Assembly: GCA_035477215.1 (NCBI GenBank)
Contig: DATIKU010000044.1
Location: 62,001 to 126,000 of the forward strand
DNA from: Spirochaetota bacterium
GTDB lineage: Bacteria; Spirochaetota; UBA4802; UBA5368
Direction: 5' to 3'
Length of the DNA stretch: 64,000 bases
How positions within the stretch are numbered: position 1 is the first letter of the stretch; the number at the start of each line of letters is the position of its first letter. Positions 1 to 64,000 of the stretch are shown in pieces. A program made the translations under genes and the position numbers. The notes under the pieces were generated by a model. It was not told the DNA's origin and searched no databases. It worked only from the letters and a program-made list of their open reading frames with translations.

Positions 1-77
1 AAAAACCCGCGTCCCGAAAACGCTCGAATGAGACACCGGCCGGCGGGCGAAAAATCGTTTGATTTTGCCGCTCGCGC

Positions 78-1640
78 ATGCAACAACCCACGGTAATGAA
101 AAAGCCACTTTTAACGCTTCGACCCGGCGGCGAGTCCCGCGAATTCGAAAAAGGCACGCCGCTCATCGACGCGCTCGAGGACATGGGGGCCTTCCTGCGC
201 ACGCCCTGCGGCGGCAAGGGCGTTTGCGGCAAATGCGGCGTGCTGATCGAATCGGGCGCGCCCGGGCGCTCCGCCGCCGAGGACGGGTTCTTCCCCTCGG
301 AACCGCTCTCGCGTCTTGCGTGCCGCACCGCAATCGTGGGCGACATGGAGGTACATGTACCCGCGGCAAAGGCTGTCGCCCGCCCGGGGAAACCGCCGCC
401 CCCGCGCCTGCGCGATCCGGCCGTCGCGCTCGATATCGGAACAACGATGGTTCAGCTAACGCTTGTGGAACGTGCGGACGGCGCGACGTATCCGCTCGGA
501 TCGTTTCTCAACCCGCAGCGGCGCCATGGCCACGATATCATCGGGCGCATCGCCGCATCCGCCGACCCTGCAATCCGCGAATCTCTGACGCGCGTTATCC
601 GCGGTGCGGTTGCCGCATCCGTACGCTCCGGCCTTGCCGGGGGCGGCATGCATCCGGATGAGATCGGACTCCTGGTCGTCTCGGGCAACACCACCATGAC
701 GCATCTTTTCCTCGGCATCGACGTGCGGCCGCTCGGCACACACCCCTACACCGCAAGCGAACTCGATTACGACCGTTATGACTCCATCAAGGACCTGTTC
801 CCCTCGGCCCGCATCGCGGCGCTTCCATCGGCCTCGGCATTTCTCGGCGGGGACCTCGTGGGTGGACTCGCCATATCGGACCTCATGGGGCTTCAACGAA
901 ACGTGTTCTTCATCGACATCGGCACCAACGGGGAGATGTTTTTACGCGATGGGGCCGGCACCATCCACGCCACCTCCTGCGCCATGGGGCCGGCGCTCGA
1001 AGGGATGAACATCTCCTCCGGCATGACGGCCGACGAGGGCGCGATCAATCATTTCACCGTCGAGAACGGAAGTCTGAAGCCTGCGGTCATCGGCGGCGGC
1101 GCTCCCGTGGGAATCAGCGGCACCGGCATTATCGACGCGCTGGCGATCATGCTGCGGGAGGGGGTTGTGGGCTACAACGGCGCGATCAACCGCGCCGCGG
1201 CGGAGGCGTCCGCGATATTCAGGGGCCGCGTCGTAACTCGAAACGGCACTTCAGTCTGCCTGCTTGGCTATGGCATCGCGATCACCCAGAAGGACATTCG
1301 CAACATCCAGCTCGCCAGAGGAGCAAGTCTTGCCGCCGCGCGCCTGCTTCTGAAAGACGCTTCGTACGACGCCGGGCGAATCGACCATGTCCTCATCGCC
1401 GGAGCCCTCGGAGAGAACCTCGACATCGACAGCTTCCGCCTGCTTGGCTTTCTGCCCGATTTTCCGGGCGCCCGGTACCGGTTCCTCGGCAACACAAGCC
1501 TGGCGGCGGCCGAGCGTTCGTGCGTCGATCCCGCGTTCATCCGGCGGTGCCGCACGCTTCGCGACGAGATCCGAGTCGTCGAGCTCTCCGCGCGCACCGA
1601 TTTCAATGACGAGTTTATCGGCTGTCTAAATTTCCGCTGA
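78..1640 (+). CDS. Ferredoxin/ASKHA-domain protein, RamA-like corrinoid activation family (DUF4445)
   Basis: 520 residues. The N-terminal part (about residues 15-95) is a plant-type [2Fe-2S] ferredoxin domain with the cysteine pattern TPCGGKGVCGKCGV followed by LAC. The rest is an ASKHA ATPase fold with phosphate-binding loops ALDIGTTMVQL (about residue 118) and FIDIGTNGEMF (about 277). This architecture is that of RACo/RamA-type proteins, which use ATP to reductively reactivate the cobalt centre of corrinoid methyltransferases. No corrinoid protein or methyltransferase lies in the window, so the partner is unknown. A start at 96 (MKKPLL) is equally possible; neither has a strong Shine-Dalgarno site. 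It converges on the heme operon, whose last gene ends 48 bp beyond its stop. Confidence 0.85.
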   Translation: MQQPTVMKKPLLTLRPGGESREFEKGTPLIDALEDMGAFLRTPCGGKGVCGKCGVLIESGAPGRSAAEDGFFPSEPLSRLACRTAIVGDMEVHVPAAKAVARPGKPPPPRLRDPAVALDIGTTMVQLTLVERADGATYPLGSFLNPQRRHGHDIIGRIAASADPAIRESLTRVIRGAVAASVRSGLAGGGMHPDEIGLLVVSGNTTMTHLFLGIDVRPLGTHPYTASELDYDRYDSIKDLFPSARIAALPSASAFLGGDLVGGLAISDLMGLQRNVFFIDIGTNGEMFLRDGAGTIHATSCAMGPALEGMNISSGMTADEGAINHFTVENGSLKPAVIGGGAPVGISGTGIIDALAIMLREGVVGYNGAINRAAAEASAIFRGRVVTRNGTSVCLLGYGIAITQKDIRNIQLARGASLAAARLLLKDASYDAGRIDHVLIAGALGENLDIDSFRLLGFLPDFPGARYRFLGNTSLAAAERSCVDPAFIRRCRTLRDEIRVVELSARTDFNDEFIGCLNFR

Positions 1641-1687
1641 CTGCCGAAGCCGCCCTTTTCTCCATGATCCGCGTTCCGATTCCACGA

Positions 1688-2350
1688 TCAACGCGCCCTG
1701 TTCTCAAGCATCTCGCAGAGGAACCCCGCAAGCGCTCCCTCCCGGAACGCCCGCGCGCACCGCTCCAAAAGAGCGTCGTCGGCGACGATGCCTTTAAGAA
1801 GTTCGCCGCGCGCTGAGAAATCCAGATCGCCGAAGGCGTCGTCCTCCTGAAGAATGCGGCGCGCCTCACGAAGCGCGGCGAGAATATCTCCGATATCCTC
1901 CGGAAGTACCTTCTCGAGCGCGCGTCGAAGCCTCGCCGCGTAGGCCGGCGATGCCCCGCTCGTGGAGATGGCCATAAGGAAATCCCCCCTGCGAACGGCC
2001 GAGGGAAGATAAAATGAGCAGTTCGGCGGATCGTCGGCGGAATTGATGAAGATGCCGCGCCGTCCGGCCTCATCGAACACGGCCCTGTTGACGGCGGCGC
2101 TGTCGGTGGCCGCGAAGACAAGCGCGGCGCCATCGAGATCGCCGTCGCGATACTCGCGCCGCTGGAGGCTCAGTATTTCTGCGTTCGCACGCGCCGCCTC
2201 CTCGAGGTCGAAATGCATGCGCGTCGAAACGACCTTCACGCGGGCGCCTGCGTCGATGAGGTCGAGCACCTTTCGAAGCGCAACTTCGCCACCGCCCACC
2301 ACCACGGCGAGCCTGTCCTCGATATTAAGAAGAACCGGGTAGAGTTTCAT
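1688..2350 (-). CDS. sirC: Precorrin-2 dehydrogenase / sirohydrochlorin-type synthase (SirC/CysG N-domain family)
   Basis: 220 residues from the ATG at 2350, whose ATGA overlaps the ahbC stop. A longer in-frame start exists at 2392 but would run into ahbC. The N-terminus YPVLLNIEDRLAVVVGGGEVALRK holds the GGGEVALRK NAD-binding signature of the Met8p/CysG-N family, which oxidises precorrin-2 to sirohydrochlorin and in some members also inserts iron. There is no fused uroporphyrinogen methyltransferase domain. As last gene of the operon it would feed siroheme into AhbAB, AhbC and AhbD. Whether it also chelates iron cannot be told from sequence; no separate SirB chelatase is in the window. Confidence 0.88.
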   Translation of the reverse strand: MKLYPVLLNIEDRLAVVVGGGEVALRKVLDLIDAGARVKVVSTRMHFDLEEAARANAEILSLQRREYRDGDLDGAALVFAATDSAAVNRAVFDEAGRRGIFINSADDPPNCSFYLPSAVRRGDFLMAISTSGASPAYAARLRRALEKVLPEDIGDILAALREARRILQEDDAFGDLDFSARGELLKGIVADDALLERCARAFREGALAGFLCEMLENRAR

Positions 2351-3621
2351 CGACCCGCAAGCTCCATTGGCACCGGAAACTCTTCGCCGCACTCGCGAAG
2401 CTCCCTTAGTTTTTCGCCGGAGAGCCCGATCTCATCGTCGGTGATGTAGCACTGCGGATCGGGCGCCCACGGATCGTTGTAGGCGCGGAAGGCGCGCACG
2501 CGCATCGCGCCGGTGCAGAGCGGACGATGCGCGCACAGCCTGCAGCGCCCCTTGATGTACTCGGCCTTGCGCTTGAGCCCGCGCATCAGCGGGTCGCTTT
2601 CATCCATCCAGATGTCGCCGAAGCACCGCTCCCGGACGTTCCCAAGCGTGTAGTCCTGCCAGAACTGGTCGGGATGAACATTGCCGACGAAGTCGATGTT
2701 GCCGATGCCGACCCCGGTCGAATGCGCCCCGCCGCCGTTCCAGGCCAGAAGCGCGCGCACCTTTTCGGCCTTCGCCGGATCGGACTCCAGAAGCCGGAGA
2801 TAGATGTATACGCCGTCGGCATGGTTGTCCACGGTCAGGATATTGATATCGAGCCCTCGCTCGAAATAGTCCTTCGTGCGTCGCAAAAGGATGTCCATGG
2901 CGCGGCGGCTTTCGGCGTGGGTGAGGTCGTCGCCGTAGAGGTTCCCGCCCCTGCCTGAATAGACGAGATGATAAAAGCAGGCGCGGCTGATCCTCTCGCG
3001 CTCTATGAAATCGAAGATTCCGTCCAGGTCCTCGTAATTGCGCCGGGTGAGCGTAAGGCGCAGGCCCACCCGCTGCCCCACGGCGATGCAGTGCTCGAAG
3101 CCCTTCATGGCCTTCGAAAAGGAGCCCTTCATGCCGCGAAACCGGTCGTTCACCTCCTCCATGCCATCCAGGCTTATGCCGACGTAGGTGACGCCGGCGT
3201 TCCTGATCGAGTGCGCGGCCTCGCGGTCGATCAGCGTGCCGTTGGTCGAGATGACAGGGCGAATGCCGGCGCTCGAGGCGTGTTCGATGAGGCGAAACAG
3301 GTCCCTCCGCATGAGCGGTTCGCCGCCCGAGAAGAGGAGCGAGGGCACGCGAAACGACGCGAGATCGTCAATGAGCTTCTTCCCCTCGCCGGTATCGAGT
3401 TCGCCGCCGTACTTCACGTTGGCCGAGTCGGTATAGCAGTGCACGCAGTTGAGGTTGCAACTGCGCGTTGTGCTCCATACCACGATGGGGCGCCGTTCGC
3501 TCGCCAGCACCTCGCGCCGGTGCGGCGCGTTGCCGTGAGCGTCCGACGGCGCCTCGGTCCCGTAACGCAGGCCGTCGCCCGTGGACGACCCGTCGCAGTA
3601 AAGCTTTCCTATATCGATCAC
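2347..3621 (-). CDS. ahbC: Radical SAM 12,18-didecarboxysiroheme deacetylase (AhbC)
   Basis: 424 residues, starting at a GTG (3621) that overlaps the ahbAB stop as GTGA. The N-terminus MIDIGKLYCDG followed by a LRYG stretch is typical of AhbC and distinguishes it from AhbD. The radical SAM cluster motif is CNLNCVHC (about residue 56), followed by FSGGEPLMR. The C-terminal auxiliary iron-sulfur region has CRLCAHRPLC and a later PQCYI. AhbC removes two acetate side chains from didecarboxysiroheme to give Fe-coproporphyrin III, the third step of the siroheme-dependent heme route. NirJ of heme d1 synthesis is a close relative, but the presence of ahbD and the absence of nir genes favour AhbC. Confidence 0.87.
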   Translation of the reverse strand: MIDIGKLYCDGSSTGDGLRYGTEAPSDAHGNAPHRREVLASERRPIVVWSTTRSCNLNCVHCYTDSANVKYGGELDTGEGKKLIDDLASFRVPSLLFSGGEPLMRRDLFRLIEHASSAGIRPVISTNGTLIDREAAHSIRNAGVTYVGISLDGMEEVNDRFRGMKGSFSKAMKGFEHCIAVGQRVGLRLTLTRRNYEDLDGIFDFIERERISRACFYHLVYSGRGGNLYGDDLTHAESRRAMDILLRRTKDYFERGLDINILTVDNHADGVYIYLRLLESDPAKAEKVRALLAWNGGGAHSTGVGIGNIDFVGNVHPDQFWQDYTLGNVRERCFGDIWMDESDPLMRGLKRKAEYIKGRCRLCAHRPLCTGAMRVRAFRAYNDPWAPDPQCYITDDEIGLSGEKLRELRECGEEFPVPMELAGR

Positions 3622-4670
3622 TGCATGTTCTCCTCATTCCACACGTCGAAGGCCGGTGAAAAATACGCAACGCGCTTCTTTTTAAACTCGCGCAGGCTCT
3701 TCAGCACCAGATAGTCCCTCAGCCCCGACTTCTCCTCGAGGGCGGCGATGATGCCATCGAGTTCCTCATCGCTCCGTGCGTGGATCATCGCGAAGAGCGG
3801 GTGCTCCCATCGCCCGGGGTGGAGCGTCCGACGGTAGAGATGCGATATGCTTTTCGAGGACAGGAACACCGGCATCACCCGGTCTTCGGTCCGCCCCGCG
3901 CCGATCTTCCATGCGGTCATGGCGTTCGCGCCGTAGCCGGCGTTGTAGTGTTTGAGCACTGCGGCATACCGTCGCATGATTCCCTTTAGTTTCAGGCCCT
4001 CGCCGATGGTTACGAGCCTTTCGGCGCTCATGGGGCTTTTCGCGTCCCCGACTATCGTTTCGAACGGCCTCGACGTGATGGGAAGGTCCGTCTGAAGCAG
4101 GAGCACCGCCTCACGCTCCTCGTCGGTCAGCGGGTACATTCCGCCCCCGTGCGCGGGATCGGCGCCGTTCATCTGCGCCGGGTCTCCGTCCTCCGCATCG
4201 TCCGCAGCGTCATCCCCCATCCTGAGCATAAATCCTATCTTGTAGAGCTTTTCATTCCGGAGGATCAGGTGGTCCGTCGCGCGGCAGTGACGCGCCAGGA
4301 CCGCGGCGGTCTCCTCGATTGAGGTCGCCCCGTCCACCGCCAGAGTAAACCAGATGTTGAACCGGTGGTCCCGCAGGTAGTTGTGGCTTACCCCGGGATG
4401 CGCGTTGACGATCTCCACCGCGCCCTCAACATCCCTTTCGGCGACACAGAAGGCCACCAGGCTCGAATGATAGCCGAGCCGGTGCGCGTTGAATATGGCC
4501 GATATATTACGCACGACCCGCTTCGCCTTGAGGCGCGCAACCGTTTCCAGGAGATCATCCTCGGCAAGCGAAAGCTCATCGGCGACAAGCCGGAAGGGCT
4601 CCAGCGCAAGCGGGATGTCTTCCTGTATGCGGTTGATGATGCGTTCCTCGGTGCGGGTAAACCGTGTCAT
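3618..4670 (-). CDS. ahbAB: Siroheme decarboxylase, AhbA-AhbB fusion (two Lrp/AsnC-like modules)
   Basis: 350 residues with two copies of the Lrp/AsnC-like siroheme decarboxylase unit. The first (about 1-150) begins with an HTH-like segment and contains GVSHNYLRDHRFNIWFTL. A polar linker rich in Asp, Ala and Gly (about 155-180) follows. The second (about 182-335) contains a matching HTH-like segment and ISHLYRRTLHPGRWEHPLFA. Each unit of this family normally forms a separate subunit (AhbA and AhbB, or NirD/L/G/H), and the pair decarboxylates siroheme to 12,18-didecarboxysiroheme. Here both are one chain. Its ATG overlaps the ahbD stop and its TGA overlaps the ahbC GTG. It is not a transcription factor despite the AsnC resemblance. 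Confidence 0.88.
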   Translation of the reverse strand: MTRFTRTEERIINRIQEDIPLALEPFRLVADELSLAEDDLLETVARLKAKRVVRNISAIFNAHRLGYHSSLVAFCVAERDVEGAVEIVNAHPGVSHNYLRDHRFNIWFTLAVDGATSIEETAAVLARHCRATDHLILRNEKLYKIGFMLRMGDDAADDAEDGDPAQMNGADPAHGGGMYPLTDEEREAVLLLQTDLPITSRPFETIVGDAKSPMSAERLVTIGEGLKLKGIMRRYAAVLKHYNAGYGANAMTAWKIGAGRTEDRVMPVFLSSKSISHLYRRTLHPGRWEHPLFAMIHARSDEELDGIIAALEEKSGLRDYLVLKSLREFKKKRVAYFSPAFDVWNEENMQ

Positions 4671-5737
4671 GTTTTAGCTTTCGCCCTCTTCGGCTCGTAC
4701 ACGCAGTACGGCTCCTCGGCCATGCAGTCCCCCGTTTCATAATACGCGCGCGCGCGGCAGCCCGCGCAGAAGGCGCGGTACTCGCACAGGCCGCACTTGC
4801 CGCCAAGGTCGTCAATTTTCCGTAATTTACCGAACAGGTCCGACTCGCGCCATATCCCGCCCAGCTGCTTGTCGCGCACGTTACCCGCAACAAGCGGAAG
4901 GTAGCCGCAGGGCTGGACGTCGCCCCTGTGCGAGATGAAACACACCCCGCCGCCGGCAAGGCACCCGCGCGTCATCGCCGCCATTCCATCGATCTCGAAG
5001 CTTATCGTGCGGCCCTCCTTTTTCGCCTCCTGGCGCATGATACGGTAGTAATGCGGGGCGCAGGTCGCCTTGAACTCGAAGGGAGCGTCCTTGGTGCGGT
5101 GATACAGCCAGACGAGGACCTCCTCGTACTTCTCCCGCGAGAGCATGTCGCTTTCGGCGATCTCCACGCCGCAGCCCACCGGCACCAGCATGAAGACGTG
5201 GAGCGCCTTTGCGCCGCGTTCCTCCGTAAGCCGGAGCACGTCCTCGATCTCGTCCACGTTCCGCCGGGTGATGGTGGTGTTGAGCTGGAACTCGACACCT
5301 TCCTCGCGGAGAAGACGCGCGCCGGCGAGGGCCAGGTCGAAGGACCCGGGAATGCCGCGGAAACCGTCGTGCGAAGCGGCGCTTGAACCGTCGATCGAGA
5401 TACTCGCCCGGCCGAACCCCGCCTCCCGGATTGCGCGTGCGACGCGCCCGTCGATCAGCGTCCCGTTGGTCGCGAGCGCGGTCCGCAGGCCCTTCGCCCC
5501 GGCATACCGGGCGATCTCGAAAAGGTCCGCCCTGTACAGCGGTTCGCCCCCGGTGAGCACAAGGATGGGGCTTGCGAAGGCGGCGATCTCATCAACGACA
5601 CCAAGCGCCGATGCCGTATCGAGCTCGCCCGAGAACAGCGAATCGTCCGCCTCCGCGCGGCAGTGCGCGCATCGCAGGTTGCACCGCTTCGTAAGCTCCC
5701 AGAATACGAGCCTGAGCGTGTCGGCCGCAGTCTTCAT
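4667..5737 (-). CDS. ahbD: Radical SAM heme b synthase, Fe-coproporphyrin III decarboxylase (AhbD)
   Basis: 356 residues. The N-terminal LVFWELTKRCNLRCAHCRAE carries the CxxxCxxC radical SAM motif in the context typical of AhbD, followed by LTGGEPLYR. The C-terminus has a cysteine-rich auxiliary cluster region with CGLCEYRAFCAGC and later C residues. AhbD oxidatively decarboxylates the two propionates of Fe-coproporphyrin III to vinyl groups, making heme b, the last step of the pathway. It lies between hemA and ahbAB with 4-bp ATGA overlaps on both sides. Confidence 0.87.
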   Translation of the reverse strand: MKTAADTLRLVFWELTKRCNLRCAHCRAEADDSLFSGELDTASALGVVDEIAAFASPILVLTGGEPLYRADLFEIARYAGAKGLRTALATNGTLIDGRVARAIREAGFGRASISIDGSSAASHDGFRGIPGSFDLALAGARLLREEGVEFQLNTTITRRNVDEIEDVLRLTEERGAKALHVFMLVPVGCGVEIAESDMLSREKYEEVLVWLYHRTKDAPFEFKATCAPHYYRIMRQEAKKEGRTISFEIDGMAAMTRGCLAGGGVCFISHRGDVQPCGYLPLVAGNVRDKQLGGIWRESDLFGKLRKIDDLGGKCGLCEYRAFCAGCRARAYYETGDCMAEEPYCVYEPKRAKAKT

Positions 5738-7050
5738 TTCTTGAAGAGATCCTCGATTATGCGCGCCGCCTCTCCGGGTCCGTGGCGGGCTTCCCGGTCG
5801 TGATGCCCCTTCGCCTGCGTCTGGTAGCGCTTGAGATAGGCGATCGGATTGTGCAGCGTCTTGGTCATGATCTGCCGCGTGAGGTCCTCGACCATGCGGA
5901 AGTCATCATCCGAAAGGTGCTTGAGCCCCCGCCGGCGGTAGCGCTCAAGCTCGCCGCTGCGGATCGCCTCGAATTCGTTTCGCATTTTAACGATCGCCGG
6001 GACCACGGCAAGCCCCTCGTACCATTCGTAAAACTCGTCCGCGTCCAGGCGGATGAATCCCTTTGCGGTGTCGAGATCCCCCAACCGGTGCTTCAGATTT
6101 TCGTCGGAGATCGACTTGAGGTCGTCGATATTATACAGAAAAACGTTGTTGAGCTTCCCCACCTCCGGATCGACGTTCCGTGGAACGGCGATGTCGATCA
6201 GGAAAATCGGGCTGCTTCCGCGCTTTTTCGCTATCGATCTCATCATCTCGGTCGTTACGAGGAACTGCGGAGAGGACGCCGAGGCGATGACGATATCCAC
6301 GCCCTGTGCCGCCGACGCCAGGTCTTCGATCGGTACGATGCGCGCCTCGCGGTTGACTTCCTTTGCAATCCGTTCAGCGTTGGCGAGCGAGCGGTTGGCG
6401 ATGGTTATCTCGCCGATGTTGAACTTGGTAAAATACTTCAGGATGAGCTCGCCCATCTCCCCGGCCCCGAGCAGCAGCGCCCTCTGGCATGAGAGGTCGT
6501 CGAAGATCTTGCGCGCAAGCTCGGTCGCTATATATGCGATGGAAATCGGGTTCTTCGATATATCGGTCTCGGTGCGCACGCGCTTTGCCGTGCGAAAGGC
6601 CTGATGAAACAGCCGGTTGAGCACGGCGCCGGCCCTCCCCGCACGCACCGACTTGCCGTAACAGTTCTTCACCTGGAAGAATATCTCGTTTTCCCCCAGC
6701 ACCATGGAATCGAGCGACGAGGCCACCGACAACAGATGGAGCACCGCCTCGCGCGAATATTTTTTATAGAGAGACGACTCGAATGTTTCCCTGTGAAGCA
6801 GGGAAACATCCTCCAGGACGCCGAGCACCGATTCGACCGCCATATTCATATCGCGCGTAACGAAGTATATCTCCACCCGGTTGCAAGTGGAGAGATAGAC
6901 GATTTCGTCGACCCCCTCGGCGCAGGTCTTTTCGAAGAAGCCGGGAAGCGCCTCGTCGCCAAGCGTAAACCGCTCGCGGATGTCAACGGGCGCCGTCTTA
7001 TGGCTCAGCCCGACAAGTCCGATCTCGGGCCTGTTCATACTCTCTTTCAT
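5734..7050 (-). CDS. hemA: Glutamyl-tRNA reductase
   Basis: 438 residues from the ATG at 7050, which overlaps the stop of the upstream hemX-like gene (ATGA). The ORF can be extended to 7326, but that would overlap hemX by nearly 280 bp and adds no family-like sequence. Family motifs include GLSHKTAPVDIRERF near the start, the catalytic cysteine in YLSTCNRVEIY, SVASSLDSMVLGE and the NADPH-binding LLGAGEMGELI. The enzyme reduces glutamyl-tRNA to glutamate-1-semialdehyde, the first committed step of C5 tetrapyrrole synthesis. It has a C-terminal extension rich in Gln, His and Arg after the dimerisation helix. Confidence 0.95.
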   Translation of the reverse strand: MKESMNRPEIGLVGLSHKTAPVDIRERFTLGDEALPGFFEKTCAEGVDEIVYLSTCNRVEIYFVTRDMNMAVESVLGVLEDVSLLHRETFESSLYKKYSREAVLHLLSVASSLDSMVLGENEIFFQVKNCYGKSVRAGRAGAVLNRLFHQAFRTAKRVRTETDISKNPISIAYIATELARKIFDDLSCQRALLLGAGEMGELILKYFTKFNIGEITIANRSLANAERIAKEVNREARIVPIEDLASAAQGVDIVIASASSPQFLVTTEMMRSIAKKRGSSPIFLIDIAVPRNVDPEVGKLNNVFLYNIDDLKSISDENLKHRLGDLDTAKGFIRLDADEFYEWYEGLAVVPAIVKMRNEFEAIRSGELERYRRRGLKHLSDDDFRMVEDLTRQIMTKTLHNPIAYLKRYQTQAKGHHDREARHGPGEAARIIEDLFKK

Positions 7051-7961
7051 TTGAAGCCGTGGAACCCCATAGTGATGTAGATATTGGAAAACATAAAGAT
7101 GAACATCAGCACGACAAAGAGGAGCACGTTGAGCTGGCTCGCCCTGTGTGGATTTAGCCGCCCGCCGTGGCGCAGCCAGAAAAGGCCCAGAATTACCGCC
7201 CACGACGCGTAAAGGATGATCTCCTTGGGGCTTCCCTGAAACGGCGTGGCGAATACCGCGTACGCGACGAAAGCCCCGGAGACAAGCCCGAGCGAAAGCA
7301 GCAGAAATGCGCGTGCGATCGCCCACCTGTTGAATTTTTCAATGGACTCCAGGGTGGGAAGGCGGAAGACGAAGCGCATCGAGGCCTTTTTCTTCAACTG
7401 CCATTCCATCAGCAGATACAGCACCGAACCGATGAAGCTCAGGAAAAAGAAGATCTCCCCCAGGATCGCGATAACGATGTGGAGCGGGAGCAGCCAGTGC
7501 CCGGTATCGACCGTGATTCTCCTGGCTGAATCAAGAAAAGGGATCGAGATGATGAGCACCAGGGTGATGAAAGGGACCGCGAGCGTGGTGAACGACCACC
7601 ACTGGGCCTTCCAGCGCGAAAAATAAAGATAAACGAGAAGAACCACGAGCGCGAGCGTGAGAAGGTAAAAATACCCCCAGATCGTAAACGCCCCTCTCAC
7701 GACCCCATCGTCGGTAGTGAAATAAAAGCGAACCGCACCCAGCGCGAAAAATGCCGCGATGGCGGTGAGCAGAACGCCTTTCGCCCTGTGCCGGTGCCTT
7801 TCGTCATCGCTATGGAGCGAGAAGATGCACAGCGCCGACGTGACGATAAACAGGGCCAGTGTAGTGATAAAAAGGACATCGAACATGAAATCCGCCGTCT
7901 TACCTGCTTCAGATAGTATCCGCGGAGCGGACATAAAACCGGCAATACCCGATATCACCAT
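7047..7961 (-). CDS. HemX/CcsA-like cytochrome c assembly membrane protein
   Basis: 304 residues with about eight predicted transmembrane helices. Helix-flanking TGHWLLPLHIV and a later RHGGRLNPHRASQ supply the histidines typical of the CcsA/CcmC/HemX heme-handling family. A start at 7886 (MFDVLF, giving 279 residues) would place the first helix at the very N-terminus, as in most relatives, and may be the true one. Position directly before hemA matches the hemX-hemA order of other bacteria, where HemX limits HemA level. As first gene it probably follows the operon promoter in the 258-bp divergent gap to 8220. Confidence 0.82.
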   Translation of the reverse strand: MVISGIAGFMSAPRILSEAGKTADFMFDVLFITTLALFIVTSALCIFSLHSDDERHRHRAKGVLLTAIAAFFALGAVRFYFTTDDGVVRGAFTIWGYFYLLTLALVVLLVYLYFSRWKAQWWSFTTLAVPFITLVLIISIPFLDSARRITVDTGHWLLPLHIVIAILGEIFFFLSFIGSVLYLLMEWQLKKKASMRFVFRLPTLESIEKFNRWAIARAFLLLSLGLVSGAFVAYAVFATPFQGSPKEIILYASWAVILGLFWLRHGGRLNPHRASQLNVLLFVVLMFIFMFSNIYITMGFHGFK

Positions 7962-8094
7962 ATTTCGCGGTGGTATCCCTTAAATAAAGCACACGATCCA
8001 GTATACCACACTCAGAATAGTGTTTTATAACAAGTAATTTTTATATGAAAGCGGAAACCATATTCCCCGCCGGGCCTTAACCATTCTAACGGTT

Positions 8095-8123
8095 GACGAT
8101 TCCTCCCGGAATCGTCCTTTTTT
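8095..8123 (+). terminator. Rho-independent terminator-like hairpin in the divergent intergenic gap
   Basis: A perfect 9-bp stem, GACGATTCC paired with GGAATCGTC around a TCCC loop, is followed by CTTTTTTG on the plus strand. No plus-strand gene ends before it; the next plus-strand gene starts at 8220. It may terminate a short transcript or act as an attenuator in the leader of that gene. Confidence 0.6.
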
Positions 8124-8219
8124 GTACCGCCCCCCGTAATGGGACGGGTCCTTCCATATTTTTCCGGGTGACGTTGAAAAAAGGTTGTATCGGGCCGATC
8201 GTTCGCTACATTAATCAGC

Positions 8220-8888
8220 ATGTTCGATATACGCGAATATTACAGGGACGTTGATCCCCGGGCGGGCCTCCCCGTCGAGCAGTCGACCGGGGAGATTGAG
8301 GAGGACCTCTCAATTGACATCGACAACCTTCTCCGCGCGCGCTTCGACCCCCTGTACGTGAGGGACCGTTTCAGGCGCAACTCGGCCACCGTGGAAATCA
8401 TCTATCCGCGACGGACCTGTCACGGCAGCCGCGCGATACTCAGGGGGCCGGACTATATGCGCTACCTGCTCTCCCTGTATCCGCGCAAAAGCGACCTTGA
8501 GAACGTCGAAAAGATAGTTCTCCGCCCGCGCCACATCGAAGAGGGCGAAACGGAGCTGATGGCCCTTTATCTGCGACAACGAGCCATACTCGTTTTTTAT
8601 CTGCACCATCCCTGCCTTTTCGCGATCGACAATTCACGTTTCGGCGAATACGCGGAATTCCTGTCCTTCGAAATAGCCGAATCCTTCGCTTCCGGCGGAC
8701 TTCCCGCGGAGTGGTCCACCCGGGACGGAATCCGTATACCTCCGCTGTGGTACGTGCTGTCCATCGTGTCCCGGTCGGACGACACGCGGATCGACAAATT
8801 TTTCATACGTCGCGATCGTTCCGAAGCGCCCGGCATATCGAGCCAGATCGACGAGATCTCATTTTTCTATTCGCGGAACGGCTATTGA
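8220..8888 (+). CDS. Conserved hypothetical protein, unknown function
   Basis: 222 residues, acidic N-terminus (about 1-40), no signal peptide and no clear transmembrane helix. I do not recognise a domain. Notable features are many Arg and Tyr residues and a hydrophobic patch ILVFYLHHPCLFAID in the middle. The stop TGA overlaps the TTG start of the downstream PHP phosphatase, so the two are translated together. It is divergent from the heme operon. A cytosolic protein of unknown role is the safest call. Confidence 0.7.
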   Translation: MFDIREYYRDVDPRAGLPVEQSTGEIEEDLSIDIDNLLRARFDPLYVRDRFRRNSATVEIIYPRRTCHGSRAILRGPDYMRYLLSLYPRKSDLENVEKIVLRPRHIEEGETELMALYLRQRAILVFYLHHPCLFAIDNSRFGEYAEFLSFEIAESFASGGLPAEWSTRDGIRIPPLWYVLSIVSRSDDTRIDKFFIRRDRSEAPGISSQIDEISFFYSRNGY

Positions 8889-9682
8889 AAGGACTTGCCG
8901 ATTATCACACGCACACTCCCCTCTGCGGGCACGCCGAAGGGAGCCCCGATGATTTCATCCGCGCCGCCGTGCGCGCCGGGCTTTCCGAGATCGGGTTCTC
9001 GGATCACGCGCCGCTTCCCGCGGGTCTTCGCGAGGGGATCACCATGCTCCCGGAACAGGTGGAGGAGTATCTTTCGCTCGTCGAGGCGGCACGCGGGCGG
9101 CACGGCGACGCCATCGTTGTCAGAACGGCGATGGAGGTCGACTTTCCCTTTCATGACAGCTTCGACCGGCGCTACCTTACGGACGGCCGCATCGATTATC
9201 TCATCGGCTCATGCCACTTCATCGACGGCTGGGGCTTCGACAATCTGGACCACCTGCACGGATTCGACCACAGGGACATTGACTCGGTATATGACGATTA
9301 TTTCGCCATATTGAGCTCCCTTATCGCCGCGGGCGCCTTCAACATAGTCGGACACTTCGATCTCGTAAAAAAATTCGGACATCGCGCCAGGGCGGATCAT
9401 AGCGCAATGGTGCGTCGGATCGCCGGTGAGTGCGCCGCGCGGGACGTCGCCATCGAGATCAACACCTCCGGGCTTCGAAAGCCGGCGGGCGAGATGTACC
9501 CCTCTGGTTCGATCCTCTCCATTCTTTTCGACGAGGGGGTTCCGCTCGCCCTGGGCTCCGACGCCCATAATCCTGACGAGGTGGCATACGAGTTTGCACG
9601 CGCGGCGGAGGCCGCAAGGAAGGCCGGATACCGCTCAATATCCGGATTTTCAAGGAGAAGGCGTTACGATATACCGCTGTAG
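8885..9682 (+). CDS. PHP-domain histidinol-phosphatase (HisJ family)
   Basis: 265 residues if translation begins at the TTG at 8885, which overlaps the previous stop as TTGA; the open frame extends upstream but that part lies inside the previous gene. The metal-binding PHP signature DYHTHTPLCGHAEG sits at the N-terminus, with ISEIGFSDHAP-like and GSCHFIDGW segments, FNIVGHFDLVKKFG and LGSDAHNPDEV near the C-terminus. HisJ removes phosphate from histidinol phosphate in histidine synthesis. No other his genes are close, so a related phosphoesterase role is possible. Confidence 0.85.
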   Translation: MKGLADYHTHTPLCGHAEGSPDDFIRAAVRAGLSEIGFSDHAPLPAGLREGITMLPEQVEEYLSLVEAARGRHGDAIVVRTAMEVDFPFHDSFDRRYLTDGRIDYLIGSCHFIDGWGFDNLDHLHGFDHRDIDSVYDDYFAILSSLIAAGAFNIVGHFDLVKKFGHRARADHSAMVRRIAGECAARDVAIEINTSGLRKPAGEMYPSGSILSILFDEGVPLALGSDAHNPDEVAYEFARAAEAARKAGYRSISGFSRRRRYDIPL

Positions 9683-9765
9683 GCGAAACCGCCGGCCCGT
9701 GCCCGGTGCGCCGATCGACCGGAAACACCGATACATCGACGCGCTCGCGGAGGGCCCTGGTAAGG

Positions 9766-10512
9766 ATGGTGCAATCCACGATGACGCTGACGCTGCAAAA
9801 CGGAATTTTCAGGATACCGGCCCCGGCCGGCGTTGAGATCGGCATCGCCGCAAAACCCGCCAACCCGATCGATTATTCGGCGGGTGCCGACCGTATACGA
9901 CGCGAAGAGAGGGAGCTCCTCAACGCTCAAGTCGGTGTACCGGCATGGAAAATCCGCATGCTCAACCAGGTGCACGGCGACGAAATTGTCGAGGTCGAGG
10001 CCGTTACCGCGGCCGATCCCCACACGATGGCGGACGCCGACGGCATGGTCACCGCGCTTTCCGGGGTATGCCTGGTGATACGCACAGCCGACTGCGTGCC
10101 GGTCTTCATATACGATGATGTCCGCCGCGTGCTGGGAGCGGTCCACTCGGGCTGGCGAGGCTGCCGGCTCGACATCGCCGGAAGGCTCGTCGAACGCATG
10201 CAGCGGCGCTACGGCTCCAGCCCGGACAATCTTGCCGTTTTCATCCTGCCCGGCATTGGGCCCGGTTCGTACACCGTCAACGATGACGTCGCCTCTTATT
10301 TCCCCGGACATGTTACGCGGAAAGACGGCCTCATACTCCTCGATCTGCCCGGCAGCATCCGGATGTCGCTGGTCCGCCGGGGAATATGGCCCGACCGCAT
10401 ACTGACCGCGGCACACTGCACGCTCGAGGAGCGCGACCTTTTCTTCAGCCACCGCGCGGGGCACTCGGGCAGAAACCTCAATTTCGGCCTGATGCTCGAT
10501 AACAGGGGTTGA
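9766..10512 (+). CDS. pgeF: YfiH/PgeF family protein (multicopper-like purine/peptidoglycan editing enzyme)
   Basis: About 248 residues from the ATG at 9766; 9781 is an alternative. Family motifs are LNQVHGDEIV, the metal-binding RTADCVPVFIYDD and GAVHSGWRGCRLDIAG, and ILPGIGPGSYTV. The family was first called polyphenol oxidase/laccase domain protein. Characterised members act as purine nucleoside phosphorylase/adenosine deaminase or edit wrongly built cell wall precursors (PgeF). It follows the HisJ-like gene by about 80 bp and could be co-transcribed. Confidence 0.88.
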   Translation: MVQSTMTLTLQNGIFRIPAPAGVEIGIAAKPANPIDYSAGADRIRREERELLNAQVGVPAWKIRMLNQVHGDEIVEVEAVTAADPHTMADADGMVTALSGVCLVIRTADCVPVFIYDDVRRVLGAVHSGWRGCRLDIAGRLVERMQRRYGSSPDNLAVFILPGIGPGSYTVNDDVASYFPGHVTRKDGLILLDLPGSIRMSLVRRGIWPDRILTAAHCTLEERDLFFSHRAGHSGRNLNFGLMLDNRG

Positions 10513-10554
10513 ACGCCCTCGGAAAGGGTGTTGCTCAAAGAAAAAAATAAAAAT

Positions 10555-10581
10555 TTTGCACTTTTCTGAATTCTTTGCACT
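10555..10581. repeat. Short direct repeat TTTGCACT x2 upstream of the HD-domain gene
   Basis: TTTGCACT occurs at 10555-10562 and 10574-10581, a 19-bp spacing close to two helix turns, in an AT-rich stretch about 180 bp before the HD-domain gene. The spacing suits a regulator binding one face of the DNA, but no factor is known. It may be chance. Confidence 0.3.
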
Positions 10582-10755
10582 ATTAATGCAATTACCTCAT
10601 TTTCGATAACGGATTGCTTCCCGATCGGCATTGAATGGATTCGTGTAATTCTGGACTCGGGGCCAAAGGCGGCCTTCCTTCATAATGTTTTTCCCGCGGC
10701 GCAAGGTATGGAGCGCGCCCGGGTAGGTGTGCCCCGCAGATCAAGGAGGAGTATC

Positions 10756-11706
10756 ATGACACATCGGGAGGATGGCCCCCAACTCTCGAGCCTGCTGGCG
10801 TCACAGAAGCCCGCGACGATCGTGGCCGAGGTTAAGAATATATTCTGCCGCCATTATTCCGCCCGCGCCTTTGCCCCGGTGGCCCGTGGCGCCCGGCTCG
10901 CCAGGGACCTCTTTGTGGGTAAATACCCCGGTTATCGCGCATGCAACACCGAATATCACAATCTGGCGCACACCATGGACGCGCTCCTCGCCTCGGCCCG
11001 GATCGTCGACGGATTCAACATCCAGAACCCTCCCTTTCCGGCCCCGCTCGCCGTCAACCTGTTCTGCGCCGCCCTGCTGCACGATACAGGGTATATCCAG
11101 GAATCGTGGGACACGGAGGGGACCGGCGCGAAATACACCTCCACGCACGTAGAGCGCAGTGTAAACTTTCTCCAGAGGAACCGCGACGCGTTTCGCTTCG
11201 GCGATGATTCCATCAGGATGATCATCAACACGATCCGCTGCACGGGACTCAGCGTGGACCTCGACACCATACCTTTCGAATCCGACACGGAACGGTACGC
11301 GGGGTGCGTTTTAGGGACGGCGGACATCCTGGGCCAGATGTCGGATCGCTCCTACCTTGAAAAGCTGCTCTTTCTGTATTATGAATTCAAGGAAGCCGGA
11401 ATAGCCGGCTTCAACACGGAATTCGACCTGCTCCGCAAAACCGTCGACTTCTATCAGATAACGAAGAAACGGCTGACTGAATCTTACATGAACATTCATA
11501 TTTATTCCCAGCACCATTTCAAACATCGCCACGGGGTCGATACAAATCTGTATCTCGAGGCCATAGAGCGCCAGATCGCCTACCTCGAAAAGATAATAGA
11601 AGACGATTCCACCAACTTCCGCCACAAGCTGAAACGCGGCCCCTGGGTGCACGAGTATCGCGGAGACGGGGATACCCCGCCGATTTCCGAAGGCAGCCCG
11701 CTTTAA
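10756..11706 (+). CDS. HD-domain phosphohydrolase of unknown substrate
   Basis: 316 residues starting at the ATG at 10756, which has AGGAGG just upstream; the open frame reaches back to 10708 without a better site. Metal-binding residues are seen in NTEYHNLAHTMDAL (about residue 60), the HD pair in AALLHDTGYIQ (about 100) and STHVERSVNFL. The arrangement resembles HD proteins that hydrolyse nucleotides or cyclic nucleotides, including PDEase-like ones with YHNxxH. It has its own leader and is followed by a long hairpin, so it is probably monocistronic. Confidence 0.82.
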   Translation: MTHREDGPQLSSLLASQKPATIVAEVKNIFCRHYSARAFAPVARGARLARDLFVGKYPGYRACNTEYHNLAHTMDALLASARIVDGFNIQNPPFPAPLAVNLFCAALLHDTGYIQESWDTEGTGAKYTSTHVERSVNFLQRNRDAFRFGDDSIRMIINTIRCTGLSVDLDTIPFESDTERYAGCVLGTADILGQMSDRSYLEKLLFLYYEFKEAGIAGFNTEFDLLRKTVDFYQITKKRLTESYMNIHIYSQHHFKHRHGVDTNLYLEAIERQIAYLEKIIEDDSTNFRHKLKRGPWVHEYRGDGDTPPISEGSPL

Positions 11707-11730
11707 CAGGACGATCCGTTTCCTATTCTT

Positions 11731-11781
11731 GCGACACAAATCTGTACCGCACACCCGCCAGGGGGTGCGGAATTGTGTCGC
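11731..11781 (+). terminator. Long imperfect hairpin after the HD-domain gene
   Basis: GCGACACAA pairs perfectly with TTGTGTCGC, and an inner stem pairs CCGCAC plus CCC with GGG plus GTGCGG. There is no U-run after it on either strand, so it is a possible transcript stabiliser or protein-binding site rather than a textbook terminator. The remaining DNA up to amtB (11782-12018) shows no gene. Confidence 0.45.
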
Positions 11782-12018
11782 GCACTGCCAGGCATCATGC
11801 TTCAGTCCCCGCGACCGCCGTTAGCCGCCCGAAAAATCAAGTCGAAGGCCATCCATACCCGTAATATCAGATAACGACCCGTTACGGCCATGTTAAATTC
11901 ACGCCCGCCCGCGGGGTCTGATCCGATTTCCCCCTTCCCTCCACGTCCGCCGCGAAATTCGGTACGGTTTATGCTCCTATACCGGCAGGTTAACATTTTC
12001 CACTATTCCGGAGGGCTT

Positions 12019-13440
12019 ATGAGAAAGTTATCAGGAATTCTGGCGCTCGCGCTGTTCATCGGCGCGTCAGCGACAGCCGCATTCGCCGCGGAGAACGCAC
12101 CCGCGGCCGTTACCCGGGAGGCGCTCGACGCCCTTAAGGCATCCATCGCGGTCGGCATGGACACCGTATGGGTGCTTTTCGCGGCGTTTCTCGTCTTTTT
12201 CATGAACCTTGGCTTCGCCATGGTCGAGTCCGGATTGTCCCGCGCGAAAAACGCGGTCAACATCCTGGCAAAAAACTTCATTGTCTTCGCCATCGCCTCG
12301 CTGTCGTTTTACGCGATCGGCTGGGGACTCATGTTCGGAAACGGCAATCCCTTCATGGGGCTCGAGGGGGTCTTCTTCGTGGGCGGGGCCGACAACAGCC
12401 CGGCGATCGGCGACGTCTACAAGGGGGCCTATGCCGCCATCAACTGGACGGGCGTTCCGCTGTGGGCCAAGTTTTTCTTCCAGCTCGTCTTCGCCGGAAC
12501 CGCGGCCACTATCGTCTCGGGCGCCGTGGCCGAGCGCATCAGGTTTCCATCGTTCATCTTCTTCTCGCTTATACTGGTCGGCATCATATACCCGTTTACC
12601 GGTCACTGGATCTGGGGCGGAGGCTGGCTCGCATCGCTCGGTATGTTCGACTTCGCCGGATCGACCGTGGTCCACTCGGTAGGCGGCTGGTCGGCGCTCG
12701 CCGGGGTTCTTCTTCTCGGCCCACGGCTCGGCAAGTACCGCGCGGACGGATCGGTCAACCCGATCTTCGGACATAACATGTCCATGGTGACGCTGGGTGG
12801 GCTCATCCTCTGGTTCGGATGGTTCGGGTTCAACCCCGGTTCGACAATGGCGGTCGGCGATGGCAGCGCGATCGCGCATGTCGCCGTTACCACCAATACC
12901 GCAGCCTCGACTGCAATCCTCAGTTCCACTCTCATGTCGTGGGTAATCCAGAGGAAGCCCGATCTCTCCATGATCATCAACGGCGCGCTCGCGGGCCTGG
13001 TCGCCATAACCGCTCCCTGCGCCTTCGTAAGCGTGGGTTCATCGGCCGTCATAGGGCTTGCAGCCGGCGTGCTGGTGGTCCTCGCAGTCATGATGTTCGA
13101 CAGGCTTAAAATCGACGACCCGGTCGGCGCGCTTTCGGTCCACCTGGTAAACGGCGTCTTCGGCACGCTTGCCGTCGGCCTCTTCGCCCAGGACGGCATC
13201 GCGGGCACGGCAACCGGAAACGGGCTCTTCTTCGGCGGCGGGCTCAAGCTGCTCGGAGCGCAGGCGGTCGGAGCCCTGGCCGTGGGTGCGTTCACTTTCT
13301 CCCTCGCCTTTGCCGTGTGGTACATCATCCGCCTCGTCATGGGGATGAGGGTTTCGCGCGAAGAGGAAATAGCCGGCCTCGACCTCGGCGAGCACGGCAT
13401 GAAGGCATATCCCGACTTCCAGGGATTCCTGACAAAGTAA
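12019..13440 (+). CDS. amtB: Ammonium transporter
   Basis: 473 residues from the ATG at 12019, preceded by GGAGG; the longer frame from 11890 lacks family features. A cleavable signal peptide (to about AAFAAEN, residue 25) is followed by eleven transmembrane helices. The two pore histidines are in DFAGSTVVHSVGG and SVHLVNGVFGTLAVG, the known twin-His signature. It conducts NH3/NH4+ across the inner membrane. The PII gene follows at 30 bp, the classic amtB-glnK pair in which PII blocks the pore when nitrogen is plentiful. No sigma-54 promoter was recognisable upstream. Confidence 0.96.
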   Translation: MRKLSGILALALFIGASATAAFAAENAPAAVTREALDALKASIAVGMDTVWVLFAAFLVFFMNLGFAMVESGLSRAKNAVNILAKNFIVFAIASLSFYAIGWGLMFGNGNPFMGLEGVFFVGGADNSPAIGDVYKGAYAAINWTGVPLWAKFFFQLVFAGTAATIVSGAVAERIRFPSFIFFSLILVGIIYPFTGHWIWGGGWLASLGMFDFAGSTVVHSVGGWSALAGVLLLGPRLGKYRADGSVNPIFGHNMSMVTLGGLILWFGWFGFNPGSTMAVGDGSAIAHVAVTTNTAASTAILSSTLMSWVIQRKPDLSMIINGALAGLVAITAPCAFVSVGSSAVIGLAAGVLVVLAVMMFDRLKIDDPVGALSVHLVNGVFGTLAVGLFAQDGIAGTATGNGLFFGGGLKLLGAQAVGALAVGAFTFSLAFAVWYIIRLVMGMRVSREEEIAGLDLGEHGMKAYPDFQGFLTK

Positions 13441-13470
13441 CGCGTTCCAACAAATTAAGGAGGAAGCAGC

Positions 13471-13812
13471 ATGAAGCTGATAATAGCAGTTGTGCAACCC
13501 GAGAAGCTGACCGATGTAAAGGAAGCGCTCGCCGCGGCGAAGGTCGGGAAGATGACCGTCTCGAGCGTAATCGGCTGCGGCGCCCAGGGCGGGTACACGG
13601 AGTCCTATCGCGGAGCGACCACCGAGGTCAACCTGCTCGACAAGGCCCGTTTCGAGATCGCCGTAAACGATGATTTCGTAAAGCCGGCGATCGAGGCGAT
13701 CATAAAGGGCGCGCGTACCGGGAAAATCGGCGATGGAAAGATATTCGTCGTACCGCTCGAGGAGTGCATTCGCGTGCGTACCGGCGAGACCGGCGGCGAG
13801 GCGATCGGTTAG
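13471..13812 (+). CDS. glnK: Nitrogen regulatory protein PII (GlnB/GlnK)
   Basis: 113 residues with an AAGGAGG Shine-Dalgarno site. The family core is intact: [16 protein letters not shown]-loop, [15 protein letters not shown]-loop and RIRTGE-like [11 protein letters not shown]-loop. PII binds ATP/ADP and 2-oxoglutarate and here should gate AmtB. Alignment with E. coli GlnB puts Thr at position 51, the Tyr that is uridylylated in proteobacteria; Tyr46 is kept and Gln39 for 2-oxoglutarate binding is present. Control by GlnD-type uridylylation at 51 is therefore unlikely. Confidence 0.95.
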
Positions 13813-13818
13813 TTCCAT

Positions 13819-13869
13819 AAAATCCGGGGCCGCGTGGTGCCGTAAAAAGCCTGCGTGGCCCCGATTTTA
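13819..13869 (+). terminator. Long hairpin after glnK
   Basis: AAAATCCGGGGCC pairs with GGCCCCGATTTT across a 24-base loop with one bulged C. It lies 7 bp after the glnK stop and probably terminates or attenuates the amtB-glnK transcript before the outer-membrane protein gene. Confidence 0.55.
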
Positions 13870-13964
13870 GGGCTTATACCAAGGGTACGGTCATTGTTTC
13901 GTAGCGCCGGGATAGAAATTTCGAAACATCGTTTAATACAAACTGGAATAAGAGGTGAGTTATC

Positions 13965-14804
13965 ATGATGAAAGCAAGACTGTTATCGTGCCTGGCCGCA
14001 CTTGCACTGCTTGCGGCAGGCGTCGCGCCGGGGAAGGCGCACGCTGAAGAAGGCGTATCGTTTTTGAAAATACCGGTGGGTCTCAGCTACGCGAGCACCT
14101 ACTGGTGGCGCGGTGTCGAGCTTAACGGCAAGGGTTCCGGCGTGCTCTGGCCGTCCGTGGGCCTGGTGCTTGGCGACACCGGCCTGTCGTTTCTCGTGGC
14201 CGCCGGGCTCAACGCTGACTATTTGTATGCCGGCACCAGCGGCGACCGCAAGGCGATACGCCCCTCGCACGAAGTCGATTACGGCGCATCGTTAGCGAAG
14301 CACCTCGGAGACCTCGCGTCGCTCAACTTCGGCATCGTTTACGCCCAGTATCCTTTTTATGACGACAATAATTCCGCAGCAATTAATCCGGCATTCATTG
14401 AGGGAACCCTCGGCATAGGGCTCAAGACGGCGCTCAATCCGCGCGTCGATTTCTATTATGATTATTACGTAAAAGAAAGCGCCGCCGAGACCCCGCAGGA
14501 TGAGGATTACTACGTCAAGTTCTCGTTGGCGCAGGAATTCGCGAAGACCGATGACTCCGCAGTCACCTTGTCCGCCTGGATCGGGTATTACAACAACGCC
14601 TATGCCGACGCTGAGGGATTCAGCGACACGGGACTTCGGCTCGGCTTTTTCAAGGATTACAGCGGCACGGTCTTCGCCGCCGGGCTGTACTATGCCCGTA
14701 CGCTCGACAGCGATTTCTGGCGCGAGTACGACCCGAACGAGGACGGCGAGGGCAGGATGAAAAACCACGTCTGGGCCGATTTCAGCGTATCGAAAACGCT
14801 CTGA
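13965..14804 (+). CDS. Putative outer-membrane beta-barrel protein (TorF/Gcw_chp-like)
   Basis: 279 residues with a clear signal peptide ending near GKAHAEE (about residue 28). The rest is a series of alternating hydrophobic strands with aromatic ends, closing with a hydrophobic strand VWADFSVSKTL. The opening VGLSYASTYWWRGVEL resembles the start of TIGR02001/TorF-type putative porins, but that match is by eye only. It follows amtB-glnK by 150 bp with a hairpin between, so it may be expressed with nitrogen genes or alone. A Shine-Dalgarno GAGGTGAG precedes the ATG pair at 13965/13968. Confidence 0.75.
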   Translation: MMKARLLSCLAALALLAAGVAPGKAHAEEGVSFLKIPVGLSYASTYWWRGVELNGKGSGVLWPSVGLVLGDTGLSFLVAAGLNADYLYAGTSGDRKAIRPSHEVDYGASLAKHLGDLASLNFGIVYAQYPFYDDNNSAAINPAFIEGTLGIGLKTALNPRVDFYYDYYVKESAAETPQDEDYYVKFSLAQEFAKTDDSAVTLSAWIGYYNNAYADAEGFSDTGLRLGFFKDYSGTVFAAGLYYARTLDSDFWREYDPNEDGEGRMKNHVWADFSVSKTL

Positions 14805-14828
14805 GAGGCGGCCTCGCTCTCACATAAC

Positions 14829-14860
14829 ACAAAAGGCGCGCCGGGCGGCGCGCCTTTTGT
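14829..14860. terminator. Bidirectional terminator between the porin-like gene and nrdJ
   Basis: ACAAAAGGCGCGCC and GGCGCGCCTTTTGT form a perfect 14-bp stem around GGGC, with A-rich and T-rich ends serving both converging genes. Confidence 0.85.
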
Positions 14861-14864
14861 CCTT

Positions 14865-17183
14865 CTATCCGCAGCGCGAAAAGCCGCACATCCGGCAGAC
14901 CGAGCATCCGGACTCGAACTCCAGCGGGCCGTAACAATCGGGGCACACGCCCACCATCACCGCATCCGAGCCCTTGCCGTTGGTCTCGGCGGCGTTCTTT
15001 GCAGCCTCGCTTCCCTGGCCCTCGCGCGCGTCAACGCCAAGGTGCCGCTCGAGGGCCTTTGCGATTGCGTCGGCGCACGAATAAATGCGCCCGCCCTTTT
15101 CCCACGCCTGGTTCGGACAGCGCACCCCTTTGAGCTGCTTGATGACCTGCTCGGGCTCGATACCGCAGCGCAGCGAAAGCGAAATGAGGCGGCTGACCGC
15201 CTCGGTCTGGCTCGCCGCGCACCCGCCGCTCTTGCCCATGGTGGCGAACACCTCGAAGAGTCCCTCGTCGTCCTGATTTATCGTAACGTACAGCGCCCCG
15301 CAGCCGGTGGACATCTTGCGCGTCGAACCGAAGGTGACCTCTCCCCGGGACCGCGGCAAGAGGTGGAGCGGCGCACCGGCGACCGCTTCGCCGGGCGCGG
15401 CCTCGCGTTTGACCTCGAGGACCTGGTTCTCCCGCGAGCCGTCGCGGTAGACCGTCACGCCCTTGCAGCCCATCGCGTACGCAAGCCGGTACACCTTGTC
15501 GATGTCGCCGACGGTGGCGGTGTTTGGAAAGTTCACGGTCTTCGATACCGCGTTGTCGACGAACCGCTGGAATGCCGCCTGCGCCTTTACGTGGCTCTCG
15601 GGCTCGATGTCGTGCGCGGTGACGAAGACCTTCCTCGCCTCCTCGGGCACCTCGGCGATATGCGCGGCCGTACCCTCGGCGGCCACGCGCTTCATGACCG
15701 CTTCGGAGTAGAACCCCTGCTCGCGCGCAACCTTCTCGAAGAGCGGATTGATCTCGACGAGCGCGCTGTTGTCCATGACGTTACGGACGAACGCGAGCGC
15801 GAAGATGGGCTCGATACCGCTGGTGGTGTCGGCTATGATGCTGATGGTGCCGGTCGGCGCGATCGTCGTCGTGGTCGCGTTCCGTATCGGCGCCTCTTTG
15901 CGTTCGGCGAATTCGGAACGGGCGAAATTCGGGAAAGCCCCGCGCTCCGCGGCGAGCCCGCGCGAGGCCTTTTTCGACTCCTCCTGGATGGCCGACATCA
16001 CGCCCTCGGCGATATCGATCGCCTCGTCCGAATCGTACGGAACGCCAAGGCGGACGAGCATATCGGCGAACCCCATGATCCCCAGGCCGATCTTCCTGTT
16101 GGAGAGCGTCATCTCCCGTATCTCGGGCAGGGGATACCTGTTCTGGTCGACCACGTTATCGAGAAAATGCACGGCATCGCGCGTGAGCGCCGCCAGTTTG
16201 GCGTAATCGATCGACGGTTTGTCATCGCCGGTCGAGACGCAACGCGCAAGATTGATCGACCCAAGGTTGCACGACTCGTAGGGAAGCAGGGGCTGTTCGC
16301 CGCATGGGTTGGTGCTCTCGATCCTTCCCACTTTTTTCAAGGGATTGCTGTCGTTGATGCGGTCGATGAACACGATCCCGGGTTCGCCGTTCTGCCAGGC
16401 CTTTTTTACGATCAGGTCGAACACCCTCTTTGCCCCCAGGCGTGCGACGGCGCCACCCGTGCGTGGATTGACGAGGTCGTACTCCCCGTTGTTTTCGACC
16501 GCGCGCATAAACTCATCGGTGAGAGCGACCGAGCAATTAAAATTGGTCAGCACGCCGCCGTCTTCCTTCGCCGAAATGAATTCGAGGATATCGGGATGGT
16601 CGACCGCGAGTATCGCCATGTTGGCGCCCCGCCTGGTCCCGCCCTGCTTTACGGTCTCCGTCGCCGCGTTAAAGATGTTCATAAAGGAAACCGGCCCGCT
16701 TGACACGCCGGTCGTGGAGCGCACCATGTCGTTCTTCGGCCGCAGGCGTGAAAACGAAAAGCCCGTGCCGCCGCCGCTTTTATGAATGAGGGCCATGTTT
16801 TTGATGGCATCGAATATGTCCTCCATGGAATCGCCGACGGGGAGCACGAAACAGGCCGCCAGCTGCCCCAGCGGCCTGCCGGCGTTCATGAGCGTGGGAC
16901 TGTTCGGGATGAACTCGAGCGAGGCCATCATCTCGTAGAACCTGGTGGCGACCGCGCTCACCTCATCGTGCGATTTGCCGTAATTAAAATCGGCGGAGGC
17001 GATGAATTTCGCGATGCGCCCGAACATTCCCGCGGGCGTCTCGACGATGCTCCCCTCCCCGTCCCTGACAAGGTAGCGCTTCTCGAGCACGACGGCCGCG
17101 TTGCCCGATATTTCAGGCACCACTTCCGAGGATATGATTATTTCGTTCCAATCGGACTCTGTCTTGTTCGTGACGACGGACAC
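14865..17183 (-). CDS. nrdJ: Adenosylcobalamin-dependent (class II) ribonucleotide reductase
   Basis: 772 residues starting at GTG 17183 with GGAGG upstream. Active-site NPCGEQPLLPYESCNLGS supplies the catalytic Cys/Glu pair, FNCSVAL a redox Cys, and SGGGTGFSFS the substrate loop. The C-terminus has a TSCPD-like domain (TGCGALYVTIN) and ends in a zinc-ribbon-like GVCPDCYG then CSVCRMCGFSRCG. It reduces ribonucleotides using adenosylcobalamin and needs no oxygen. No cobalamin riboswitch could be recognised in the 75 bp before it. It lies downstream of carA on the same strand. Confidence 0.96.
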   Translation of the reverse strand: MSVVTNKTESDWNEIIISSEVVPEISGNAAVVLEKRYLVRDGEGSIVETPAGMFGRIAKFIASADFNYGKSHDEVSAVATRFYEMMASLEFIPNSPTLMNAGRPLGQLAACFVLPVGDSMEDIFDAIKNMALIHKSGGGTGFSFSRLRPKNDMVRSTTGVSSGPVSFMNIFNAATETVKQGGTRRGANMAILAVDHPDILEFISAKEDGGVLTNFNCSVALTDEFMRAVENNGEYDLVNPRTGGAVARLGAKRVFDLIVKKAWQNGEPGIVFIDRINDSNPLKKVGRIESTNPCGEQPLLPYESCNLGSINLARCVSTGDDKPSIDYAKLAALTRDAVHFLDNVVDQNRYPLPEIREMTLSNRKIGLGIMGFADMLVRLGVPYDSDEAIDIAEGVMSAIQEESKKASRGLAAERGAFPNFARSEFAERKEAPIRNATTTTIAPTGTISIIADTTSGIEPIFALAFVRNVMDNSALVEINPLFEKVAREQGFYSEAVMKRVAAEGTAAHIAEVPEEARKVFVTAHDIEPESHVKAQAAFQRFVDNAVSKTVNFPNTATVGDIDKVYRLAYAMGCKGVTVYRDGSRENQVLEVKREAAPGEAVAGAPLHLLPRSRGEVTFGSTRKMSTGCGALYVTINQDDEGLFEVFATMGKSGGCAASQTEAVSRLISLSLRCGIEPEQVIKQLKGVRCPNQAWEKGGRIYSCADAIAKALERHLGVDAREGQGSEAAKNAAETNGKGSDAVMVGVCPDCYGPLEFESGCSVCRMCGFSRCG

Positions 17184-17257
17184 AAGCGGCCTCCACTGAG
17201 AAAATAGTGCAACTCGGAAGGGGATTCAATATATTTACGGCGACGGTCGGCTTCGTC

Positions 17258-18343
17258 TCAGCGCGGCGCGACCATCTCGTGAAAACGCCTGAAAAGATAG
17301 CGCGAGTCGCGCGGGCCGGGACTCGACTCTGGATGATACTGCACGCAGAACAGTGGAAGCCGCCCGTGTCTGAGCCCCTCGACGGTGTTGTCGTTCAGGT
17401 TGACATGGGTGATCTCGACGTCGTCCATGCCTTTCATTGACTCGAGGTCCACGGCGAAGCCGTGGTTCTGCGAGGTGATTTCCACCCGCCCCGTCTCGAG
17501 GTTTTTCACCGGCTGGTTCGCGCCGCGGTGTCCGAACTTGAGCTTGTAAGTGCGGCCGCCGAGGCCGAGCGCAATGAGCTGGTGCCCCAGGCAGATCCCG
17601 AAGCACGGAATCTCCTCTTTAACTATGTCGCGCACCAGCTTTTTCGCGTACTCCACGGCGTCGGGATCGCCGGGGCCGTTGGAGAGGAGCACGCCCTTCG
17701 CCCCGTCACCGATCGCCCTTTTCAGTGGGGTGTCGCCAGGGTAGACGGTAATCGCGAATCCCTCCTCGTCGAGGAGGCGCAGGATGTTCGTCTTCACGCC
17801 GAAGTCGTAGACCGCAATCGGCAGCCGCCCGGATGCGTCGCCGCCGAATTCATAGGGGCGTTCGCAGAAAACCCGCGAGGCGAGGTCGAGCCCGTCCATC
17901 TTCGAGAGTGCCATCAACCGTTCGAGCGCACCCGCGCGGTCAAGGAACAGACCGGCCCGCATGGCGCCCTTGTCGCGGATATGGCGGGTGAGGCGCCGGG
18001 TATCCACGCCCTCCATGGCGGCGATGCCGCCCTGTTTCAGGTATTCCGCGAGCGACATCGAGGCGCGAAAGTTGGAGTAGGTTTTGCTGTATTCCTTTAC
18101 GACGAAACCGGCGACCTGGATCTTCGCGGACTCTACATCGTCGGGATTTACTCCGTAATTACCGATCATCGGATAGGTCATGGCCACGATCTGGCCGCAG
18201 TACGAGGGATCGGTTAGCACCTCCTGGTAGCCGCTCATGGAGGTGTTGAAGACGACCTCCCCCAGGCTTTCCAGGTCGGCTCCGAACGGCTTCCCGGGGA
18301 ATTCTGTCCCGTCTTCCAGTATAAGATACGCTTGCGACTGCAT
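17258..18343 (-). CDS. carA: Carbamoyl-phosphate synthase small subunit
   Basis: 361 residues from MQSQAYLIL (18343); 18355 is an alternative five codons earlier. The N-terminal CPSase domain has FNTSMSGYQEVLTDPSY, and the C-terminal class I glutamine amidotransferase has the nucleophile in CFGICLGHQLIALGLGG and the His/Glu pair in QYHPESSPGP. It hydrolyses glutamine and passes ammonia to CarB for arginine and pyrimidine synthesis. carB is not in the window, so the subunits are encoded apart. Confidence 0.96.
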   Translation of the reverse strand: MQSQAYLILEDGTEFPGKPFGADLESLGEVVFNTSMSGYQEVLTDPSYCGQIVAMTYPMIGNYGVNPDDVESAKIQVAGFVVKEYSKTYSNFRASMSLAEYLKQGGIAAMEGVDTRRLTRHIRDKGAMRAGLFLDRAGALERLMALSKMDGLDLASRVFCERPYEFGGDASGRLPIAVYDFGVKTNILRLLDEEGFAITVYPGDTPLKRAIGDGAKGVLLSNGPGDPDAVEYAKKLVRDIVKEEIPCFGICLGHQLIALGLGGRTYKLKFGHRGANQPVKNLETGRVEITSQNHGFAVDLESMKGMDDVEITHVNLNDNTVEGLRHGRLPLFCVQYHPESSPGPRDSRYLFRRFHEMVAPR

Positions 18344-18512
18344 GTGTTCCCCCATTATCGATTGCGTCTGTAAGCCAATAAAACGCTATCGCCGCGCTGT
18401 CAAATATAATAAATACCGTGCAGAAAGACAACCATGTAAATTCCTGCCAAACGCTGAAATATCGACGCCGATACCATCCGGCGGAATGGGGGACAGGCGG
18501 TCGGTTGCCACG

Positions 18513-20030
18513 TCAGGGCCGGTACGACATGCCGAGCATCACAACATCCTCGCCGCCAGGCATCTCACTCATCTGGAGAAACGGCACGAGGGCGGCCTGA
18601 TCGCCGGTCGTCTCCCGGTTGTAAACGTCGTAGCCCGTACGCATAAAAAACGCGCCGGCGATGTCCGCAAGCTTTACCGCACCCAGCGCCGCAAGAAGAA
18701 GGCGGCCCCTGTCGCGATCATCGAAATAATATGCCGAGCACGCGCCCAGCGCCATCTCGGAAATAAAAAAACCCCATCCGGCGAGCCGACGCCCCTTGTA
18801 GAACTGACCACCGCCCGGAACCACGGCCGAGCAGAGCGCCGCGAAGGCGTCGCGATCTTCGAAGAAGGGCGGCAACGCCCCCGAGCGTGAAAACTGCGCG
18901 GCGAGCTGATCGAAATACGCGGCGCTGATGGTAAGCGGAGCCGTCGCCCACATAACTGCTTGCAGGCGCTGCATGTCGCGCGTCTTGTCGCCGTCGCGTT
19001 CCCAGGGGAAAAAATGGACGGAGAAGCCCGAGAGAAACGAGGGAAGCGAGAACTGAAGCGCCAGCACCGAGCCCGAAACGGCGAGCCCCGGCACGTCGGC
19101 CTTCGGGTCCCTGAAGCCCAGGTAGCCGGTAGCGAGGAATGCGCCGTACACGGGCAGACACGCGTTGCCGCCGGGATTGATGATACACGCGCCCTCGATA
19201 TAGCGCTTGCGCGGATCGGCGTCCTTTAAAAGCGTTGAACCCGCGCCGTACCGGGCGATCGTATTTTCCGAGATCCTTAGCGCGTATAGACTGGACCGCC
19301 CGCGCGCGTCCGGATAGATGGGAATGACGATCTTCGCCTCGGTGCCGGGCTTCGCCGATGGCATGCGCACCACGGATTCGTACCGCCCCGTAACGAGCAC
19401 CTCGACCGTACCATGGTCACGTGTGGGGTAGGTCCCCGCGCCGAGCCCGTGCCACTGTCCCGCCCCTATAAGATAGCGGTCTGAATCCAGGTGGGCGACA
19501 ACCGCCGCATTCACCGGAAGGCCTTCGTGAAGCGAGGCCGCGGCCTTCGCGAGTCTCAGAGGGATGTTCACCATGATGCGGCTCTCAAAGCGCACCACGC
19601 GCTCGAGATGTGCGAGATCACCCCGCCGCGGGACGACGCGCATGGTAGCCCCGTAAACCTCGCCCATGCGCGAAAGCGCGACCACCACGTAGAGATCCAC
19701 GTCGAGGAGGCGAGCCGCGCGTCCGTAAAAATCAGCTTCAGCCCCGCTCTCCGCGCCCCTGAAGGCCCATCGCAACTGGTGTTCCTCGACCGGGAGGAAC
19801 CGGCCGCAGCGGTCGAACGAGTCGCGAAGGGCGGCCGCGGATTCGATACCGAGCGCACCCAGCGCCGAGTCGGCCACGGGAAGCACGAAAACGGCGACGC
19901 CCCCGGAAGGGGGATTGACCCGCATCTCCGCAGCGCCGGCCATCGCTCCCGGAAGCGCTGCCAGCAATAGGAGTGCCGTCAGTATCGATGCAATGCGCGG
20001 CTGAATATATCGGGTACCCTTCATTGTCAT
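18513..20030 (-). CDS. Exported protein of unknown function with a C-terminal DUF5683-like segment
   Basis: 505 residues. A signal peptide (ALLLLAALPGAMAGAAE, cleavage about 33) is followed by a soluble region that resembles the GNA1162/CsgG-like lipoprotein fold: LDVDLYVVVALSRMGEVYGATMRV. Near residue 415 the motif VVPGGGQFYKGRRLAGWGFF, with small hydrophobic segments around it, matches the pattern of DUF5683-type envelope proteins. It shares this architecture with the gene just upstream (20 bp gap), so the two look like diverged tandem duplicates in one operon. Function unknown; an envelope location is inferred. Confidence 0.72.
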   Translation of the reverse strand: MTMKGTRYIQPRIASILTALLLLAALPGAMAGAAEMRVNPPSGGVAVFVLPVADSALGALGIESAAALRDSFDRCGRFLPVEEHQLRWAFRGAESGAEADFYGRAARLLDVDLYVVVALSRMGEVYGATMRVVPRRGDLAHLERVVRFESRIMVNIPLRLAKAAASLHEGLPVNAAVVAHLDSDRYLIGAGQWHGLGAGTYPTRDHGTVEVLVTGRYESVVRMPSAKPGTEAKIVIPIYPDARGRSSLYALRISENTIARYGAGSTLLKDADPRKRYIEGACIINPGGNACLPVYGAFLATGYLGFRDPKADVPGLAVSGSVLALQFSLPSFLSGFSVHFFPWERDGDKTRDMQRLQAVMWATAPLTISAAYFDQLAAQFSRSGALPPFFEDRDAFAALCSAVVPGGGQFYKGRRLAGWGFFISEMALGACSAYYFDDRDRGRLLLAALGAVKLADIAGAFFMRTGYDVYNRETTGDQAALVPFLQMSEMPGGEDVVMLGMSYRP

Positions 20031-20050
20031 TACTGTCCGCCGGCGCCCGC

Positions 20051-21553
20051 TCAGAACCGGTAGGTCACACGAACGCCGGGCGTGATATTGCCCTTGTCGA
20101 AAAGCAGCTCGGGAGCCATCGAAAACCGTTCCTCGTGCACCCTGCCCGCGCTGATGGAATGCCCGACTGAAAGAACATGCGCCACTTCGATAATTTTAAC
20201 GGCGCCGAGAGCGCCGAGGTAAACCCGGAGGCGCCCGGTGTCTCCTTTCGATTTTCGGTACGAATCGGTTCCCGCGTCGTAGCGCTGGGCGGACGAATAC
20301 TCGCGCAGGACCGAGTAGACCAGCGCGTTATTTAAGTGAAAATAAATGTAACCCCAGAAGCGGTGTCCCTTGTAGAAGTGCCCCCCTCCCCCCGACACCA
20401 TGGAAAGAAAGACCGCCGTCGGATTTCCCCCGATCACCGGCTGTGTTCCCTGGTAAAGGGAGGCGTCGCGCAAATACTGGTGCGCGAACGCGTCGACGAA
20501 AAGCGGAAGCCCCCCCGCGCACAGCATGTACAGGCCGAAGTTGTATCGCGCCGCGGTCTCGCGCGGAACGTCGCGTTTATCGCTTCGCAGGTCCTTCGGC
20601 CGGCGAAGCAGCCCGCTCGCCTCGAGGTAGAGCCATGGCGCCGCGTTCACGGCCCAGAGCGAAAGCCCCTCGAAGTCCCCGTAATGGTAGTATCCCAGCG
20701 GCGCCATGATCGGCATCGAGGCGCTCGCGGGAACGCTGAAAATCGCGGCGAGGATCGGGTCGGAATAACCCGGGTTCTGAAAAACGGTTTCCTCCTTCCG
20801 CGCCCGGTGCAGGTCGGCCATCCGCGCCGCCTCGTCCTGAAAGCCCGTCAGTATATAATCTCCCGCCCGCGGCGTAGCCGGCCCGATGCCCGTCACGCGG
20901 CCGTTTTCGTCTATTCGAACGCGTCCAGCGGTTTCGACCGTATACACGACATCGTCTTCCGGGGACGTGCGCGCCGGCCGGAACAGCTCGTACTCGCCGG
21001 CGCTCACCCCCGCGTCCCCCGGAACGGGGAACCCTCCCCTGCCGTCTTCGATCAGCGGCACCGAAAGCATGAAACGGGACAGGGCGCCGGCCAAGGCCAG
21101 TACGGCATGCTCTTCGCATATAAGTGAAAGCTCCCTTGCACCGAGCACGGCCGTGCCCTGGAACAGCTCGGCGCGATACCGGTACAGCATTTTTCCGAAA
21201 TACGGCGCGTCGATTCCATAGGCCTCGATCTCGATCGTGAGCGCGCTCCCCCTGTCGTCCACCCTGCCATGCAATAGAAGCGACACTCCCGCCGTCCGCG
21301 CAAACCTGATAATGCAGGCCTCGGCGTCGCACCCGTAACGGGACAGCTGGTCGGCGAGCAGATGTCGGTAGATCTGCTCGAACGCCCCGGACGAGCGCAG
21401 GGCCGCCGAGAGGCTTTCCGCAAGCATCTCCGCGATCCGCGCCCCGCGCGGGGACTTCGCCTCGATGCCGGCCATGGCCGCGATCGGCCGGGCGGCGAAT
21501 GCCGGTGTTACGCCCAATACGAGCAAAATCGCGATGGTGGATTCCATCGTCAT
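20051..21553 (-). CDS. Exported CsgG/TolB-N-like protein with a C-terminal DUF5683-like segment
   Basis: About 500 residues from the ATG at 21553, which gives a proper signal peptide (STIAILLVLGVTPAFAA); the open frame upstream to 21784 has no such signal. Residues 25-150 look like the CsgG/TolB N-terminal type: SLSAALRSSGAFEQIYR, then GCDAEACIIRFARTAGVSLLLHGRV, the pattern of proteins that bind at the outer membrane. The C-terminus has VSGGGGHFYKGHRFWGY, the counterpart of the motif in the downstream paralogue, and ends in a barrel-like TPGVRVTYRF. Its function is unknown. Confidence 0.72.
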   Translation of the reverse strand: MTMESTIAILLVLGVTPAFAARPIAAMAGIEAKSPRGARIAEMLAESLSAALRSSGAFEQIYRHLLADQLSRYGCDAEACIIRFARTAGVSLLLHGRVDDRGSALTIEIEAYGIDAPYFGKMLYRYRAELFQGTAVLGARELSLICEEHAVLALAGALSRFMLSVPLIEDGRGGFPVPGDAGVSAGEYELFRPARTSPEDDVVYTVETAGRVRIDENGRVTGIGPATPRAGDYILTGFQDEAARMADLHRARKEETVFQNPGYSDPILAAIFSVPASASMPIMAPLGYYHYGDFEGLSLWAVNAAPWLYLEASGLLRRPKDLRSDKRDVPRETAARYNFGLYMLCAGGLPLFVDAFAHQYLRDASLYQGTQPVIGGNPTAVFLSMVSGGGGHFYKGHRFWGYIYFHLNNALVYSVLREYSSAQRYDAGTDSYRKSKGDTGRLRVYLGALGAVKIIEVAHVLSVGHSISAGRVHEERFSMAPELLFDKGNITPGVRVTYRF

Positions 21554-21787
21554 TTTCCGGAGAATGGCGCATGTTGAGTCCTTTGTGGGAAGCATAACCG
21601 CACGAATAGTAGCCGCGTGCGGGTCGAACGCAAGCACTTTAACGGGGAACGACCAAAAGCATGCGGCCGAGCGATGTAAAATCCGCTTTACTTGCCACAG
21701 GCTCGCAGGCCATACTGTTTTCACGGGCCTGTGCGCTCGGCACGGAAAGCGGCGGAGGCCGGGAGAATCAGACACGGGAGGCATTGA

Positions 21788-22297
21788 ATGGATTCCATCG
21801 TCACCATGCGAAGGTTCAAATCGGTCGGCGATTTTCTAACCCGTTTGGCCGGGCTCTTTCGGGGGCCTCTTTTCATTTCGACCATTCTAAAAACTGACGG
21901 TCTGTTCCGTGAAAAAATCCTCCTAACCGTAACGCTCGCCAATAATTGTTATGCCTGAATGAGCATGCACTCCGCCGCGGGCCGGCGGCTCGGACTCACC
22001 GACGCACAGATTGAAGATCTCCTCACGCTCGATCCCCGGAAGTTCGACCACCGCGAATGGCTGGCCCTCAGATACGCGCAGGACCGCGCCTTCCTCGACG
22101 GGGCCGAGCCCGCCGGAAACTATGTCCGGGAATATCGCCGGCACTATACTGAGGCGGAACGCGCCAGAATATCCAAGCTCATTACCGCGATGCAGTTCGC
22201 CAACTACTGGAACAATACGTTCAGGAGGAGGCCGTGGAACAAATCCCGCGAGGGCTCGGCGATATCATGCCGGACGAAGGCCCAGCCCCGAAGTTAA
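21788..22297 (+). CDS. AhpD-like thiol/selenol peroxidase-family protein, predicted selenoprotein (in-frame UGA at 21956-21958)
   Basis: 169 residues if the UGA codon 57 is read as selenocysteine. The upstream ATG at 21788 has GGGAGG six bases before it, while the post-UGA ATG at 21959 has no ribosome site. Around the UGA the frame reads FREKILLTVTLANNCYA-U-MSMHSAAGRRLGL, which fits the AhpD redox motif exactly: Glu42, eleven residues, Cys54, two residues, Sec57, three residues, His61. The carboxymuconolactone-decarboxylase/AhpD fold continues with LTDAQIEDLL and ends FANYWNNTF. A SECIS-like hairpin follows the UGA, and selA, selB, selD and tRNA-Sec are in this window. Known AhpD reduces peroxiredoxins or peroxides. 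The alternative, a nonsense mutation, is less likely. Confidence 0.85.
21959..21991 (+). promoter_or_regulatory. Predicted bacterial SECIS hairpin just after the UGA
   Basis: CCGCCG (21972-21977) pairs perfectly with CGGCGG (21983-21988) around the loop CGGGC. The loop begins 19 bases after the UGA and has G as its second base, matching the published bacterial rule (apical loop 16-37 bases after UGA, a G in the first two loop positions). GAGC (21961-21964) can also pair with GCTC (21988-21991) to lengthen the stem, at the cost of one inner pair. SelB would bind here. Confidence 0.7.
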
Positions 22298-22665
22298 TGC
22301 TCGAGTATTTCGCCAAGGCGCACCCCGTGCACATGACCGGCATACCGGGTCGGTCGGAAGAGACATGTGCCACCGCCTTCGAACGGTTCCAGCCCGCGTC
22401 GCCCCGCAAAAAAAGGCTCTTCGCATGGGCCGTGGAAACCGGCAAGTCGAAATGCCCTAAATCATCAAGTTTTACCGCCGGCGGATCGACGAGCGCACAA
22501 GGGACCTGGGCGGGTCGAGAAGATCAAGAATTCCACCCTGCTTAGCATACCCTTCACCCGGGAGAACGGGGAGATCACGCCGACGATGAAAATAAAAAGA
22601 AAGTTATTGAGAAGAAATACGGCGATGTTATAGGTGCGATGTACCGTGACGTGGAGCGGGAATAA
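22234..22665 (+). pseudogene. Decayed long-chain acyl-CoA synthetase (FadD/ACSL family)
   Basis: No intact frame, but three blocks in different frames align with parts of this family. The first (GTG 22234, after AGGAGGAGG) has FERFQPASPRKKRLFAWAVE, the middle part of ACSL enzymes. The second and third give FYRRRIDERTRDLG then VEKIKNSTLLSIPFTRENGE and ITPTMKIKRK, the C-terminal end. One base added after KRK restores VIEKKYGDVIGAMYRDVERE and a TAA at 22663. About half of the enzyme, including the AMP-binding core, is missing. The remnant overlaps the 3' end of the AhpD-like gene, so the selenoprotein's last residues may also be altered. Confidence 0.7.
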
Positions 22666-22694
22666 TCGACATCACCGGAAAACGGCCCCCACAC

Positions 22695-23363
22695 ATGAAA
22701 GACAGGACGGATAAAACCGGAGCGCGCGGCGGACAGACCGCCGACGAGATGCCACAACGGCTACGGGCGCGGCTCTACCCGGTGGTACTCGATCTCTTCT
22801 CGCGAAGTGATTTCTACCGGGTAAACCTCCGGGAGATATCGAGGGAATCCGGTCTGTCAACCAGCACCATATACCGGTATTTCAGCTCCAAGGAGGAACT
22901 CCTCTTTACCATTCTCAACGAGAAGCTCTCGGAGATACGCGATCTGGTGCGCGTCCATATCCAGGGTCTCGAGAGCACAAAAGAAATATTGCGGAAGATA
23001 CTCTGGGTCACCATGGACTTCTACGACCGCAACCCCGGCGTCGCCATCACCTCGTTCATAACCGTCCCGATGCGAACATGGATGAGGGAGGAATCCTTCA
23101 TCCGCGAGGACGAGCGTAACGTGCTGGTCGAGATCGTGACCGCGGCACGCAGCCGCAAGGACATCGATCTCTCGATCGAGGTGCGCGAATTTTTCGACAT
23201 CTATTATATGATCTGCTACCGTTCGATCTATACCTGGTACTACCACGGCATGCGATGGAAGCTTGTCGACACCATCCCCGGTTTCTTCGAACGGATATGG
23301 CGCATGATCGCCCCGCCCGAGGGGCAGGATCGCGGCGCCGGCAAAAAGCACCCCCGGAACTGA
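22695..23363 (+). CDS. TetR/AcrR family transcriptional regulator
   Basis: 222 residues. The N-terminal HTH (about 22-70) has the family signature VNLREISRESGLSTSTIYRYFSSKEELLFTIL. The C-terminal ligand domain is divergent and Arg-rich. It follows the acyl-CoA synthetase remnant by 30 bp; TetR regulators next to fatty-acid activation genes are common, so it may once have controlled that gene. The ligand is unknown. Confidence 0.9.
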   Translation: MKDRTDKTGARGGQTADEMPQRLRARLYPVVLDLFSRSDFYRVNLREISRESGLSTSTIYRYFSSKEELLFTILNEKLSEIRDLVRVHIQGLESTKEILRKILWVTMDFYDRNPGVAITSFITVPMRTWMREESFIREDERNVLVEIVTAARSRKDIDLSIEVREFFDIYYMICYRSIYTWYYHGMRWKLVDTIPGFFERIWRMIAPPEGQDRGAGKKHPRN

Positions 23364-23415
23364 TCCTCCAAAGCATAAAAAATATTTCCCGTGCGTCGCC
23401 GCCGTGCTATACTCC

Positions 23416-24735
23416 ATGGCCATGGACCAACGCCGCCTGCACATCCTGAACGAAGCCCCGTACGCGGGAGGACCGGTCCTCTACTGGATGAGCCGTGAGC
23501 AGCGCGCCCGCGACAACTGGGCCCTAATTTACGCCCGCGAGAAGGCCATTGAATACCGCGCGCCGCTGGAGGTCTTCTTCTGCCTCTCGCCCGATTTCCT
23601 CGGCGCCGGGGAGGCCCAGTACGCGTTCATGCTCGAGGGGCTCAGGGAGGTCGAGGAGGACCTCCGTTTGCTCGGCATAGCCTTCACCGTCGAGCGCGGG
23701 GATCCCATGACCGCCGCCGCCGCATTTGTCGAAAAGATGAAGGCCGGGCTGGTGGTGACGGACTTCGATCCGCTGCGGATAAAGCTTCGCTGGCGCGATG
23801 GCCTCGCCGCGAAAAGCCGCGTCCCCGTACACGAGGTCGACGCCCATAACATCGTGCCCTGCCGCGTGGCCTCGCCTAAACTGGAATACGGGGCACATAC
23901 GCTCAGAAAAAAAATCCAGCGGCTCCTGCCCGAGTTTCTCCTGCCGTTTCCCGCGCTCAAGAAATTTGACGATCCCGGAGCGCGCCCGCCCGTGGACTGG
24001 AACCGCATGTTTTGCGGGGCGGCTAAATTCAGCATTAAGAGCGGTCCGCGCGCCGCGCGCCGCGCAATGCGGCGCTTCCTTGCCGGCGGTCTCGGGGACT
24101 ATTCGTGGGCCCGCAACGACCCGGCCCGCGACGGCCAGTCAGGCCTCTCTCCGTATCTGCATTTCGGCCAACTCTCGGCCCAGCGCCTCGCCCTCGAGGT
24201 CTCTCGCTCCCCGTTGCGCGGCAGGGACGACTACCTGGAACAGCTCGTTGTCCGCAGGGAACTTTCCGACAACTACTGCCTGTACAATCCGCGGTATGAC
24301 TCGTTGGAGGGAATACCCGGCTGGGCCAGGAAAACGCTCGACAAACATCGCGCCGACCGGCGCGAATTCGTCTATACCCGCGATGAACTCGAGCACGCGC
24401 GCACACACGATCCGCTCTGGAACGCCGCGCAGACGGGCCTGTTAAAGCTAGGGACGATGCACGGCTACCTTCGAATGTACTGGGCGAAAAAGATACTGGA
24501 GTGGAGCCAATCTCCCGAGGAGGCTTTCGAGACCGCCGTCATCCTCAACGACCGCTACCAGCTTGACGGGCGCGATCCGAACGGGTACGCCGGTATCGCC
24601 TGGAGTATCGGGGGTACGCACGACAGGCCGTGGGGCGAGCGGCCTGTGTTCGGCATGATCCGCTACATGAGTTTCAACGGCTGCAAGTCAAAGTTCAACA
24701 TACGCACGTACATCGAATCAATCGAAAACGCATAA
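23416..24735 (+). CDS. phr: Class II CPD deoxyribodipyrimidine photolyase
   Basis: 439 residues from 23416 (another ATG at 23422; a GTG at 23404). The N-terminus GGPVLYWMSREQRARDNWAL is typical of class II photolyases, as are YLHFGQLSAQRLAL, the FAD-site region VRRELSDNYCLYNPRYDS and the C-terminal GTHDRPWGERPVFGMIRYMS. The enzyme uses blue light and FADH- to split cyclobutane pyrimidine dimers. Its presence suggests the host meets light at least sometimes. It is followed by a terminator and converges on sppA. Confidence 0.95.
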   Translation: MAMDQRRLHILNEAPYAGGPVLYWMSREQRARDNWALIYAREKAIEYRAPLEVFFCLSPDFLGAGEAQYAFMLEGLREVEEDLRLLGIAFTVERGDPMTAAAAFVEKMKAGLVVTDFDPLRIKLRWRDGLAAKSRVPVHEVDAHNIVPCRVASPKLEYGAHTLRKKIQRLLPEFLLPFPALKKFDDPGARPPVDWNRMFCGAAKFSIKSGPRAARRAMRRFLAGGLGDYSWARNDPARDGQSGLSPYLHFGQLSAQRLALEVSRSPLRGRDDYLEQLVVRRELSDNYCLYNPRYDSLEGIPGWARKTLDKHRADRREFVYTRDELEHARTHDPLWNAAQTGLLKLGTMHGYLRMYWAKKILEWSQSPEEAFETAVILNDRYQLDGRDPNGYAGIAWSIGGTHDRPWGERPVFGMIRYMSFNGCKSKFNIRTYIESIENA

Positions 24736-24752
24736 GGTCCGGCGCGATAGTG

Positions 24753-24778
24753 CCGCACACCGGGATGGTGCGGTTTCT
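24753..24778 (+). terminator. Terminator after phr
   Basis: CCGCAC pairs with GTGCGG around a nine-base loop that can add one or two pairs, followed by TTTCTT. Confidence 0.6.
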
Positions 24779-24833
24779 TACCGCGCGTGGCGGGGTGGAA
24801 GATATTTCCCACCCGCCACCGCTCCGCCCGGGC

Positions 24834-27320
24834 TTACTTTATTTCGATCCTGTAGGGATACAGAAAAAGCCAGGCCTCGTCGCCGTGGTAGAGGTTCTGA
24901 AGCGCGTTTCTGATAGGTTCGATCGCGGCGAGAGCGTCACCGGCGGTGGCCGAGCCGAGCATTTCGACGACCGAGGACCTGCGCGACGGGAGATGGAGCA
25001 CGCGGCAGCGGCGCTCGACCCCCGCCATCCCTTTGGCGTACTCTATCGCGGCCACCAGTCCGCCGATGGAATCGACCAGCGCGCGCTCCTTCGCGCGGCT
25101 TCCAGCAAAGACACGGCCCTCGGCGACACCCGGGATGTTCTCTTTGGATATCCCGCGGCCCTTTTCCACCTTTTCGGTGAAGCCCCGGTAGATGAAATCC
25201 ACCGCTTTTTGTAAAAGCTCCCGCTCGCGCGCCGAGATATCCCTCGACTCGTCGAAGATATCGGCGAACTCGCTCATCTTGATGACGTCCTTGTTGATGC
25301 CGAGCGTCGCGTAGAGTTTACTGAGATTCACCTTGCCCATCACGACCCCGATCGATCCGGTGACCGTGCCGCCGCCGCTGAAGATTTTATCGCCCGTGCA
25401 GGCTATATAATAGCCCCCCGAGGCGGCGATGTTGCCGAATGAAAAGACCACCGGCTTGTTGTACTTCTTTTTCATCTCGAGGAGCGCGTGCCACATAAAA
25501 TCCGACGCTGTCGCCGAACCGCCGCCGGAATTAACCCGGATGACAACGGCGCGCACGGAGGGATCGCCGAAGACCCGTTCGAGCATTTTCCGGAACGACT
25601 CGTCGCCCGTCGCGTCCGGCCCGAGCAGGCCGGAGCGGCGCTCTTCGCCCCGTATGATGGAGCCGGTAACGTGCACCACGGCGATCGCGGGGACGGGCCC
25701 CCATTCAACCAGCCGGCGTTTCCGGGCGATGTATTCCTCCATCTTCACGAGCCTTTTAGCGCCGGGCCCGTCACCCGTTATCTTTTTCTCGAGTTCGGAC
25801 GGATACGCCACCTCGTCGACGAAGCGTCCGACTTTCGCATCATCGGGCGCCAGGAACCCGCGCGCAAACAGCGCATCGATCTCTCCGCGCGAAAAACCAC
25901 GGTCCGCCGCGATATCGTCCAGGTACTGTGTATTCAGATCCGAAAGAAGCTCCGTCAGGTTTTCGCGGTGTGCCTCGGACATGCCCTCGCGGGTGAACGG
26001 CTCGTTGAATGATTTATATTTGCCTTTCGATATCGATTCAAACCGCACGCCGGCCTTGTCCATTAGTCCCTTGAAAAAGTATACCTCGGCGACGAGGCCC
26101 GTGAACGCGAAGGGAGTGTTGGGGGCCAGACAGACCTCGTCAGCCGCCGCGGCGAGATAATACTCTTTGTTCCCAATGGAAGCAAGGGCCGCGTAGACTT
26201 TTTTGCCCGAGGCCCTGAAGCGCTTTATCGCCGCCCTCGCTTCCTGTACCTGCGCGAATCCCAGCGGCATGCTGTCGATTTTAAGCATAACCGCCGCGAT
26301 CGCCGGGTCGGCCGCGGCCTCGTCCAGTGCCGCGATCATGTCGTGAAACGAAGGGCGCGCCTCTCCCAGTATCCGCTCCTGCTCTATCTCGTTCATGCTT
26401 TCGGCAAAACGTATCGCGAGCACGCCCTTCGCCGCCGGGACGGCGTCGCGGTATTTCGCCGCCGTGAGCGCGATCCCGTACGCGGCCGCGCGGGGACTGC
26501 CATGCGCGCCCGCGGCGTTGAAATAGTCAAGGATGAGCGTCGATCCGCGCGGGCCCTCGAATTCGATGGGGACGAGGACCCCGGCCGAAAATTTTCGTCC
26601 CGGGGTTGTCCCGGCGAAGAGCATGATGTCGCGCGGCAGCCTGAGGTCGGCCGCAATATATAAGCCGTCGCGGTCGAAGCGCTGGCCGTAGCGGCGGACG
26701 GCGTCGAAAGAAAGTGACACCCTGTCCCCGTACGGCCGCACCGATACCGAATAGACCTCGCTCCTGGGCGCAGCACCCTGTCCGACGCGCGGCTCGTTCA
26801 TATCGCGAAGCGCGTAGCCGAACGAAACAAAGCGCACCGGTCGAAGCACCGCCCCCGCCGTAACCGAGCGATACCGGTCGTAACCCTCGCTCGCCCCCGC
26901 GCTGAACGAATACGCCCCGCCCAGGCCGAATACGTTGCCGAAAAACAGGCCCTTGGCGATTGTGGCGATATTCATGTGCGCGCCCGTAAAGCTCCGCGCC
27001 GCCGGGTCGTACAGGTCTCCGATACGCAGATACGACAGCGTGAACCCGGCGAACGCAAGGGCCGCCAGGTGGTCCGAACCGTCGCGGCCTTCGTAGCGGA
27101 GAAGCCGGTAGCTCATGAAGGGCGCGGCGCTATCGCCCGCGAACGCAGGATTCACAAACTGCGCCCCGACGAGGTTCGCGTTGCTCGCCGGAGCGCTTCG
27201 GCGGAGTGCCGAGAGCGGGTCCGTCGGGGGTGAGGCGACGGCCGAAAGCGCGCACGCAAGCACGGCGGCACCGGCCGCGAGCTTACAGGATTTTAATGCC
27301 GATAACCGTAATGTCGTCAT
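24834..27320 (-). CDS. sppA: SppA-type signal peptide peptidase with an extra N-terminal barrel-like region
   Basis: About 828 residues from ATG 27320. A signal peptide (ACALSAVASPP) is followed by about 250 residues of alternating beta-like sequence opening LVGAQFVNPAFAGDSAAP, which resembles PorV/UPF0164-like outer-membrane barrels and is not found in classical SppA. From about residue 265 the tandem SppA domains begin: the catalytic Lys in SIGNKEYYLAAAADEV, then RVNSGGGSATASDF and the Ser in FGNIAASGGYYIAC. SppA proteases digest cleaved signal peptides at the membrane. The start codon lies within the last 40 bp of the RsbU-type gene, so the two are coupled. Confidence 0.88.
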   Translation of the reverse strand: MTTLRLSALKSCKLAAGAAVLACALSAVASPPTDPLSALRRSAPASNANLVGAQFVNPAFAGDSAAPFMSYRLLRYEGRDGSDHLAALAFAGFTLSYLRIGDLYDPAARSFTGAHMNIATIAKGLFFGNVFGLGGAYSFSAGASEGYDRYRSVTAGAVLRPVRFVSFGYALRDMNEPRVGQGAAPRSEVYSVSVRPYGDRVSLSFDAVRRYGQRFDRDGLYIAADLRLPRDIMLFAGTTPGRKFSAGVLVPIEFEGPRGSTLILDYFNAAGAHGSPRAAAYGIALTAAKYRDAVPAAKGVLAIRFAESMNEIEQERILGEARPSFHDMIAALDEAAADPAIAAVMLKIDSMPLGFAQVQEARAAIKRFRASGKKVYAALASIGNKEYYLAAAADEVCLAPNTPFAFTGLVAEVYFFKGLMDKAGVRFESISKGKYKSFNEPFTREGMSEAHRENLTELLSDLNTQYLDDIAADRGFSRGEIDALFARGFLAPDDAKVGRFVDEVAYPSELEKKITGDGPGAKRLVKMEEYIARKRRLVEWGPVPAIAVVHVTGSIIRGEERRSGLLGPDATGDESFRKMLERVFGDPSVRAVVIRVNSGGGSATASDFMWHALLEMKKKYNKPVVFSFGNIAASGGYYIACTGDKIFSGGGTVTGSIGVVMGKVNLSKLYATLGINKDVIKMSEFADIFDESRDISARERELLQKAVDFIYRGFTEKVEKGRGISKENIPGVAEGRVFAGSRAKERALVDSIGGLVAAIEYAKGMAGVERRCRVLHLPSRRSSVVEMLGSATAGDALAAIEPIRNALQNLYHGDEAWLFLYPYRIEIK

Positions 27321-29484
27321 GGATCGCCTCGCCAAAGCTTTCAGCCTTCTCCCGGATCATGCGTATCTTTTCCTCGATTCCCGCGTCGCGCGAGCGCGAC
27401 ACCACCTCGAGCAGCCTGCTCTCGCAGAACTGTTCCCCGGTCTTTTCGTCGTAGAGCTCCACCAGGCCGTCCGTGTAGAGGATGAGCTCATCGCCCCGGT
27501 TGAATGCGAATCGCGAAGAAGAATAATTGGCGTCGGGATCGGCCCCCAGTATCTTGGACCGCCCCTCCAGCGTGGACAGGTCCTTTCGGCCCGAGCGGAC
27601 GAGCACCGGCGCGCAATGTCCCGCATTGATGTACGCCATCTCGCGCGAGGACTTGTCGTAGACCCCGACGAAGAGCGTGATCAGATCGACGCCGTTGTAG
27701 CGTCGGGTGAGGAAGTGGTTTACCTCCTCCACGGCCTTCTCGATGGTCTTCTTCTCCATCAGCATCGCGTTGATGATGCTGCTCGTCATCGAGAGTATCA
27801 TGGCCGCCGAAAGCCCATGGCCAGAAACGTCCGCAATGACCAGGGCAGTCCTGTTCCTGTCGACGGTGATGAAATCATAGTAATCGCCGGTGACCTTTAC
27901 ATAGGGTCGGTTGTAATAATGGATGGCGAGTCCTCTCTTCTCGGGCGTCCGTTCGGGGAAAAGGCGCAACTGGATCGACGATGCTATATCGAGCTCCCGC
28001 TCGAAGCTCCGCTGCGTTATATAATCGTTGAACAGCCGGTCATTCTCTATGAGCTGGTAGAGCTGCATGGAGACCGTCTGGAGATAGCCGACCTCGTCGT
28101 CGCTGAAAAAGACGTCTCCCTCCTTGTCGCCGACCATCAAAGCGCCCCTGATCTCCCCGTCCCTTATAAGCGGCACGGCGATGAGCACGTCCCGCTCCTT
28201 CATGAACCGGTAGACGCTTTCCTCGACGGCTCCATTTTGGATGAGCGTGTAGCGGAGCATCGTCACCGGGCTTTCGGAGAAAAAGCGGTAGAGCGCCGAC
28301 TCCCGCGACAGCGGCTCGGTGTGGCGCGCAAGCTCTGCCTGGAGCGCCCCGGGGTGGTCCTCGAAAAGGATGAGGCGCGGCGGAGGCGTCCCCGCGACGG
28401 CGACCACTTCGGCGAATATCTTCTCGAGCTTCACGTGCAATTCCGCGGGAGAGGAGACGAACTCCGCTATCGTCTGCAGGGATTCGGCGTAGCGGTCGCG
28501 TCCGGCGCTGAGCGCATCCCGCAGCCAGTCTCCGGCGCTGAATTTCGCCTTCAACAGAAGGATCATGCCCGCGGCGAAGAGCGCGGCGTCGAGCAGCATC
28601 CCGGTGGGAAAGGACGATACCGTCAGGATATAGTACAGGCCTCCCCCACCGGCCGCGGCGATCGCGGCGTTGAGGATGATCACCACGGCGCCTTTCCCGA
28701 TATAGGGCGTTACGTTGAAGAAATTGTTTTCCAGGAGCCTGTTCCCCACGCAGAGGGGGATTACAAGCATCAGGCCCGGGCCAAGCGCCGGCGGGACCTG
28801 GACGCAAGCACAGAGACGAAGCGCGAAAAACAGAACGGGAACGAGAAAGCCGAATGTCATGCATGCCATAATGGTGACGTTACGACGCAAAAGGTATCCG
28901 TTTCGGGCTCTTATTGTGGAAAAGGCAAGGCTCCCTATGGCGAAGAGCGAACACAGAATGAGATATATCGCGAGGATTTGAAGCACAACGGTCCCGCCCG
29001 GTCCCGATGGAAACGCGATCGAGGCGAGAACGATCCCGGCCCCGGGCACCAGTGAAACGGCCGCAGCAGCCTGGCTTGTCTTCCTATTGGTGAGGTTGAA
29101 GCCGATCACGACACCCGCGTACCCCAGCAATACTCCCGTAAGCACGTATGCCGGAACAAACGCGGCGCGCGAAAAAAGGTCGACGAGGAAAAAGCAGTGA
29201 AGGCATAGCGCGAAACCGAACCAGCTGAAAAGCCGGGCGAGTCGCCGGTGGGGATGTATGATACGGATGATGAAAGCCCAGACGAACTGGATGTCCGCGC
29301 AGGCGATAAGGAAGAGCAAGAACCACAGCGAATCCGCGCCGCTGTCGAGCCCGGGGAAGGCCGCTCCCGCCGGACCCACCACGGACTGTCCGTGGAGCGC
29401 GAACTCACGCACAGCCAGAAAAGAGAACGCGTTGAGAAGGGCGATCCCCGCAAGGAGGGCGGCGTTTGCCAGGTAGCGCGTCAT
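27283..29484 (-). CDS. Multi-TM RsbU/SpoIIE-type PP2C serine phosphatase with a GAF-like domain
   Basis: 733 residues from ATG 29484 (ATGA overlap with the previous gene). The first 320 residues have about nine transmembrane helices, then a GAF-like sensor (about 350-500) and a PP2C phosphatase domain at the C-terminus. The metal-binding residues are intact: VTGDYYDFITVD, VIADVSGHGLSAAM, LYTDGLVEL and HDDITVIGI. Such proteins dephosphorylate anti-sigma-factor antagonists or control c-di-GMP-like responses through partner switching. No STAS or anti-sigma gene is adjacent. It sits directly after a degenerate sister protein. Confidence 0.9.
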   Translation of the reverse strand: MTRYLANAALLAGIALLNAFSFLAVREFALHGQSVVGPAGAAFPGLDSGADSLWFLLFLIACADIQFVWAFIIRIIHPHRRLARLFSWFGFALCLHCFFLVDLFSRAAFVPAYVLTGVLLGYAGVVIGFNLTNRKTSQAAAAVSLVPGAGIVLASIAFPSGPGGTVVLQILAIYLILCSLFAIGSLAFSTIRARNGYLLRRNVTIMACMTFGFLVPVLFFALRLCACVQVPPALGPGLMLVIPLCVGNRLLENNFFNVTPYIGKGAVVIILNAAIAAAGGGGLYYILTVSSFPTGMLLDAALFAAGMILLLKAKFSAGDWLRDALSAGRDRYAESLQTIAEFVSSPAELHVKLEKIFAEVVAVAGTPPPRLILFEDHPGALQAELARHTEPLSRESALYRFFSESPVTMLRYTLIQNGAVEESVYRFMKERDVLIAVPLIRDGEIRGALMVGDKEGDVFFSDDEVGYLQTVSMQLYQLIENDRLFNDYITQRSFERELDIASSIQLRLFPERTPEKRGLAIHYYNRPYVKVTGDYYDFITVDRNRTALVIADVSGHGLSAAMILSMTSSIINAMLMEKKTIEKAVEEVNHFLTRRYNGVDLITLFVGVYDKSSREMAYINAGHCAPVLVRSGRKDLSTLEGRSKILGADPDANYSSSRFAFNRGDELILYTDGLVELYDEKTGEQFCESRLLEVVSRSRDAGIEEKIRMIREKAESFGEAIHDDITVIGIKIL

Positions 29485-30875
29485 GAACGTTCCTCCATGC
29501 GCACCATGACCAGCAGTCTGTCGCTCGAGCCCGCCCCCGCGCTTTCCGAAAGCGAGCGGACCATCGCCGATCGAAGCTTCGAGAGCGGTGCGCCGTGGTT
29601 CCTTTCCATGAGGTCCGCGAAGGCGGGCAGGTTTTCGACAAGAGCCCGGTAAAAGGAATCGCAGCACAGAATCATGATATCGCCCGGCTGCATACGCAGG
29701 GACTGCGTCGTTCCCCGGCCTTCCCTGCGGCGGGGATAAAGCCCTCCGCCGCGACGGTAAACAAGCGGCGCGGGATATCCGTAATTGGAGAATACAAACT
29801 CCCCGTTCTGCTTCAGCGAGCCGTGCATGATGACGAGGTCCTGCGCATGGAGATGCTTGTCCCGTATTATACGCTTCATCCGGGCAAGCACCCCGGAGGG
29901 CGAAAGCCCCAGGCGCGCGAAGCTCTGCAGTACCGATTGCACCCCGGGCATTAGGATGGATGTCCCGGCTATATTGCTCTTTATTCTGTATGTGGATATC
30001 CGTATGTCGTCCTCGACGGCGTCATTTTTGAACACGTCGTAAAATTCACGGATCATGAGGGATGTCGTTTCGTGATATACCCGCAGTTCGAACCTGCCTA
30101 TCACCGCGCCCGCCGACGGAAGGAAATTCTTCTGCACTCGCGCGGCAAGCTCGTACTCCTTCTCAAGCTCCTTCTTCCTGACGATCTCGTTGAAGAAAAA
30201 GCGGTTGACCGAGAGTATGGCGATCTTCGATGCGAATATCCGAAGCAGCCTTATTTCCCCGGGCGAGAACCTGCGACGCTGCCCCCCGGTGGCGATGAAG
30301 CCCAGAAACATTTCATGGTAGTAGATGGGCACGACCACCTCGGCGCCGAGGCGGTCGAGCTCGGCGATGATGGAGCCTTCGAAGTGGATGGAGGGATTCA
30401 GCTTGCCCCGCACGATGACGTCTTCCGGGCCGTTTATCACCCTGAAGAGCAGGTTGTCTTTCGATATCCTGGCGTTGCGGATTATCTTCCGCCGCTTGTT
30501 CTTCTGGTAGAAGATGTTGAACTCGTCCCTGTCGTGGTAGTAGAAAATGAGCATGCCCGTTCCGACCTTGATGAGGTCGAGTATCTGGTCGAAGGTCGTG
30601 CGAAGCACCTCGTCGAACGACTCGATGTTGAGGATGGAATCCACCGTCTGGACGTAGAGGTCGTTGTAGCGTATTGGGCTGATGTATGAGTCTATGATGG
30701 TGTGCAGGTAGTTGACAACGGGCAGAAGCGATATGATCACGGCGAAAAAGAAAACCGCGGAAAAAGCGCCATCCAGCTCGAGCATGGCGAGCCCGCCCGC
30801 GAACGCAAGGAGCAGCGCCATAAAAAGCAAGTTTACCCCGTAAGTCAGGGAGATGTTCTTGATCCTGTTTCTCAT
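29481..30875 (-). CDS. Degenerate (pseudo) PP2C-type regulator with two TM helices and a GAF-like domain
   Basis: 464 residues: two N-terminal helices, a GAF-like domain (about 75-225), a short coiled region KKELEKEYELAARVQKNFLP typical of RsbU linkers, then a PP2C-like fold. The metal ligands of the fold have been lost: where active members have GDYYDF and ADVSGHG this has IREFYDVF and YRIKSNIAG, and HDD near the end is SSDR. It is therefore predicted to be catalytically dead. It overlaps tmk upstream and the active RsbU-type gene downstream by 4 bp each, and may bind the same substrate or act as its partner. Confidence 0.8.
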   Translation of the reverse strand: MRNRIKNISLTYGVNLLFMALLLAFAGGLAMLELDGAFSAVFFFAVIISLLPVVNYLHTIIDSYISPIRYNDLYVQTVDSILNIESFDEVLRTTFDQILDLIKVGTGMLIFYYHDRDEFNIFYQKNKRRKIIRNARISKDNLLFRVINGPEDVIVRGKLNPSIHFEGSIIAELDRLGAEVVVPIYYHEMFLGFIATGGQRRRFSPGEIRLLRIFASKIAILSVNRFFFNEIVRKKELEKEYELAARVQKNFLPSAGAVIGRFELRVYHETTSLMIREFYDVFKNDAVEDDIRISTYRIKSNIAGTSILMPGVQSVLQSFARLGLSPSGVLARMKRIIRDKHLHAQDLVIMHGSLKQNGEFVFSNYGYPAPLVYRRGGGLYPRRREGRGTTQSLRMQPGDIMILCCDSFYRALVENLPAFADLMERNHGAPLSKLRSAMVRSLSESAGAGSSDRLLVMVRMEERS

Positions 30876-31489
30876 GCCTCAAGGAGTGAGTCTATATCGC
30901 GCACAACGGTTTCAATGATTGACTGCGCCGGCATCCGTCCGTCGAGTATAAGGAAACGCCCGTCGGCGATGGACAGATAGGCCGCCCGGACCGACGCCTG
31001 AAAATCCTCCCTCTCGAACGCGTCCTTACCGGCCGACGCGCCGCCCCTGGCCCGCACCCTGCGCAGGGCCTCCGCGGGTTCAAGGTCCAGCAGGTAGACA
31101 CGGTCCGGCTCGGGAAAGCCCCTGCGCCTGTTTTCATCGATCACACGGCCGGCCTCGAGCCCCAGCGCACCCTGGTAGGCGGCGTTGGAATAATAATAAC
31201 GATCAAGGAGGACCATCTTCCCGCCATCGAGCGCGGGCCGGATGTTGGCCGCCACATCATCTTCCCTGTCCTCGATAAACAGTCGCACCTGATCTTCGGG
31301 GCCTGGCATCGCGTCGTTCTGGATCAACTCGCGTATCCTTCTCCCCCACGGTCCGTCCGATGGCTCCCGAAGCCTGACCACCGGGAACCCGGCGTTCGTG
31401 TAATGGGCGAACACCGCCTCGCAGATGGTCGTCTTCCCCGAGCCGTCAATTCCCTCGAAAACAACGAAGAGCGGACCAACGCCCTTCAT
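30872..31489 (-). CDS. tmk: Thymidylate kinase
   Basis: 205 residues with the P-loop FEGIDGSGKTT at the N-terminus, the DR(Y/H) motif LLDRYYYSNAAYQGA and the REPSDGPWG loop. It phosphorylates dTMP to dTDP and is essential for DNA synthesis. The ATG overlaps the pgi stop and the TGA overlaps the next start, so this essential gene is embedded in a coupled operon with signalling proteins. The lid region RGGASAGKDAFER is Arg- and Gly-rich, as in the long-lid type. Confidence 0.93.
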   Translation of the reverse strand: MKGVGPLFVVFEGIDGSGKTTICEAVFAHYTNAGFPVVRLREPSDGPWGRRIRELIQNDAMPGPEDQVRLFIEDREDDVAANIRPALDGGKMVLLDRYYYSNAAYQGALGLEAGRVIDENRRRGFPEPDRVYLLDLEPAEALRRVRARGGASAGKDAFEREDFQASVRAAYLSIADGRFLILDGRMPAQSIIETVVRDIDSLLEA

Positions 31490-32883
31490 AGGATGTAATC
31501 GTCCCTCTTGCTCGACCCCCGATCGAACTGCTCTTTGAAGCGCTCGAACCCGGGCCGATCGAGAAGAGCGAAGGTGAATTGCTTGCCCTGCTCCACCGCC
31601 GGCTGGTCGTACGGATTGATGCCGTAGAGATATCCGGCATAGGCCGTCTGCATTTCAAAAAACATTATGAGCTCGCCGATAGTCCCCGCGTCGAGGCGCG
31701 GCAGGATGATCGAGGCGTTCGGGCGCGAGGCCTCGCGCAGCACCAGCTCGGTGGCGGACTCCTCGAAGCGGTTGAGTCCTCGCAGGCTCTTGCGTGATAT
31801 ATAATCCACCTCGGGGACTCCCGGATAGAAATCGGGAATCTCCACGTCGCAACCGAAATCGCTCAGCTTGAGGAAGGTGATAACCTTGTCGTTGGGCCCC
31901 TCCAGGTAGAGCTGTAGCTGCGAATGCTGGTCGATGGTTCCCAGCGCCGGAACCGGCGTAAGCCCCGAGACAACCGGCCGGCCCTCGATATCGCGGTTTT
32001 TCCCGAGGGACTCGGCCCAAAGCTGGCGGTACCAGTCGGCGAAAAGAAAGAGCTTCTTTGTATAGGGCATGAGCACGTTGATGCGCTTGCCCCGGGCCCT
32101 GTCGAACAGGTAGTGAAAGGCCGCGCACAGAAGCGGGGCGTTCCGGAAAAGGTCCGCGCCGTAGTAGCGTTCGACGGCCGTGCGCGCGCCCGAAAGCATA
32201 CCCCCGATATCGATCCCCATGAACGCGGCGGGCACGAGCCCCACGGCCGAGAGCACCGAAAACCGCCCTCCAACGTTCTGGGGGACGGGAAAGGTCATAA
32301 ACCCCTCGTCCGTGGCGATTTTTCTGAGCACGCCCTTTTCCGGATCGGTTATCGCGACCACGTGCTCGCGGTAGCGTTTGCCGACCTTCTTCTTCAGCAT
32401 TGAAAGGAGAATGGCGAAATTCGCGTTGGTCTCGGTCGTGCCCCCGGACTTCGAAATGACGAGAAAGAGCGTCTCTCTCACATCCATAACATCCGCCGCG
32501 GCGAGTATCTCGAACGGGTCCACGTTATCGAAGAAATACACCTTCGCCCTCTTCTTCCGCTTCCGCTCGTCGAGCTCGTTAAGATAAAGGTGGGAAAGGG
32601 CGTTCCTGAGCGCCTGCGCGCCGAGAGCCGACCCGCCGATCCCGATCACGGCCAGCGTCGAGAAGCGGTCCGCCACCGACTTTCTGAAGAGATCGATGGA
32701 GCGCGCGATGGAATCGTCATAGGGAATTTCGAGAAAGCCGAGCTTGGCCTCGGCCTTCTCGCGCGCCATCCTGTTGAGCGCCTCGGCGGCCAGGTCCCGT
32801 AGCCCCTCAAGTTCTTTCGGGGCTATGCCGTGTTCGGGGCCGATGGCCCCTTCCATGAAGTAATTATAATCGAAACGTATCAT
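31486..32883 (-). CDS. pgi: Glucose-6-phosphate isomerase
   Basis: 465 residues, in the short bacterial class. Conserved features are VIGIGGSALGAQAL near residue 80, ISKSGGTTETN (about 145), GGRFSVLSAVGLVPAAFMG, the Glu/His region TIDQHSQLQLYLEGP and a C-terminal lysine in GKQFTFALL near YGINPYDQPAVEQGK. It interconverts glucose-6-phosphate and fructose-6-phosphate. It starts at ATG 32883, overlapping the upstream stop by 4 bp. Confidence 0.95.
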   Translation of the reverse strand: MIRFDYNYFMEGAIGPEHGIAPKELEGLRDLAAEALNRMAREKAEAKLGFLEIPYDDSIARSIDLFRKSVADRFSTLAVIGIGGSALGAQALRNALSHLYLNELDERKRKKRAKVYFFDNVDPFEILAAADVMDVRETLFLVISKSGGTTETNANFAILLSMLKKKVGKRYREHVVAITDPEKGVLRKIATDEGFMTFPVPQNVGGRFSVLSAVGLVPAAFMGIDIGGMLSGARTAVERYYGADLFRNAPLLCAAFHYLFDRARGKRINVLMPYTKKLFLFADWYRQLWAESLGKNRDIEGRPVVSGLTPVPALGTIDQHSQLQLYLEGPNDKVITFLKLSDFGCDVEIPDFYPGVPEVDYISRKSLRGLNRFEESATELVLREASRPNASIILPRLDAGTIGELIMFFEMQTAYAGYLYGINPYDQPAVEQGKQFTFALLDRPGFERFKEQFDRGSSKRDDYIL

Positions 32884-33677
32884 GCGTTTCCTCCCGCTGA
32901 CTTTTCTCCGAGCCCGGGCTCTACATGCTCCAGGAACAGGGTTGTTGCGCCGATCGTCCCCAGGTTCAATGCCATAAAACCCAGCAGCGGCACAAGACTC
33001 AGGACCCAGAACGCAAGCCCCACACCCATCGTCATGTAGCGATAGCGCCAGAGCAGTCCAAGCTTGCTTTTAAAAACGAACCGGCGACGCTCAAGCGGGA
33101 AGTCGAAAAAACCGAAGCCGAAAAAAAACAGCGCGGACGCGAAACTCAACACGGAATAGAGCAGCCCGCCCGCCACGGGAACCAGGTTAAGGAACAGAAT
33201 GAGCACGTTGAACGCCACCAACATAAACAGGAGCTTGATGGTGTTCGCGGCTATCCTCGAGACGTCATCAAGAATCAACCGGAGCGTAAGCGATTCCTCA
33301 TGTTTTCCGCCGCCGAGGAGCTCCTCGACCCTGGCCGAGAGAGGATCGTTGAACGGCGCGGTGATGATGCTTCCCGCAATGGAATATAACAGGACCAGAA
33401 AAATTGTGAGCGCCGCGAGCAGAAAGGGCGTCGCCATCAGGCGCAGCAGGGCGAGATACCACGCATCCCCCTGTGGAACGAGCGAGACGAGCGCGGGATA
33501 TACGTGTGTCCACGAAAACCAGACCAGGGCAGAGAGCAGGGCAATATTGACAACGAATGGGATGATGAAATACCGCTTGAGCCCTTTCCGCTCACGGACA
33601 AGGCCGAGCGCGCGGAAAGGGGCTTGAAATCCACTGGCGAAAAGCGCCAGGCCCTGGCCGTTGACTTTCTTATTCAT
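32880..33677 (-). CDS. EI24/CysZ-family membrane protein
   Basis: 265 residues from MNKKVNGQG (33677; an eight-codon longer start exists). Four to five hydrophobic segments are seen, and the family-like AGSIITAPFNDPLSARVEELLGG follows the second pair. The last helices and the FFDFPLERRR loop match the EI24/CysZ domain. CysZ proteins move sulfate into cells; other members have unclear roles. It is the first gene of a coupled run with pgi and tmk, so a sulfate role is not supported by context. Confidence 0.78.
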   Translation of the reverse strand: MNKKVNGQGLALFASGFQAPFRALGLVRERKGLKRYFIIPFVVNIALLSALVWFSWTHVYPALVSLVPQGDAWYLALLRLMATPFLLAALTIFLVLLYSIAGSIITAPFNDPLSARVEELLGGGKHEESLTLRLILDDVSRIAANTIKLLFMLVAFNVLILFLNLVPVAGGLLYSVLSFASALFFFGFGFFDFPLERRRFVFKSKLGLLWRYRYMTMGVGLAFWVLSLVPLLGFMALNLGTIGATTLFLEHVEPGLGEKSAGGNA

Positions 33678-33772
33678 GATTGTGCCTTTCCTGTCATCCA
33701 ACGAAAGTGTGGAACGGAAGTGTACACGCCGTTTTTCCGGATGTCAAACAAAATACGCACGCCGGTAACGGG

Positions 33773-34750
33773 TCAGCGCTTGCGGGCGGCCGATTCGGCG
33801 CGGCGGAGGCGGTTCATAATCGCCCTGCCAAGACCGTTCTCGGGCACCGATTCGGCGATGATGATGTCGAGCCCGCGCGCATCAAGCTCGTGGAGGCAGG
33901 AAAACAGTCGCGCGGCGGCCTCGCGGAGGTCTCCCGAGGGGGAGAGTACCTCTACATGATCGTACGCGAGCACGTCGCGCGGCCGGCGAAACGCGAGCAG
34001 CCCGGCGCTCCCCGCGACACCGCCGGCAACGGCCGCATCCGCGACGATCCGAACGGGCGTGCGCGGAGAATAATGCGAAGTCGTCTGCCCCGGCGCCTGG
34101 GGGATCGCGTTGGGTCCGCTCGCGTCGTCGACCCTGCCGATCAGGTTTTCTATCTCCTCGATGGCCAGGCCGCCGGGACGCAGGAGGAACGCCCGCTCCT
34201 CGTCGATCCTGAGTATGGTGGACTCCAGGCCCACCGCGCATTGTCCACCGTCCAGTATCATGTCTACCGAGTCGCCGATCTGGGCGACCACGTGTCCGGC
34301 GATGGTGGGGCTGATATAGCCGAACGGGTTCGCGCTCGGCGCCGCGATCGGCCTCCCGGTCCGCACGATGAGCTCGAGGGCCACCGGGTGGGCGGGCATG
34401 CGCACCGCCACCGTGGGGAGCCCGGCGGTCACGATATCGGGAACGATCTCCTTTTTTTCGAGGACCAGCGTCAGCGGTCCCGGCCAGAAGCGTTCGATGA
34501 GCGCGCGCGCGCGAAGGGGCACCGCTACGGCAAGGGCCTCGAGATCCTCGAGCCGGGCGATATGCACGATGAGAGGATCGAACGAGGGTCGGTTTTTGGC
34601 CTCGAATATCCGTGCGCACGCGACAGGATTGAGCGCATCGGCCCCCAGGCCGTACACGGTCTCGGTCGGAAAGGCCACGATGCCTCCCGAGCGGAGTATC
34701 CCGGCCGCCCTCTCGATGTTTACCTCGCTCGCCTGCACCACGTTCGTCAC
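33773..34750 (-). CDS. L-threonylcarbamoyladenylate synthase (Sua5/YwlC type)
   Basis: 325 residues from GTG 34750; the frame continues to 34924, but that part is not family-like and overlaps the start of the divergent glycosyltransferase. The YrdC domain has GGIVAFPTETVYGLGADA, the RPSFDPLIVH loop, ERFWPGPLTLVL and APSANPFGYISPT. A C-terminal Sua5 domain begins with a PGQTTSHYSPRTPVRI linker. The enzyme makes threonylcarbamoyl-AMP for t6A37 of tRNAs reading ANN codons. It reads divergently from the glycosyltransferase. Confidence 0.93.
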   Translation of the reverse strand: MTNVVQASEVNIERAAGILRSGGIVAFPTETVYGLGADALNPVACARIFEAKNRPSFDPLIVHIARLEDLEALAVAVPLRARALIERFWPGPLTLVLEKKEIVPDIVTAGLPTVAVRMPAHPVALELIVRTGRPIAAPSANPFGYISPTIAGHVVAQIGDSVDMILDGGQCAVGLESTILRIDEERAFLLRPGGLAIEEIENLIGRVDDASGPNAIPQAPGQTTSHYSPRTPVRIVADAAVAGGVAGSAGLLAFRRPRDVLAYDHVEVLSPSGDLREAAARLFSCLHELDARGLDIIIAESVPENGLGRAIMNRLRRAESAARKR

Positions 34751-34856
34751 GCCGCCGCTCCGAAGATATGTATAATTATGGACAAAAAACGTTTCACCTG
34801 CGATACACACCAGTGGTATGCAGTGTGTAAAAACAATCAAATCAATTAGGGACGCC

Positions 34857-35933
34857 ATGGCAAAAAAACCGGTGAAGATACTCTTTCTCTCGTACGTATA
34901 TCCCCCTAAAACGATCGGGGGCATACAGACCTACATACGCGATCTGACCGCCCACGTAGCGGCTCAGAATCCCCCCACGTTCACGCTCATCAATCCCGGC
35001 GGGTACGCCTTTCTGGCGTTGTTCATACCCTATTCCATCTTCAAGGCGATCAGTCTCATCCGCCGCCACGGCATCACCCATTTCCATGCGGCAAGCGGTC
35101 CGCACTGCTTCCAGGCGCTGCTCATTAAAAAAGCGACCGGCGTAAAAACATCCATCACCATCCACGGCCTCGACATCATGATCGAGACGCTTCGTCTTGA
35201 CCGGGCCATCGCGTTCTTTGTTCGCCGGCTCGATCGCGTCATCTGCGTGAGCAACGCAACCAGGCTTGAATGCGTCAGACGTGGTGTCCCGCCGGAAAAA
35301 TGCGCGGTCATCTTCAACGGCGTCGATCCAGGGGCTTTTCCGCTCGGTCGTCCACGGAAGGAACTGCGCACCCGGCTCGAGCACGATCTCGGCCTGCCAC
35401 CCGGCAATCGAAAGATCCTGCTCGCCAACGGCCGCCTCGTTAAACGCAAAGGCGTAGAGTGGTTCATACGCTCGGTGGTGCCGCGGCTGGACCGCCGCTG
35501 TCTCTTCCTCGTTTCGGGCGATGGTCCCGAGCGGGACGCGGTCCGCGACGCCGTCTCGGAATGCGGCCTCTCCGACCGGGTACTGCTGTTAGGCAGGACG
35601 AGCGATGAGCTGTTACGGCTGCTGTACAATACGGCCGATTACTTTATAATGCCCAATGTCCGCGAGCACGGGAACATGGAGGGCTTCGGCCTGGTGATCC
35701 TCGAGGCGGCCTCCTGCGGAGCGACCGTCATCGCCGCGGACATCGAGGGGATCAGCGACGCCGTGGTCAACGGCGTCACCGGATGGCTCGTGCCCGAGCG
35801 CAACGCCGACGCTTTCGTGAAATACATCGCAAAGGCCCCGCTCTCGCCACGGAAGGTGGCCGACGCCATACAAAAGCGCTTCGACTGGCGGGTGATCGCG
35901 GCGCAGTATATCGATGAGATCCGCAGAGCGTAA
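34857..35933 (+). CDS. Glycosyltransferase family 4
   Basis: 358 residues from the ATG at 34857, which has AGGGA upstream. The GT-B fold shows the N-terminal GGIQTYIRDL acceptor loop, a central nucleotide-binding half with ILLANGRLVKRKGVEWFI, and the family-defining EGFGLVILEAASCGATV. It transfers a sugar from a nucleotide-activated donor; acceptor and sugar are unknown. Surface-polysaccharide or glycolipid synthesis is likely, but no other sugar gene lies nearby. Confidence 0.9.
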   Translation: MAKKPVKILFLSYVYPPKTIGGIQTYIRDLTAHVAAQNPPTFTLINPGGYAFLALFIPYSIFKAISLIRRHGITHFHAASGPHCFQALLIKKATGVKTSITIHGLDIMIETLRLDRAIAFFVRRLDRVICVSNATRLECVRRGVPPEKCAVIFNGVDPGAFPLGRPRKELRTRLEHDLGLPPGNRKILLANGRLVKRKGVEWFIRSVVPRLDRRCLFLVSGDGPERDAVRDAVSECGLSDRVLLLGRTSDELLRLLYNTADYFIMPNVREHGNMEGFGLVILEAASCGATVIAADIEGISDAVVNGVTGWLVPERNADAFVKYIAKAPLSPRKVADAIQKRFDWRVIAAQYIDEIRRA

Positions 35934-35996
35934 CATGGCCACGCTCAACAGGTTTTTTACATGCGGAGCACACTAATGGCAAAGCGAGGCTATTCA

Positions 35997-36482
35997 ATGA
36001 AAAAAAGAGCGATTTATTTTTCGGCACTTCTATGCTCCACGGTTTTGACGGCCGGCCCGGCGCTCGCCGCCGGAAATTTCGGCCTCGGTTTCGTGCTCGG
36101 CGACCCTTCGGGAATCACGGCGAAGTATTTTTTAGGGGACGATCACGCCCTGGCGGCGGGGATCGGCGACACCGCGGGCCACGGCTTCTACCTCAATGTC
36201 GATTACCTCAAGCACTTTCGCGGCATCATTCCCGCACCGGAGTTCGCGCTGTACCTCGGGGGCGGAGGCGCCTTTTACCACTATCATCGCGAACATAACA
36301 GCAGTTTCCGGGATGACGATAAAGAGGAAAACCGCCTGGAGGCCCGCGTACCCTTCGGGATAAACTATGTATTCAAACCCGTGCCCGTCGAGGTATTCTT
36401 CGAACTGGCGCCCGCGATCAGGCTGGTGCCCGATGTCGATTTTAGAATACGCGCCGGTCTGGGCGCGCGCTATTACTTCTGA
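35997..36482 (+). CDS. Small outer-membrane beta-barrel protein
   Basis: About 161 residues from MKKRAIYF (35997), with a signal peptide ending GPALAAGNF. The mature part opens GFVLGDPSGITAKYFLGDDHALAAGIG and ends in GLGARYYF, a barrel-type C-terminal strand with terminal Phe. It resembles small spirochaetal outer-membrane proteins of the DUF3996/BAPKO_0422-like kind by eye. The 3' end is 13 bp before the phosphatase start, so the two may be one transcript. Confidence 0.75.
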   Translation: MKKRAIYFSALLCSTVLTAGPALAAGNFGLGFVLGDPSGITAKYFLGDDHALAAGIGDTAGHGFYLNVDYLKHFRGIIPAPEFALYLGGGGAFYHYHREHNSSFRDDDKEENRLEARVPFGINYVFKPVPVEVFFELAPAIRLVPDVDFRIRAGLGARYYF

Positions 36483-36495
36483 CGGTGAGGCTTCC

Positions 36496-37092
36496 GTGCG
36501 CCTTATTCTGGTACGCCACGGCGAAACCGTTTGGAACCGCGAAAACCGCGTCCAGGGAAGGAGCGATACGCTTCTTTCCGATAATGGAATCGGCCAGGCA
36601 GAACGGCTTGCCGAAAACATGGGATGCGAGCAAATCGATCTCATAGTGACCAGCCCTTTACGGCGCGCCGCGGAGACCGCGTCGATCATCAACCGCCGCA
36701 TTAACGCGCCCCTGGAACTCGACGCGGACCTCAAGGAACTCGATCAGGGAATGTTCGAAGGGATGAGCTTCGGGGAGCTTGCGCGCGATCACGGGGACTT
36801 TCTACGAAAATGGGCCGCCGACCCCGCCTCGGTCGTAATCCCCGGCGGCGAATCTCTCGCCGCGCTTCAGGAAAGGGCCTGGCGCGCCGTTTGCCGGATC
36901 ACCGTGTCGTGCGACAATGCGCTTGTCATATCACACAACTTCACCATTACTACCATCCTCTGCAAGATTCTCCACATGCCCCTTTCTGATTTCAGGCGGA
37001 TACGGCTGGACAACGCGTCGAAAACGATCGTCGAGGCCGCCGAAAGCGTGTTCCGGGCGATCGTCATCAACGACACCGCTCACCTCAAATGA
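36496..37092 (+). CDS. Histidine phosphatase family protein (phosphoglycerate mutase-like)
   Basis: 198 residues from GTG 36496, with GGTGAGG upstream; the open frame to 36367 lies inside the previous gene. The phosphohistidine motif LILVRHGETVWNRENRVQGRSD is at the very N-terminus, with TSPLRRAAETA, ELDQGMFEGM and the second His in ALVISHNFTITT. Substrates vary in this family (phosphoglycerate, alpha-ribazole-phosphate, others), so the function is left open. An alpha-ribazole phosphatase role is possible given the B12-dependent reductase, but there is no cobalamin cluster here. Confidence 0.9.
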   Translation: MRLILVRHGETVWNRENRVQGRSDTLLSDNGIGQAERLAENMGCEQIDLIVTSPLRRAAETASIINRRINAPLELDADLKELDQGMFEGMSFGELARDHGDFLRKWAADPASVVIPGGESLAALQERAWRAVCRITVSCDNALVISHNFTITTILCKILHMPLSDFRRIRLDNASKTIVEAAESVFRAIVINDTAHLK

Positions 37093-37145
37093 GCGCCGGA
37101 CCGCTTTTTACTTTACTTCTGTTCGTCCGCCGCTATTTTTCGACC

Positions 37146-37497
37146 ATGCATGGATGGACCGGTAAAATACTCGTCATCGACCTCTCAAATGGAACGCACA
37201 TGGCACAGCGTCCCGAAAGAGCGCTGTACGAAACATGCCCGGGGCGGGGGGCTCGCCGCGCTCTTTTCCCGCAACACCACCTGGCGGGCTGCACTTGCCG
37301 GGATGCCGTCGGGAACGGTCGTACTGGTTGTATGGAAAAGCCTCGGCCTCGGAACACAGCTTTACGAGATCGTGCCGGGATTCGCCGCAAACGTCGCCGC
37401 GATAATTATCGTAAACAGGTTCACTTGCAACGCGAACGATGCCGCGCGGCGCGAGTTCGACGAGGTTGAATCGACCGTACGGAATTTTTCCTCTTGA
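37146..37497 (+). pseudogene. Chimeric remnant: 5' end of an aldehyde ferredoxin oxidoreductase joined to the 3' end of a PutP-like sodium symporter
   Basis: The ATG at 37146 begins MHGWTGKILVIDLSNGTHM, the typical tungsten AOR N-terminus. After about 35 codons a one-base slip is needed to keep the GGRGL-type motif (the other frame gives RGGGLAALFSRNTTW). From about 37280 the same frame reads WRAALAGMPSGTVVLVVWK and LYEIVPGFAANVAAIIIV, the C-terminal two helices of a sodium/solute symporter of the PutP type. It ends at 37497. The likely history is a deletion that joined two neighbouring genes, followed by decay. Confidence 0.65.
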
Positions 37498-37578
37498 CGC
37501 GCGCACGGCGTTCCATATCATCGAGGTAACAGCAGGCGCCCCGGGGCGTTAGTAACCATTTTGAGAGGAAGGAACAAT

Positions 37579-38280
37579 ATGAAACGTATTCTTTTCTGCA
37601 TCACCGCACTCGTCTTCGCAATCTCATGCGGACCGTCGGTCAATCCCCAGCTAAAGATGAAAATCGACGGGCAGTTCGCCGCGACATCAAACCAGAATTT
37701 CGGCACGGCCGCTAGGTTCAGAAAACCCATGCCCTACGCCGTCGGACAGTACGTTATACTCGGAACGACGGATTCGAGCGGGAAGCGCTCGATCAGCCGC
37801 ACGATGATCGCAGGCAAAGCGGACGGAGGATGGGTCATCGAGACCGGCACACTCAACACGGCTGAGGAGACCGCCGTACAGCTTTGCGTTCGCGGACTCG
37901 AGAAAGCCGCGGCCTCGGGCAATGCCGAAAGTGTTGAGATCGTATGGATAAAAATCAAGGACGAGAAGGGGGCCATCCAGCGGATTGAGGGACCGGTCCT
38001 GGCGATGATGCGCTCAGTCTATAAAAACAACCTCTCATCCCTGAATGTAAAGGCGGCCGCGTACGTGAACGGCGGAACTGTCTCGGTACCGGCAGGCACT
38101 TTCGCCGCGACCAACAAGGTCGAAGCGGAGGTCAGCTTCCTCGGAAAAACCCACCGCTCAACGGCATGGCACCATTCCGCCGTACCCATCAACGGAATGG
38201 TGAAGTCGGTCTCGGAGGACGGGAAGAACCAGACCGTTCTGCTGGGCTTCGGCCTTAAAGGGGCGGTTTCGGAATTCTAA
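37579..38280 (+). CDS. Putative lipoprotein, unknown function
   Basis: 233 residues from MKRILF (37579), with an AGGAAGG Shine-Dalgarno site. The lipobox AIS-C at residue 17-20 (ALVFAISCGPS) follows a hydrophobic stretch, so it should be lipidated and exported. The mature part is beta-rich without recognisable domain, includes VGQYVILGTTDSSGKRSISRT and ends GLKGAVSEF. A monocistronic gene is likely. Confidence 0.78.
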   Translation: MKRILFCITALVFAISCGPSVNPQLKMKIDGQFAATSNQNFGTAARFRKPMPYAVGQYVILGTTDSSGKRSISRTMIAGKADGGWVIETGTLNTAEETAVQLCVRGLEKAAASGNAESVEIVWIKIKDEKGAIQRIEGPVLAMMRSVYKNNLSSLNVKAAAYVNGGTVSVPAGTFAATNKVEAEVSFLGKTHRSTAWHHSAVPINGMVKSVSEDGKNQTVLLGFGLKGAVSEF

Positions 38281-38336
38281 AGAACGCGCCATTCGCCTGC
38301 CGCGGCCTGACGCCGAGCGTTTCCGGCCGCGGCGCT

Positions 38337-40706
38337 TTACTCGACCCTCTTTTCTTTTCCCTGAATGTAGCCCCATCGTTCAAGCAGTTTGTTGACGTCC
38401 TTCGACAGGTATTTCTCGTTCGAGACTCCGCGCAGACCCCGATTAAGCGAATCGTGCCAGTAGTACAGCACCCCGCCGGCCATTGCCGCAACCTCGGGAA
38501 TGGGCTCGCCGCCCGCTGCGCCCGAAGCCGGGTCCAGCCTGAACGCTCCGCCCCTCCGGGGGAAAACCGGCAGAAGGTAACGACCGGCCAAAAGCGCGCC
38601 GGCATCCGCCGGCACCACCATACACGCGGCGCCCGCGGGTATCGTCTGAAAGCGTATACGGTCGCCGGGCGCCAACGTAAAGGCGATCTCCTTTCTGCCG
38701 ATTTTACGAATTGCCGACCGGCCCGAGCCCGGCGATAAATACTCCAGGTCATAGAAAAACCCGTCCACCACGCGCAGCCTTCCGCCCGTCATCGTTTCGT
38801 TAGCCGAAATATAATTGTCCGGCTGCCTGAAGCGTTCCCCGGCCAGCACCCCCCTCATGCGTCGGGTGTCGTCCGGGCGTTCGGCCACGATGTTTCTCCG
38901 CTCGTCCGGATCGTTTTTCAGGTCGTACAGCTCGGCATATTCCTTCACGACCTCGCCTCCCCAGTGGTGTGGTCGCACACCGAAGCCGTAAAACCGCTCC
39001 GCGTACTTGTATCCATGCGCGCGCACGGAATACATCATCCTTCCCTCGCTGTACACCGGCCGTTCGTCGCGCTCGGTCCCGTCGAGGATCGGCCGTATCG
39101 TTTTACCCTGGAAGCTCACCGGCGCACCGATTCCCATAAAATCGAGGACGGTCGGCGCAATGTCCATACTGCGCACCTGCGAGTCTATCCTCACGCTTCG
39201 ATGGGGAATTCCCTTCTGCGGTTTGATGACCAGCGGTACGCGCAATTCCTCGTCGTATTGCGTCTGCCCGTGGGAATACAAGGCCCTGACATCGGTAAAG
39301 GGGCTCATTTCCTTGTCGGGGCTGAATATCTCCCCGTGGTCGGAGGTCACCACAATAATCGTGTTTTCATAGAGCCCCAATCGCTTCAGCACGTCGACCA
39401 CCTTCCCGAGATATTCGTCAGTATAGGCGACCTCGCCGAGATAGGCGCGAAACCACGGATGGAGCGAGGGGAAGCGCGTGCGCAACGGCGCAAGATAGCG
39501 CTCCGGGGGGACGTATGCGTTATGCGGTGCGTTATAGTTTATAAAAAGGAAAAACCTTCGCTTTGCGTTATTTTCGATCCAGGCCACCGCCTCGTCGGTG
39601 ATGTCGACCGTGTCCCGCACCGGCGTCTGGTACTCGGAGAGCTCGTCGAAGTCGAGGTCCACGCCGATGCCGGTATAGTCGATTATAAAGGCGTTGTTCC
39701 CGATCGACCGGGTGATGTAGCCGGATTCTTTCAGAATGCTCGTCATGGACCGCGTGCCGCTCTTCCGGTAGAAGAACTCCTTTTCCTCGTCGCTGACCGG
39801 CGGATAGAAGATGTTCACACCGGTGCGCGACGCCTGTACACCCGCGAGCATGCAGATGGTGGAGGGCCTGGTCCAGTTGGAGACGACAAAATGATTGCCA
39901 AAGACAATCCCGTCGCGGGCGAGCGCGTCGATGGATGGAGTGAGGCCGTAGCGTTGCACGACCGCATCGACCGCGTCGGCACGCAGGGAATCTATGGAGA
40001 TGAAGACGACGTTCGGTGGTCGTGATGATTTCGATTTCCGCGTGAAGATCCGGGGATTGGCCAGAAAGACGTGAGTGGTCTTCTCCGAGGCGCTGGAGAG
40101 CCGGAACTCGATGGATACGTCATCGAGCGCGATGCCTTCCAGATCGATCGTGTAATCTTTCCAACCCCGCTCGGGGATACCGTCGCCGCCGATCCTGAAA
40201 ATCTCGTCGCTCTTTCCATCACCGGTCACCGAAATAGACAGATCGCACCGCGAATTTCGCACCCCCAGGCCTCCAAGGGAGAAACTCAGGGTCGTTCCGC
40301 GCGCATCGGTTTTCAGCGGGATGGCGATACGGCAGGGCGAGCGCTTCACGGCGCCGATGTAGAGTGAACGGCGCATGTTCTGGAACATCTTTACGGCGTC
40401 GATCTCGAAACCAACCTTGACAACTCGCGGAGAATCGACACCATACGGATCGCGGTAGAGCCTTTCGTATCGCAACAGATCCGTGTACTTCACGGCGAAC
40501 CCGTCGTCTTCCACCAAAGCGGTACCGAAACCGTCGATGAGGTCGGCGGCGATTTCCTCACTGTCCGTCCATCCCAAGGCGGAGCAACCCGCCGCGAGCA
40601 GTGAGCACAGCGCCAGCAATGCAAGCGGCCCGCACCGGCGACTCCGTTTTTTCCTCTCGTTCTTCACAGGCCTGTAGTCCGATATCCGGCTTTCCGCATG
40701 CGGCAT
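38337..40706 (-). CDS. Lipoprotein of the sulfatase / alkaline phosphatase superfamily, Thr at the nucleophile position
   Basis: 789 residues. The N-terminus is basic and hydrophobic with the lipobox LLAAGC, so it is probably anchored to the periplasmic face of a membrane. The metal-binding VVFISIDSLRADAVD and later VVTSDHGEIFSP are intact. Where arylsulfatases have the formylglycine C-x-P-x-R, this reads NWTRPSTICMLAG, with Thr in the Cys position and no Arg. It belongs with the WTxPS subgroup of the superfamily. A phosphotransferase/phosphodiesterase or envelope-modifying role is possible; arylsulfatase activity is not supported. Confidence 0.82.
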   Translation of the reverse strand: MPHAESRISDYRPVKNERKKRSRRCGPLALLALCSLLAAGCSALGWTDSEEIAADLIDGFGTALVEDDGFAVKYTDLLRYERLYRDPYGVDSPRVVKVGFEIDAVKMFQNMRRSLYIGAVKRSPCRIAIPLKTDARGTTLSFSLGGLGVRNSRCDLSISVTGDGKSDEIFRIGGDGIPERGWKDYTIDLEGIALDDVSIEFRLSSASEKTTHVFLANPRIFTRKSKSSRPPNVVFISIDSLRADAVDAVVQRYGLTPSIDALARDGIVFGNHFVVSNWTRPSTICMLAGVQASRTGVNIFYPPVSDEEKEFFYRKSGTRSMTSILKESGYITRSIGNNAFIIDYTGIGVDLDFDELSEYQTPVRDTVDITDEAVAWIENNAKRRFFLFINYNAPHNAYVPPERYLAPLRTRFPSLHPWFRAYLGEVAYTDEYLGKVVDVLKRLGLYENTIIVVTSDHGEIFSPDKEMSPFTDVRALYSHGQTQYDEELRVPLVIKPQKGIPHRSVRIDSQVRSMDIAPTVLDFMGIGAPVSFQGKTIRPILDGTERDERPVYSEGRMMYSVRAHGYKYAERFYGFGVRPHHWGGEVVKEYAELYDLKNDPDERRNIVAERPDDTRRMRGVLAGERFRQPDNYISANETMTGGRLRVVDGFFYDLEYLSPGSGRSAIRKIGRKEIAFTLAPGDRIRFQTIPAGAACMVVPADAGALLAGRYLLPVFPRRGGAFRLDPASGAAGGEPIPEVAAMAGGVLYYWHDSLNRGLRGVSNEKYLSKDVNKLLERWGYIQGKEKRVE

Positions 40707-40931
40707 TTTACCCTTACGCTTTTTTTAGGATACAAAAAAATCATTGCACCGTCCGCTCCGCATCGCAGCCTTCGAATGGGTCACGGCCGGGAAGCGAAAC
40801 CTGAAAATTGTCGATTGCGACGCCGCAAGTTGACCTTAAAAAAAGAATTGCTTTTGAGCCCGGCCGGTTCGACTATAGAAAGCATGGAGGCCGGATTCAT
40901 AAATCCGGCCCCACGGCAAGGAGAACTCCCG

Positions 40932-41228
40932 ATGATAATCGATGAAAAACAGATAATTCGCGTCGCCGAGCTCGCACGACTCGATCTGACCGAACAGGAA
41001 AAAAAGGAGTACTCGCGCCAGCTTTCGGACATCCTGGCCTATGTCGAAAAAATCAACGAGATGGACACGGCAAACGTGTTGCCCACCGACCATATAGTCG
41101 AGCTCAATAACGTCTTCCGTGATGACGTTGTGCGTGAATCCGTCGACGCTTCCGCCCTGCGCTCCATGGCTCCGTGCTTCGAGGACGGGCACGTCGTGGT
41201 GCCGATCATCATCGAGGGGCAGGAATGA
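40932..41228 (+). CDS. gatC: Glutamyl-tRNA(Gln)/Asp-tRNA(Asn) amidotransferase subunit C
   Basis: 98 residues from MIIDEKQI (40932), with GGAG upstream. The helical family signature VAELARLDLTEQEKKEYSRQ and ILAYVEKINEMDT is clear, followed by the LRDDV-like FRDDVVRES. GatC stabilises GatA in the amidotransferase that makes Gln-tRNA and Asn-tRNA. gatA and gatB, often directly downstream, are absent; instead its TGA overlaps the thpR ATG. Confidence 0.93.
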   Translation: MIIDEKQIIRVAELARLDLTEQEKKEYSRQLSDILAYVEKINEMDTANVLPTDHIVELNNVFRDDVVRESVDASALRSMAPCFEDGHVVVPIIIEGQE

Positions 41229-41785
41229 CGCGCCTCTTTATCGGCCTTCCCATCGATGCGCAGATGCGTACGGCGCTGCGCCCCGCGTATGAATTTCTAT
41301 CCGGACATGACCACGTCCTCAAGGCGGCTCCTCCGGAGAATTATCACATCACCGTCAAGTTTCTGGGCGAGTGCGACGGCAATGTGGCCAACGCGATCGA
41401 AAGCACCTTCCTCGAGATCCCGGTGCCGACCGTCGATATCCCGTTCACGCTCTCGGGGATGGGCGCTTTCCCGGACATGAAAAAGCCGACGGTTATATGG
41501 GCCGGGCTGAGGGCCGAAGCCGAGCTGATGGGGCAGCTTTTAAAAAATGTCGAGCGATTCGCCTCCAATTTCCGCTTCAGGCACGAAAAGCGCCAGTTCA
41601 CCCCGCACCTCACGCTCGCACGGCTCAGAAGCGGGAGGAAGATCACGGGGGACCTCCTGAAGTTCATAGAAAAGAACACCGACACCCTCTACGGTGAATC
41701 CTTATTCACCCGCCTTTCACTCTACTCGTCCAGGCTGACACCGGATGGCGCGGTCTACACGGAACTCAAGTCCAAGTCGTTCTGA
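41225..41785 (+). CDS. thpR: RNA 2',3'-cyclic phosphodiesterase (ThpR/2H family)
   Basis: 186 residues with the two HxTx motifs of the 2H phosphoesterase superfamily, NYHITVKFLG (about residue 40) and TPHLTLARL (about 125). The family opens 2',3'-cyclic phosphates on RNA. The ATG overlaps the gatC stop (ATGA). Confidence 0.92.
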   Translation: MTRLFIGLPIDAQMRTALRPAYEFLSGHDHVLKAAPPENYHITVKFLGECDGNVANAIESTFLEIPVPTVDIPFTLSGMGAFPDMKKPTVIWAGLRAEAELMGQLLKNVERFASNFRFRHEKRQFTPHLTLARLRSGRKITGDLLKFIEKNTDTLYGESLFTRLSLYSSRLTPDGAVYTELKSKSF

Positions 41786-41921
41786 TGAAATCAGGTCTTC
41801 GGCAGATCGTCTAAACTCCTCGCCCTGCCGGTTGAAATTTCACGGCCCGTCGGCTCAAAAAGCCCCTTGGTTTTGACTGGACACAAAAGCCCTGCCAGGT
41901 AAGCTTACCGAATCGACCGGC

Positions 41922-42296
41922 ATGGAGCTGACAATGGCTGAGTGTAAACGATGCGGAAGCTGCTGCCAGGATGTAAGACTGGCGGAGTCTCCCGATATGC
42001 TGGAGAGGGCGTATCACTACTGGAAAAAAACGCCCTCAATAGACCCGAACTTCTCGGAAATCTACCTGATCTTCCCCATGCTGCGGTTCCTGTACGAGGA
42101 CCGGCGGGAAGATCTGCCGTATCATTACCGCTGCGTTCACTACGGAATCGGCGAAAACGGACTGCCCGCGTGCTCAATCCACCCGATTCGGCCGCGAATG
42201 TGCCGGGACTTTCCCTACTATAACGAAGCCGAACACCTCGATCGGAACGGACCGGTAAGCCCCTATGGAGGATGCGGATACAACGACACCGACTGA
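41922..42296 (+). CDS. YkgJ-family cysteine-cluster protein
   Basis: 124 residues (or 120 from MAECKRC, 41934). The CKRCGSCCQDV motif at the N-terminus, with later CVHY, ACSIHPIRPRMCRDFP and a C-terminal GGCGY, is the eight-cysteine pattern of the YkgJ/CxxCxxCC family, which probably binds zinc or an iron-sulfur cluster. The role is unknown. Confidence 0.85.
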   Translation: MELTMAECKRCGSCCQDVRLAESPDMLERAYHYWKKTPSIDPNFSEIYLIFPMLRFLYEDRREDLPYHYRCVHYGIGENGLPACSIHPIRPRMCRDFPYYNEAEHLDRNGPVSPYGGCGYNDTD

Positions 42297-42416
42297 TACC
42301 CCATCGTAATACTCTTGACTTCGCCGAGCCGGCACCGTACCGTAGCGTCCATTGAAACACGGCACGCCGGAGGCGCACCGTGGGAATTGACTGATCGCAG
42401 GAGGAATCCCAGGAAG

Positions 42417-42686
42417 ATGCTGTTTCGAAAGCCCGCAACGGTAAAAGTAACGATAAAATTATTTTCCGGCATCAACAGGGACCTCGGACTGCCCGACTAC
42501 GACCCTTCCCGCGGGATCGAGCTTCTGGTCCGCGATGGAACACGTCTAAAAAAAGCATTAAAGCGGCTCGGCATGCGCAAATTGATGCATAATGCCTATT
42601 TCCGAAACGGTGAGCGGGCCGGGCTCTGGACCCGCCTCGGGGATGGAGACGAGATATCCTGCATTAAGCCTTCCGCCGGCGGCTGA
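42417..42686 (+). CDS. MoaD/ThiS-like ubiquitin-fold sulfur carrier
   Basis: 89 residues from MLFRKPATV (42417), with AGGAAG upstream; a longer frame starts at 42315. The beta-grasp pattern VKVTIKLFSGINRDLG ... LGDGDEISCIKPSAGG ends in the di-glycine tail GG of MoaD/ThiS proteins, whose last Gly is adenylated and turned into a thiocarboxylate. The helix RLKKALKRLGMRKL is as expected. Which pathway it serves (molybdopterin, thiamine, tRNA thiolation) cannot be told; a TtcA-like enzyme converges 5 bp downstream and moeA is 10 kb away. Confidence 0.78.
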   Translation: MLFRKPATVKVTIKLFSGINRDLGLPDYDPSRGIELLVRDGTRLKKALKRLGMRKLMHNAYFRNGERAGLWTRLGDGDEISCIKPSAGG

Positions 42687-42691
42687 ATTCC

Positions 42692-43435
42692 TCACTCCAT
42701 GTCATCATACCCGGAAGGCAGGTATTCCCTGTTGATGTTTTCCATCGATCGAAACATGTTTACCCTGGCGCCGGGGTTCAGCCCTTCCAATTCGCCAATG
42801 ATCCTTCTCGCCCCCGAGCGTTTTGACTGATCGGACCAGGGACACTCACCCCCGATCGGAGAGAGCCCGGCCGCCAGTGCATACTCGGAGACCTGCCGCT
42901 TCATCAACAGCCCGAGTGGGCGTATTATGTCGAACTCGCCCCCGAACATGGGAAGTCGCAGCGGCATGGTACTGAATTTGGCGTGAAAGGTCATGTTAAG
43001 GAGGAGCGTTTCGATTACATCATCCAGATGGTGTCCGAATGCCAGGCGCGAAAATCCCACCTCCTTCATAACTGCGAAAAGCGCCTTTCTGCGGTGCCAC
43101 GAGCAGAAAAAGCACCTCGAATCCCCGACCGAAAAATCGACCTGCCCTTGAACGGTTCGCACCATCAGCTCAACGTTCCGCTCGCGGCAGAAAGCTTCCA
43201 GAAAACCGACATCGGCCCGCACGCCCAAACCTTCCATGTGGATATGGGCGGCGGCGATATGATACGAAATCGGAAGACCGCGGCGCCTGCCGGCGACCGC
43301 GTCCAGGAGGACGAGGGAATCGATACCACCCGAAAGGGCGATTAAAACCCTGTCCCCCTCCGCAATCATCCCGTAGCGGTTAATCGCCTTTCCGACTATC
43401 TTTCGGAGAGTTTTTATGCGATATTCTGTCTTCAT
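42692..43435 (-). CDS. TtcA-like PP-loop tRNA thiolation protein
   Basis: 247 residues from MKTEYRIKT (43435). The ATP-binding PP-loop LIALSGGIDSLVLLD, the CFFC pair in DSRCFFCSWHRRK, AFGHHLDDVIETLLLN and a third Cys in GGECPWS give the TtcA/TtuA-type iron-sulfur triad. TtcA makes 2-thiocytidine at position 32 of tRNAs; TtuA-like members thiolate U54. It is short and the Cys spacing is intermediate, so the target base is not certain. It converges on the MoaD-like carrier gene with 5 bp between stops. Confidence 0.85.
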   Translation of the reverse strand: MKTEYRIKTLRKIVGKAINRYGMIAEGDRVLIALSGGIDSLVLLDAVAGRRRGLPISYHIAAAHIHMEGLGVRADVGFLEAFCRERNVELMVRTVQGQVDFSVGDSRCFFCSWHRRKALFAVMKEVGFSRLAFGHHLDDVIETLLLNMTFHAKFSTMPLRLPMFGGEFDIIRPLGLLMKRQVSEYALAAGLSPIGGECPWSDQSKRSGARRIIGELEGLNPGARVNMFRSMENINREYLPSGYDDME

Positions 43436-43680
43436 ACTGTTTCGATATCTCACAGTAAAATTATTGCACGTTCGGCAGGCGTAATATAGAATAAGCGCTT
43501 GAAAAATACAGGCGTATTTTTATTATTACACAATAATCAGGTCGTTGTCGGAGTCTGGATGGCTTTCCCCGGCAACTTGGGTGTTATGGCGAAAGGTTAA
43601 AAACCGTATCATTCGCACTATATCCTTCACCGTACGTCACCTGTTTTTTGCAGTGCGTATTGAAGAAGGGGAACGGACTG

Positions 43681-44037
43681 ATGGCACGAGCACTGATAGT
43701 TGACGACTCCAAATTCATGCGCAAGATAATACGAGACACCCTGGAAGAAGGCGGGCATGTCATACTCGCCGAGGCCGACAACGGCATCGACGGCATAGAT
43801 GAATATCGTAAATTAAAGCCCGACTTCGTCACTATGGACGTCACCATGACCGGCAAGGACGGCATACAGGCGGTATCCGATATCCAGGCGATCGATCCCG
43901 ATGCCAGGATAATCATAATATCCGCGATGAGCGAAACCACGCTGAAGTTAAACGACGAGAAACTGCATGCGAACGCGTTTATAACCAAACCGTTCGACAA
44001 AAAGAAACTCCTGGATACCATCAATACAATTCTATGA
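43681..44037 (+). CDS. CheY-like single-domain response regulator
   Basis: 118 residues from MARALIVDDSKFM (43681). The DD pair is at the N-terminus, the phospho-acceptor Asp in DFVTMDVTMTGKDG, the Ser of IISAMSE and the Lys of ITKPFDKKKL. With no output domain it should act by protein contact, as CheY does on the flagellar motor, or as a relay. The TGA overlaps the next start as ATGA. Confidence 0.92.
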   Translation: MARALIVDDSKFMRKIIRDTLEEGGHVILAEADNGIDGIDEYRKLKPDFVTMDVTMTGKDGIQAVSDIQAIDPDARIIIISAMSETTLKLNDEKLHANAFITKPFDKKKLLDTINTIL

Positions 44038-45098
44038 GCGGACAGAACTATCTCAGGCTGTATACCATCGCAACTCCCGCGGAGTCGGCCTTCCTCCTGA
44101 ACGAGGGGCGGGCGTATTTCTTCGTCTCGAATTCCGACAAGTACGCCCTCAAGGGGAACAACCTCATAATCGGGGCGACCGAGCTCATACTCAACAACCT
44201 GCTCGACATGAACCTTCCCCGGCTCGAAACCGCCCTCGGTGATCCCGATTCCAAAGTGAAAAAGATCCCCGCGGAAACATTCCTTTCCTCGCTCGACACA
44301 TATTCGGTCGCACTCAATGTTTCAATGGTCATCGCCGAGCAGGTCGTACTCACCAACCAGATCATCAACACGAATCTGGAAAGCGTACAGGGTGATGAGA
44401 AAAGGATAAAGGAAACATCCATCGAGTATTACCGCATCGTAGCGCGGCTGCGCCAGGAATATGAAAAACGCCGGCTGCCCTGGCTCAAAATGCTGTCTGA
44501 AAAATTCGAGAACACGCTCATCTGCAAGCGGGGCGAGGCCTTCGGGCGCACAGCCGCTCCGACGAGGATCACCACTCCGCTGGTAAACACAGAAACAACC
44601 CTCGAACTCCCCAAAGACGCCGTCATCTGCGAGGAGGGCTCAATGGGCGACGAGATGTACATACTCCAGTCGGGGACCGTGGACGTGTTGATAAGCGGCA
44701 CGCGCGTAACCTCCATCTCGGATCACGGATACGTTTTCGGCGAGATCGCGCTGCTGCTCGGGGAAAAGCGCACGGCGACGCTCAAGGCCAAGAGCGATGT
44801 CCTGCTTACTCGCCTGCGGAAAAGCGATCTTAAAAACATTACCGGCGCGCAGGACAGCATCCTCAGGGCCCTGCTGACCTCGCTGGCACAAAAGCATTAT
44901 TATAATATCGAGAAGATCAAGGCGATCAGCGCCGTCATCATCGAGAAGGACCTCTCGACGGGCCCGGGAGAAAAGAGCAGGCAGATCCTCGAGGTCCAGC
45001 GCGCACAAAACGACCTCCTTTCATTAAAAAAGGAGGTCTCGGGAGTGTACACGGCCCGGAAGGCCGAATTCCTGGCGGAAATAGTTGAAGGCTTTTAG
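44034..45098 (+). CDS. Cyclic nucleotide-binding domain protein, unknown function
   Basis: 354 residues. A cNMP-binding domain lies at about 195-290: CEEGSMGDEMYILQSGTVDVL then GYVFGEIALLLGEKRTATLKA, which keeps the phosphate-binding cassette (FGEIALL with R and A/T following). The N-terminal part (about 20-105) looks like a second, degenerate cNMP-like fold, and the C-terminus is coiled-coil. No effector domain is seen. It is translationally coupled to the CheY-like gene, so it may be a partner in a chemotaxis- or motility-like circuit. Confidence 0.8.
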   Translation: MSGQNYLRLYTIATPAESAFLLNEGRAYFFVSNSDKYALKGNNLIIGATELILNNLLDMNLPRLETALGDPDSKVKKIPAETFLSSLDTYSVALNVSMVIAEQVVLTNQIINTNLESVQGDEKRIKETSIEYYRIVARLRQEYEKRRLPWLKMLSEKFENTLICKRGEAFGRTAAPTRITTPLVNTETTLELPKDAVICEEGSMGDEMYILQSGTVDVLISGTRVTSISDHGYVFGEIALLLGEKRTATLKAKSDVLLTRLRKSDLKNITGAQDSILRALLTSLAQKHYYNIEKIKAISAVIIEKDLSTGPGEKSRQILEVQRAQNDLLSLKKEVSGVYTARKAEFLAEIVEGF

Positions 45099-45634
45099 GC
45101 CTCTACATCCGAAGACACCAGGTCTCCTTTTTTCAGGGATTTAAGCCAGGTAAGCTCGGCTTTGAGGTGATTCTCAAGATACGTGAAGACGTGTATGTGG
45201 GATTTTTCCTCGGGGAGCTTCATTTCCTCATCGACCTTTTCCTTGATGTTGGCCAGCTTTTCCTTTACCGCCTCCATCCTGTCCTCGATAAACGCCTCTT
45301 TCTGCTCGGGTATCAGGGAATTGTAGAACATCAGCACGATGTCTATATCGAAGTGGATCATCGTATGGTCGAAATACTGCTTCAGCATCTTCCTGTAGTA
45401 TTTACGTCCCGCGGGCATGATCTGGTAAATATAGCGCTCGGGATTTCCTCCCTCCTTCTCGGTGCCCACGCGCTTCACCCAGCCGTTGTCCACCGCCTTC
45501 TTGATGGCATAGTAGATCGAACCGAACTTGATGTCGACGTAATCCTCGAGACGCTCGACTATCTTCTTTTTGATCTCATAGCCGTACAGATTTTCCTCCA
45601 TCAGGAGCCCCAGGATCGTTATTTCTATTTTCAT
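45095..45634 (-). CDS. PadR-family transcriptional regulator
   Basis: 179 residues. The winged-helix N-domain has ILGLLMEENLYGYEIKKKI and KFGSIYYAIKKAVDNGWV, the PadR signature, and the C-terminal half is a helical dimerisation region. It ends in a 4-bp tail-to-tail overlap with the cNMP-binding gene. AT-rich imperfect palindromes lie just upstream of its start (about 45677-45690), so self-regulation is plausible. Confidence 0.9.
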   Translation of the reverse strand: MKIEITILGLLMEENLYGYEIKKKIVERLEDYVDIKFGSIYYAIKKAVDNGWVKRVGTEKEGGNPERYIYQIMPAGRKYYRKMLKQYFDHTMIHFDIDIVLMFYNSLIPEQKEAFIEDRMEAVKEKLANIKEKVDEEMKLPEEKSHIHVFTYLENHLKAELTWLKSLKKGDLVSSDVEA

Positions 45635-46060
45635 ATCAACCTCTCGGAGATGAAAAACATTAAAATTAAAATCATTGGTTTATTATATACATAATTTGGA
45701 CACCGAGGCAATGATTAATTACCTGATATTGCAATAAAAATTGCGTATTATATACTATATTTTATAAGGAAATGTAATCAGGTTTACTATGTTAAATACC
45801 CTTTAAAAAAACGGGACGTTCCCCTGCCCTTGAATGCCGGGGCCTCCGCGCGGCTTAAAAGACGGCGGAATTCATTGGTCCGGCAGACATACGACATATC
45901 CAACAGAATTGTATTGATAATCCGCGGAATGAGAGGCCGTGAAACGCAGCTGCTGAATCAGGTAAATTCAATTCATACAACCGAAAAACCGTAAGGGCGA
46001 CGGAACTGCGCGGCGCGGGCCGGTTTGCGGCAAGGTTGCGTGATCAGCCGGATGCCGGAC
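45635..46060. other. Intergenic stretch between PadR and ruvA, no gene seen
   Basis: The first part is AT-rich with ATTATATACATAAT (45677-45690), a nearly perfect inverted repeat, and GCAAT-AAAA-ATTGC a little further on; both could be binding sites for PadR or promoter elements. The second part, towards ruvA, is GC-richer and shows no ORF or RNA that I recognise. Confidence 0.4.
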
Positions 46061-46645
46061 TCACGACGATAGGTTCTTTAGTGCGGCCTTCACCAGGGGC
46101 TCGATCGTCAACGATGGGTCGGTACGGAGCAATTCGTCCACGGCCCGCGCCGCTCGGCCCTCGTCGAAACCGAGGGCCGCGAGCGCCTCGATGGCCTCGT
46201 TCCTTGCCGACTGCCTTGCCCCCGCTTCGTTCGAAACGACTTCTATATGTTTGAGCCGCCGGGTAAGCTCGAACACGAGCTTCTCGGCCTTGCTGCGCCC
46301 TATCCCCGGAACCCTCAATAGCGGCGCCAGATCGCCGGAACGCACCGCCATGACCAGGTCCTCTGTCTTAATTCCAGAGAGGATCGAAAGCGCCATCGCC
46401 GGGCCTATCCCGGTTATGCCGAGAAGAACGGCGAATAGATCATGTTCCTGCCGCGAAAAAAAACCGAACAGCCTAAGCTGGTCCTCGCGATGGTAGGTAA
46501 AAACGAACAGCACCGCCTCCCGGTGCCCGACGAGGCGTTCGTAGGTCGAAAGCGGAATGCTGCAGCGATAGCCGACACCACCCACATCCACTATCGCTTC
46601 CGTGGGTCGAAGGTCCTCGATCATCCCTTTAATCCGCGCTATCAT
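46061..46645 (-). CDS. ruvA: Holliday junction DNA helicase subunit RuvA
   Basis: 194 residues from MIARIKGMI (46645), 7 bp after ruvC. The domain order is the OB fold (YRCSIPLSTYERL), the two HhH motifs (LLGITGIGPAMALSIL and LLRVPGIGRSKAEKLV) and a short C-terminal UBA-like domain III (EAIEALAALGFDEGRAARAV). RuvA binds four-way junctions and loads RuvB. ruvB is not adjacent. Confidence 0.95.
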   Translation of the reverse strand: MIARIKGMIEDLRPTEAIVDVGGVGYRCSIPLSTYERLVGHREAVLFVFTYHREDQLRLFGFFSRQEHDLFAVLLGITGIGPAMALSILSGIKTEDLVMAVRSGDLAPLLRVPGIGRSKAEKLVFELTRRLKHIEVVSNEAGARQSARNEAIEALAALGFDEGRAARAVDELLRTDPSLTIEPLVKAALKNLSS

Positions 46646-46652
46646 CAGGCTC

Positions 46653-47165
46653 CTACCTCCCGGAATGCGCCCCGGAGGCGCGTTCCGAGAAAGCCGCACC
46701 GGCCCCCGACGAGGCAAGATAATGGCAGGTGGCGACGGCCAGCGCGTCCGCCGCGTCGTCCGACGACGGCGGGTTCTTCATGCCGTACAGGCTTCCCACC
46801 ATGATCTGCACCTGGCGCTTGGTGGCCTTCCCGTGGCCGGTGACCGCGCGTTTTACCTGAAGCGGAGTGTACTCCGCGCACGAAAGGCCCCTCATGCCGG
46901 CGGAGAGCAGCACAACACCGATGCACTTCCCTACATCCATTGCGGTCGTCGCGTTTTTTGCGAAATACAGGCGCTCCATCGCCAGCACGGCGGGTGAATG
47001 ATTTAAAATAATCTCGTCGAGCTCCCGGTGTATTTTCACAAGACGATCGGCAAGGTCTCCCCCGGGACCGGAAACGATCGCCCCGCAGCCAACCAGTTTC
47101 AACCCGTCCTCAATAACCGCCCAACCGAGGGTCCCGAAGCCCGGGTCGATCCCGAGAATCCTCAC
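46653..47165 (-). CDS. ruvC: Crossover junction endodeoxyribonuclease RuvC
   Basis: 170 residues starting at GTG 47165, overlapping the yebC stop as GTGA. The four catalytic acids are placed in ILGIDPGFGTLGW, AMERLYFAKN and SSDDAADALAVA. RuvC cuts Holliday junctions. The gene follows yebC, a very common order. Confidence 0.95.
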   Translation of the reverse strand: MRILGIDPGFGTLGWAVIEDGLKLVGCGAIVSGPGGDLADRLVKIHRELDEIILNHSPAVLAMERLYFAKNATTAMDVGKCIGVVLLSAGMRGLSCAEYTPLQVKRAVTGHGKATKRQVQIMVGSLYGMKNPPSSDDAADALAVATCHYLASSGAGAAFSERASGAHSGR

Positions 47166-47917
47166 TTGCCCTCGCTTATCCTTGTCATTATCGCGTCGGG
47201 TATTTCGTAGTTGGAGTACACGTTCTGAACGTCATCCTGGTCCTCGAGCTGATCTATAAGCCTCAGGCACTGCTCGGCTTTCTTTTCATCAAGCAGGATG
47301 GTGCTCTGCGGAATAAACGTGATTTCGTGAAGTACCAGCCTGTACTGCTTCGTCTGGATCAGGTCGTTCACCTGCGCAAAGCCTTCGGGCGAGGCGGCGA
47401 TCACGATATTACCGTCCTCGGTCCTGACATCTTCCACGCCGTAATCGAGGACCATTTCGATTATTTCCTCTTCCGTGGCCTGCCCGCCCTCGACGATGAT
47501 CACCCCCTTGCGGTCGAAAAGATATGACACGCAGCCCGTCTCACCGAGATTACCGCCGTTACGGGAAAACGCGGCACGAATCTCCGGGGTGGTGCGTTTT
47601 TTGTTGTCGGTGAGACAGTGGACCATGATGGCCACCCCTCCCGGACCGTACCCCTCGTAGGAGATTTCTTCATATACAGCGCCTTCCAGCGTTCCGGTGC
47701 CCTTCTTTATGGCGCGCTCGATATTGTCGGCGGGCATATTGTTTTCCCTGGCCTTGAGAACCGCGGTGCGCAGGCGCGGGTTCGCGTTCATGTCGTCGCC
47801 GCCCATCCGTGCCGCGACCGTAATCTCCCGGATTATCTTGGTGAAGAGCGCCCCCCTCTTCGAGTCCACCGACGCCTTCTTCCTTCTGATGGTGGCCCAT
47901 TTAGAATGTCCTGACAT
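47162..47917 (-). CDS. YebC/PmpR family protein
   Basis: 251 residues with the N-terminal MSGHSKWATIRRKKASVDSK helix typical of the family, GYGPGGVAIMVHCLTDN and NGGNLGETGCVSYLF. Long annotated as a transcriptional regulator, the family (including mitochondrial TACO1) is now linked to translation of proline-rich stretches. The yebC-ruvC-ruvA order is widespread. Confidence 0.95.
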   Translation of the reverse strand: MSGHSKWATIRRKKASVDSKRGALFTKIIREITVAARMGGDDMNANPRLRTAVLKARENNMPADNIERAIKKGTGTLEGAVYEEISYEGYGPGGVAIMVHCLTDNKKRTTPEIRAAFSRNGGNLGETGCVSYLFDRKGVIIVEGGQATEEEIIEMVLDYGVEDVRTEDGNIVIAASPEGFAQVNDLIQTKQYRLVLHEITFIPQSTILLDEKKAEQCLRLIDQLEDQDDVQNVYSNYEIPDAIMTRISEGK

Positions 47918-47964
47918 ACGCTACCTCGGTTTTTTTCTCAACCAAACGCTTCAGGTAAACCCTC

Positions 47965-49317
47965 TCAATAACCCCTGCTAATTTTCAACTGTATTTTTAC
48001 AATCCGCTCCCTTGCCCTCGAAGAGTTGTAATCGAACGCAATGCACTCGCGGTAATACCGCATCGCCTCATCGAGCCTCCCCAGTCGCTCGGAGCATTCC
48101 GCAATGTTCCAGCGCACCTTCCCCGAATTGAGCTTCGAATACGAATAGAGCCGCTCCCTGCGCTCCAGGCGGAGCCTGCTCTCCTCTTCCAGAAAAAATT
48201 CATACTGGTTATAGGTATCAAAGTCCGGCTTTTTCATGAGCGACGTCTTTACGCCCCGGATATCCGAAGAGAGCTTCTCGATCTCGCGGTCCTTCTCCTC
48301 GAGGAGCTTTTTAATCCTGTCCTGAAAAACGATCGTTTCCCCGTAGAGCCGTATGGCCTTCTCGAAGTCGAGATCCCTCATCGCCATGTCGGCGGTATAC
48401 TCGTAGGCCTTCGACCGCCTGAAGATCTCGCCTTCCGGCAAAAGTGCCAGCGCCCGCTCAAGACTTCGGCGCGCGAGATCGAAATCACCGGTGCGCGTAA
48501 AGGCGAGATGGCCCAGCGCGAAATGAATGTAACCGTCGCCGGGCTTTGCGGCCAGATATTTTCGGTAATACCGCACCGTCTCAAGGTACCGCCCGATATC
48601 CTCGTTGAGATTTCCGACCATCAGATACAGGCCGGGATCCTCAACGCGGTCACCCTTCCACTGGAGATAGCGATCCAGGTGGAAAATGGCCCGTTTTTTT
48701 TCAGCGGTCCGGTAGAGGGCCACGCCAAGCCGCAGCGAGTATTCATGCTTGCGAGGGTTCAGGCTGTAGGCCGCTTCGAGCGCGCGGGCATAGGCCCCGT
48801 TATCGCCCCGTTTTTTATACACATCCGCAACCTCCAATAAAATAACGTCGTCCTTTTCCGGCTCGAGTTCCTTGAACCTGAGGGACTGGCCGTAGTGGTT
48901 GAGCGACTCGTCAAGGCGATCGAGCCGATACAGGCATCGTGCCGCATCAAGATGCAGCGTGTGGAGTTCGATGTTACGCTCGATAAAGAATCCTTCCGCG
49001 ACACGGTTGCGAAAGAGGTCGTTTATATTAACCCGTTCCTCGAGCTTTTTGGCGGTTATAAAATCAGTCGGAACGCGCTTGGTTTCCACCCTGGTGTCGT
49101 AAATCGCGAGCAGCCGCTTGCGTATGGCATCGTAGGCCTTCGCGTAATCACCCTTTGAATACAGCTCGACATAGTCGGGAAGCGGTTCCTGCGCGCCGAG
49201 ACGAGCCTCCGGCCGGGGAACGAGAAGCAAGGTAATCGCGGCCACCGCCATGATAACCGTCAGCGCGAGGGCGTGTTTGCTCTGCGCGTTGTTCTTTTCG
49301 CAACGATTGTCGCTCAT
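47965..49317 (-). CDS. TPR-repeat protein, membrane-anchored
   Basis: About 450 residues from MSDNRCEK (49317); 49350 and 49365 are in-frame alternatives. One N-terminal transmembrane or signal segment (ALTVIMAVAAITLLLVP) is followed by 34-residue TPR-like repeats: LDAARCLYRLDRLDESLNHY, LRLGVALYRTAEKKRAIFHL, FALGHLAFTRTGDFDLARRSL and WNIAECSERLGRLDEAMRYY. A coiled segment (EEKDREIEKLSSDIRGVK) lies between. It probably scaffolds an envelope complex; partner unknown. Confidence 0.78.
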   Translation of the reverse strand: MSDNRCEKNNAQSKHALALTVIMAVAAITLLLVPRPEARLGAQEPLPDYVELYSKGDYAKAYDAIRKRLLAIYDTRVETKRVPTDFITAKKLEERVNINDLFRNRVAEGFFIERNIELHTLHLDAARCLYRLDRLDESLNHYGQSLRFKELEPEKDDVILLEVADVYKKRGDNGAYARALEAAYSLNPRKHEYSLRLGVALYRTAEKKRAIFHLDRYLQWKGDRVEDPGLYLMVGNLNEDIGRYLETVRYYRKYLAAKPGDGYIHFALGHLAFTRTGDFDLARRSLERALALLPEGEIFRRSKAYEYTADMAMRDLDFEKAIRLYGETIVFQDRIKKLLEEKDREIEKLSSDIRGVKTSLMKKPDFDTYNQYEFFLEEESRLRLERRERLYSYSKLNSGKVRWNIAECSERLGRLDEAMRYYRECIAFDYNSSRARERIVKIQLKISRGY

Positions 49318-49461
49318 ATACTTACTACTATCGGCCTCATTCCGCCCCATCTTGACCGCCGGCACGGCGGACCGGCCCGGCGCCGTTTTCTGTTGTAATA
49401 CCTGTTGTCAGTACAGAAAATAACAATTTTCATGCTCCGTTAAAAATTTCCCTTAATTTCA

Positions 49462-49490
49462 TTGACAAATAAAAGGGGGGGCGTTTAAGT
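49462..49490 (+). promoter_or_regulatory. Sigma-70 type promoter for the 5S rRNA
   Basis: TTGACA (49462-49467), a 17-bp spacer, and TTAAGT (49485-49490) fit a strong housekeeping promoter about 25 bp before the 5S start. Confidence 0.65.
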
Positions 49491-49515
49491 GCATTCATTA
49501 CTGAGAGAAACAATT

Positions 49516-49633
<118 letters not shown>

Positions 49634-49654
49634 TTGCAATAATACAATTTAACT

Positions 49655-49685
49655 AAAGAGCGCTGAAAGGCGCTCTTTTTATTTA
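49655..49685 (+). terminator. Terminator after the 5S rRNA
   Basis: AAAGAGCGC and GCGCTCTTT form a nine-bp stem around TGAAAG, running into TTTTTATTT. Confidence 0.85.
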
Positions 49686-49803
49686 TACGGAAAGAAGCTT
49701 TCTTCCCGTTCACCCGCCGCGCTTCATGCCGGATGCGATTCGTCAATAACACCGTTTTTTCATCCCCGGCAGCCAGCGGGAGAGGTCATTTCACAGACGA
49801 AAA

Positions 49804-49830
49804 AATACGCCGCGGAAACCGCGGCGTATT
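49804..49830 (-). terminator. Terminator after the LPP20-like lipoprotein gene
   Basis: AATACGCCGCGG and CCGCGGCGTATT form a perfect 12-bp stem around AAA. On the minus strand it is followed by a run of T. Confidence 0.85.
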
Positions 49831-49858
49831 GTGATTCTACAGTAATCTGCGGGTTCGC

Positions 49859-50308
49859 TTATTTCGTCGCGCCGCCCTCAACGCTCGAGCGAAGGCCCTT
49901 GCGCTCTACCTGGTACACTATTTCGCAGTTGTCGTCCTTGTCATAGGTGGCCCGTACGATCGTTCCGCCCTTCACCACGCCGCTGAACTCCTTGGCCACG
50001 GCGATGCCGGTAGAGGCGTAGTCAGCCGCGCCCGCGGCGCCCTCAAGACGCGCACCGACGAATTTTTCGATGATCCTCTTCTCGGCCATGATTTGAGCCG
50101 CTTCCTTCGCGGTTCCCTGGCGCTGGATCTTGTTGGTAAGCCCCGGTTTGGGAACGCCGACAGAGGTCACCCTGAAGATATCGGGGGTTACCCATCCTTC
50201 TGTTACGAACGTATCACCCTTGACCTGCCCTCCCATAGACTGACCGCCGCATGCGGTGAAGGCGACACCGACGGCGAGAATCAGGGCCAACGTAACAACT
50301 TTTTTCAT
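49859..50308 (-). CDS. Small lipoprotein, LPP20-like
   Basis: 149 residues. The lipobox FTAC with Cys at residue 20 (LAVGVAFTACGG) follows a signal sequence, and a good Shine-Dalgarno (AAGGAGG) precedes the ATG. The mature part has the pattern GTAKEAAQIMAEKRIIEKFVG and a later TIVRATYDKDDNCEIVYQVE, typical of LPP20-type lipoproteins of unknown function. A monocistronic gene, transcribed away from the 5S gene's terminator. Confidence 0.8.
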   Translation of the reverse strand: MKKVVTLALILAVGVAFTACGGQSMGGQVKGDTFVTEGWVTPDIFRVTSVGVPKPGLTNKIQRQGTAKEAAQIMAEKRIIEKFVGARLEGAAGAADYASTGIAVAKEFSGVVKGGTIVRATYDKDDNCEIVYQVERKGLRSSVEGGATK

Positions 50309-50547
50309 GGAAAATCCTCCTTGGAAATTTAAAGGGGTCCCCCCCCAGTTCGATTGTATTATTCGTGATGTGGGTCAATGAACCTTCCGCACATCGCACG
50401 AGAAGTTCATTGCCAAGTAAAATAACAGCGTTCAAGGCCAAAGTCAACAGAAAAACCAACATTTTTACAGGCCCTGAATTTTTTTGATATTAACAAAATA
50501 TTGATACTGTCCACATGTCGGCGACGCTCTCCCCGACGGAGTGCGGC

Positions 50548-51081
50548 CTACTCCTCTCTAAGCTCCTTTAAAAGCGCAAGCTCCAAGAGAATGCACAGAA
50601 TGGCGAGATTGAAAAGCAGCCACAGAAAACCGAGCTCCCTGGTGGTCGCCCACACGTACATAAGCGCCGCGCCGTTGCCGGAACCGAAACCCACAACGAT
50701 GAGGCCGGCGTATCTGGCGATGAAATTGGCGATATCGTCGCGGTAGTATTCGCTGGCGGCGACCCGCGTGCTCGCGAACCGCTCGCGGACGACCGGGAGG
50801 ACGAGGTAGAGAATGACGAAAAGAGCGCTCGAATTGAAAACAAGGTTGTTGGCCAGGAATGGAACGACGATGCCCAGAAGCGCCGACAGCAGGAACACGA
50901 GTGGAAATCCCCCCATGGAGTATTTTTCAGCGAGTTTGCCAAGCGAGCCCGAAATATACGGCAGAACGCTCGCAATCTCCTCCCGCGTGTAGACGTCCTT
51001 GCTCGAGATAAGGGTAACGTAATAACCGACGGAAAGAAGGAAGAGCACGAAAACGATAAAGACTATCAGAAGATAAAACAT
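50548..51081 (-). CDS. Membrane protein of unknown function
   Basis: 177 residues with about four hydrophobic helices, the first at the N-terminus (YLLIVFIVFVLFLLSVGYYV), others around residue 60, 85 and 155. No known motif is visible. It follows purN by 76 bp on the same strand. Confidence 0.65.
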   Translation of the reverse strand: MFYLLIVFIVFVLFLLSVGYYVTLISSKDVYTREEIASVLPYISGSLGKLAEKYSMGGFPLVFLLSALLGIVVPFLANNLVFNSSALFVILYLVLPVVRERFASTRVAASEYYRDDIANFIARYAGLIVVGFGSGNGAALMYVWATTRELGFLWLLFNLAILCILLELALLKELREE

Positions 51082-51157
51082 TCCACATCCCTCCGAACGC
51101 GAGATGGCTGACCGGGAACTATTATGTCACACCATCCCCGCCGAAGGCAAGAATAAT

Positions 51158-51769
51158 TTATTCCCTTATCATTACCTTTCTTCCCTTGACCGAAAGCCCT
51201 CCTTCGCAAAAGAGCCGTACCGACTCGGGCAGGATGATATGCTCTTCCCTCAGTATTCTCGCCGCCAGGCTGTCGGCCGTGTCGGCCGGGAGGACCGGCA
51301 CGGCGGCCTGCATGATGATCGGGCCGGTGTCCACCCCCTCGTCGATAAAATGGGTGGTGCACCCGCTGATCTTTACCCCGTAATCGAGCGCCTGCCTCTG
51401 GGCGTGCACCCCGGGGAAAGCGGGCAGAAGGGCCGGATGAACATTGATGATGGCGCTCCTGAATTCACCGATAATAAACGGCGTCAAAAGCCTCATATAT
51501 CCCGCGGCGACGACCAGGTCGGTCCCGTGCCCCCTGAGCAGGCGCACGATGGCTTCCTCGTGGGATTTTCTGTCCGCGTACGCTTTCGGATCGACAAAGA
51601 ATGATTTCATGCCGAATTCATCCGCAATCGCGAAGGCGCCCGCGTCCTTTCCGTCGCATATCAGTATGCCGGGCCTGGCAGGTATGTGCCCGTCGCGGAT
51701 TCTTTCCATCACCGCCCTGAAGTTGGACCCCCTGCCCGACGCCAGAAATGAGACCACCTTATTCTTCAT
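51158..51769 (-). CDS. purN: Phosphoribosylglycinamide formyltransferase
   Basis: 203 residues with the substrate loop FLASGRGSNFRAVME, the catalytic His in NVHPALLPAFPGVHAQ, and Asp in THFIDEGVDTGPIIMQ. PurN transfers a formyl group from formyl-THF to GAR in purine synthesis. It is slightly extended at the C-terminus but otherwise typical. The window has no other purine genes. Confidence 0.95.
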   Translation of the reverse strand: MKNKVVSFLASGRGSNFRAVMERIRDGHIPARPGILICDGKDAGAFAIADEFGMKSFFVDPKAYADRKSHEEAIVRLLRGHGTDLVVAAGYMRLLTPFIIGEFRSAIINVHPALLPAFPGVHAQRQALDYGVKISGCTTHFIDEGVDTGPIIMQAAVPVLPADTADSLAARILREEHIILPESVRLFCEGGLSVKGRKVMIRE

Positions 51770-51858
51770 TCGATTATCGGCCTCTTGTCAAACTTGTTGA
51801 AAATCCATGAAATATTGGGTTTTACCCCGCCGCATTGACCGGTTATGCGACAACTCCG

Positions 51859-52854
51859 TTATATCATCATTTGCTTTAAAACGGCATCGTCCAGCGGAAC
51901 CCCCGACGGCACTTCACCCACGGTGCTCCCCCTCCCGAGCAGTGCGATCCGGTCGTCCCCTTCGGCGGGCTTGCCGTACCTGGCCGCGACCGAGGCCAGA
52001 AGTCGAATATCGCCCTCGCCAACCGCACCCCGCGCGAATACAACCGGCCCCTTGAAAGCGGGGAGCAGGAGCAAATCCGCACCCGAACCGTATTTCTCGA
52101 GCTTGGCGTTCTCCGTTTCGTTCCGCCCGACGATGAACTTGAGGCCCTCGCGGGCGCGAAAATGCCGGCCGATGGAGAGCAGATACACGTCGAGCATGTC
52201 GAAATCCGGGACGTTGTCGAGCAGATCGCGGACCCTTCGCGATATCTGCGGGTCGGTAAAAAGGCACCCGCCGGCCGGGGAGGCGTACCCGGTTATGCCC
52301 ATGCTCCGGGCAAGCTCCATCTGCGCCGAGCGGCCGCGGCCGCTGATCCCCAGCAGGCGCTCGCGGTCAACCAGACCCTCGCGCTCGGCGATTGTGGGCG
52401 GTAAAAGCCGCGCCGAGAGCGGCCGCAGCAGCAGCCCCTTAAGGCCCGATTCGTTCTCGATGTGCCGGAGCATGTGTTTCATCTGCGACATCGGGCGCTG
52501 TCCCACAACCTCTCCGGTGGCGACGAAGGAAGCGCCCTCGGACTCCATAAGCTCGCCCGCCTTTCGCAGGAAGTATATCTTGCAGTCGATACACGGATTG
52601 CTTCGTTTACCGTATCCGTGCGGGGGGTTTTTGACCATCTCCATGTACTCCCGCCCGCAGCGGAAAAAGCGCATCGGGATACCGTTGTCACGCGCGATCT
52701 TAGCGGGGCGGTCCTCCTCCGGACGGAAATCGGGAGCGTGGAAGGGAAGGATGAACATGATTCCTCTCACCTCGACGCCCTGCCCCATCAGGAGCCTCCC
52801 GGCGAGCAGGCTGTCGAGCCCCCCCGAGTAAAGGAGGATACCCCTGGCGCCCAC
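51859..52854 (-). CDS. PP-loop ATPase of the ThiI/MnmA-like tRNA-thiolation group, reduced form
   Basis: 331 residues from GTG 52854, 2 bp after the moeA stop; the earlier part of the frame belongs to moeA. The PP-loop GILLYSGGLDSLLAGRLL is at the N-terminus and NPCIDCKIYFLRKAG supplies a CxxC pair as in MnmA-like enzymes; GGCLFTDP is a third Cys. The THUMP domain of ThiI and the methyltransferase part of related proteins are missing. A tRNA sulfur-transfer role is likely; substrate not known. Following moeA suggests but does not show a link to cofactor sulfur. Confidence 0.82.
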   Translation of the reverse strand: MGARGILLYSGGLDSLLAGRLLMGQGVEVRGIMFILPFHAPDFRPEEDRPAKIARDNGIPMRFFRCGREYMEMVKNPPHGYGKRSNPCIDCKIYFLRKAGELMESEGASFVATGEVVGQRPMSQMKHMLRHIENESGLKGLLLRPLSARLLPPTIAEREGLVDRERLLGISGRGRSAQMELARSMGITGYASPAGGCLFTDPQISRRVRDLLDNVPDFDMLDVYLLSIGRHFRAREGLKFIVGRNETENAKLEKYGSGADLLLLPAFKGPVVFARGAVGEGDIRLLASVAARYGKPAEGDDRIALLGRGSTVGEVPSGVPLDDAVLKQMMI

Positions 52855-52856
52855 GG

Positions 52857-54095
52857 TCAGATCTCCCCGTGGTCGATGAGCTGTACAAGCACCGTCTCCC
52901 CGGCGCGAACGTTGCCGGTGTCCTCGGGAATGATGATGAGGCAGTTCGCGTCGCTCATGGACCGGAGTATTCCGGACCCCTGGGGGCCGGTGGTCGAAAC
53001 CCTGAAGCACCCGTCGCGCACGCTGAATAGGCCGCGGATAAAGTGGGTACGCCCCGTCTTTTTTTTAATGTCCTCGGCGAGGACCGCGTGCACCAGCGGC
53101 TTTTCGATGCGACGCGCCCCCATCATTCGAAGCATCGCCGGGCGCACGAACTGAATGAATGACACCATCGTTGAAACGGGGTTCCCCGGCAGGCCGAAGA
53201 AAAGCGTCGCCCCTTTTTTGCCGAAGACACAGGGCTTGCCGGGTTTCATGCTTATCGTTTCGATCAGAATCTCGACGCCAAGTTCCTCCAGGGCCTCGGT
53301 CACAAAATCGTACCGCCCCGCCGAGACGCCACCCGTGGTGATCACCACGTCCGCCTCCAGCGCCTCCCGGAGTATCGACGCAGTAACCTCTCTCGTGTCC
53401 GGAGCGATCCCCAGGTAACAGGGGTCCCCACCGTACCTTCGGACTTCCGAATGCAGCGTGTAGGCGTTGCTGTTGCGTATCTGGCCGCTCCTCAATTCCG
53501 GGCCAAGGTCGACGATTTCATCGCCCGTGGAGAGTATCGCGACCCGGGGCCTCCGGGACACGGGAACGAAGGTATAATTGAGCGAGGCGAGCATGCCGGT
53601 TTCGGCCGACCGGATCAGCGCTCCTTTCGACAGCACGACCGCGCCGCGGGAAACATCCTCCCCGGCGCGCCGTATATTCTCGCCCCTGAGGACCTCCCGG
53701 AAAACGAGGACATCTCTCCCCTCCTCGGCGGTATCCTCGAACTGGATTACCGCGTCCGCGCCGCGCGGCACCGGCGCCCCGGTCATTATCCGCACCGCGT
53801 GACCCGCCGTCACCACGGGCATATCGTCCATAATCCCGGCTTTTACCTCGCCGCGCACGGGAAGCCGTGCCGCCCGCTCCTTCGTCGCTCCCCGCGCGTC
53901 CGCGGCGACAAGCGCGTACCCGTCCATGGCCGAGTTATCCACCGACGGGATGTTTACCGACGCGACAACATCCCGCGCCAGGACCCGCCCGGGCGCGTCG
54001 AAAAGCGGGACCATCTCAAGGGAAAGAGGCGCGACCTCCGCGAGGATCGTCTTCAGCGCCTCCTCGACCGATATCATCGACGCCCTGCGCGTCAT
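52857..54095 (-). CDS. moeA: Molybdopterin molybdenumtransferase
   Basis: 412 residues from ATG 54095, which shares its A with the sigma-factor stop (TGATG); a GTG at 54107 is an alternative. The four-domain family core is present: VDNSAMDGYALV, RIMTGAPVPRGADAV, ILSTGDEIV, TTGGVSAGRYDFV and FGLPGNPVSTMVSF. MoeA inserts molybdenum or tungsten into adenylated molybdopterin. The other moa/mog genes are elsewhere. A remnant of a tungsten-type AOR at 37146 hints that such enzymes were once close by. Confidence 0.94.
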   Translation of the reverse strand: MTRRASMISVEEALKTILAEVAPLSLEMVPLFDAPGRVLARDVVASVNIPSVDNSAMDGYALVAADARGATKERAARLPVRGEVKAGIMDDMPVVTAGHAVRIMTGAPVPRGADAVIQFEDTAEEGRDVLVFREVLRGENIRRAGEDVSRGAVVLSKGALIRSAETGMLASLNYTFVPVSRRPRVAILSTGDEIVDLGPELRSGQIRNSNAYTLHSEVRRYGGDPCYLGIAPDTREVTASILREALEADVVITTGGVSAGRYDFVTEALEELGVEILIETISMKPGKPCVFGKKGATLFFGLPGNPVSTMVSFIQFVRPAMLRMMGARRIEKPLVHAVLAEDIKKKTGRTHFIRGLFSVRDGCFRVSTTGPQGSGILRSMSDANCLIIIPEDTGNVRAGETVLVQLIDHGEI

Positions 54096-54700
54096 CACGT
54101 TTTCCACTCCCTGACAGGGGGGCGCCGCACACTGACCCTCCAGTTGCCAAGCAGTTTCTCAATCTTCGACCTCAACATGCCAAGCGTCTCCTTTTCGATC
54201 CTGCTCACCCTGTATTTCGAGAGGTTTGTCTCGCGCACGACCTCGCATACCCGCATATCGGCGAGGCCCCGAAGGGTGATCACGTCACGGTTCTTTTCGG
54301 GCAGTGCAAGTATCGAATCCCTGAGCGTCGAGATCACCTCGCCCTCCACATAGGCGCTTTCAACATCGCGGTAAAACTGGTCGTTAAGGCAGATCTCCTC
54401 AAGCACCATATCTTCGAAACGCGCATCATTCTTGTTTTTTTTTCGCAGATGATCGTACGCGATATTTCGCGCCATCTTGAACAGATACCACTTCGACTCC
54501 GGTGTTTTGGGATCGAGCTCGATACGCCGCTCGAAAACACGAAGAAACAGGTCGTGCACGAGTTCTTCCGACACATGCCTGTCTTTGACGATGAAGAAGA
54601 TATAAGTCGAGAGCTTACGGGCAAAGGCGGCATAGCACTGAGTGATGCTTTCGTTTAAGGTGGCGTCGATGTTTTCCATATCCATTATACCGATTATCAT
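54095..54700 (-). CDS. RNA polymerase sigma factor, ECF-like
   Basis: 201 residues. Region 2 has VHDLFLRVFERRI and WYLFKMARNIAYDHLRKK, and region 4 has LPEKNRDVITLRGLADMRVCEVVRETNLSKYRVSRIE. No anti-sigma gene is next to it; instead it is followed directly by moeA (TGATG). Targets are unknown; autoregulation of moeA and downstream genes is possible. Confidence 0.86.
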   Translation of the reverse strand: MIIGIMDMENIDATLNESITQCYAAFARKLSTYIFFIVKDRHVSEELVHDLFLRVFERRIELDPKTPESKWYLFKMARNIAYDHLRKKNKNDARFEDMVLEEICLNDQFYRDVESAYVEGEVISTLRDSILALPEKNRDVITLRGLADMRVCEVVRETNLSKYRVSRIEKETLGMLRSKIEKLLGNWRVSVRRPPVREWKT

Positions 54701-54715
54701 TATTTTTAAAGCGTT

Positions 54716-56470
54716 TCAGGCGGCACGATCTTCGCCTTTTCCGATCCTCCAGGCCAGAAGGGCAAACAGTAAAACGGCAACGACCGACAGAAAAAGCCCC
54801 TCCCCGTATTCGCCGAAAACGAGATTTCCGATCGCGAACAGGGAGAGATATACAAGAAGAATTCCGATCAGCCAGTTTGCCGCAAGCCCCAGAAGCGAAG
54901 GGCCGTCATCCGCTATCCCGGCGGCCTGGCGGATGAGCTTCCAGCCCGGTCCGCCAGGATACACGCGCCGGTAGAAAGCGGCCAGCGTGTTCTGATCGGT
55001 GGGTTTCGAGATAAAGGTCGCCGCCAGCCATGTCGCGGTGGTAAACGCCACGATAAAAAACAGGCTTTCGGGGAACACCACGCCGAGGACGAAGCGGGCC
55101 AGGATGAACCCCGCGAACGGGGCGATCATCGCCGCGATCTCGGACCAGGCGTTTATGCGCCACCAGTACCAGCGAAGTATGAGGACGAGCCCGAGGCCGG
55201 CTCCGCATTCGATGATGAACGCCCACGCGCCGGATATCGATTTGATCACGAGGATGAGCAGGCTCGAGATAACCACCAGCCCGATCGTCGACAGCCGCGA
55301 GGCCACGACATAGTGCCGCTCGTTCGCGTCGCGGACGATAAATCTCCGGTAAAAATCGTTGATCAGATACGAACTTCCCCAGTTGAGATGAGTGGATATC
55401 GTGGACATGTAGGCCGCCAGAAAGGCCGCCACCACCAGCCCGAGGAGTCCCGGCGGCAGGCAATCCCTCATGGCGAGGATGAAGCCGGTCTTTTTGCCGT
55501 CGGCCGGGAGGTCCGGATAGAGCACCAGGCTCGCCAGCGCCACGATTATCCACGGCCACGGCCGGAGCGCATAGTGCGCGATGCTGAACCACATGGTCGC
55601 CAGGAGCGAATGGCGCTCATCGCGCGCCGCCATCATCTTCTGCGCAACATAGCCGCCCCCCCCGGGCTCGGCGCCCGGGTACCACGACGCCCACCACTGC
55701 ACCGCCATATGCGCCAGGAACGCGCTGAACGATATCGACATGATGCCCTGAGCGGCGTAACTCCCTGCCGACCCCACGCCGGGGAAGAAGGAAAAAACGT
55801 GCGGGGGGAGCGCCGCCTTGAGCCCCGCGATTCCGCCAACCGCCGGCATGTCGAGAACCCGCACGGCGAGGACGACACAGCCCGTCATGGCGATGATGAA
55901 CTGGAAAAAATCGGTGACCGCCACGCCCCACTGTCCAGCCACCGCGGAATAGCCGCCTACCAGCAACATACAGGCCATCACCGCGTAGAGTATATACATG
56001 TCGTCCACGGCGAAAATGATCCCGAGAATTTCCGCAAGCGCGACGTTCACCCAGCCCATAATGACGCAGTTCATGAACACGCCCAGGTACAAGGCCTTGA
56101 AACCCCTCAGAAAGGCCGCGGGAGCGCCCGAGTAGCGTATCTCGATGAACTCGACGTCGGTCATGATCCCGGCGCGCCGCCAGAGTCGTGCGAAGAAAAA
56201 GACCGTAAGGATGCTCCCGGCCACCATGTTCCACCACAGCCAGTTGCCGGCAATGCCCTTCTCGGCCACCAGCTCGGTCACCGCCAGCGGCGTATCGGCG
56301 GCGAAGGTCGTAGCGACCATCGCCGTTCCGGCTATCCACCAGGGAAGCCTTCGCCCCGACAGGAAGAACTCCTCGGTGCTCCTCCCGGCGCGCCGGGAAT
56401 AATACAGGCAGATTGCAAGGCTTGCGACTAAATAGAGCAGGATGATAACGGTGTCAACTGTGTGGAGCAT
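54716..56470 (-). CDS. Sodium:solute symporter family protein
   Basis: 584 residues with about 13-15 transmembrane segments. The N-terminal EEFFLSGRRLPWWIAGTAMV, the FAADTPLAV sodium-site region, GGYSAVAGQWGVAVTDFFQF and AYMSTISTHLNWGSSYLINDF match the SLC5/SSS family. Substrate unknown; the family moves sugars, amino acids or anions with sodium. It lies 15 bp before the sigma gene, so they may be co-transcribed. Confidence 0.88.
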   Translation of the reverse strand: MLHTVDTVIILLYLVASLAICLYYSRRAGRSTEEFFLSGRRLPWWIAGTAMVATTFAADTPLAVTELVAEKGIAGNWLWWNMVAGSILTVFFFARLWRRAGIMTDVEFIEIRYSGAPAAFLRGFKALYLGVFMNCVIMGWVNVALAEILGIIFAVDDMYILYAVMACMLLVGGYSAVAGQWGVAVTDFFQFIIAMTGCVVLAVRVLDMPAVGGIAGLKAALPPHVFSFFPGVGSAGSYAAQGIMSISFSAFLAHMAVQWWASWYPGAEPGGGGYVAQKMMAARDERHSLLATMWFSIAHYALRPWPWIIVALASLVLYPDLPADGKKTGFILAMRDCLPPGLLGLVVAAFLAAYMSTISTHLNWGSSYLINDFYRRFIVRDANERHYVVASRLSTIGLVVISSLLILVIKSISGAWAFIIECGAGLGLVLILRWYWWRINAWSEIAAMIAPFAGFILARFVLGVVFPESLFFIVAFTTATWLAATFISKPTDQNTLAAFYRRVYPGGPGWKLIRQAAGIADDGPSLLGLAANWLIGILLVYLSLFAIGNLVFGEYGEGLFLSVVAVLLFALLAWRIGKGEDRAA

Positions 56471-56490
56471 CGGCGAACTTCTCTGTCATG

Positions 56491-56949
56491 CTACTCGTTT
56501 TCTTTATAGTAGAGGTCGATATCGAAGCCGCCAAAGGAGGACTTGAACGAGAGGTTGATGTTCTTATAAAATGTCTTAAGGGCTATCGGGTCTTCCTCGA
56601 CCTCGGGGGGAGAAAGCCGCAATTCGTGATTGAGGAACTGCATCTGGTTGGCGAAGGTTCCCGAAATGAGGTTGGCCAGCTCGCCGGCCACATCATTATA
56701 ATATTTTTTCAGCGCCCTCGGGTTGTCGTTCTGTACCATCCGCCTGGTTATGAGCCCGAGGGTCTTCTGCGGGAGATTTATTACCAGTTCGCCCGAAATG
56801 GTGCCCTCGATCTCTATCGCCACCTTCCGGTCCACCTCGGTGGACTGCGACTCATAGACCTCTTCGATAGTGTGATCGTTGAGGAAATTCTTGAAGATAT
56901 GGTCGACCGACCTGACGATAAAACGGGAATACCGTTCGTAATTGCTCAT
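56491..56949 (-). CDS. cheX: CheX-like CheY-P phosphatase
   Basis: 152 residues. The conserved CheX/CheC phosphatase motif is NDVAGELANLISGTFANQM, with the key Glu and Asn spaced E-x2-N. CheX dephosphorylates CheY-P in spirochaetes and others. The CheY-like gene at 43681 is a possible substrate but is 13 kb away. Confidence 0.9.
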   Translation of the reverse strand: MSNYERYSRFIVRSVDHIFKNFLNDHTIEEVYESQSTEVDRKVAIEIEGTISGELVINLPQKTLGLITRRMVQNDNPRALKKYYNDVAGELANLISGTFANQMQFLNHELRLSPPEVEEDPIALKTFYKNINLSFKSSFGGFDIDLYYKENE

Positions 56950-57654
56950 GATCTTGCCAGGCAGATGCCCTTTTCTCGCACGGGTAGTTTAATTGAAGAG
57001 ACGGAGCGAAACACGGTACGGCTCGCACGGAACGCTCGGCAATGCATATCGCACAAACATGAATTTGCAAGTATTTTACCTTATTCCCGGTTTTTTTTAC
57101 CCTACGCCCCATTCGGCACCCGGCACCCGCCCTTCATGTTTTTTCCGCCTGCGGATAATTCTAATATTGGACACTCAATTTTTTATTTCAAAAATCAGAC
57201 CGTTTTTGGGCGGGTTAATACAACAAATGGCCCCCCGATATTCAGCCCCGGCGCCTGCTGTGACTTATTAACAATTTACAATTGATCGACATTTTCCTTG
57301 TTTCGCCGGGTGGCGCTCGCGCGGACGGGTTTTAGCCCGGCGGAAGGACATAAAATAATTTTTAAAAAAGATATTGCCCTGAAACCGCTGGAAAATTCAG
57401 GTGTTATGGATATTCGTGTTAATTTCTTTCCCCTTTTCGCAAAATGAACCGCGTTCATCGCGCTTTCAATTAGTTTCTTCGAAATAAATTTAGTAAATTA
57501 ATAATTTACGTTCCGGAAATTGTGGATACTGTTGATAAGTTTGTGGATAACTACGGCTATGAAGGTTTACATGCAAATGAATATAAAAATTATATCTCAG
57601 TTATTTAATCACCAAAAATACATAATGCGGCAGTTTCGATAAATGCGGGCGGGG
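56950..57654. other. AT-rich intergenic stretch of about 700 bp
   Basis: No ORF with coding character or RNA was found. The region gets steadily richer in A and T from about 57150, with long A/T tracts at 57340-57370 and 57570-57620. It holds the DnaA-box-like cluster at 57521-57550. Confidence 0.55.
57521..57550. promoter_or_regulatory. Cluster of DnaA-box-like sequences
   Basis: TGTGGATAC (57521-57529), TGTTGATAA (57530-57538) and TGTGGATAA (57542-57550) sit in the same direction within 30 bp. The third is the exact reverse complement of the consensus TTATCCACA; the second is a known variant; the first has one mismatch. They lie in an AT-rich gap, as at replication origins, but no dnaA, dnaN or gyrB is near. 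Confidence 0.6.
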
Positions 57655-58437
57655 CTATATGCGCGCTGTGTGCAGTTCGTAGATTCGTCTGATTCCCTTC
57701 ATGGTGAGCATCGGGTCGATGACCACCTCCCCTTTCAGCGCGGGGCCGAGCACCGTTCCCGAATACCCCCCGGTGAGAACCACCAGGAACCGCTTGCCGT
57801 ATTCCTCGTTTATTCTGGCGATCATACCTTCCACGAAAGAAAGCCAGCCGTAATAGAAGCCGGATTTCAGCGCGTCCTCGGTGTTTCCCGCCACGAGCCT
57901 GGCGGGTTTTTCGAAGGGGATTCTGGGGAGTTGAGAGGCCTTTGACGAAAGGGCGTCGATGGTTACACCGACCCCGGGGCCGATAATTCCGCCATCGTAG
58001 GCGCCATCGGCATGAAGAACGCAGAAGGTTATGGCGGTGCCGATATCGACGATGATACAGTCCCTTGCGTATTCGTGGAATGCGGCCTCGGCGTTGACGA
58101 TGCGGTCGACCCCCAGGCGTGTTGGATCGTCGTAGCGTATTCGTATGCTGAGACGGGAATCGCAGCTTATCTCGAGCGCCTCCCTGCCGAAATAGCGGCC
58201 GGACGTTTCGTGATAGGTTCGGTTTACCTCGGGTACGACGCTGGAGAAAACCACCCCCTCCACCTCCCCGCCCGCTCCGCCGTGGTGATGGAGGAACTGC
58301 CGGATAAGCGCTCCAGTCTCGTCCGCCGAGGCGTCTCTTTGCGTCCTGTAGCGATAAACCGCCTCGGGCGGAAGCGCCGTCCCCGTATAGATTCCGAGGA
58401 CGGTGTTGCTGTTGCCGATGTCGAATCCCAGTATCAT
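57655..58437 (-). CDS. coaX: Type III pantothenate kinase
   Basis: 260 residues with the ASKHA phosphate loops LGFDIGNSNTVLGIY and IIVDIGTAITFCVL, the substrate motif GVDRIVNAEAAF and GGIIGPGVGV. It phosphorylates pantothenate, the first step of coenzyme A synthesis. It lies 18 bp before the stop of the HEAT-repeat gene on the same strand and is probably in that transcript. Confidence 0.95.
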   Translation of the reverse strand: MILGFDIGNSNTVLGIYTGTALPPEAVYRYRTQRDASADETGALIRQFLHHHGGAGGEVEGVVFSSVVPEVNRTYHETSGRYFGREALEISCDSRLSIRIRYDDPTRLGVDRIVNAEAAFHEYARDCIIVDIGTAITFCVLHADGAYDGGIIGPGVGVTIDALSSKASQLPRIPFEKPARLVAGNTEDALKSGFYYGWLSFVEGMIARINEEYGKRFLVVLTGGYSGTVLGPALKGEVVIDPMLTMKGIRRIYELHTARI

Positions 58438-58454
58438 GACGGCCGCAGGGTTGA

Positions 58455-59483
58455 TTATTTCGACCGGGCCGCTTTATCCAGGCGGGTCTTCAGGCTGTAA
58501 TACGCGGCTTTGGCCTCGTCGCGGACATTGTGGTTTTTATCGGCCATCGCCTTCTCTATTCCGTAAAGCGCCCCGTAATCGAATATCTTCTCGAGGGCCT
58601 TCACCGCCTCGAGACGGACGTCGTAATAGGGATCGTCCAGAAGCCTGCTGATTGCGCCGACGCCCGTTTTTTCCCGGAGCAGGCCGAGCGAGCGAGCGGC
58701 CTCTATCCGGACGTTTTTATACTCGTCGGAGCACGCCTTTTTAATGAGTGGAACCCCTTCGCGGATCTTGAGTTGCCCCATCTGGCGGATGGTTTCGCGC
58801 CGCGTAAATTCGCCCTCGGTCATGCGTTTTACGAGGAGCATGAAGGGTGCGTCATTGAGCGCCGCCTTCGCCTTCTCCGTGCCCATTCTCAGGAGCGCGT
58901 CCTGTGCGGCCTTTCGGACTTCGATATGATTGTCGACCAGCGCGCCGATTAGCGGATAAATGGCGGATTCGTCGCCGATCTCGCCAAGTGCGCGTGCGCA
59001 CTGCATGCGCATCTGGTACGCCCTGTCCTCGAGCCCCTCCACGAGATGCTTTATGGAATTGACGTCCCTGATCGAGCCCATGGTTTTTACGGCCTCAAGA
59101 CGCACCATCGGCTTTTTGTCGTTCAAAGCGAGGAAAAGTATCTTGGAGATTTCAAGGTCGGTGGTGGCCCCCCTGTCGGCGAGAAGGCGCAGCGCTTCTA
59201 TCTTGTCGCGCTGGGAACCGGAGATGATTATTGCGCGCAGGTTTTCGGTCATGCCGGGCTGTCCGAGCTCGCCGAATTTGAGCGTCGCCACCGCACGCAC
59301 GCGCGGGTCCGGATCGTCGAGCATCTTTCGGATTTCGCCCAGCACGGACTCGTCCCTCGCGCGGGCCAGGGCCAGGAAGGCCCGCAGGCGTATCTCCGGT
59401 TTCCGATGCCTTAGAAGTCCGATGAGCGCTCCGAGGTCGTTCTTTTCAACCAGCCTGTCGATGTTCGGCGAGAAGATTCCCAT
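58455..59483 (-). CDS. HEAT-repeat protein
   Basis: 342 residues made almost wholly of HEAT/PBS-lyase-like repeats of about 31 residues, such as KPEIRLRAFLALARARDESV, KPMVRLEAVKTMGSIRDVNS and AYQMRMQCARALGEIGDESA. No signal peptide or catalytic motif. It is presumably a protein-binding scaffold; partner unknown. Confidence 0.88.
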   Translation of the reverse strand: MGIFSPNIDRLVEKNDLGALIGLLRHRKPEIRLRAFLALARARDESVLGEIRKMLDDPDPRVRAVATLKFGELGQPGMTENLRAIIISGSQRDKIEALRLLADRGATTDLEISKILFLALNDKKPMVRLEAVKTMGSIRDVNSIKHLVEGLEDRAYQMRMQCARALGEIGDESAIYPLIGALVDNHIEVRKAAQDALLRMGTEKAKAALNDAPFMLLVKRMTEGEFTRRETIRQMGQLKIREGVPLIKKACSDEYKNVRIEAARSLGLLREKTGVGAISRLLDDPYYDVRLEAVKALEKIFDYGALYGIEKAMADKNHNVRDEAKAAYYSLKTRLDKAARSK

Positions 59484-59645
59484 GTTCGCACACCATACCT
59501 TTCGATCTTCGGTTCAACCTCGGGGACGATAAGTTCATGATACGACAAAAGTGGAACGAAAGTCAATACTATATTTGGCCGGCAATAATTATTTATCTGT
59601 CAGAGTTGCGTTTCGCACCCGTGCTCCACCCGCCGCCCCGGAAGA

Positions 59646-61469
59646 TCAGGCTTTCATGCGAAAATCGCCGATGCGCTTTATAAGGCCGTCCCCCTCCATC
59701 CTGTTGAGGAGGGGGATGATGTACTTTCTCGAAAATGAAGTCGCATCCTTCGCCTCCGCTATGCTGATCTTTTCGTTTCCTTCGAAGAGAGCCATCACCT
59801 TTATTCTCAGTTCATCGTATACCTCGCGATGGAGGATTATGTTGCCGTCGAGGCTCACGGCGAATCCGAGGCGGATGAGGTCCCCCAGGTGCCTCTTCCC
59901 GGCCTCGTCGGCGGATTTGCCGAGCTCGACGCCTTCGAGCCCCCGGCCCCGCAGCGTATCGAGTACCGTTTTCTTCTCGTCCGGCAGGGCGTCCACGGTA
60001 ACAGAGTCCCCTCCGAAGAAGCGCCCGTCTTTCTCAATAATGCACTGCTGCCTGACGATGGCGGGGAGGAGCACTTTGCAGAGATCAAGGTCCAGCCCGG
60101 TTTTATCGGCGATCTCCCTCAGGTTGGGACCGATCGAGCCCGCTATGGTTTCGGCCACCATGGCGAGCGCTTCGGCATGAAAGCTCGCTTCGAGGAGAAA
60201 ATCCCCGGCCCTTAGCACGGCACCGCGTTCGATGAGCGACTCGATAACTCGCTCCATCGCGCGCTCGTTTTCCGGGAAAATCGAGACGATCCACGACCAT
60301 GGCACCGCGCGGCGCACTGCGACAATAAACAGGACGAACTCGTCCCGCGTGTATTTCGAGAAAATCGGAAGGTGCAGGCGCACGATGCGCCGTCCGCCCG
60401 CCGAGCGGTAGTCGGGAAGCAGCACCTCCCCGCCGCCGATGATGCGGAATCCCCCAGGATGCGTGACGATGAAGCGCTGCCCCGGATAGAAGAACCAGGG
60501 CGCGTCGAACTTGACACGGAGGACACGGTCCTCTTCGCCGCGGTCCTCATCATCCAGAAGGATGAACTTGCCTTTCAGGGCCGTCGTGCCCACGAGCATT
60601 TCTATGCCCGTGTTGTTTTTCAGCCCTCCCTTTTTATCGAGGAGCCTCACGCGCACAACGACGTCCGCGGACTGCGTGAAAAAGTTTTTTCCCGTCACGA
60701 TATCGCCGCGGCCGATCTCCTCGACCGCCACGCCGGAGATGTTGAGCGCCGTCCTCTGCGACGGAACGCCCTCCTCCCGGGCGCTGTGATGGCTCTCTAT
60801 TTTCTTGACCCTCGCCTCGCGCATCAGCGGAAGCAGTAATATCGGATCGTCCTCCTTGAACCTGCCATTTTTAAGCGTGCCCGTTACGATGGTGCCGTAG
60901 CCCTTCGAGGCGAAAACGCGATCGACGAACAGGTAGGGTTTATGGGCGTCGGGTGCCCTGGCGAGCTTTCGAAGATTGGCCAGCAGCACATCCCTCAGCT
61001 CCTCGACGCCATCCCCCGTCTTCGCCGAGACGCGCACGATATCGCAGCCCGCGTAGCGGGTGCCCACCATGCGCTCCTCGACCTCGGCGGCCACGAAAGC
61101 GATCATCTCCTCGTCGGCGGAGTCGATCTTGTTTAGCGCGACTATGATTCGCTCGACCCCGAGGAGCATCAGCACGCGGAAGTGGTCCTCGGTCTGCGGC
61201 ATCCAGCCGTCGTCGACGGCGATCACCAGGATCGCCAGGTCGACCCCCCATGCCCCCACCACCATGTTGCGGATAAAGCGCTCGTGTCCCGGAACGTCGA
61301 TAATGCCCACGGTGCCGAATTTCGGGTAGCTTATGCTGGCAAATCCGATGTCGATGGTCATCTCGCGCGCCTTCTCCTCGGGGAGTCGGTCGCAATCGAT
61401 GCCGGTGAGCGCGCGTATGAGGCTTGTTTTGCCGTGGTCGATGTGTCCGGATGTTCCGACGATGTACAT
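59646..61469 (-). CDS. selB: Selenocysteine-specific elongation factor SelB
   Basis: 607 residues from ATG 61469, which overlaps the selA stop (TGATG); the frame upstream lies within selA. GTPase motifs [29 protein letters not shown] and [11 protein letters not shown] are intact, followed by the EF-Tu-like beta-barrel domains and a C-terminal half of winged-helix repeats that bind the SECIS RNA. SelB brings Sec-tRNA to UGA codons. A substrate is in the window: the AhpD-like gene at 21788. Confidence 0.95.
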
Positions 61470-62848
61470 CAGGTGCCGCCCGGAAGGATTCGGTCTATCG
61501 ACGCGGCCAGCGCCGGTATGTCGTGCGCGAGCACGGTCCGAAGGTCGAGGGTGAAACAATCGTCGAGGATATACCCGACGACCGGGACATCCTCGTCAAT
61601 AAAACGCGCGTACAACTCGTCCGCGCTCTGGCCCGGCACGACAATCCGTATACCGGCGCTCTCTATCTCGCGCGCGGGAAGCGAGCCGCCTCCGTAGGTG
61701 CTTTTAAGCGCGGCCCGCCTGATACAATCGCGTTTACCGGAAGCTTTCACCGCGCGAAGAAGCCGGGCCGTCTTCCGTTCGACATCATGCCGGCTCTGGT
61801 GGATGATATCCCACAGCGCGAGCGATGCTCCGCCGTCGTTGGCGTGCCGCAGCAGAGTCTCCTGAAGTATAAAGTAGGTTATCTTGTCGACGCGGAGCAT
61901 CCGCATGAGCGGATTTTTCCTCAGGGCGGCGACGAGGTCTTTCCTGCCGACAATGATTCCCGCCTGGCAGGCCCCGAGGAGCTTGTCGCCGCTGAAGCTG
62001 ACAAGGTCCATACCCTGGACAAGCTCCGATAGGACCGTCGGTTCGAAGTCGGCGCCGAGTCGTTCGTCGCGGACCAGGTTACCGCTTCCAAGGTCACGCA
62101 CAAGGAGCACGCCCTCGCCCTTCAGGGCCGCCAGCTCGCGAAGCGACGGCGACGATGCGAAGCCCTCGAGCGTGAAATTTGAGCGATGCGCCGAAAATAT
62201 CATCGCCGTTGCGGGTCCCATGGCGCGCCGGTAGTCCTCGATATCGGTGATGTTGGTGGTGCCCACCTCGACAAGGCGCGCTCCCGTCCGCTCCATTATG
62301 TCCGGAATGCGGAAACCGCCCCCGATCTGTATGAGCTCGCCGCGCGAGACGATCACCTCCCGGCCGGCGCCGAATTGATTGAGAATGAGAAAAACGCTCG
62401 ATGCGTTGTTGTTTACGATCAGCGCGTCCTCGGCGCCGGTCAGCCTGCACACAAGCTCCTCGGCGAAGCCGCCGCGCCGTCCGCGACGACGTTCGGGCAG
62501 GTAGAGCTCGAGGTTGCAGTAGCCGCACAGCTCGGCGGACATTTTCTCGAGTATTTCCCGCGCTATCGGCGCGCGCCCCAGGTTTGTGTGGATGATGACG
62601 CCGGTACCGTTGATGACGCGCTGGAGTTTCTCGCGCCGTTTCGACCGGCATCGCCGCTCGATGTCCGCAACGAGTCCGTCCGTGGAGGGTGACCCGCCGT
62701 CGGTGATCCCGGCGCGGAAGGCGTCGATGACTTCGCGGATAACGGCGACCACGGCCGAGCGGCCGAGTTCATCGATATGCGCCGACGCCCCCGAAAGCAG
62801 CGTCTCAACCTGGGGGATGGATCTGAAGAGGTTTTCGGTCTTTTCCAT
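61469..62848 (-). CDS. selA: L-seryl-tRNA(Sec) selenium transferase
   Basis: 459 residues. [17 protein letters not shown], the PLP lysine in [15 protein letters not shown] and the [17 protein letters not shown] segment are typical of SelA, which converts Ser-tRNA(Sec) to Sec-tRNA(Sec). Its start is 14 bp after the tRNA-Sec gene, so the gene and its substrate RNA are probably one transcript. Confidence 0.96.
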
Positions 62849-62862
62849 CGGGATACACCATG

Positions 62863-62952
62863 CGGAAGGGGCAGGAATCGAACCTGCCGCTGCAATAAAT
62901 TACAGCCCACGGTTTTGAAGACCGCGGGGGCCACCGGACCCCATCCTCTTCC
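62863..62952 (-). tRNA. selC: tRNA-Sec (anticodon UCA)
   Basis: 90 nt with discriminator G. The anticodon arm CGCGGT-CTTCAAA-ACCGTG carries UCA, and the 5' GGAAGAGG and 3' CCCCTTCC ends make the long acceptor stem of tRNA-Sec, with one A-C mismatch at the sixth pair. The long variable arm and T arm (GCAGG-TTCGATT-CCTGC) are present. The 3' CCA is not encoded (the genome has CAT). Confidence 0.95.
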
Positions 62953-63022
62953 CTGCGATTCGTTTTAAGGCTCTCTCGTTGTAGGCATTAGACCGGGAAG
63001 TGTCAATAATTTTATTCGGGCC

Positions 63023-64000
63023 TCAGGCAAGGCGGAGGACGGGACGGTCGGATTTAGCGACAGACCCGATACGTTTCGCGGCGGTAACCCCGCGCGCGTG
63101 AAGCCCGGCGAGGAGCGCGTCGCACTCGGTCGCGGGAAGGGCGACGAGCAGCCCGCCCGAAGTCTGAGGATCGAAGGCGATATCGGCGAGCTCGCGACTA
63201 ACCGCCGCGTCGATTGCGCACAGGTCGCCGACATGGTCCCTGTTGCGGTACATCCCGCCCGGGATGAGTCCCCTGGCCGCGTTGTCCGCGGCGCCGGGCA
63301 GAATCGGAAGGGCTGCCGAATCCACGACCACCTCGAGCGAATCGCCGGCGAGCATCTCGCGCAGGTGGCCCATAAGGCCGAAACCGGTAACGTCGGTGCA
63401 GGCGTGGACGGAAAAACCCTCCAGCGCGGCCGCGGCGTCGCGATTGAGCGCCCGCATGGTTTCGATGAAGGGGCCGAGTATGGCCGGGTCGCCTTCTCCG
63501 GCCTTTACCGCGGTGCCGATGATCCCGGTTCCCAGCGCCTTGGTGAGCACCAGCGCGTCGCCCTCGCGCAGCCCGCAGTTTTTCAGCGCTTTCGCCGGAT
63601 GAACAATCCCGGTAACGGAAACGCCGTATTTGAGCTCCTCGTCCTCGACGCTGTGGCCGCCAAGGAGCTGTACGCCGGCTTCGTTCAGAACGTCAAGCCC
63701 TCCCTGGAGAATGCGCGCGAGGACGTCCATGCTGAACTTTTTGGTGGGGAAACAAACGATATTCATTGCGGTCACAGGCCTGCCACCCATGGCGTAGACA
63801 TCCGAAAGGCCGTTCGCGGCCGCTATCTGTCCGAAGACAAAAGGATCGTCCACGATGGGCGTAAAGAAGTCCACCGTCTGGATAAGCGCGATCTCGTCCG
63901 TCAGCCGGTACACGCCTGCGTCATCGCTGTTTTCCATGCCCACTATGACCCGCTCGTCATAGGGAATGGAAAGCCGCTGCATCACCTGGGCCAGCTCCGC
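63023..64000 (-). CDS. selD: Selenide, water dikinase (5' end cut by the window edge)
   Basis: About 325 codons are in view; the frame stays open to 64000 (AELAQVMQRLS before the first Met), so the N-terminus with the active Cys or Sec lies outside. Family motifs seen are the DDAGVYRL metal site, GQIAAANGLSDVYAMGGRPVTAMNI, GGHSVEDEELKYG and TGFGLMGHLREM. SelD makes selenophosphate, the selenium donor for SelA. Whether it is itself a selenoprotein, as in some bacteria, cannot be told here. Confidence 0.93.
   Translation of the reverse strand, partial: AELAQVMQRLSIPYDERVIVGMENSDDAGVYRLTDEIALIQTVDFFTPIVDDPFVFGQIAAANGLSDVYAMGGRPVTAMNIVCFPTKKFSMDVLARILQGGLDVLNEAGVQLLGGHSVEDEELKYGVSVTGIVHPAKALKNCGLREGDALVLTKALGTGIIGTAVKAGEGDPAILGPFIETMRALNRDAAAALEGFSVHACTDVTGFGLMGHLREMLAGDSLEVVVDSAALPILPGAADNAARGLIPGGMYRNRDHVGDLCAIDAAVSRELADIAFDPQTSGGLLVALPATECDALLAGLHARGVTAAKRIGSVAKSDRPVLRLA

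Follow-up and report, generated by a model that had tools for sequence, protein, structure and literature searches.

CxxU selenoproteins of the AhpD-like/CMD type were described in 2005 from the Sargasso Sea, and subsequently from GOS (PMC1088965, PMC2398784), and AhpD-like selenoproteins were also found in sequenced bacterial genomes, e.g. those of Geobacter and Alkaliphilus (PMC1794560). The first-pass annotation of the DNA studied here had regarded them as a class known from environmental data; known the class is, but from sequenced genomes as well. A 2026 review lists several AhpD-type selenoprotein families (PMC13188914). For spirochaetes, a search of the available papers for AhpD-like selenoproteins surfaced only a 2006 survey, whose one selenoprotein-rich spirochaete was without an AhpD-like selenoprotein. 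The catalytic relay of PA0269 from Pseudomonas aeruginosa and of AhpD from M. tuberculosis has the form Glu-x11-Cys-x-(Tyr/His)-Cys-x3-His (PMC3141380).

We analyzed a stretch of 64,000 nucleotides from a Spirochaetota genome, termed the window throughout the text, in which reading through one in-frame UGA yields a predicted AhpD/CMD-family selenoprotein. A six-frame search with stops read through detected orthologues, at 37-84% identity, in 16 out of 46 genomes belonging to the same order of Spirochaetota. The features of the gene are the following:

21776-21781, plus strand: ribosome-binding site GGGAGG, from sequence
21788-22297, plus strand: predicted AhpD/CMD-family selenoprotein gene, 169 aa followed by TAA, Sec as codon 57
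21911-21913, plus strand: codon 42, the proton-relay Glu of AhpD, invariant in 16/16
21947-21949, plus strand: codon 54, first Cys of C-x-x-U, invariant
21956-21958, plus strand: in-frame UGA (Sec57) where Cys homologues have the second Cys of their CxxC; 16/16 orthologues carry TGA
21968-21970, plus strand: codon 61, relay His, invariant
22268-22270, plus strand: codon 161, Cys of the C-terminal tail, conserved

The frame opens with an ATG after GGGAGG, a site likewise found 5' of the orthologues L002 and L003, and runs through 56 open codons, the UGA and 112 further codons to a TAA. The first-pass annotation had joined the 56-codon segment and its ribosome-binding site to the downstream frame across the UGA, and on re-check coordinates, frame and the length of 169 residues proved exact. 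When the window was scanned in full for frames joined by a TGA, 20 candidates lay outside genes or extended one. Since C-x-x-UGA occurred in just one of them, at 21956-21958, the AhpD-type reading is more than a product of chance. A simple gene finder called only the part after the UGA in 4 genomes and an antisense frame in 6. Long antisense open frames over the Sec gene were observed at L063, L065, L066, L067, L068 and L071; these might get annotated instead.

Assignment to the CMD/AhpD families was borne out by HMM searches, in which the joined 169-residue protein passed the curated cut-offs of PF02627 CMD (8.3e-7, 29.4 bits, cut-off 23) and TIGR00778 AhpD core (3.5e-7, 29.6 bits, cut-off 27.8). 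The part after the UGA alone reached 12.3 bits against CMD, below the cut-off. The catalytic E-x11-C-x2-C-x3-H is present with Sec for the second Cys. Described earlier as an exact match, the motif is exact in its spacing (E42-x11-C54-x2-U57-x3-H61), but the proton relay comprises only four of its five residues: the 16 orthologues carry Ala, Thr or Gly at the fifth, which precedes U57 and corresponds to His132 of M. tuberculosis AhpD and Tyr50 of PA0269. Among solved structures, the best matches in both sequence and fold were AhpD-like, namely PA0269 (2ijc, 2o4d, 7xw1) and Atu0492. The structure model, of only moderate confidence, was all-helical with a mean pLDDT of 61 and a tail below 50, and the top 30 PDB fold matches of this pLDDT 61 model were AhpD/CMD-like (best E 2e-3, TM 0.52-0.64). 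No second gene with a CMD domain was detected in the genome, which is 95% complete.

All 16 orthologues carry an in-frame TGA at the Sec57 position, where Cys, TAA and TAG never occur. E42, C54, U57, H61 and 19 other residues are invariant, and only the tail past about residue 150 is variable. The nearest named records to the window protein belong to the Spirochaetes MAGs Prado230 and Go_SlDig_bin_136. Sec members scored at least 219 bits versus at most 68 bits for Cys homologues. The next homologues beyond the Sec subfamily have a plain CxxC with x3-H, from which the UGA is fixed as the second Cys; the earlier placement of Sec at the position of an AhpD Cys agrees with the Cys found at the aligned residue of the homologues (C-x2-C-x3-H). 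A Cys form of the subfamily was found neither in the 46 genomes of the order nor in 393 genomes drawn from the phylum. Searching viral contigs gave no homologues, plasmids gave a single match (31%, Halomicrobium), and a scan of genome contigs with exact peptide patterns gave only two loci, both of the same genus. In the tree, one branch of moderate support (72/86, 70% of bootstrap trees) sets the 16 Sec proteins apart, and they probably share one origin, though this is not certain.

The CxxU proteins from the Sargasso Sea and GOS share with the window protein the CMD/AhpD domain, the Sec that ends C-x-x-U, the in-frame UGA and a hairpin downstream of it. Their descriptions set them apart, as families of marine metagenomes under COG2128 and PF02627, from the Spirochaetota family with its tail Cys. 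The closest curated (seleno)protein model by covered length was NF053654, YciW-related (seleno)protein, with residues 20-144 matching profile positions 40-168 of 179. At 30 bits versus a cut-off of 310 the window protein is not a member, and no genome of the phylum sample passed this cut-off. NF041047, the GSU3128 family (seleno)protein and distant AhpD homolog (PMC13188914), has the CxxU core motif in common with the window protein, which is no member here either (17.7 bits versus a cut-off of 110, only the core matched). PA0269 (2o4d, 2ijc, 7xw1), the best PDB match, shows the same Glu-x11-Cys-x2-Cys-x3-His relay early in the chain; it differs by Cys in place of Sec, by an identity of only about 21%, and by its relay Tyr50, which is Ala, Thr or Gly in the window family. 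As the protein fails both curated cut-offs and the literature search yielded no AhpD-like selenoprotein of spirochaetes, we call it a new subfamily. The Spirochaetota Sec AhpD proteins thus apparently constitute a new, Sec-only subfamily of an already known kind of selenoprotein.

Behind the UGA, folding revealed a candidate recoding element:

21972-21989, plus strand: putative SECIS-like hairpin within the open frame, beginning 13-15 nt 3' of the UGA and with Gs in its apical loop, register approximate

In single-sequence folding, the 48 nt of the window formed a GC-rich hairpin which was no more stable than shuffles (z -0.31) and, compared to synonymous variants, not significant alone (z -0.93). 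Across the 16 orthologues, the 36 nt following the UGA were more stable than protein-preserving synonymous variants (mean z -1.20, t-test p 6e-5, a value overstated because the test counts orthologues as independent). Four control segments within the same genes showed no excess stability versus synonymous variants. RNAalifold recovered just a 3-bp stem shared across orthologues, because the register of the hairpin shifts between clades. The recoding fold signal is real at the family level and modest. What stands of the SECIS-like hairpin proposed earlier is this family-wide excess, but not a significant structure in the window sequence by itself.

The window also contains the genes for decoding UGA as Sec:

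59646-61559, minus strand: selB (TIGR00475, 310 bits)
61469-62848, minus strand: selA (TIGR00474, 481 bits)
62862-62953, minus strand: selC, tRNA-Sec with UCA anticodon, verified
63023-64000, minus strand: selD, 5' part beyond the window (TIGR00476, 346 bits)

The complete set of selA, selB, selC and selD, previously placed about 40 kb away, was verified for each gene at 37-42 kb from the Sec gene. The active-site codon of SelD is itself a UGA, located on the minus strand just past the window end at 64000 (LTESVKGAGUASKIGPAEL), and a UGA-coded SelD active site is also present in a congener. By comparison, this Sec-coded SelD indicates that the genome decodes UGA as Sec. A tRNA-Sec above the cut-off was found in 15 of the 16 genomes carrying the gene, the sixteenth being 69% complete. 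Gene callers would start selD late, past the UGA of KGAGUASK, as the GTG start at 63985 suggests.

The Sec gene is a solitary gene that diverges from 20051-21784. On its 3' side lies the remainder of another gene:

22280-22650, plus strand: decayed long-chain acyl-CoA synthetase remnant, found by tblastn with the intact L064 gene, extending into the final codons of the Sec gene

Residues 262-316 and 535-607 are left, spread over three frames, which explains the messy 3' side of the Sec gene. A C-terminal frameshift or missing end of the Sec gene was ruled out, as the orthologues share the end point and the tail layout. In the genome G001 an intact acyl-CoA synthetase gene (L064:8208-10037; AMP-binding, 3e-70) lies between the Sec gene and a TetR regulator, and two other genomes of the genus have an NhaA-type antiporter downstream. 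A functional tie to the acyl-CoA synthetase was discarded on account of this variation among congeners. Comparing the neighbourhoods of the orthologues revealed no conserved operon partner beyond near relatives, and named no substrate or partner such as AhpC; in the absence of a conserved partner gene, the function must be read from the protein. Further downstream, 23404-24735 encodes a deoxyribodipyrimidine photolyase (TIGR00591 phr2-like, 548 bits, just below the cut-off of 550).

With a remnant that has frameshifts and a large internal deletion reaching into the last codons, and with a high dN versus the closest relative in the tail past residue ~150, the Sec gene might be suspected of being a pseudogene, namely an AhpD gene inactivated by a nonsense mutation and decaying like its neighbour. 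We consider this exceedingly improbable, as the TGA is retained in 16/16 genomes over the entire identity range and the orthologues hold no other nonsense or frameshift. Homologues starting after the UGA and stops elsewhere in the upstream part of relatives, named beforehand as signs of a pseudogene, were sought and counted zero times each among the orthologues. The dN/dS of the window versus its nearest relative (Nei-Gojobori) was 0.08 for the codons preceding the UGA and 0.16 for those following it, and below 0.3 versus the other copies of the genus; these ratios indicate purifying selection on the codons on both sides. In dN from L003 the window copy is about equal to its sister copy and no more diverged, hence not decaying. 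Very improbable as well is a true stop at the UGA with re-initiation at an AUG right after it, giving two polypeptides that assemble. Such an AUG is found immediately 3' of the UGA in 10/16 orthologues, the window included, but GUA, AUC or AUU occupies this codon in the other six, so that the UGA is conserved and the restart codon is not. The split would moreover separate the Cys of the active-site motif from the His, TAA or TAG never takes the place of the UGA, and the same genome reads UGA as Sec in SelD. From these comparisons, the reading of 21788-22297 with UGA as Sec, i.e. as a real, intact selenoprotein gene and not a broken one, is strongly supported.

The reaction catalyzed is a separate matter. 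A CMD-fold selenoenzyme might perform, instead of peroxide or disulfide reduction, another reduction such as dehalogenation or the reduction of a small molecule. The debrominase Bmp8 (6ohi) is among the CMD-fold relatives and is found by the family profile too, no AhpC partner was recognised beside the gene among the few annotated neighbours, and in G001 the genes neighbouring the Sec gene encode an acyl-CoA synthetase and a regulator of the TetR type. However, the acyl-CoA synthetase link is absent from other relatives, and the structures that come closest in sequence and fold are AhpD-like; weak peroxidase activity has been demonstrated for one of them (PMC3141380). We therefore hold such a different reaction to be unlikely, and by analogy to AhpD a function as thiol-dependent peroxidase or disulfide reductase is likely.

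Overall, the protein is probably a thiol/selenol oxidoreductase of the AhpD/CMD fold with a UGA-coded Sec57, a Glu42/His61 relay, Cys54 as partner and Cys161 taking part in turnover. According to the comparative evidence, SelB and Sec-tRNA would insert Sec at UGA 21956, guided by the hairpin just downstream in the coding sequence. By analogy to AhpD, the Glu42/His61 relay would activate the selenolate of Sec57, which is paired with Cys54. The selenolate would then attack and reduce a peroxide or disulfide, leaving a Sec57-Cys54 selenenylsulfide (Se-S bond). Cys161 may resolve this bond or pass it to a cellular reductant, a less secure step than the preceding ones. A Cys is present in the tail of 16/16 Sec proteins, which is otherwise variable and hydrophilic; this residue had escaped the first-pass annotation. 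Among the 11 Cys homologues in the order, the tails are longer and for the most part hydrophobic, and 8 of the 11 are without a tail Cys. A role of C161 as resolving or relay thiol is plausible. More tentatively, the enzyme could operate a three-residue redox relay in which Sec57 and Cys54 sit in the helical core and the Se-S bond is resolved or exported by the Cys of a C-terminal arm that is mobile and hydrophilic, an arrangement we regard as possible rather than probable. Within this relay, the arm would stand in for the longer and mainly hydrophobic C-terminus of the Cys homologues, which is likewise no more than possible.

The gene adds a selenoprotein subfamily found in several families within a single order of uncultured Spirochaetota. 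It is cut by ordinary ORF rules, and the 16 sequences are enough for a family model that would rescue it. The conserved tail Cys leads to a testable hypothesis on the turnover of a Sec AhpD. Finally, an oxidoreductase kept only as the Sec form across an order provides a useful example for studying the retention of Sec.
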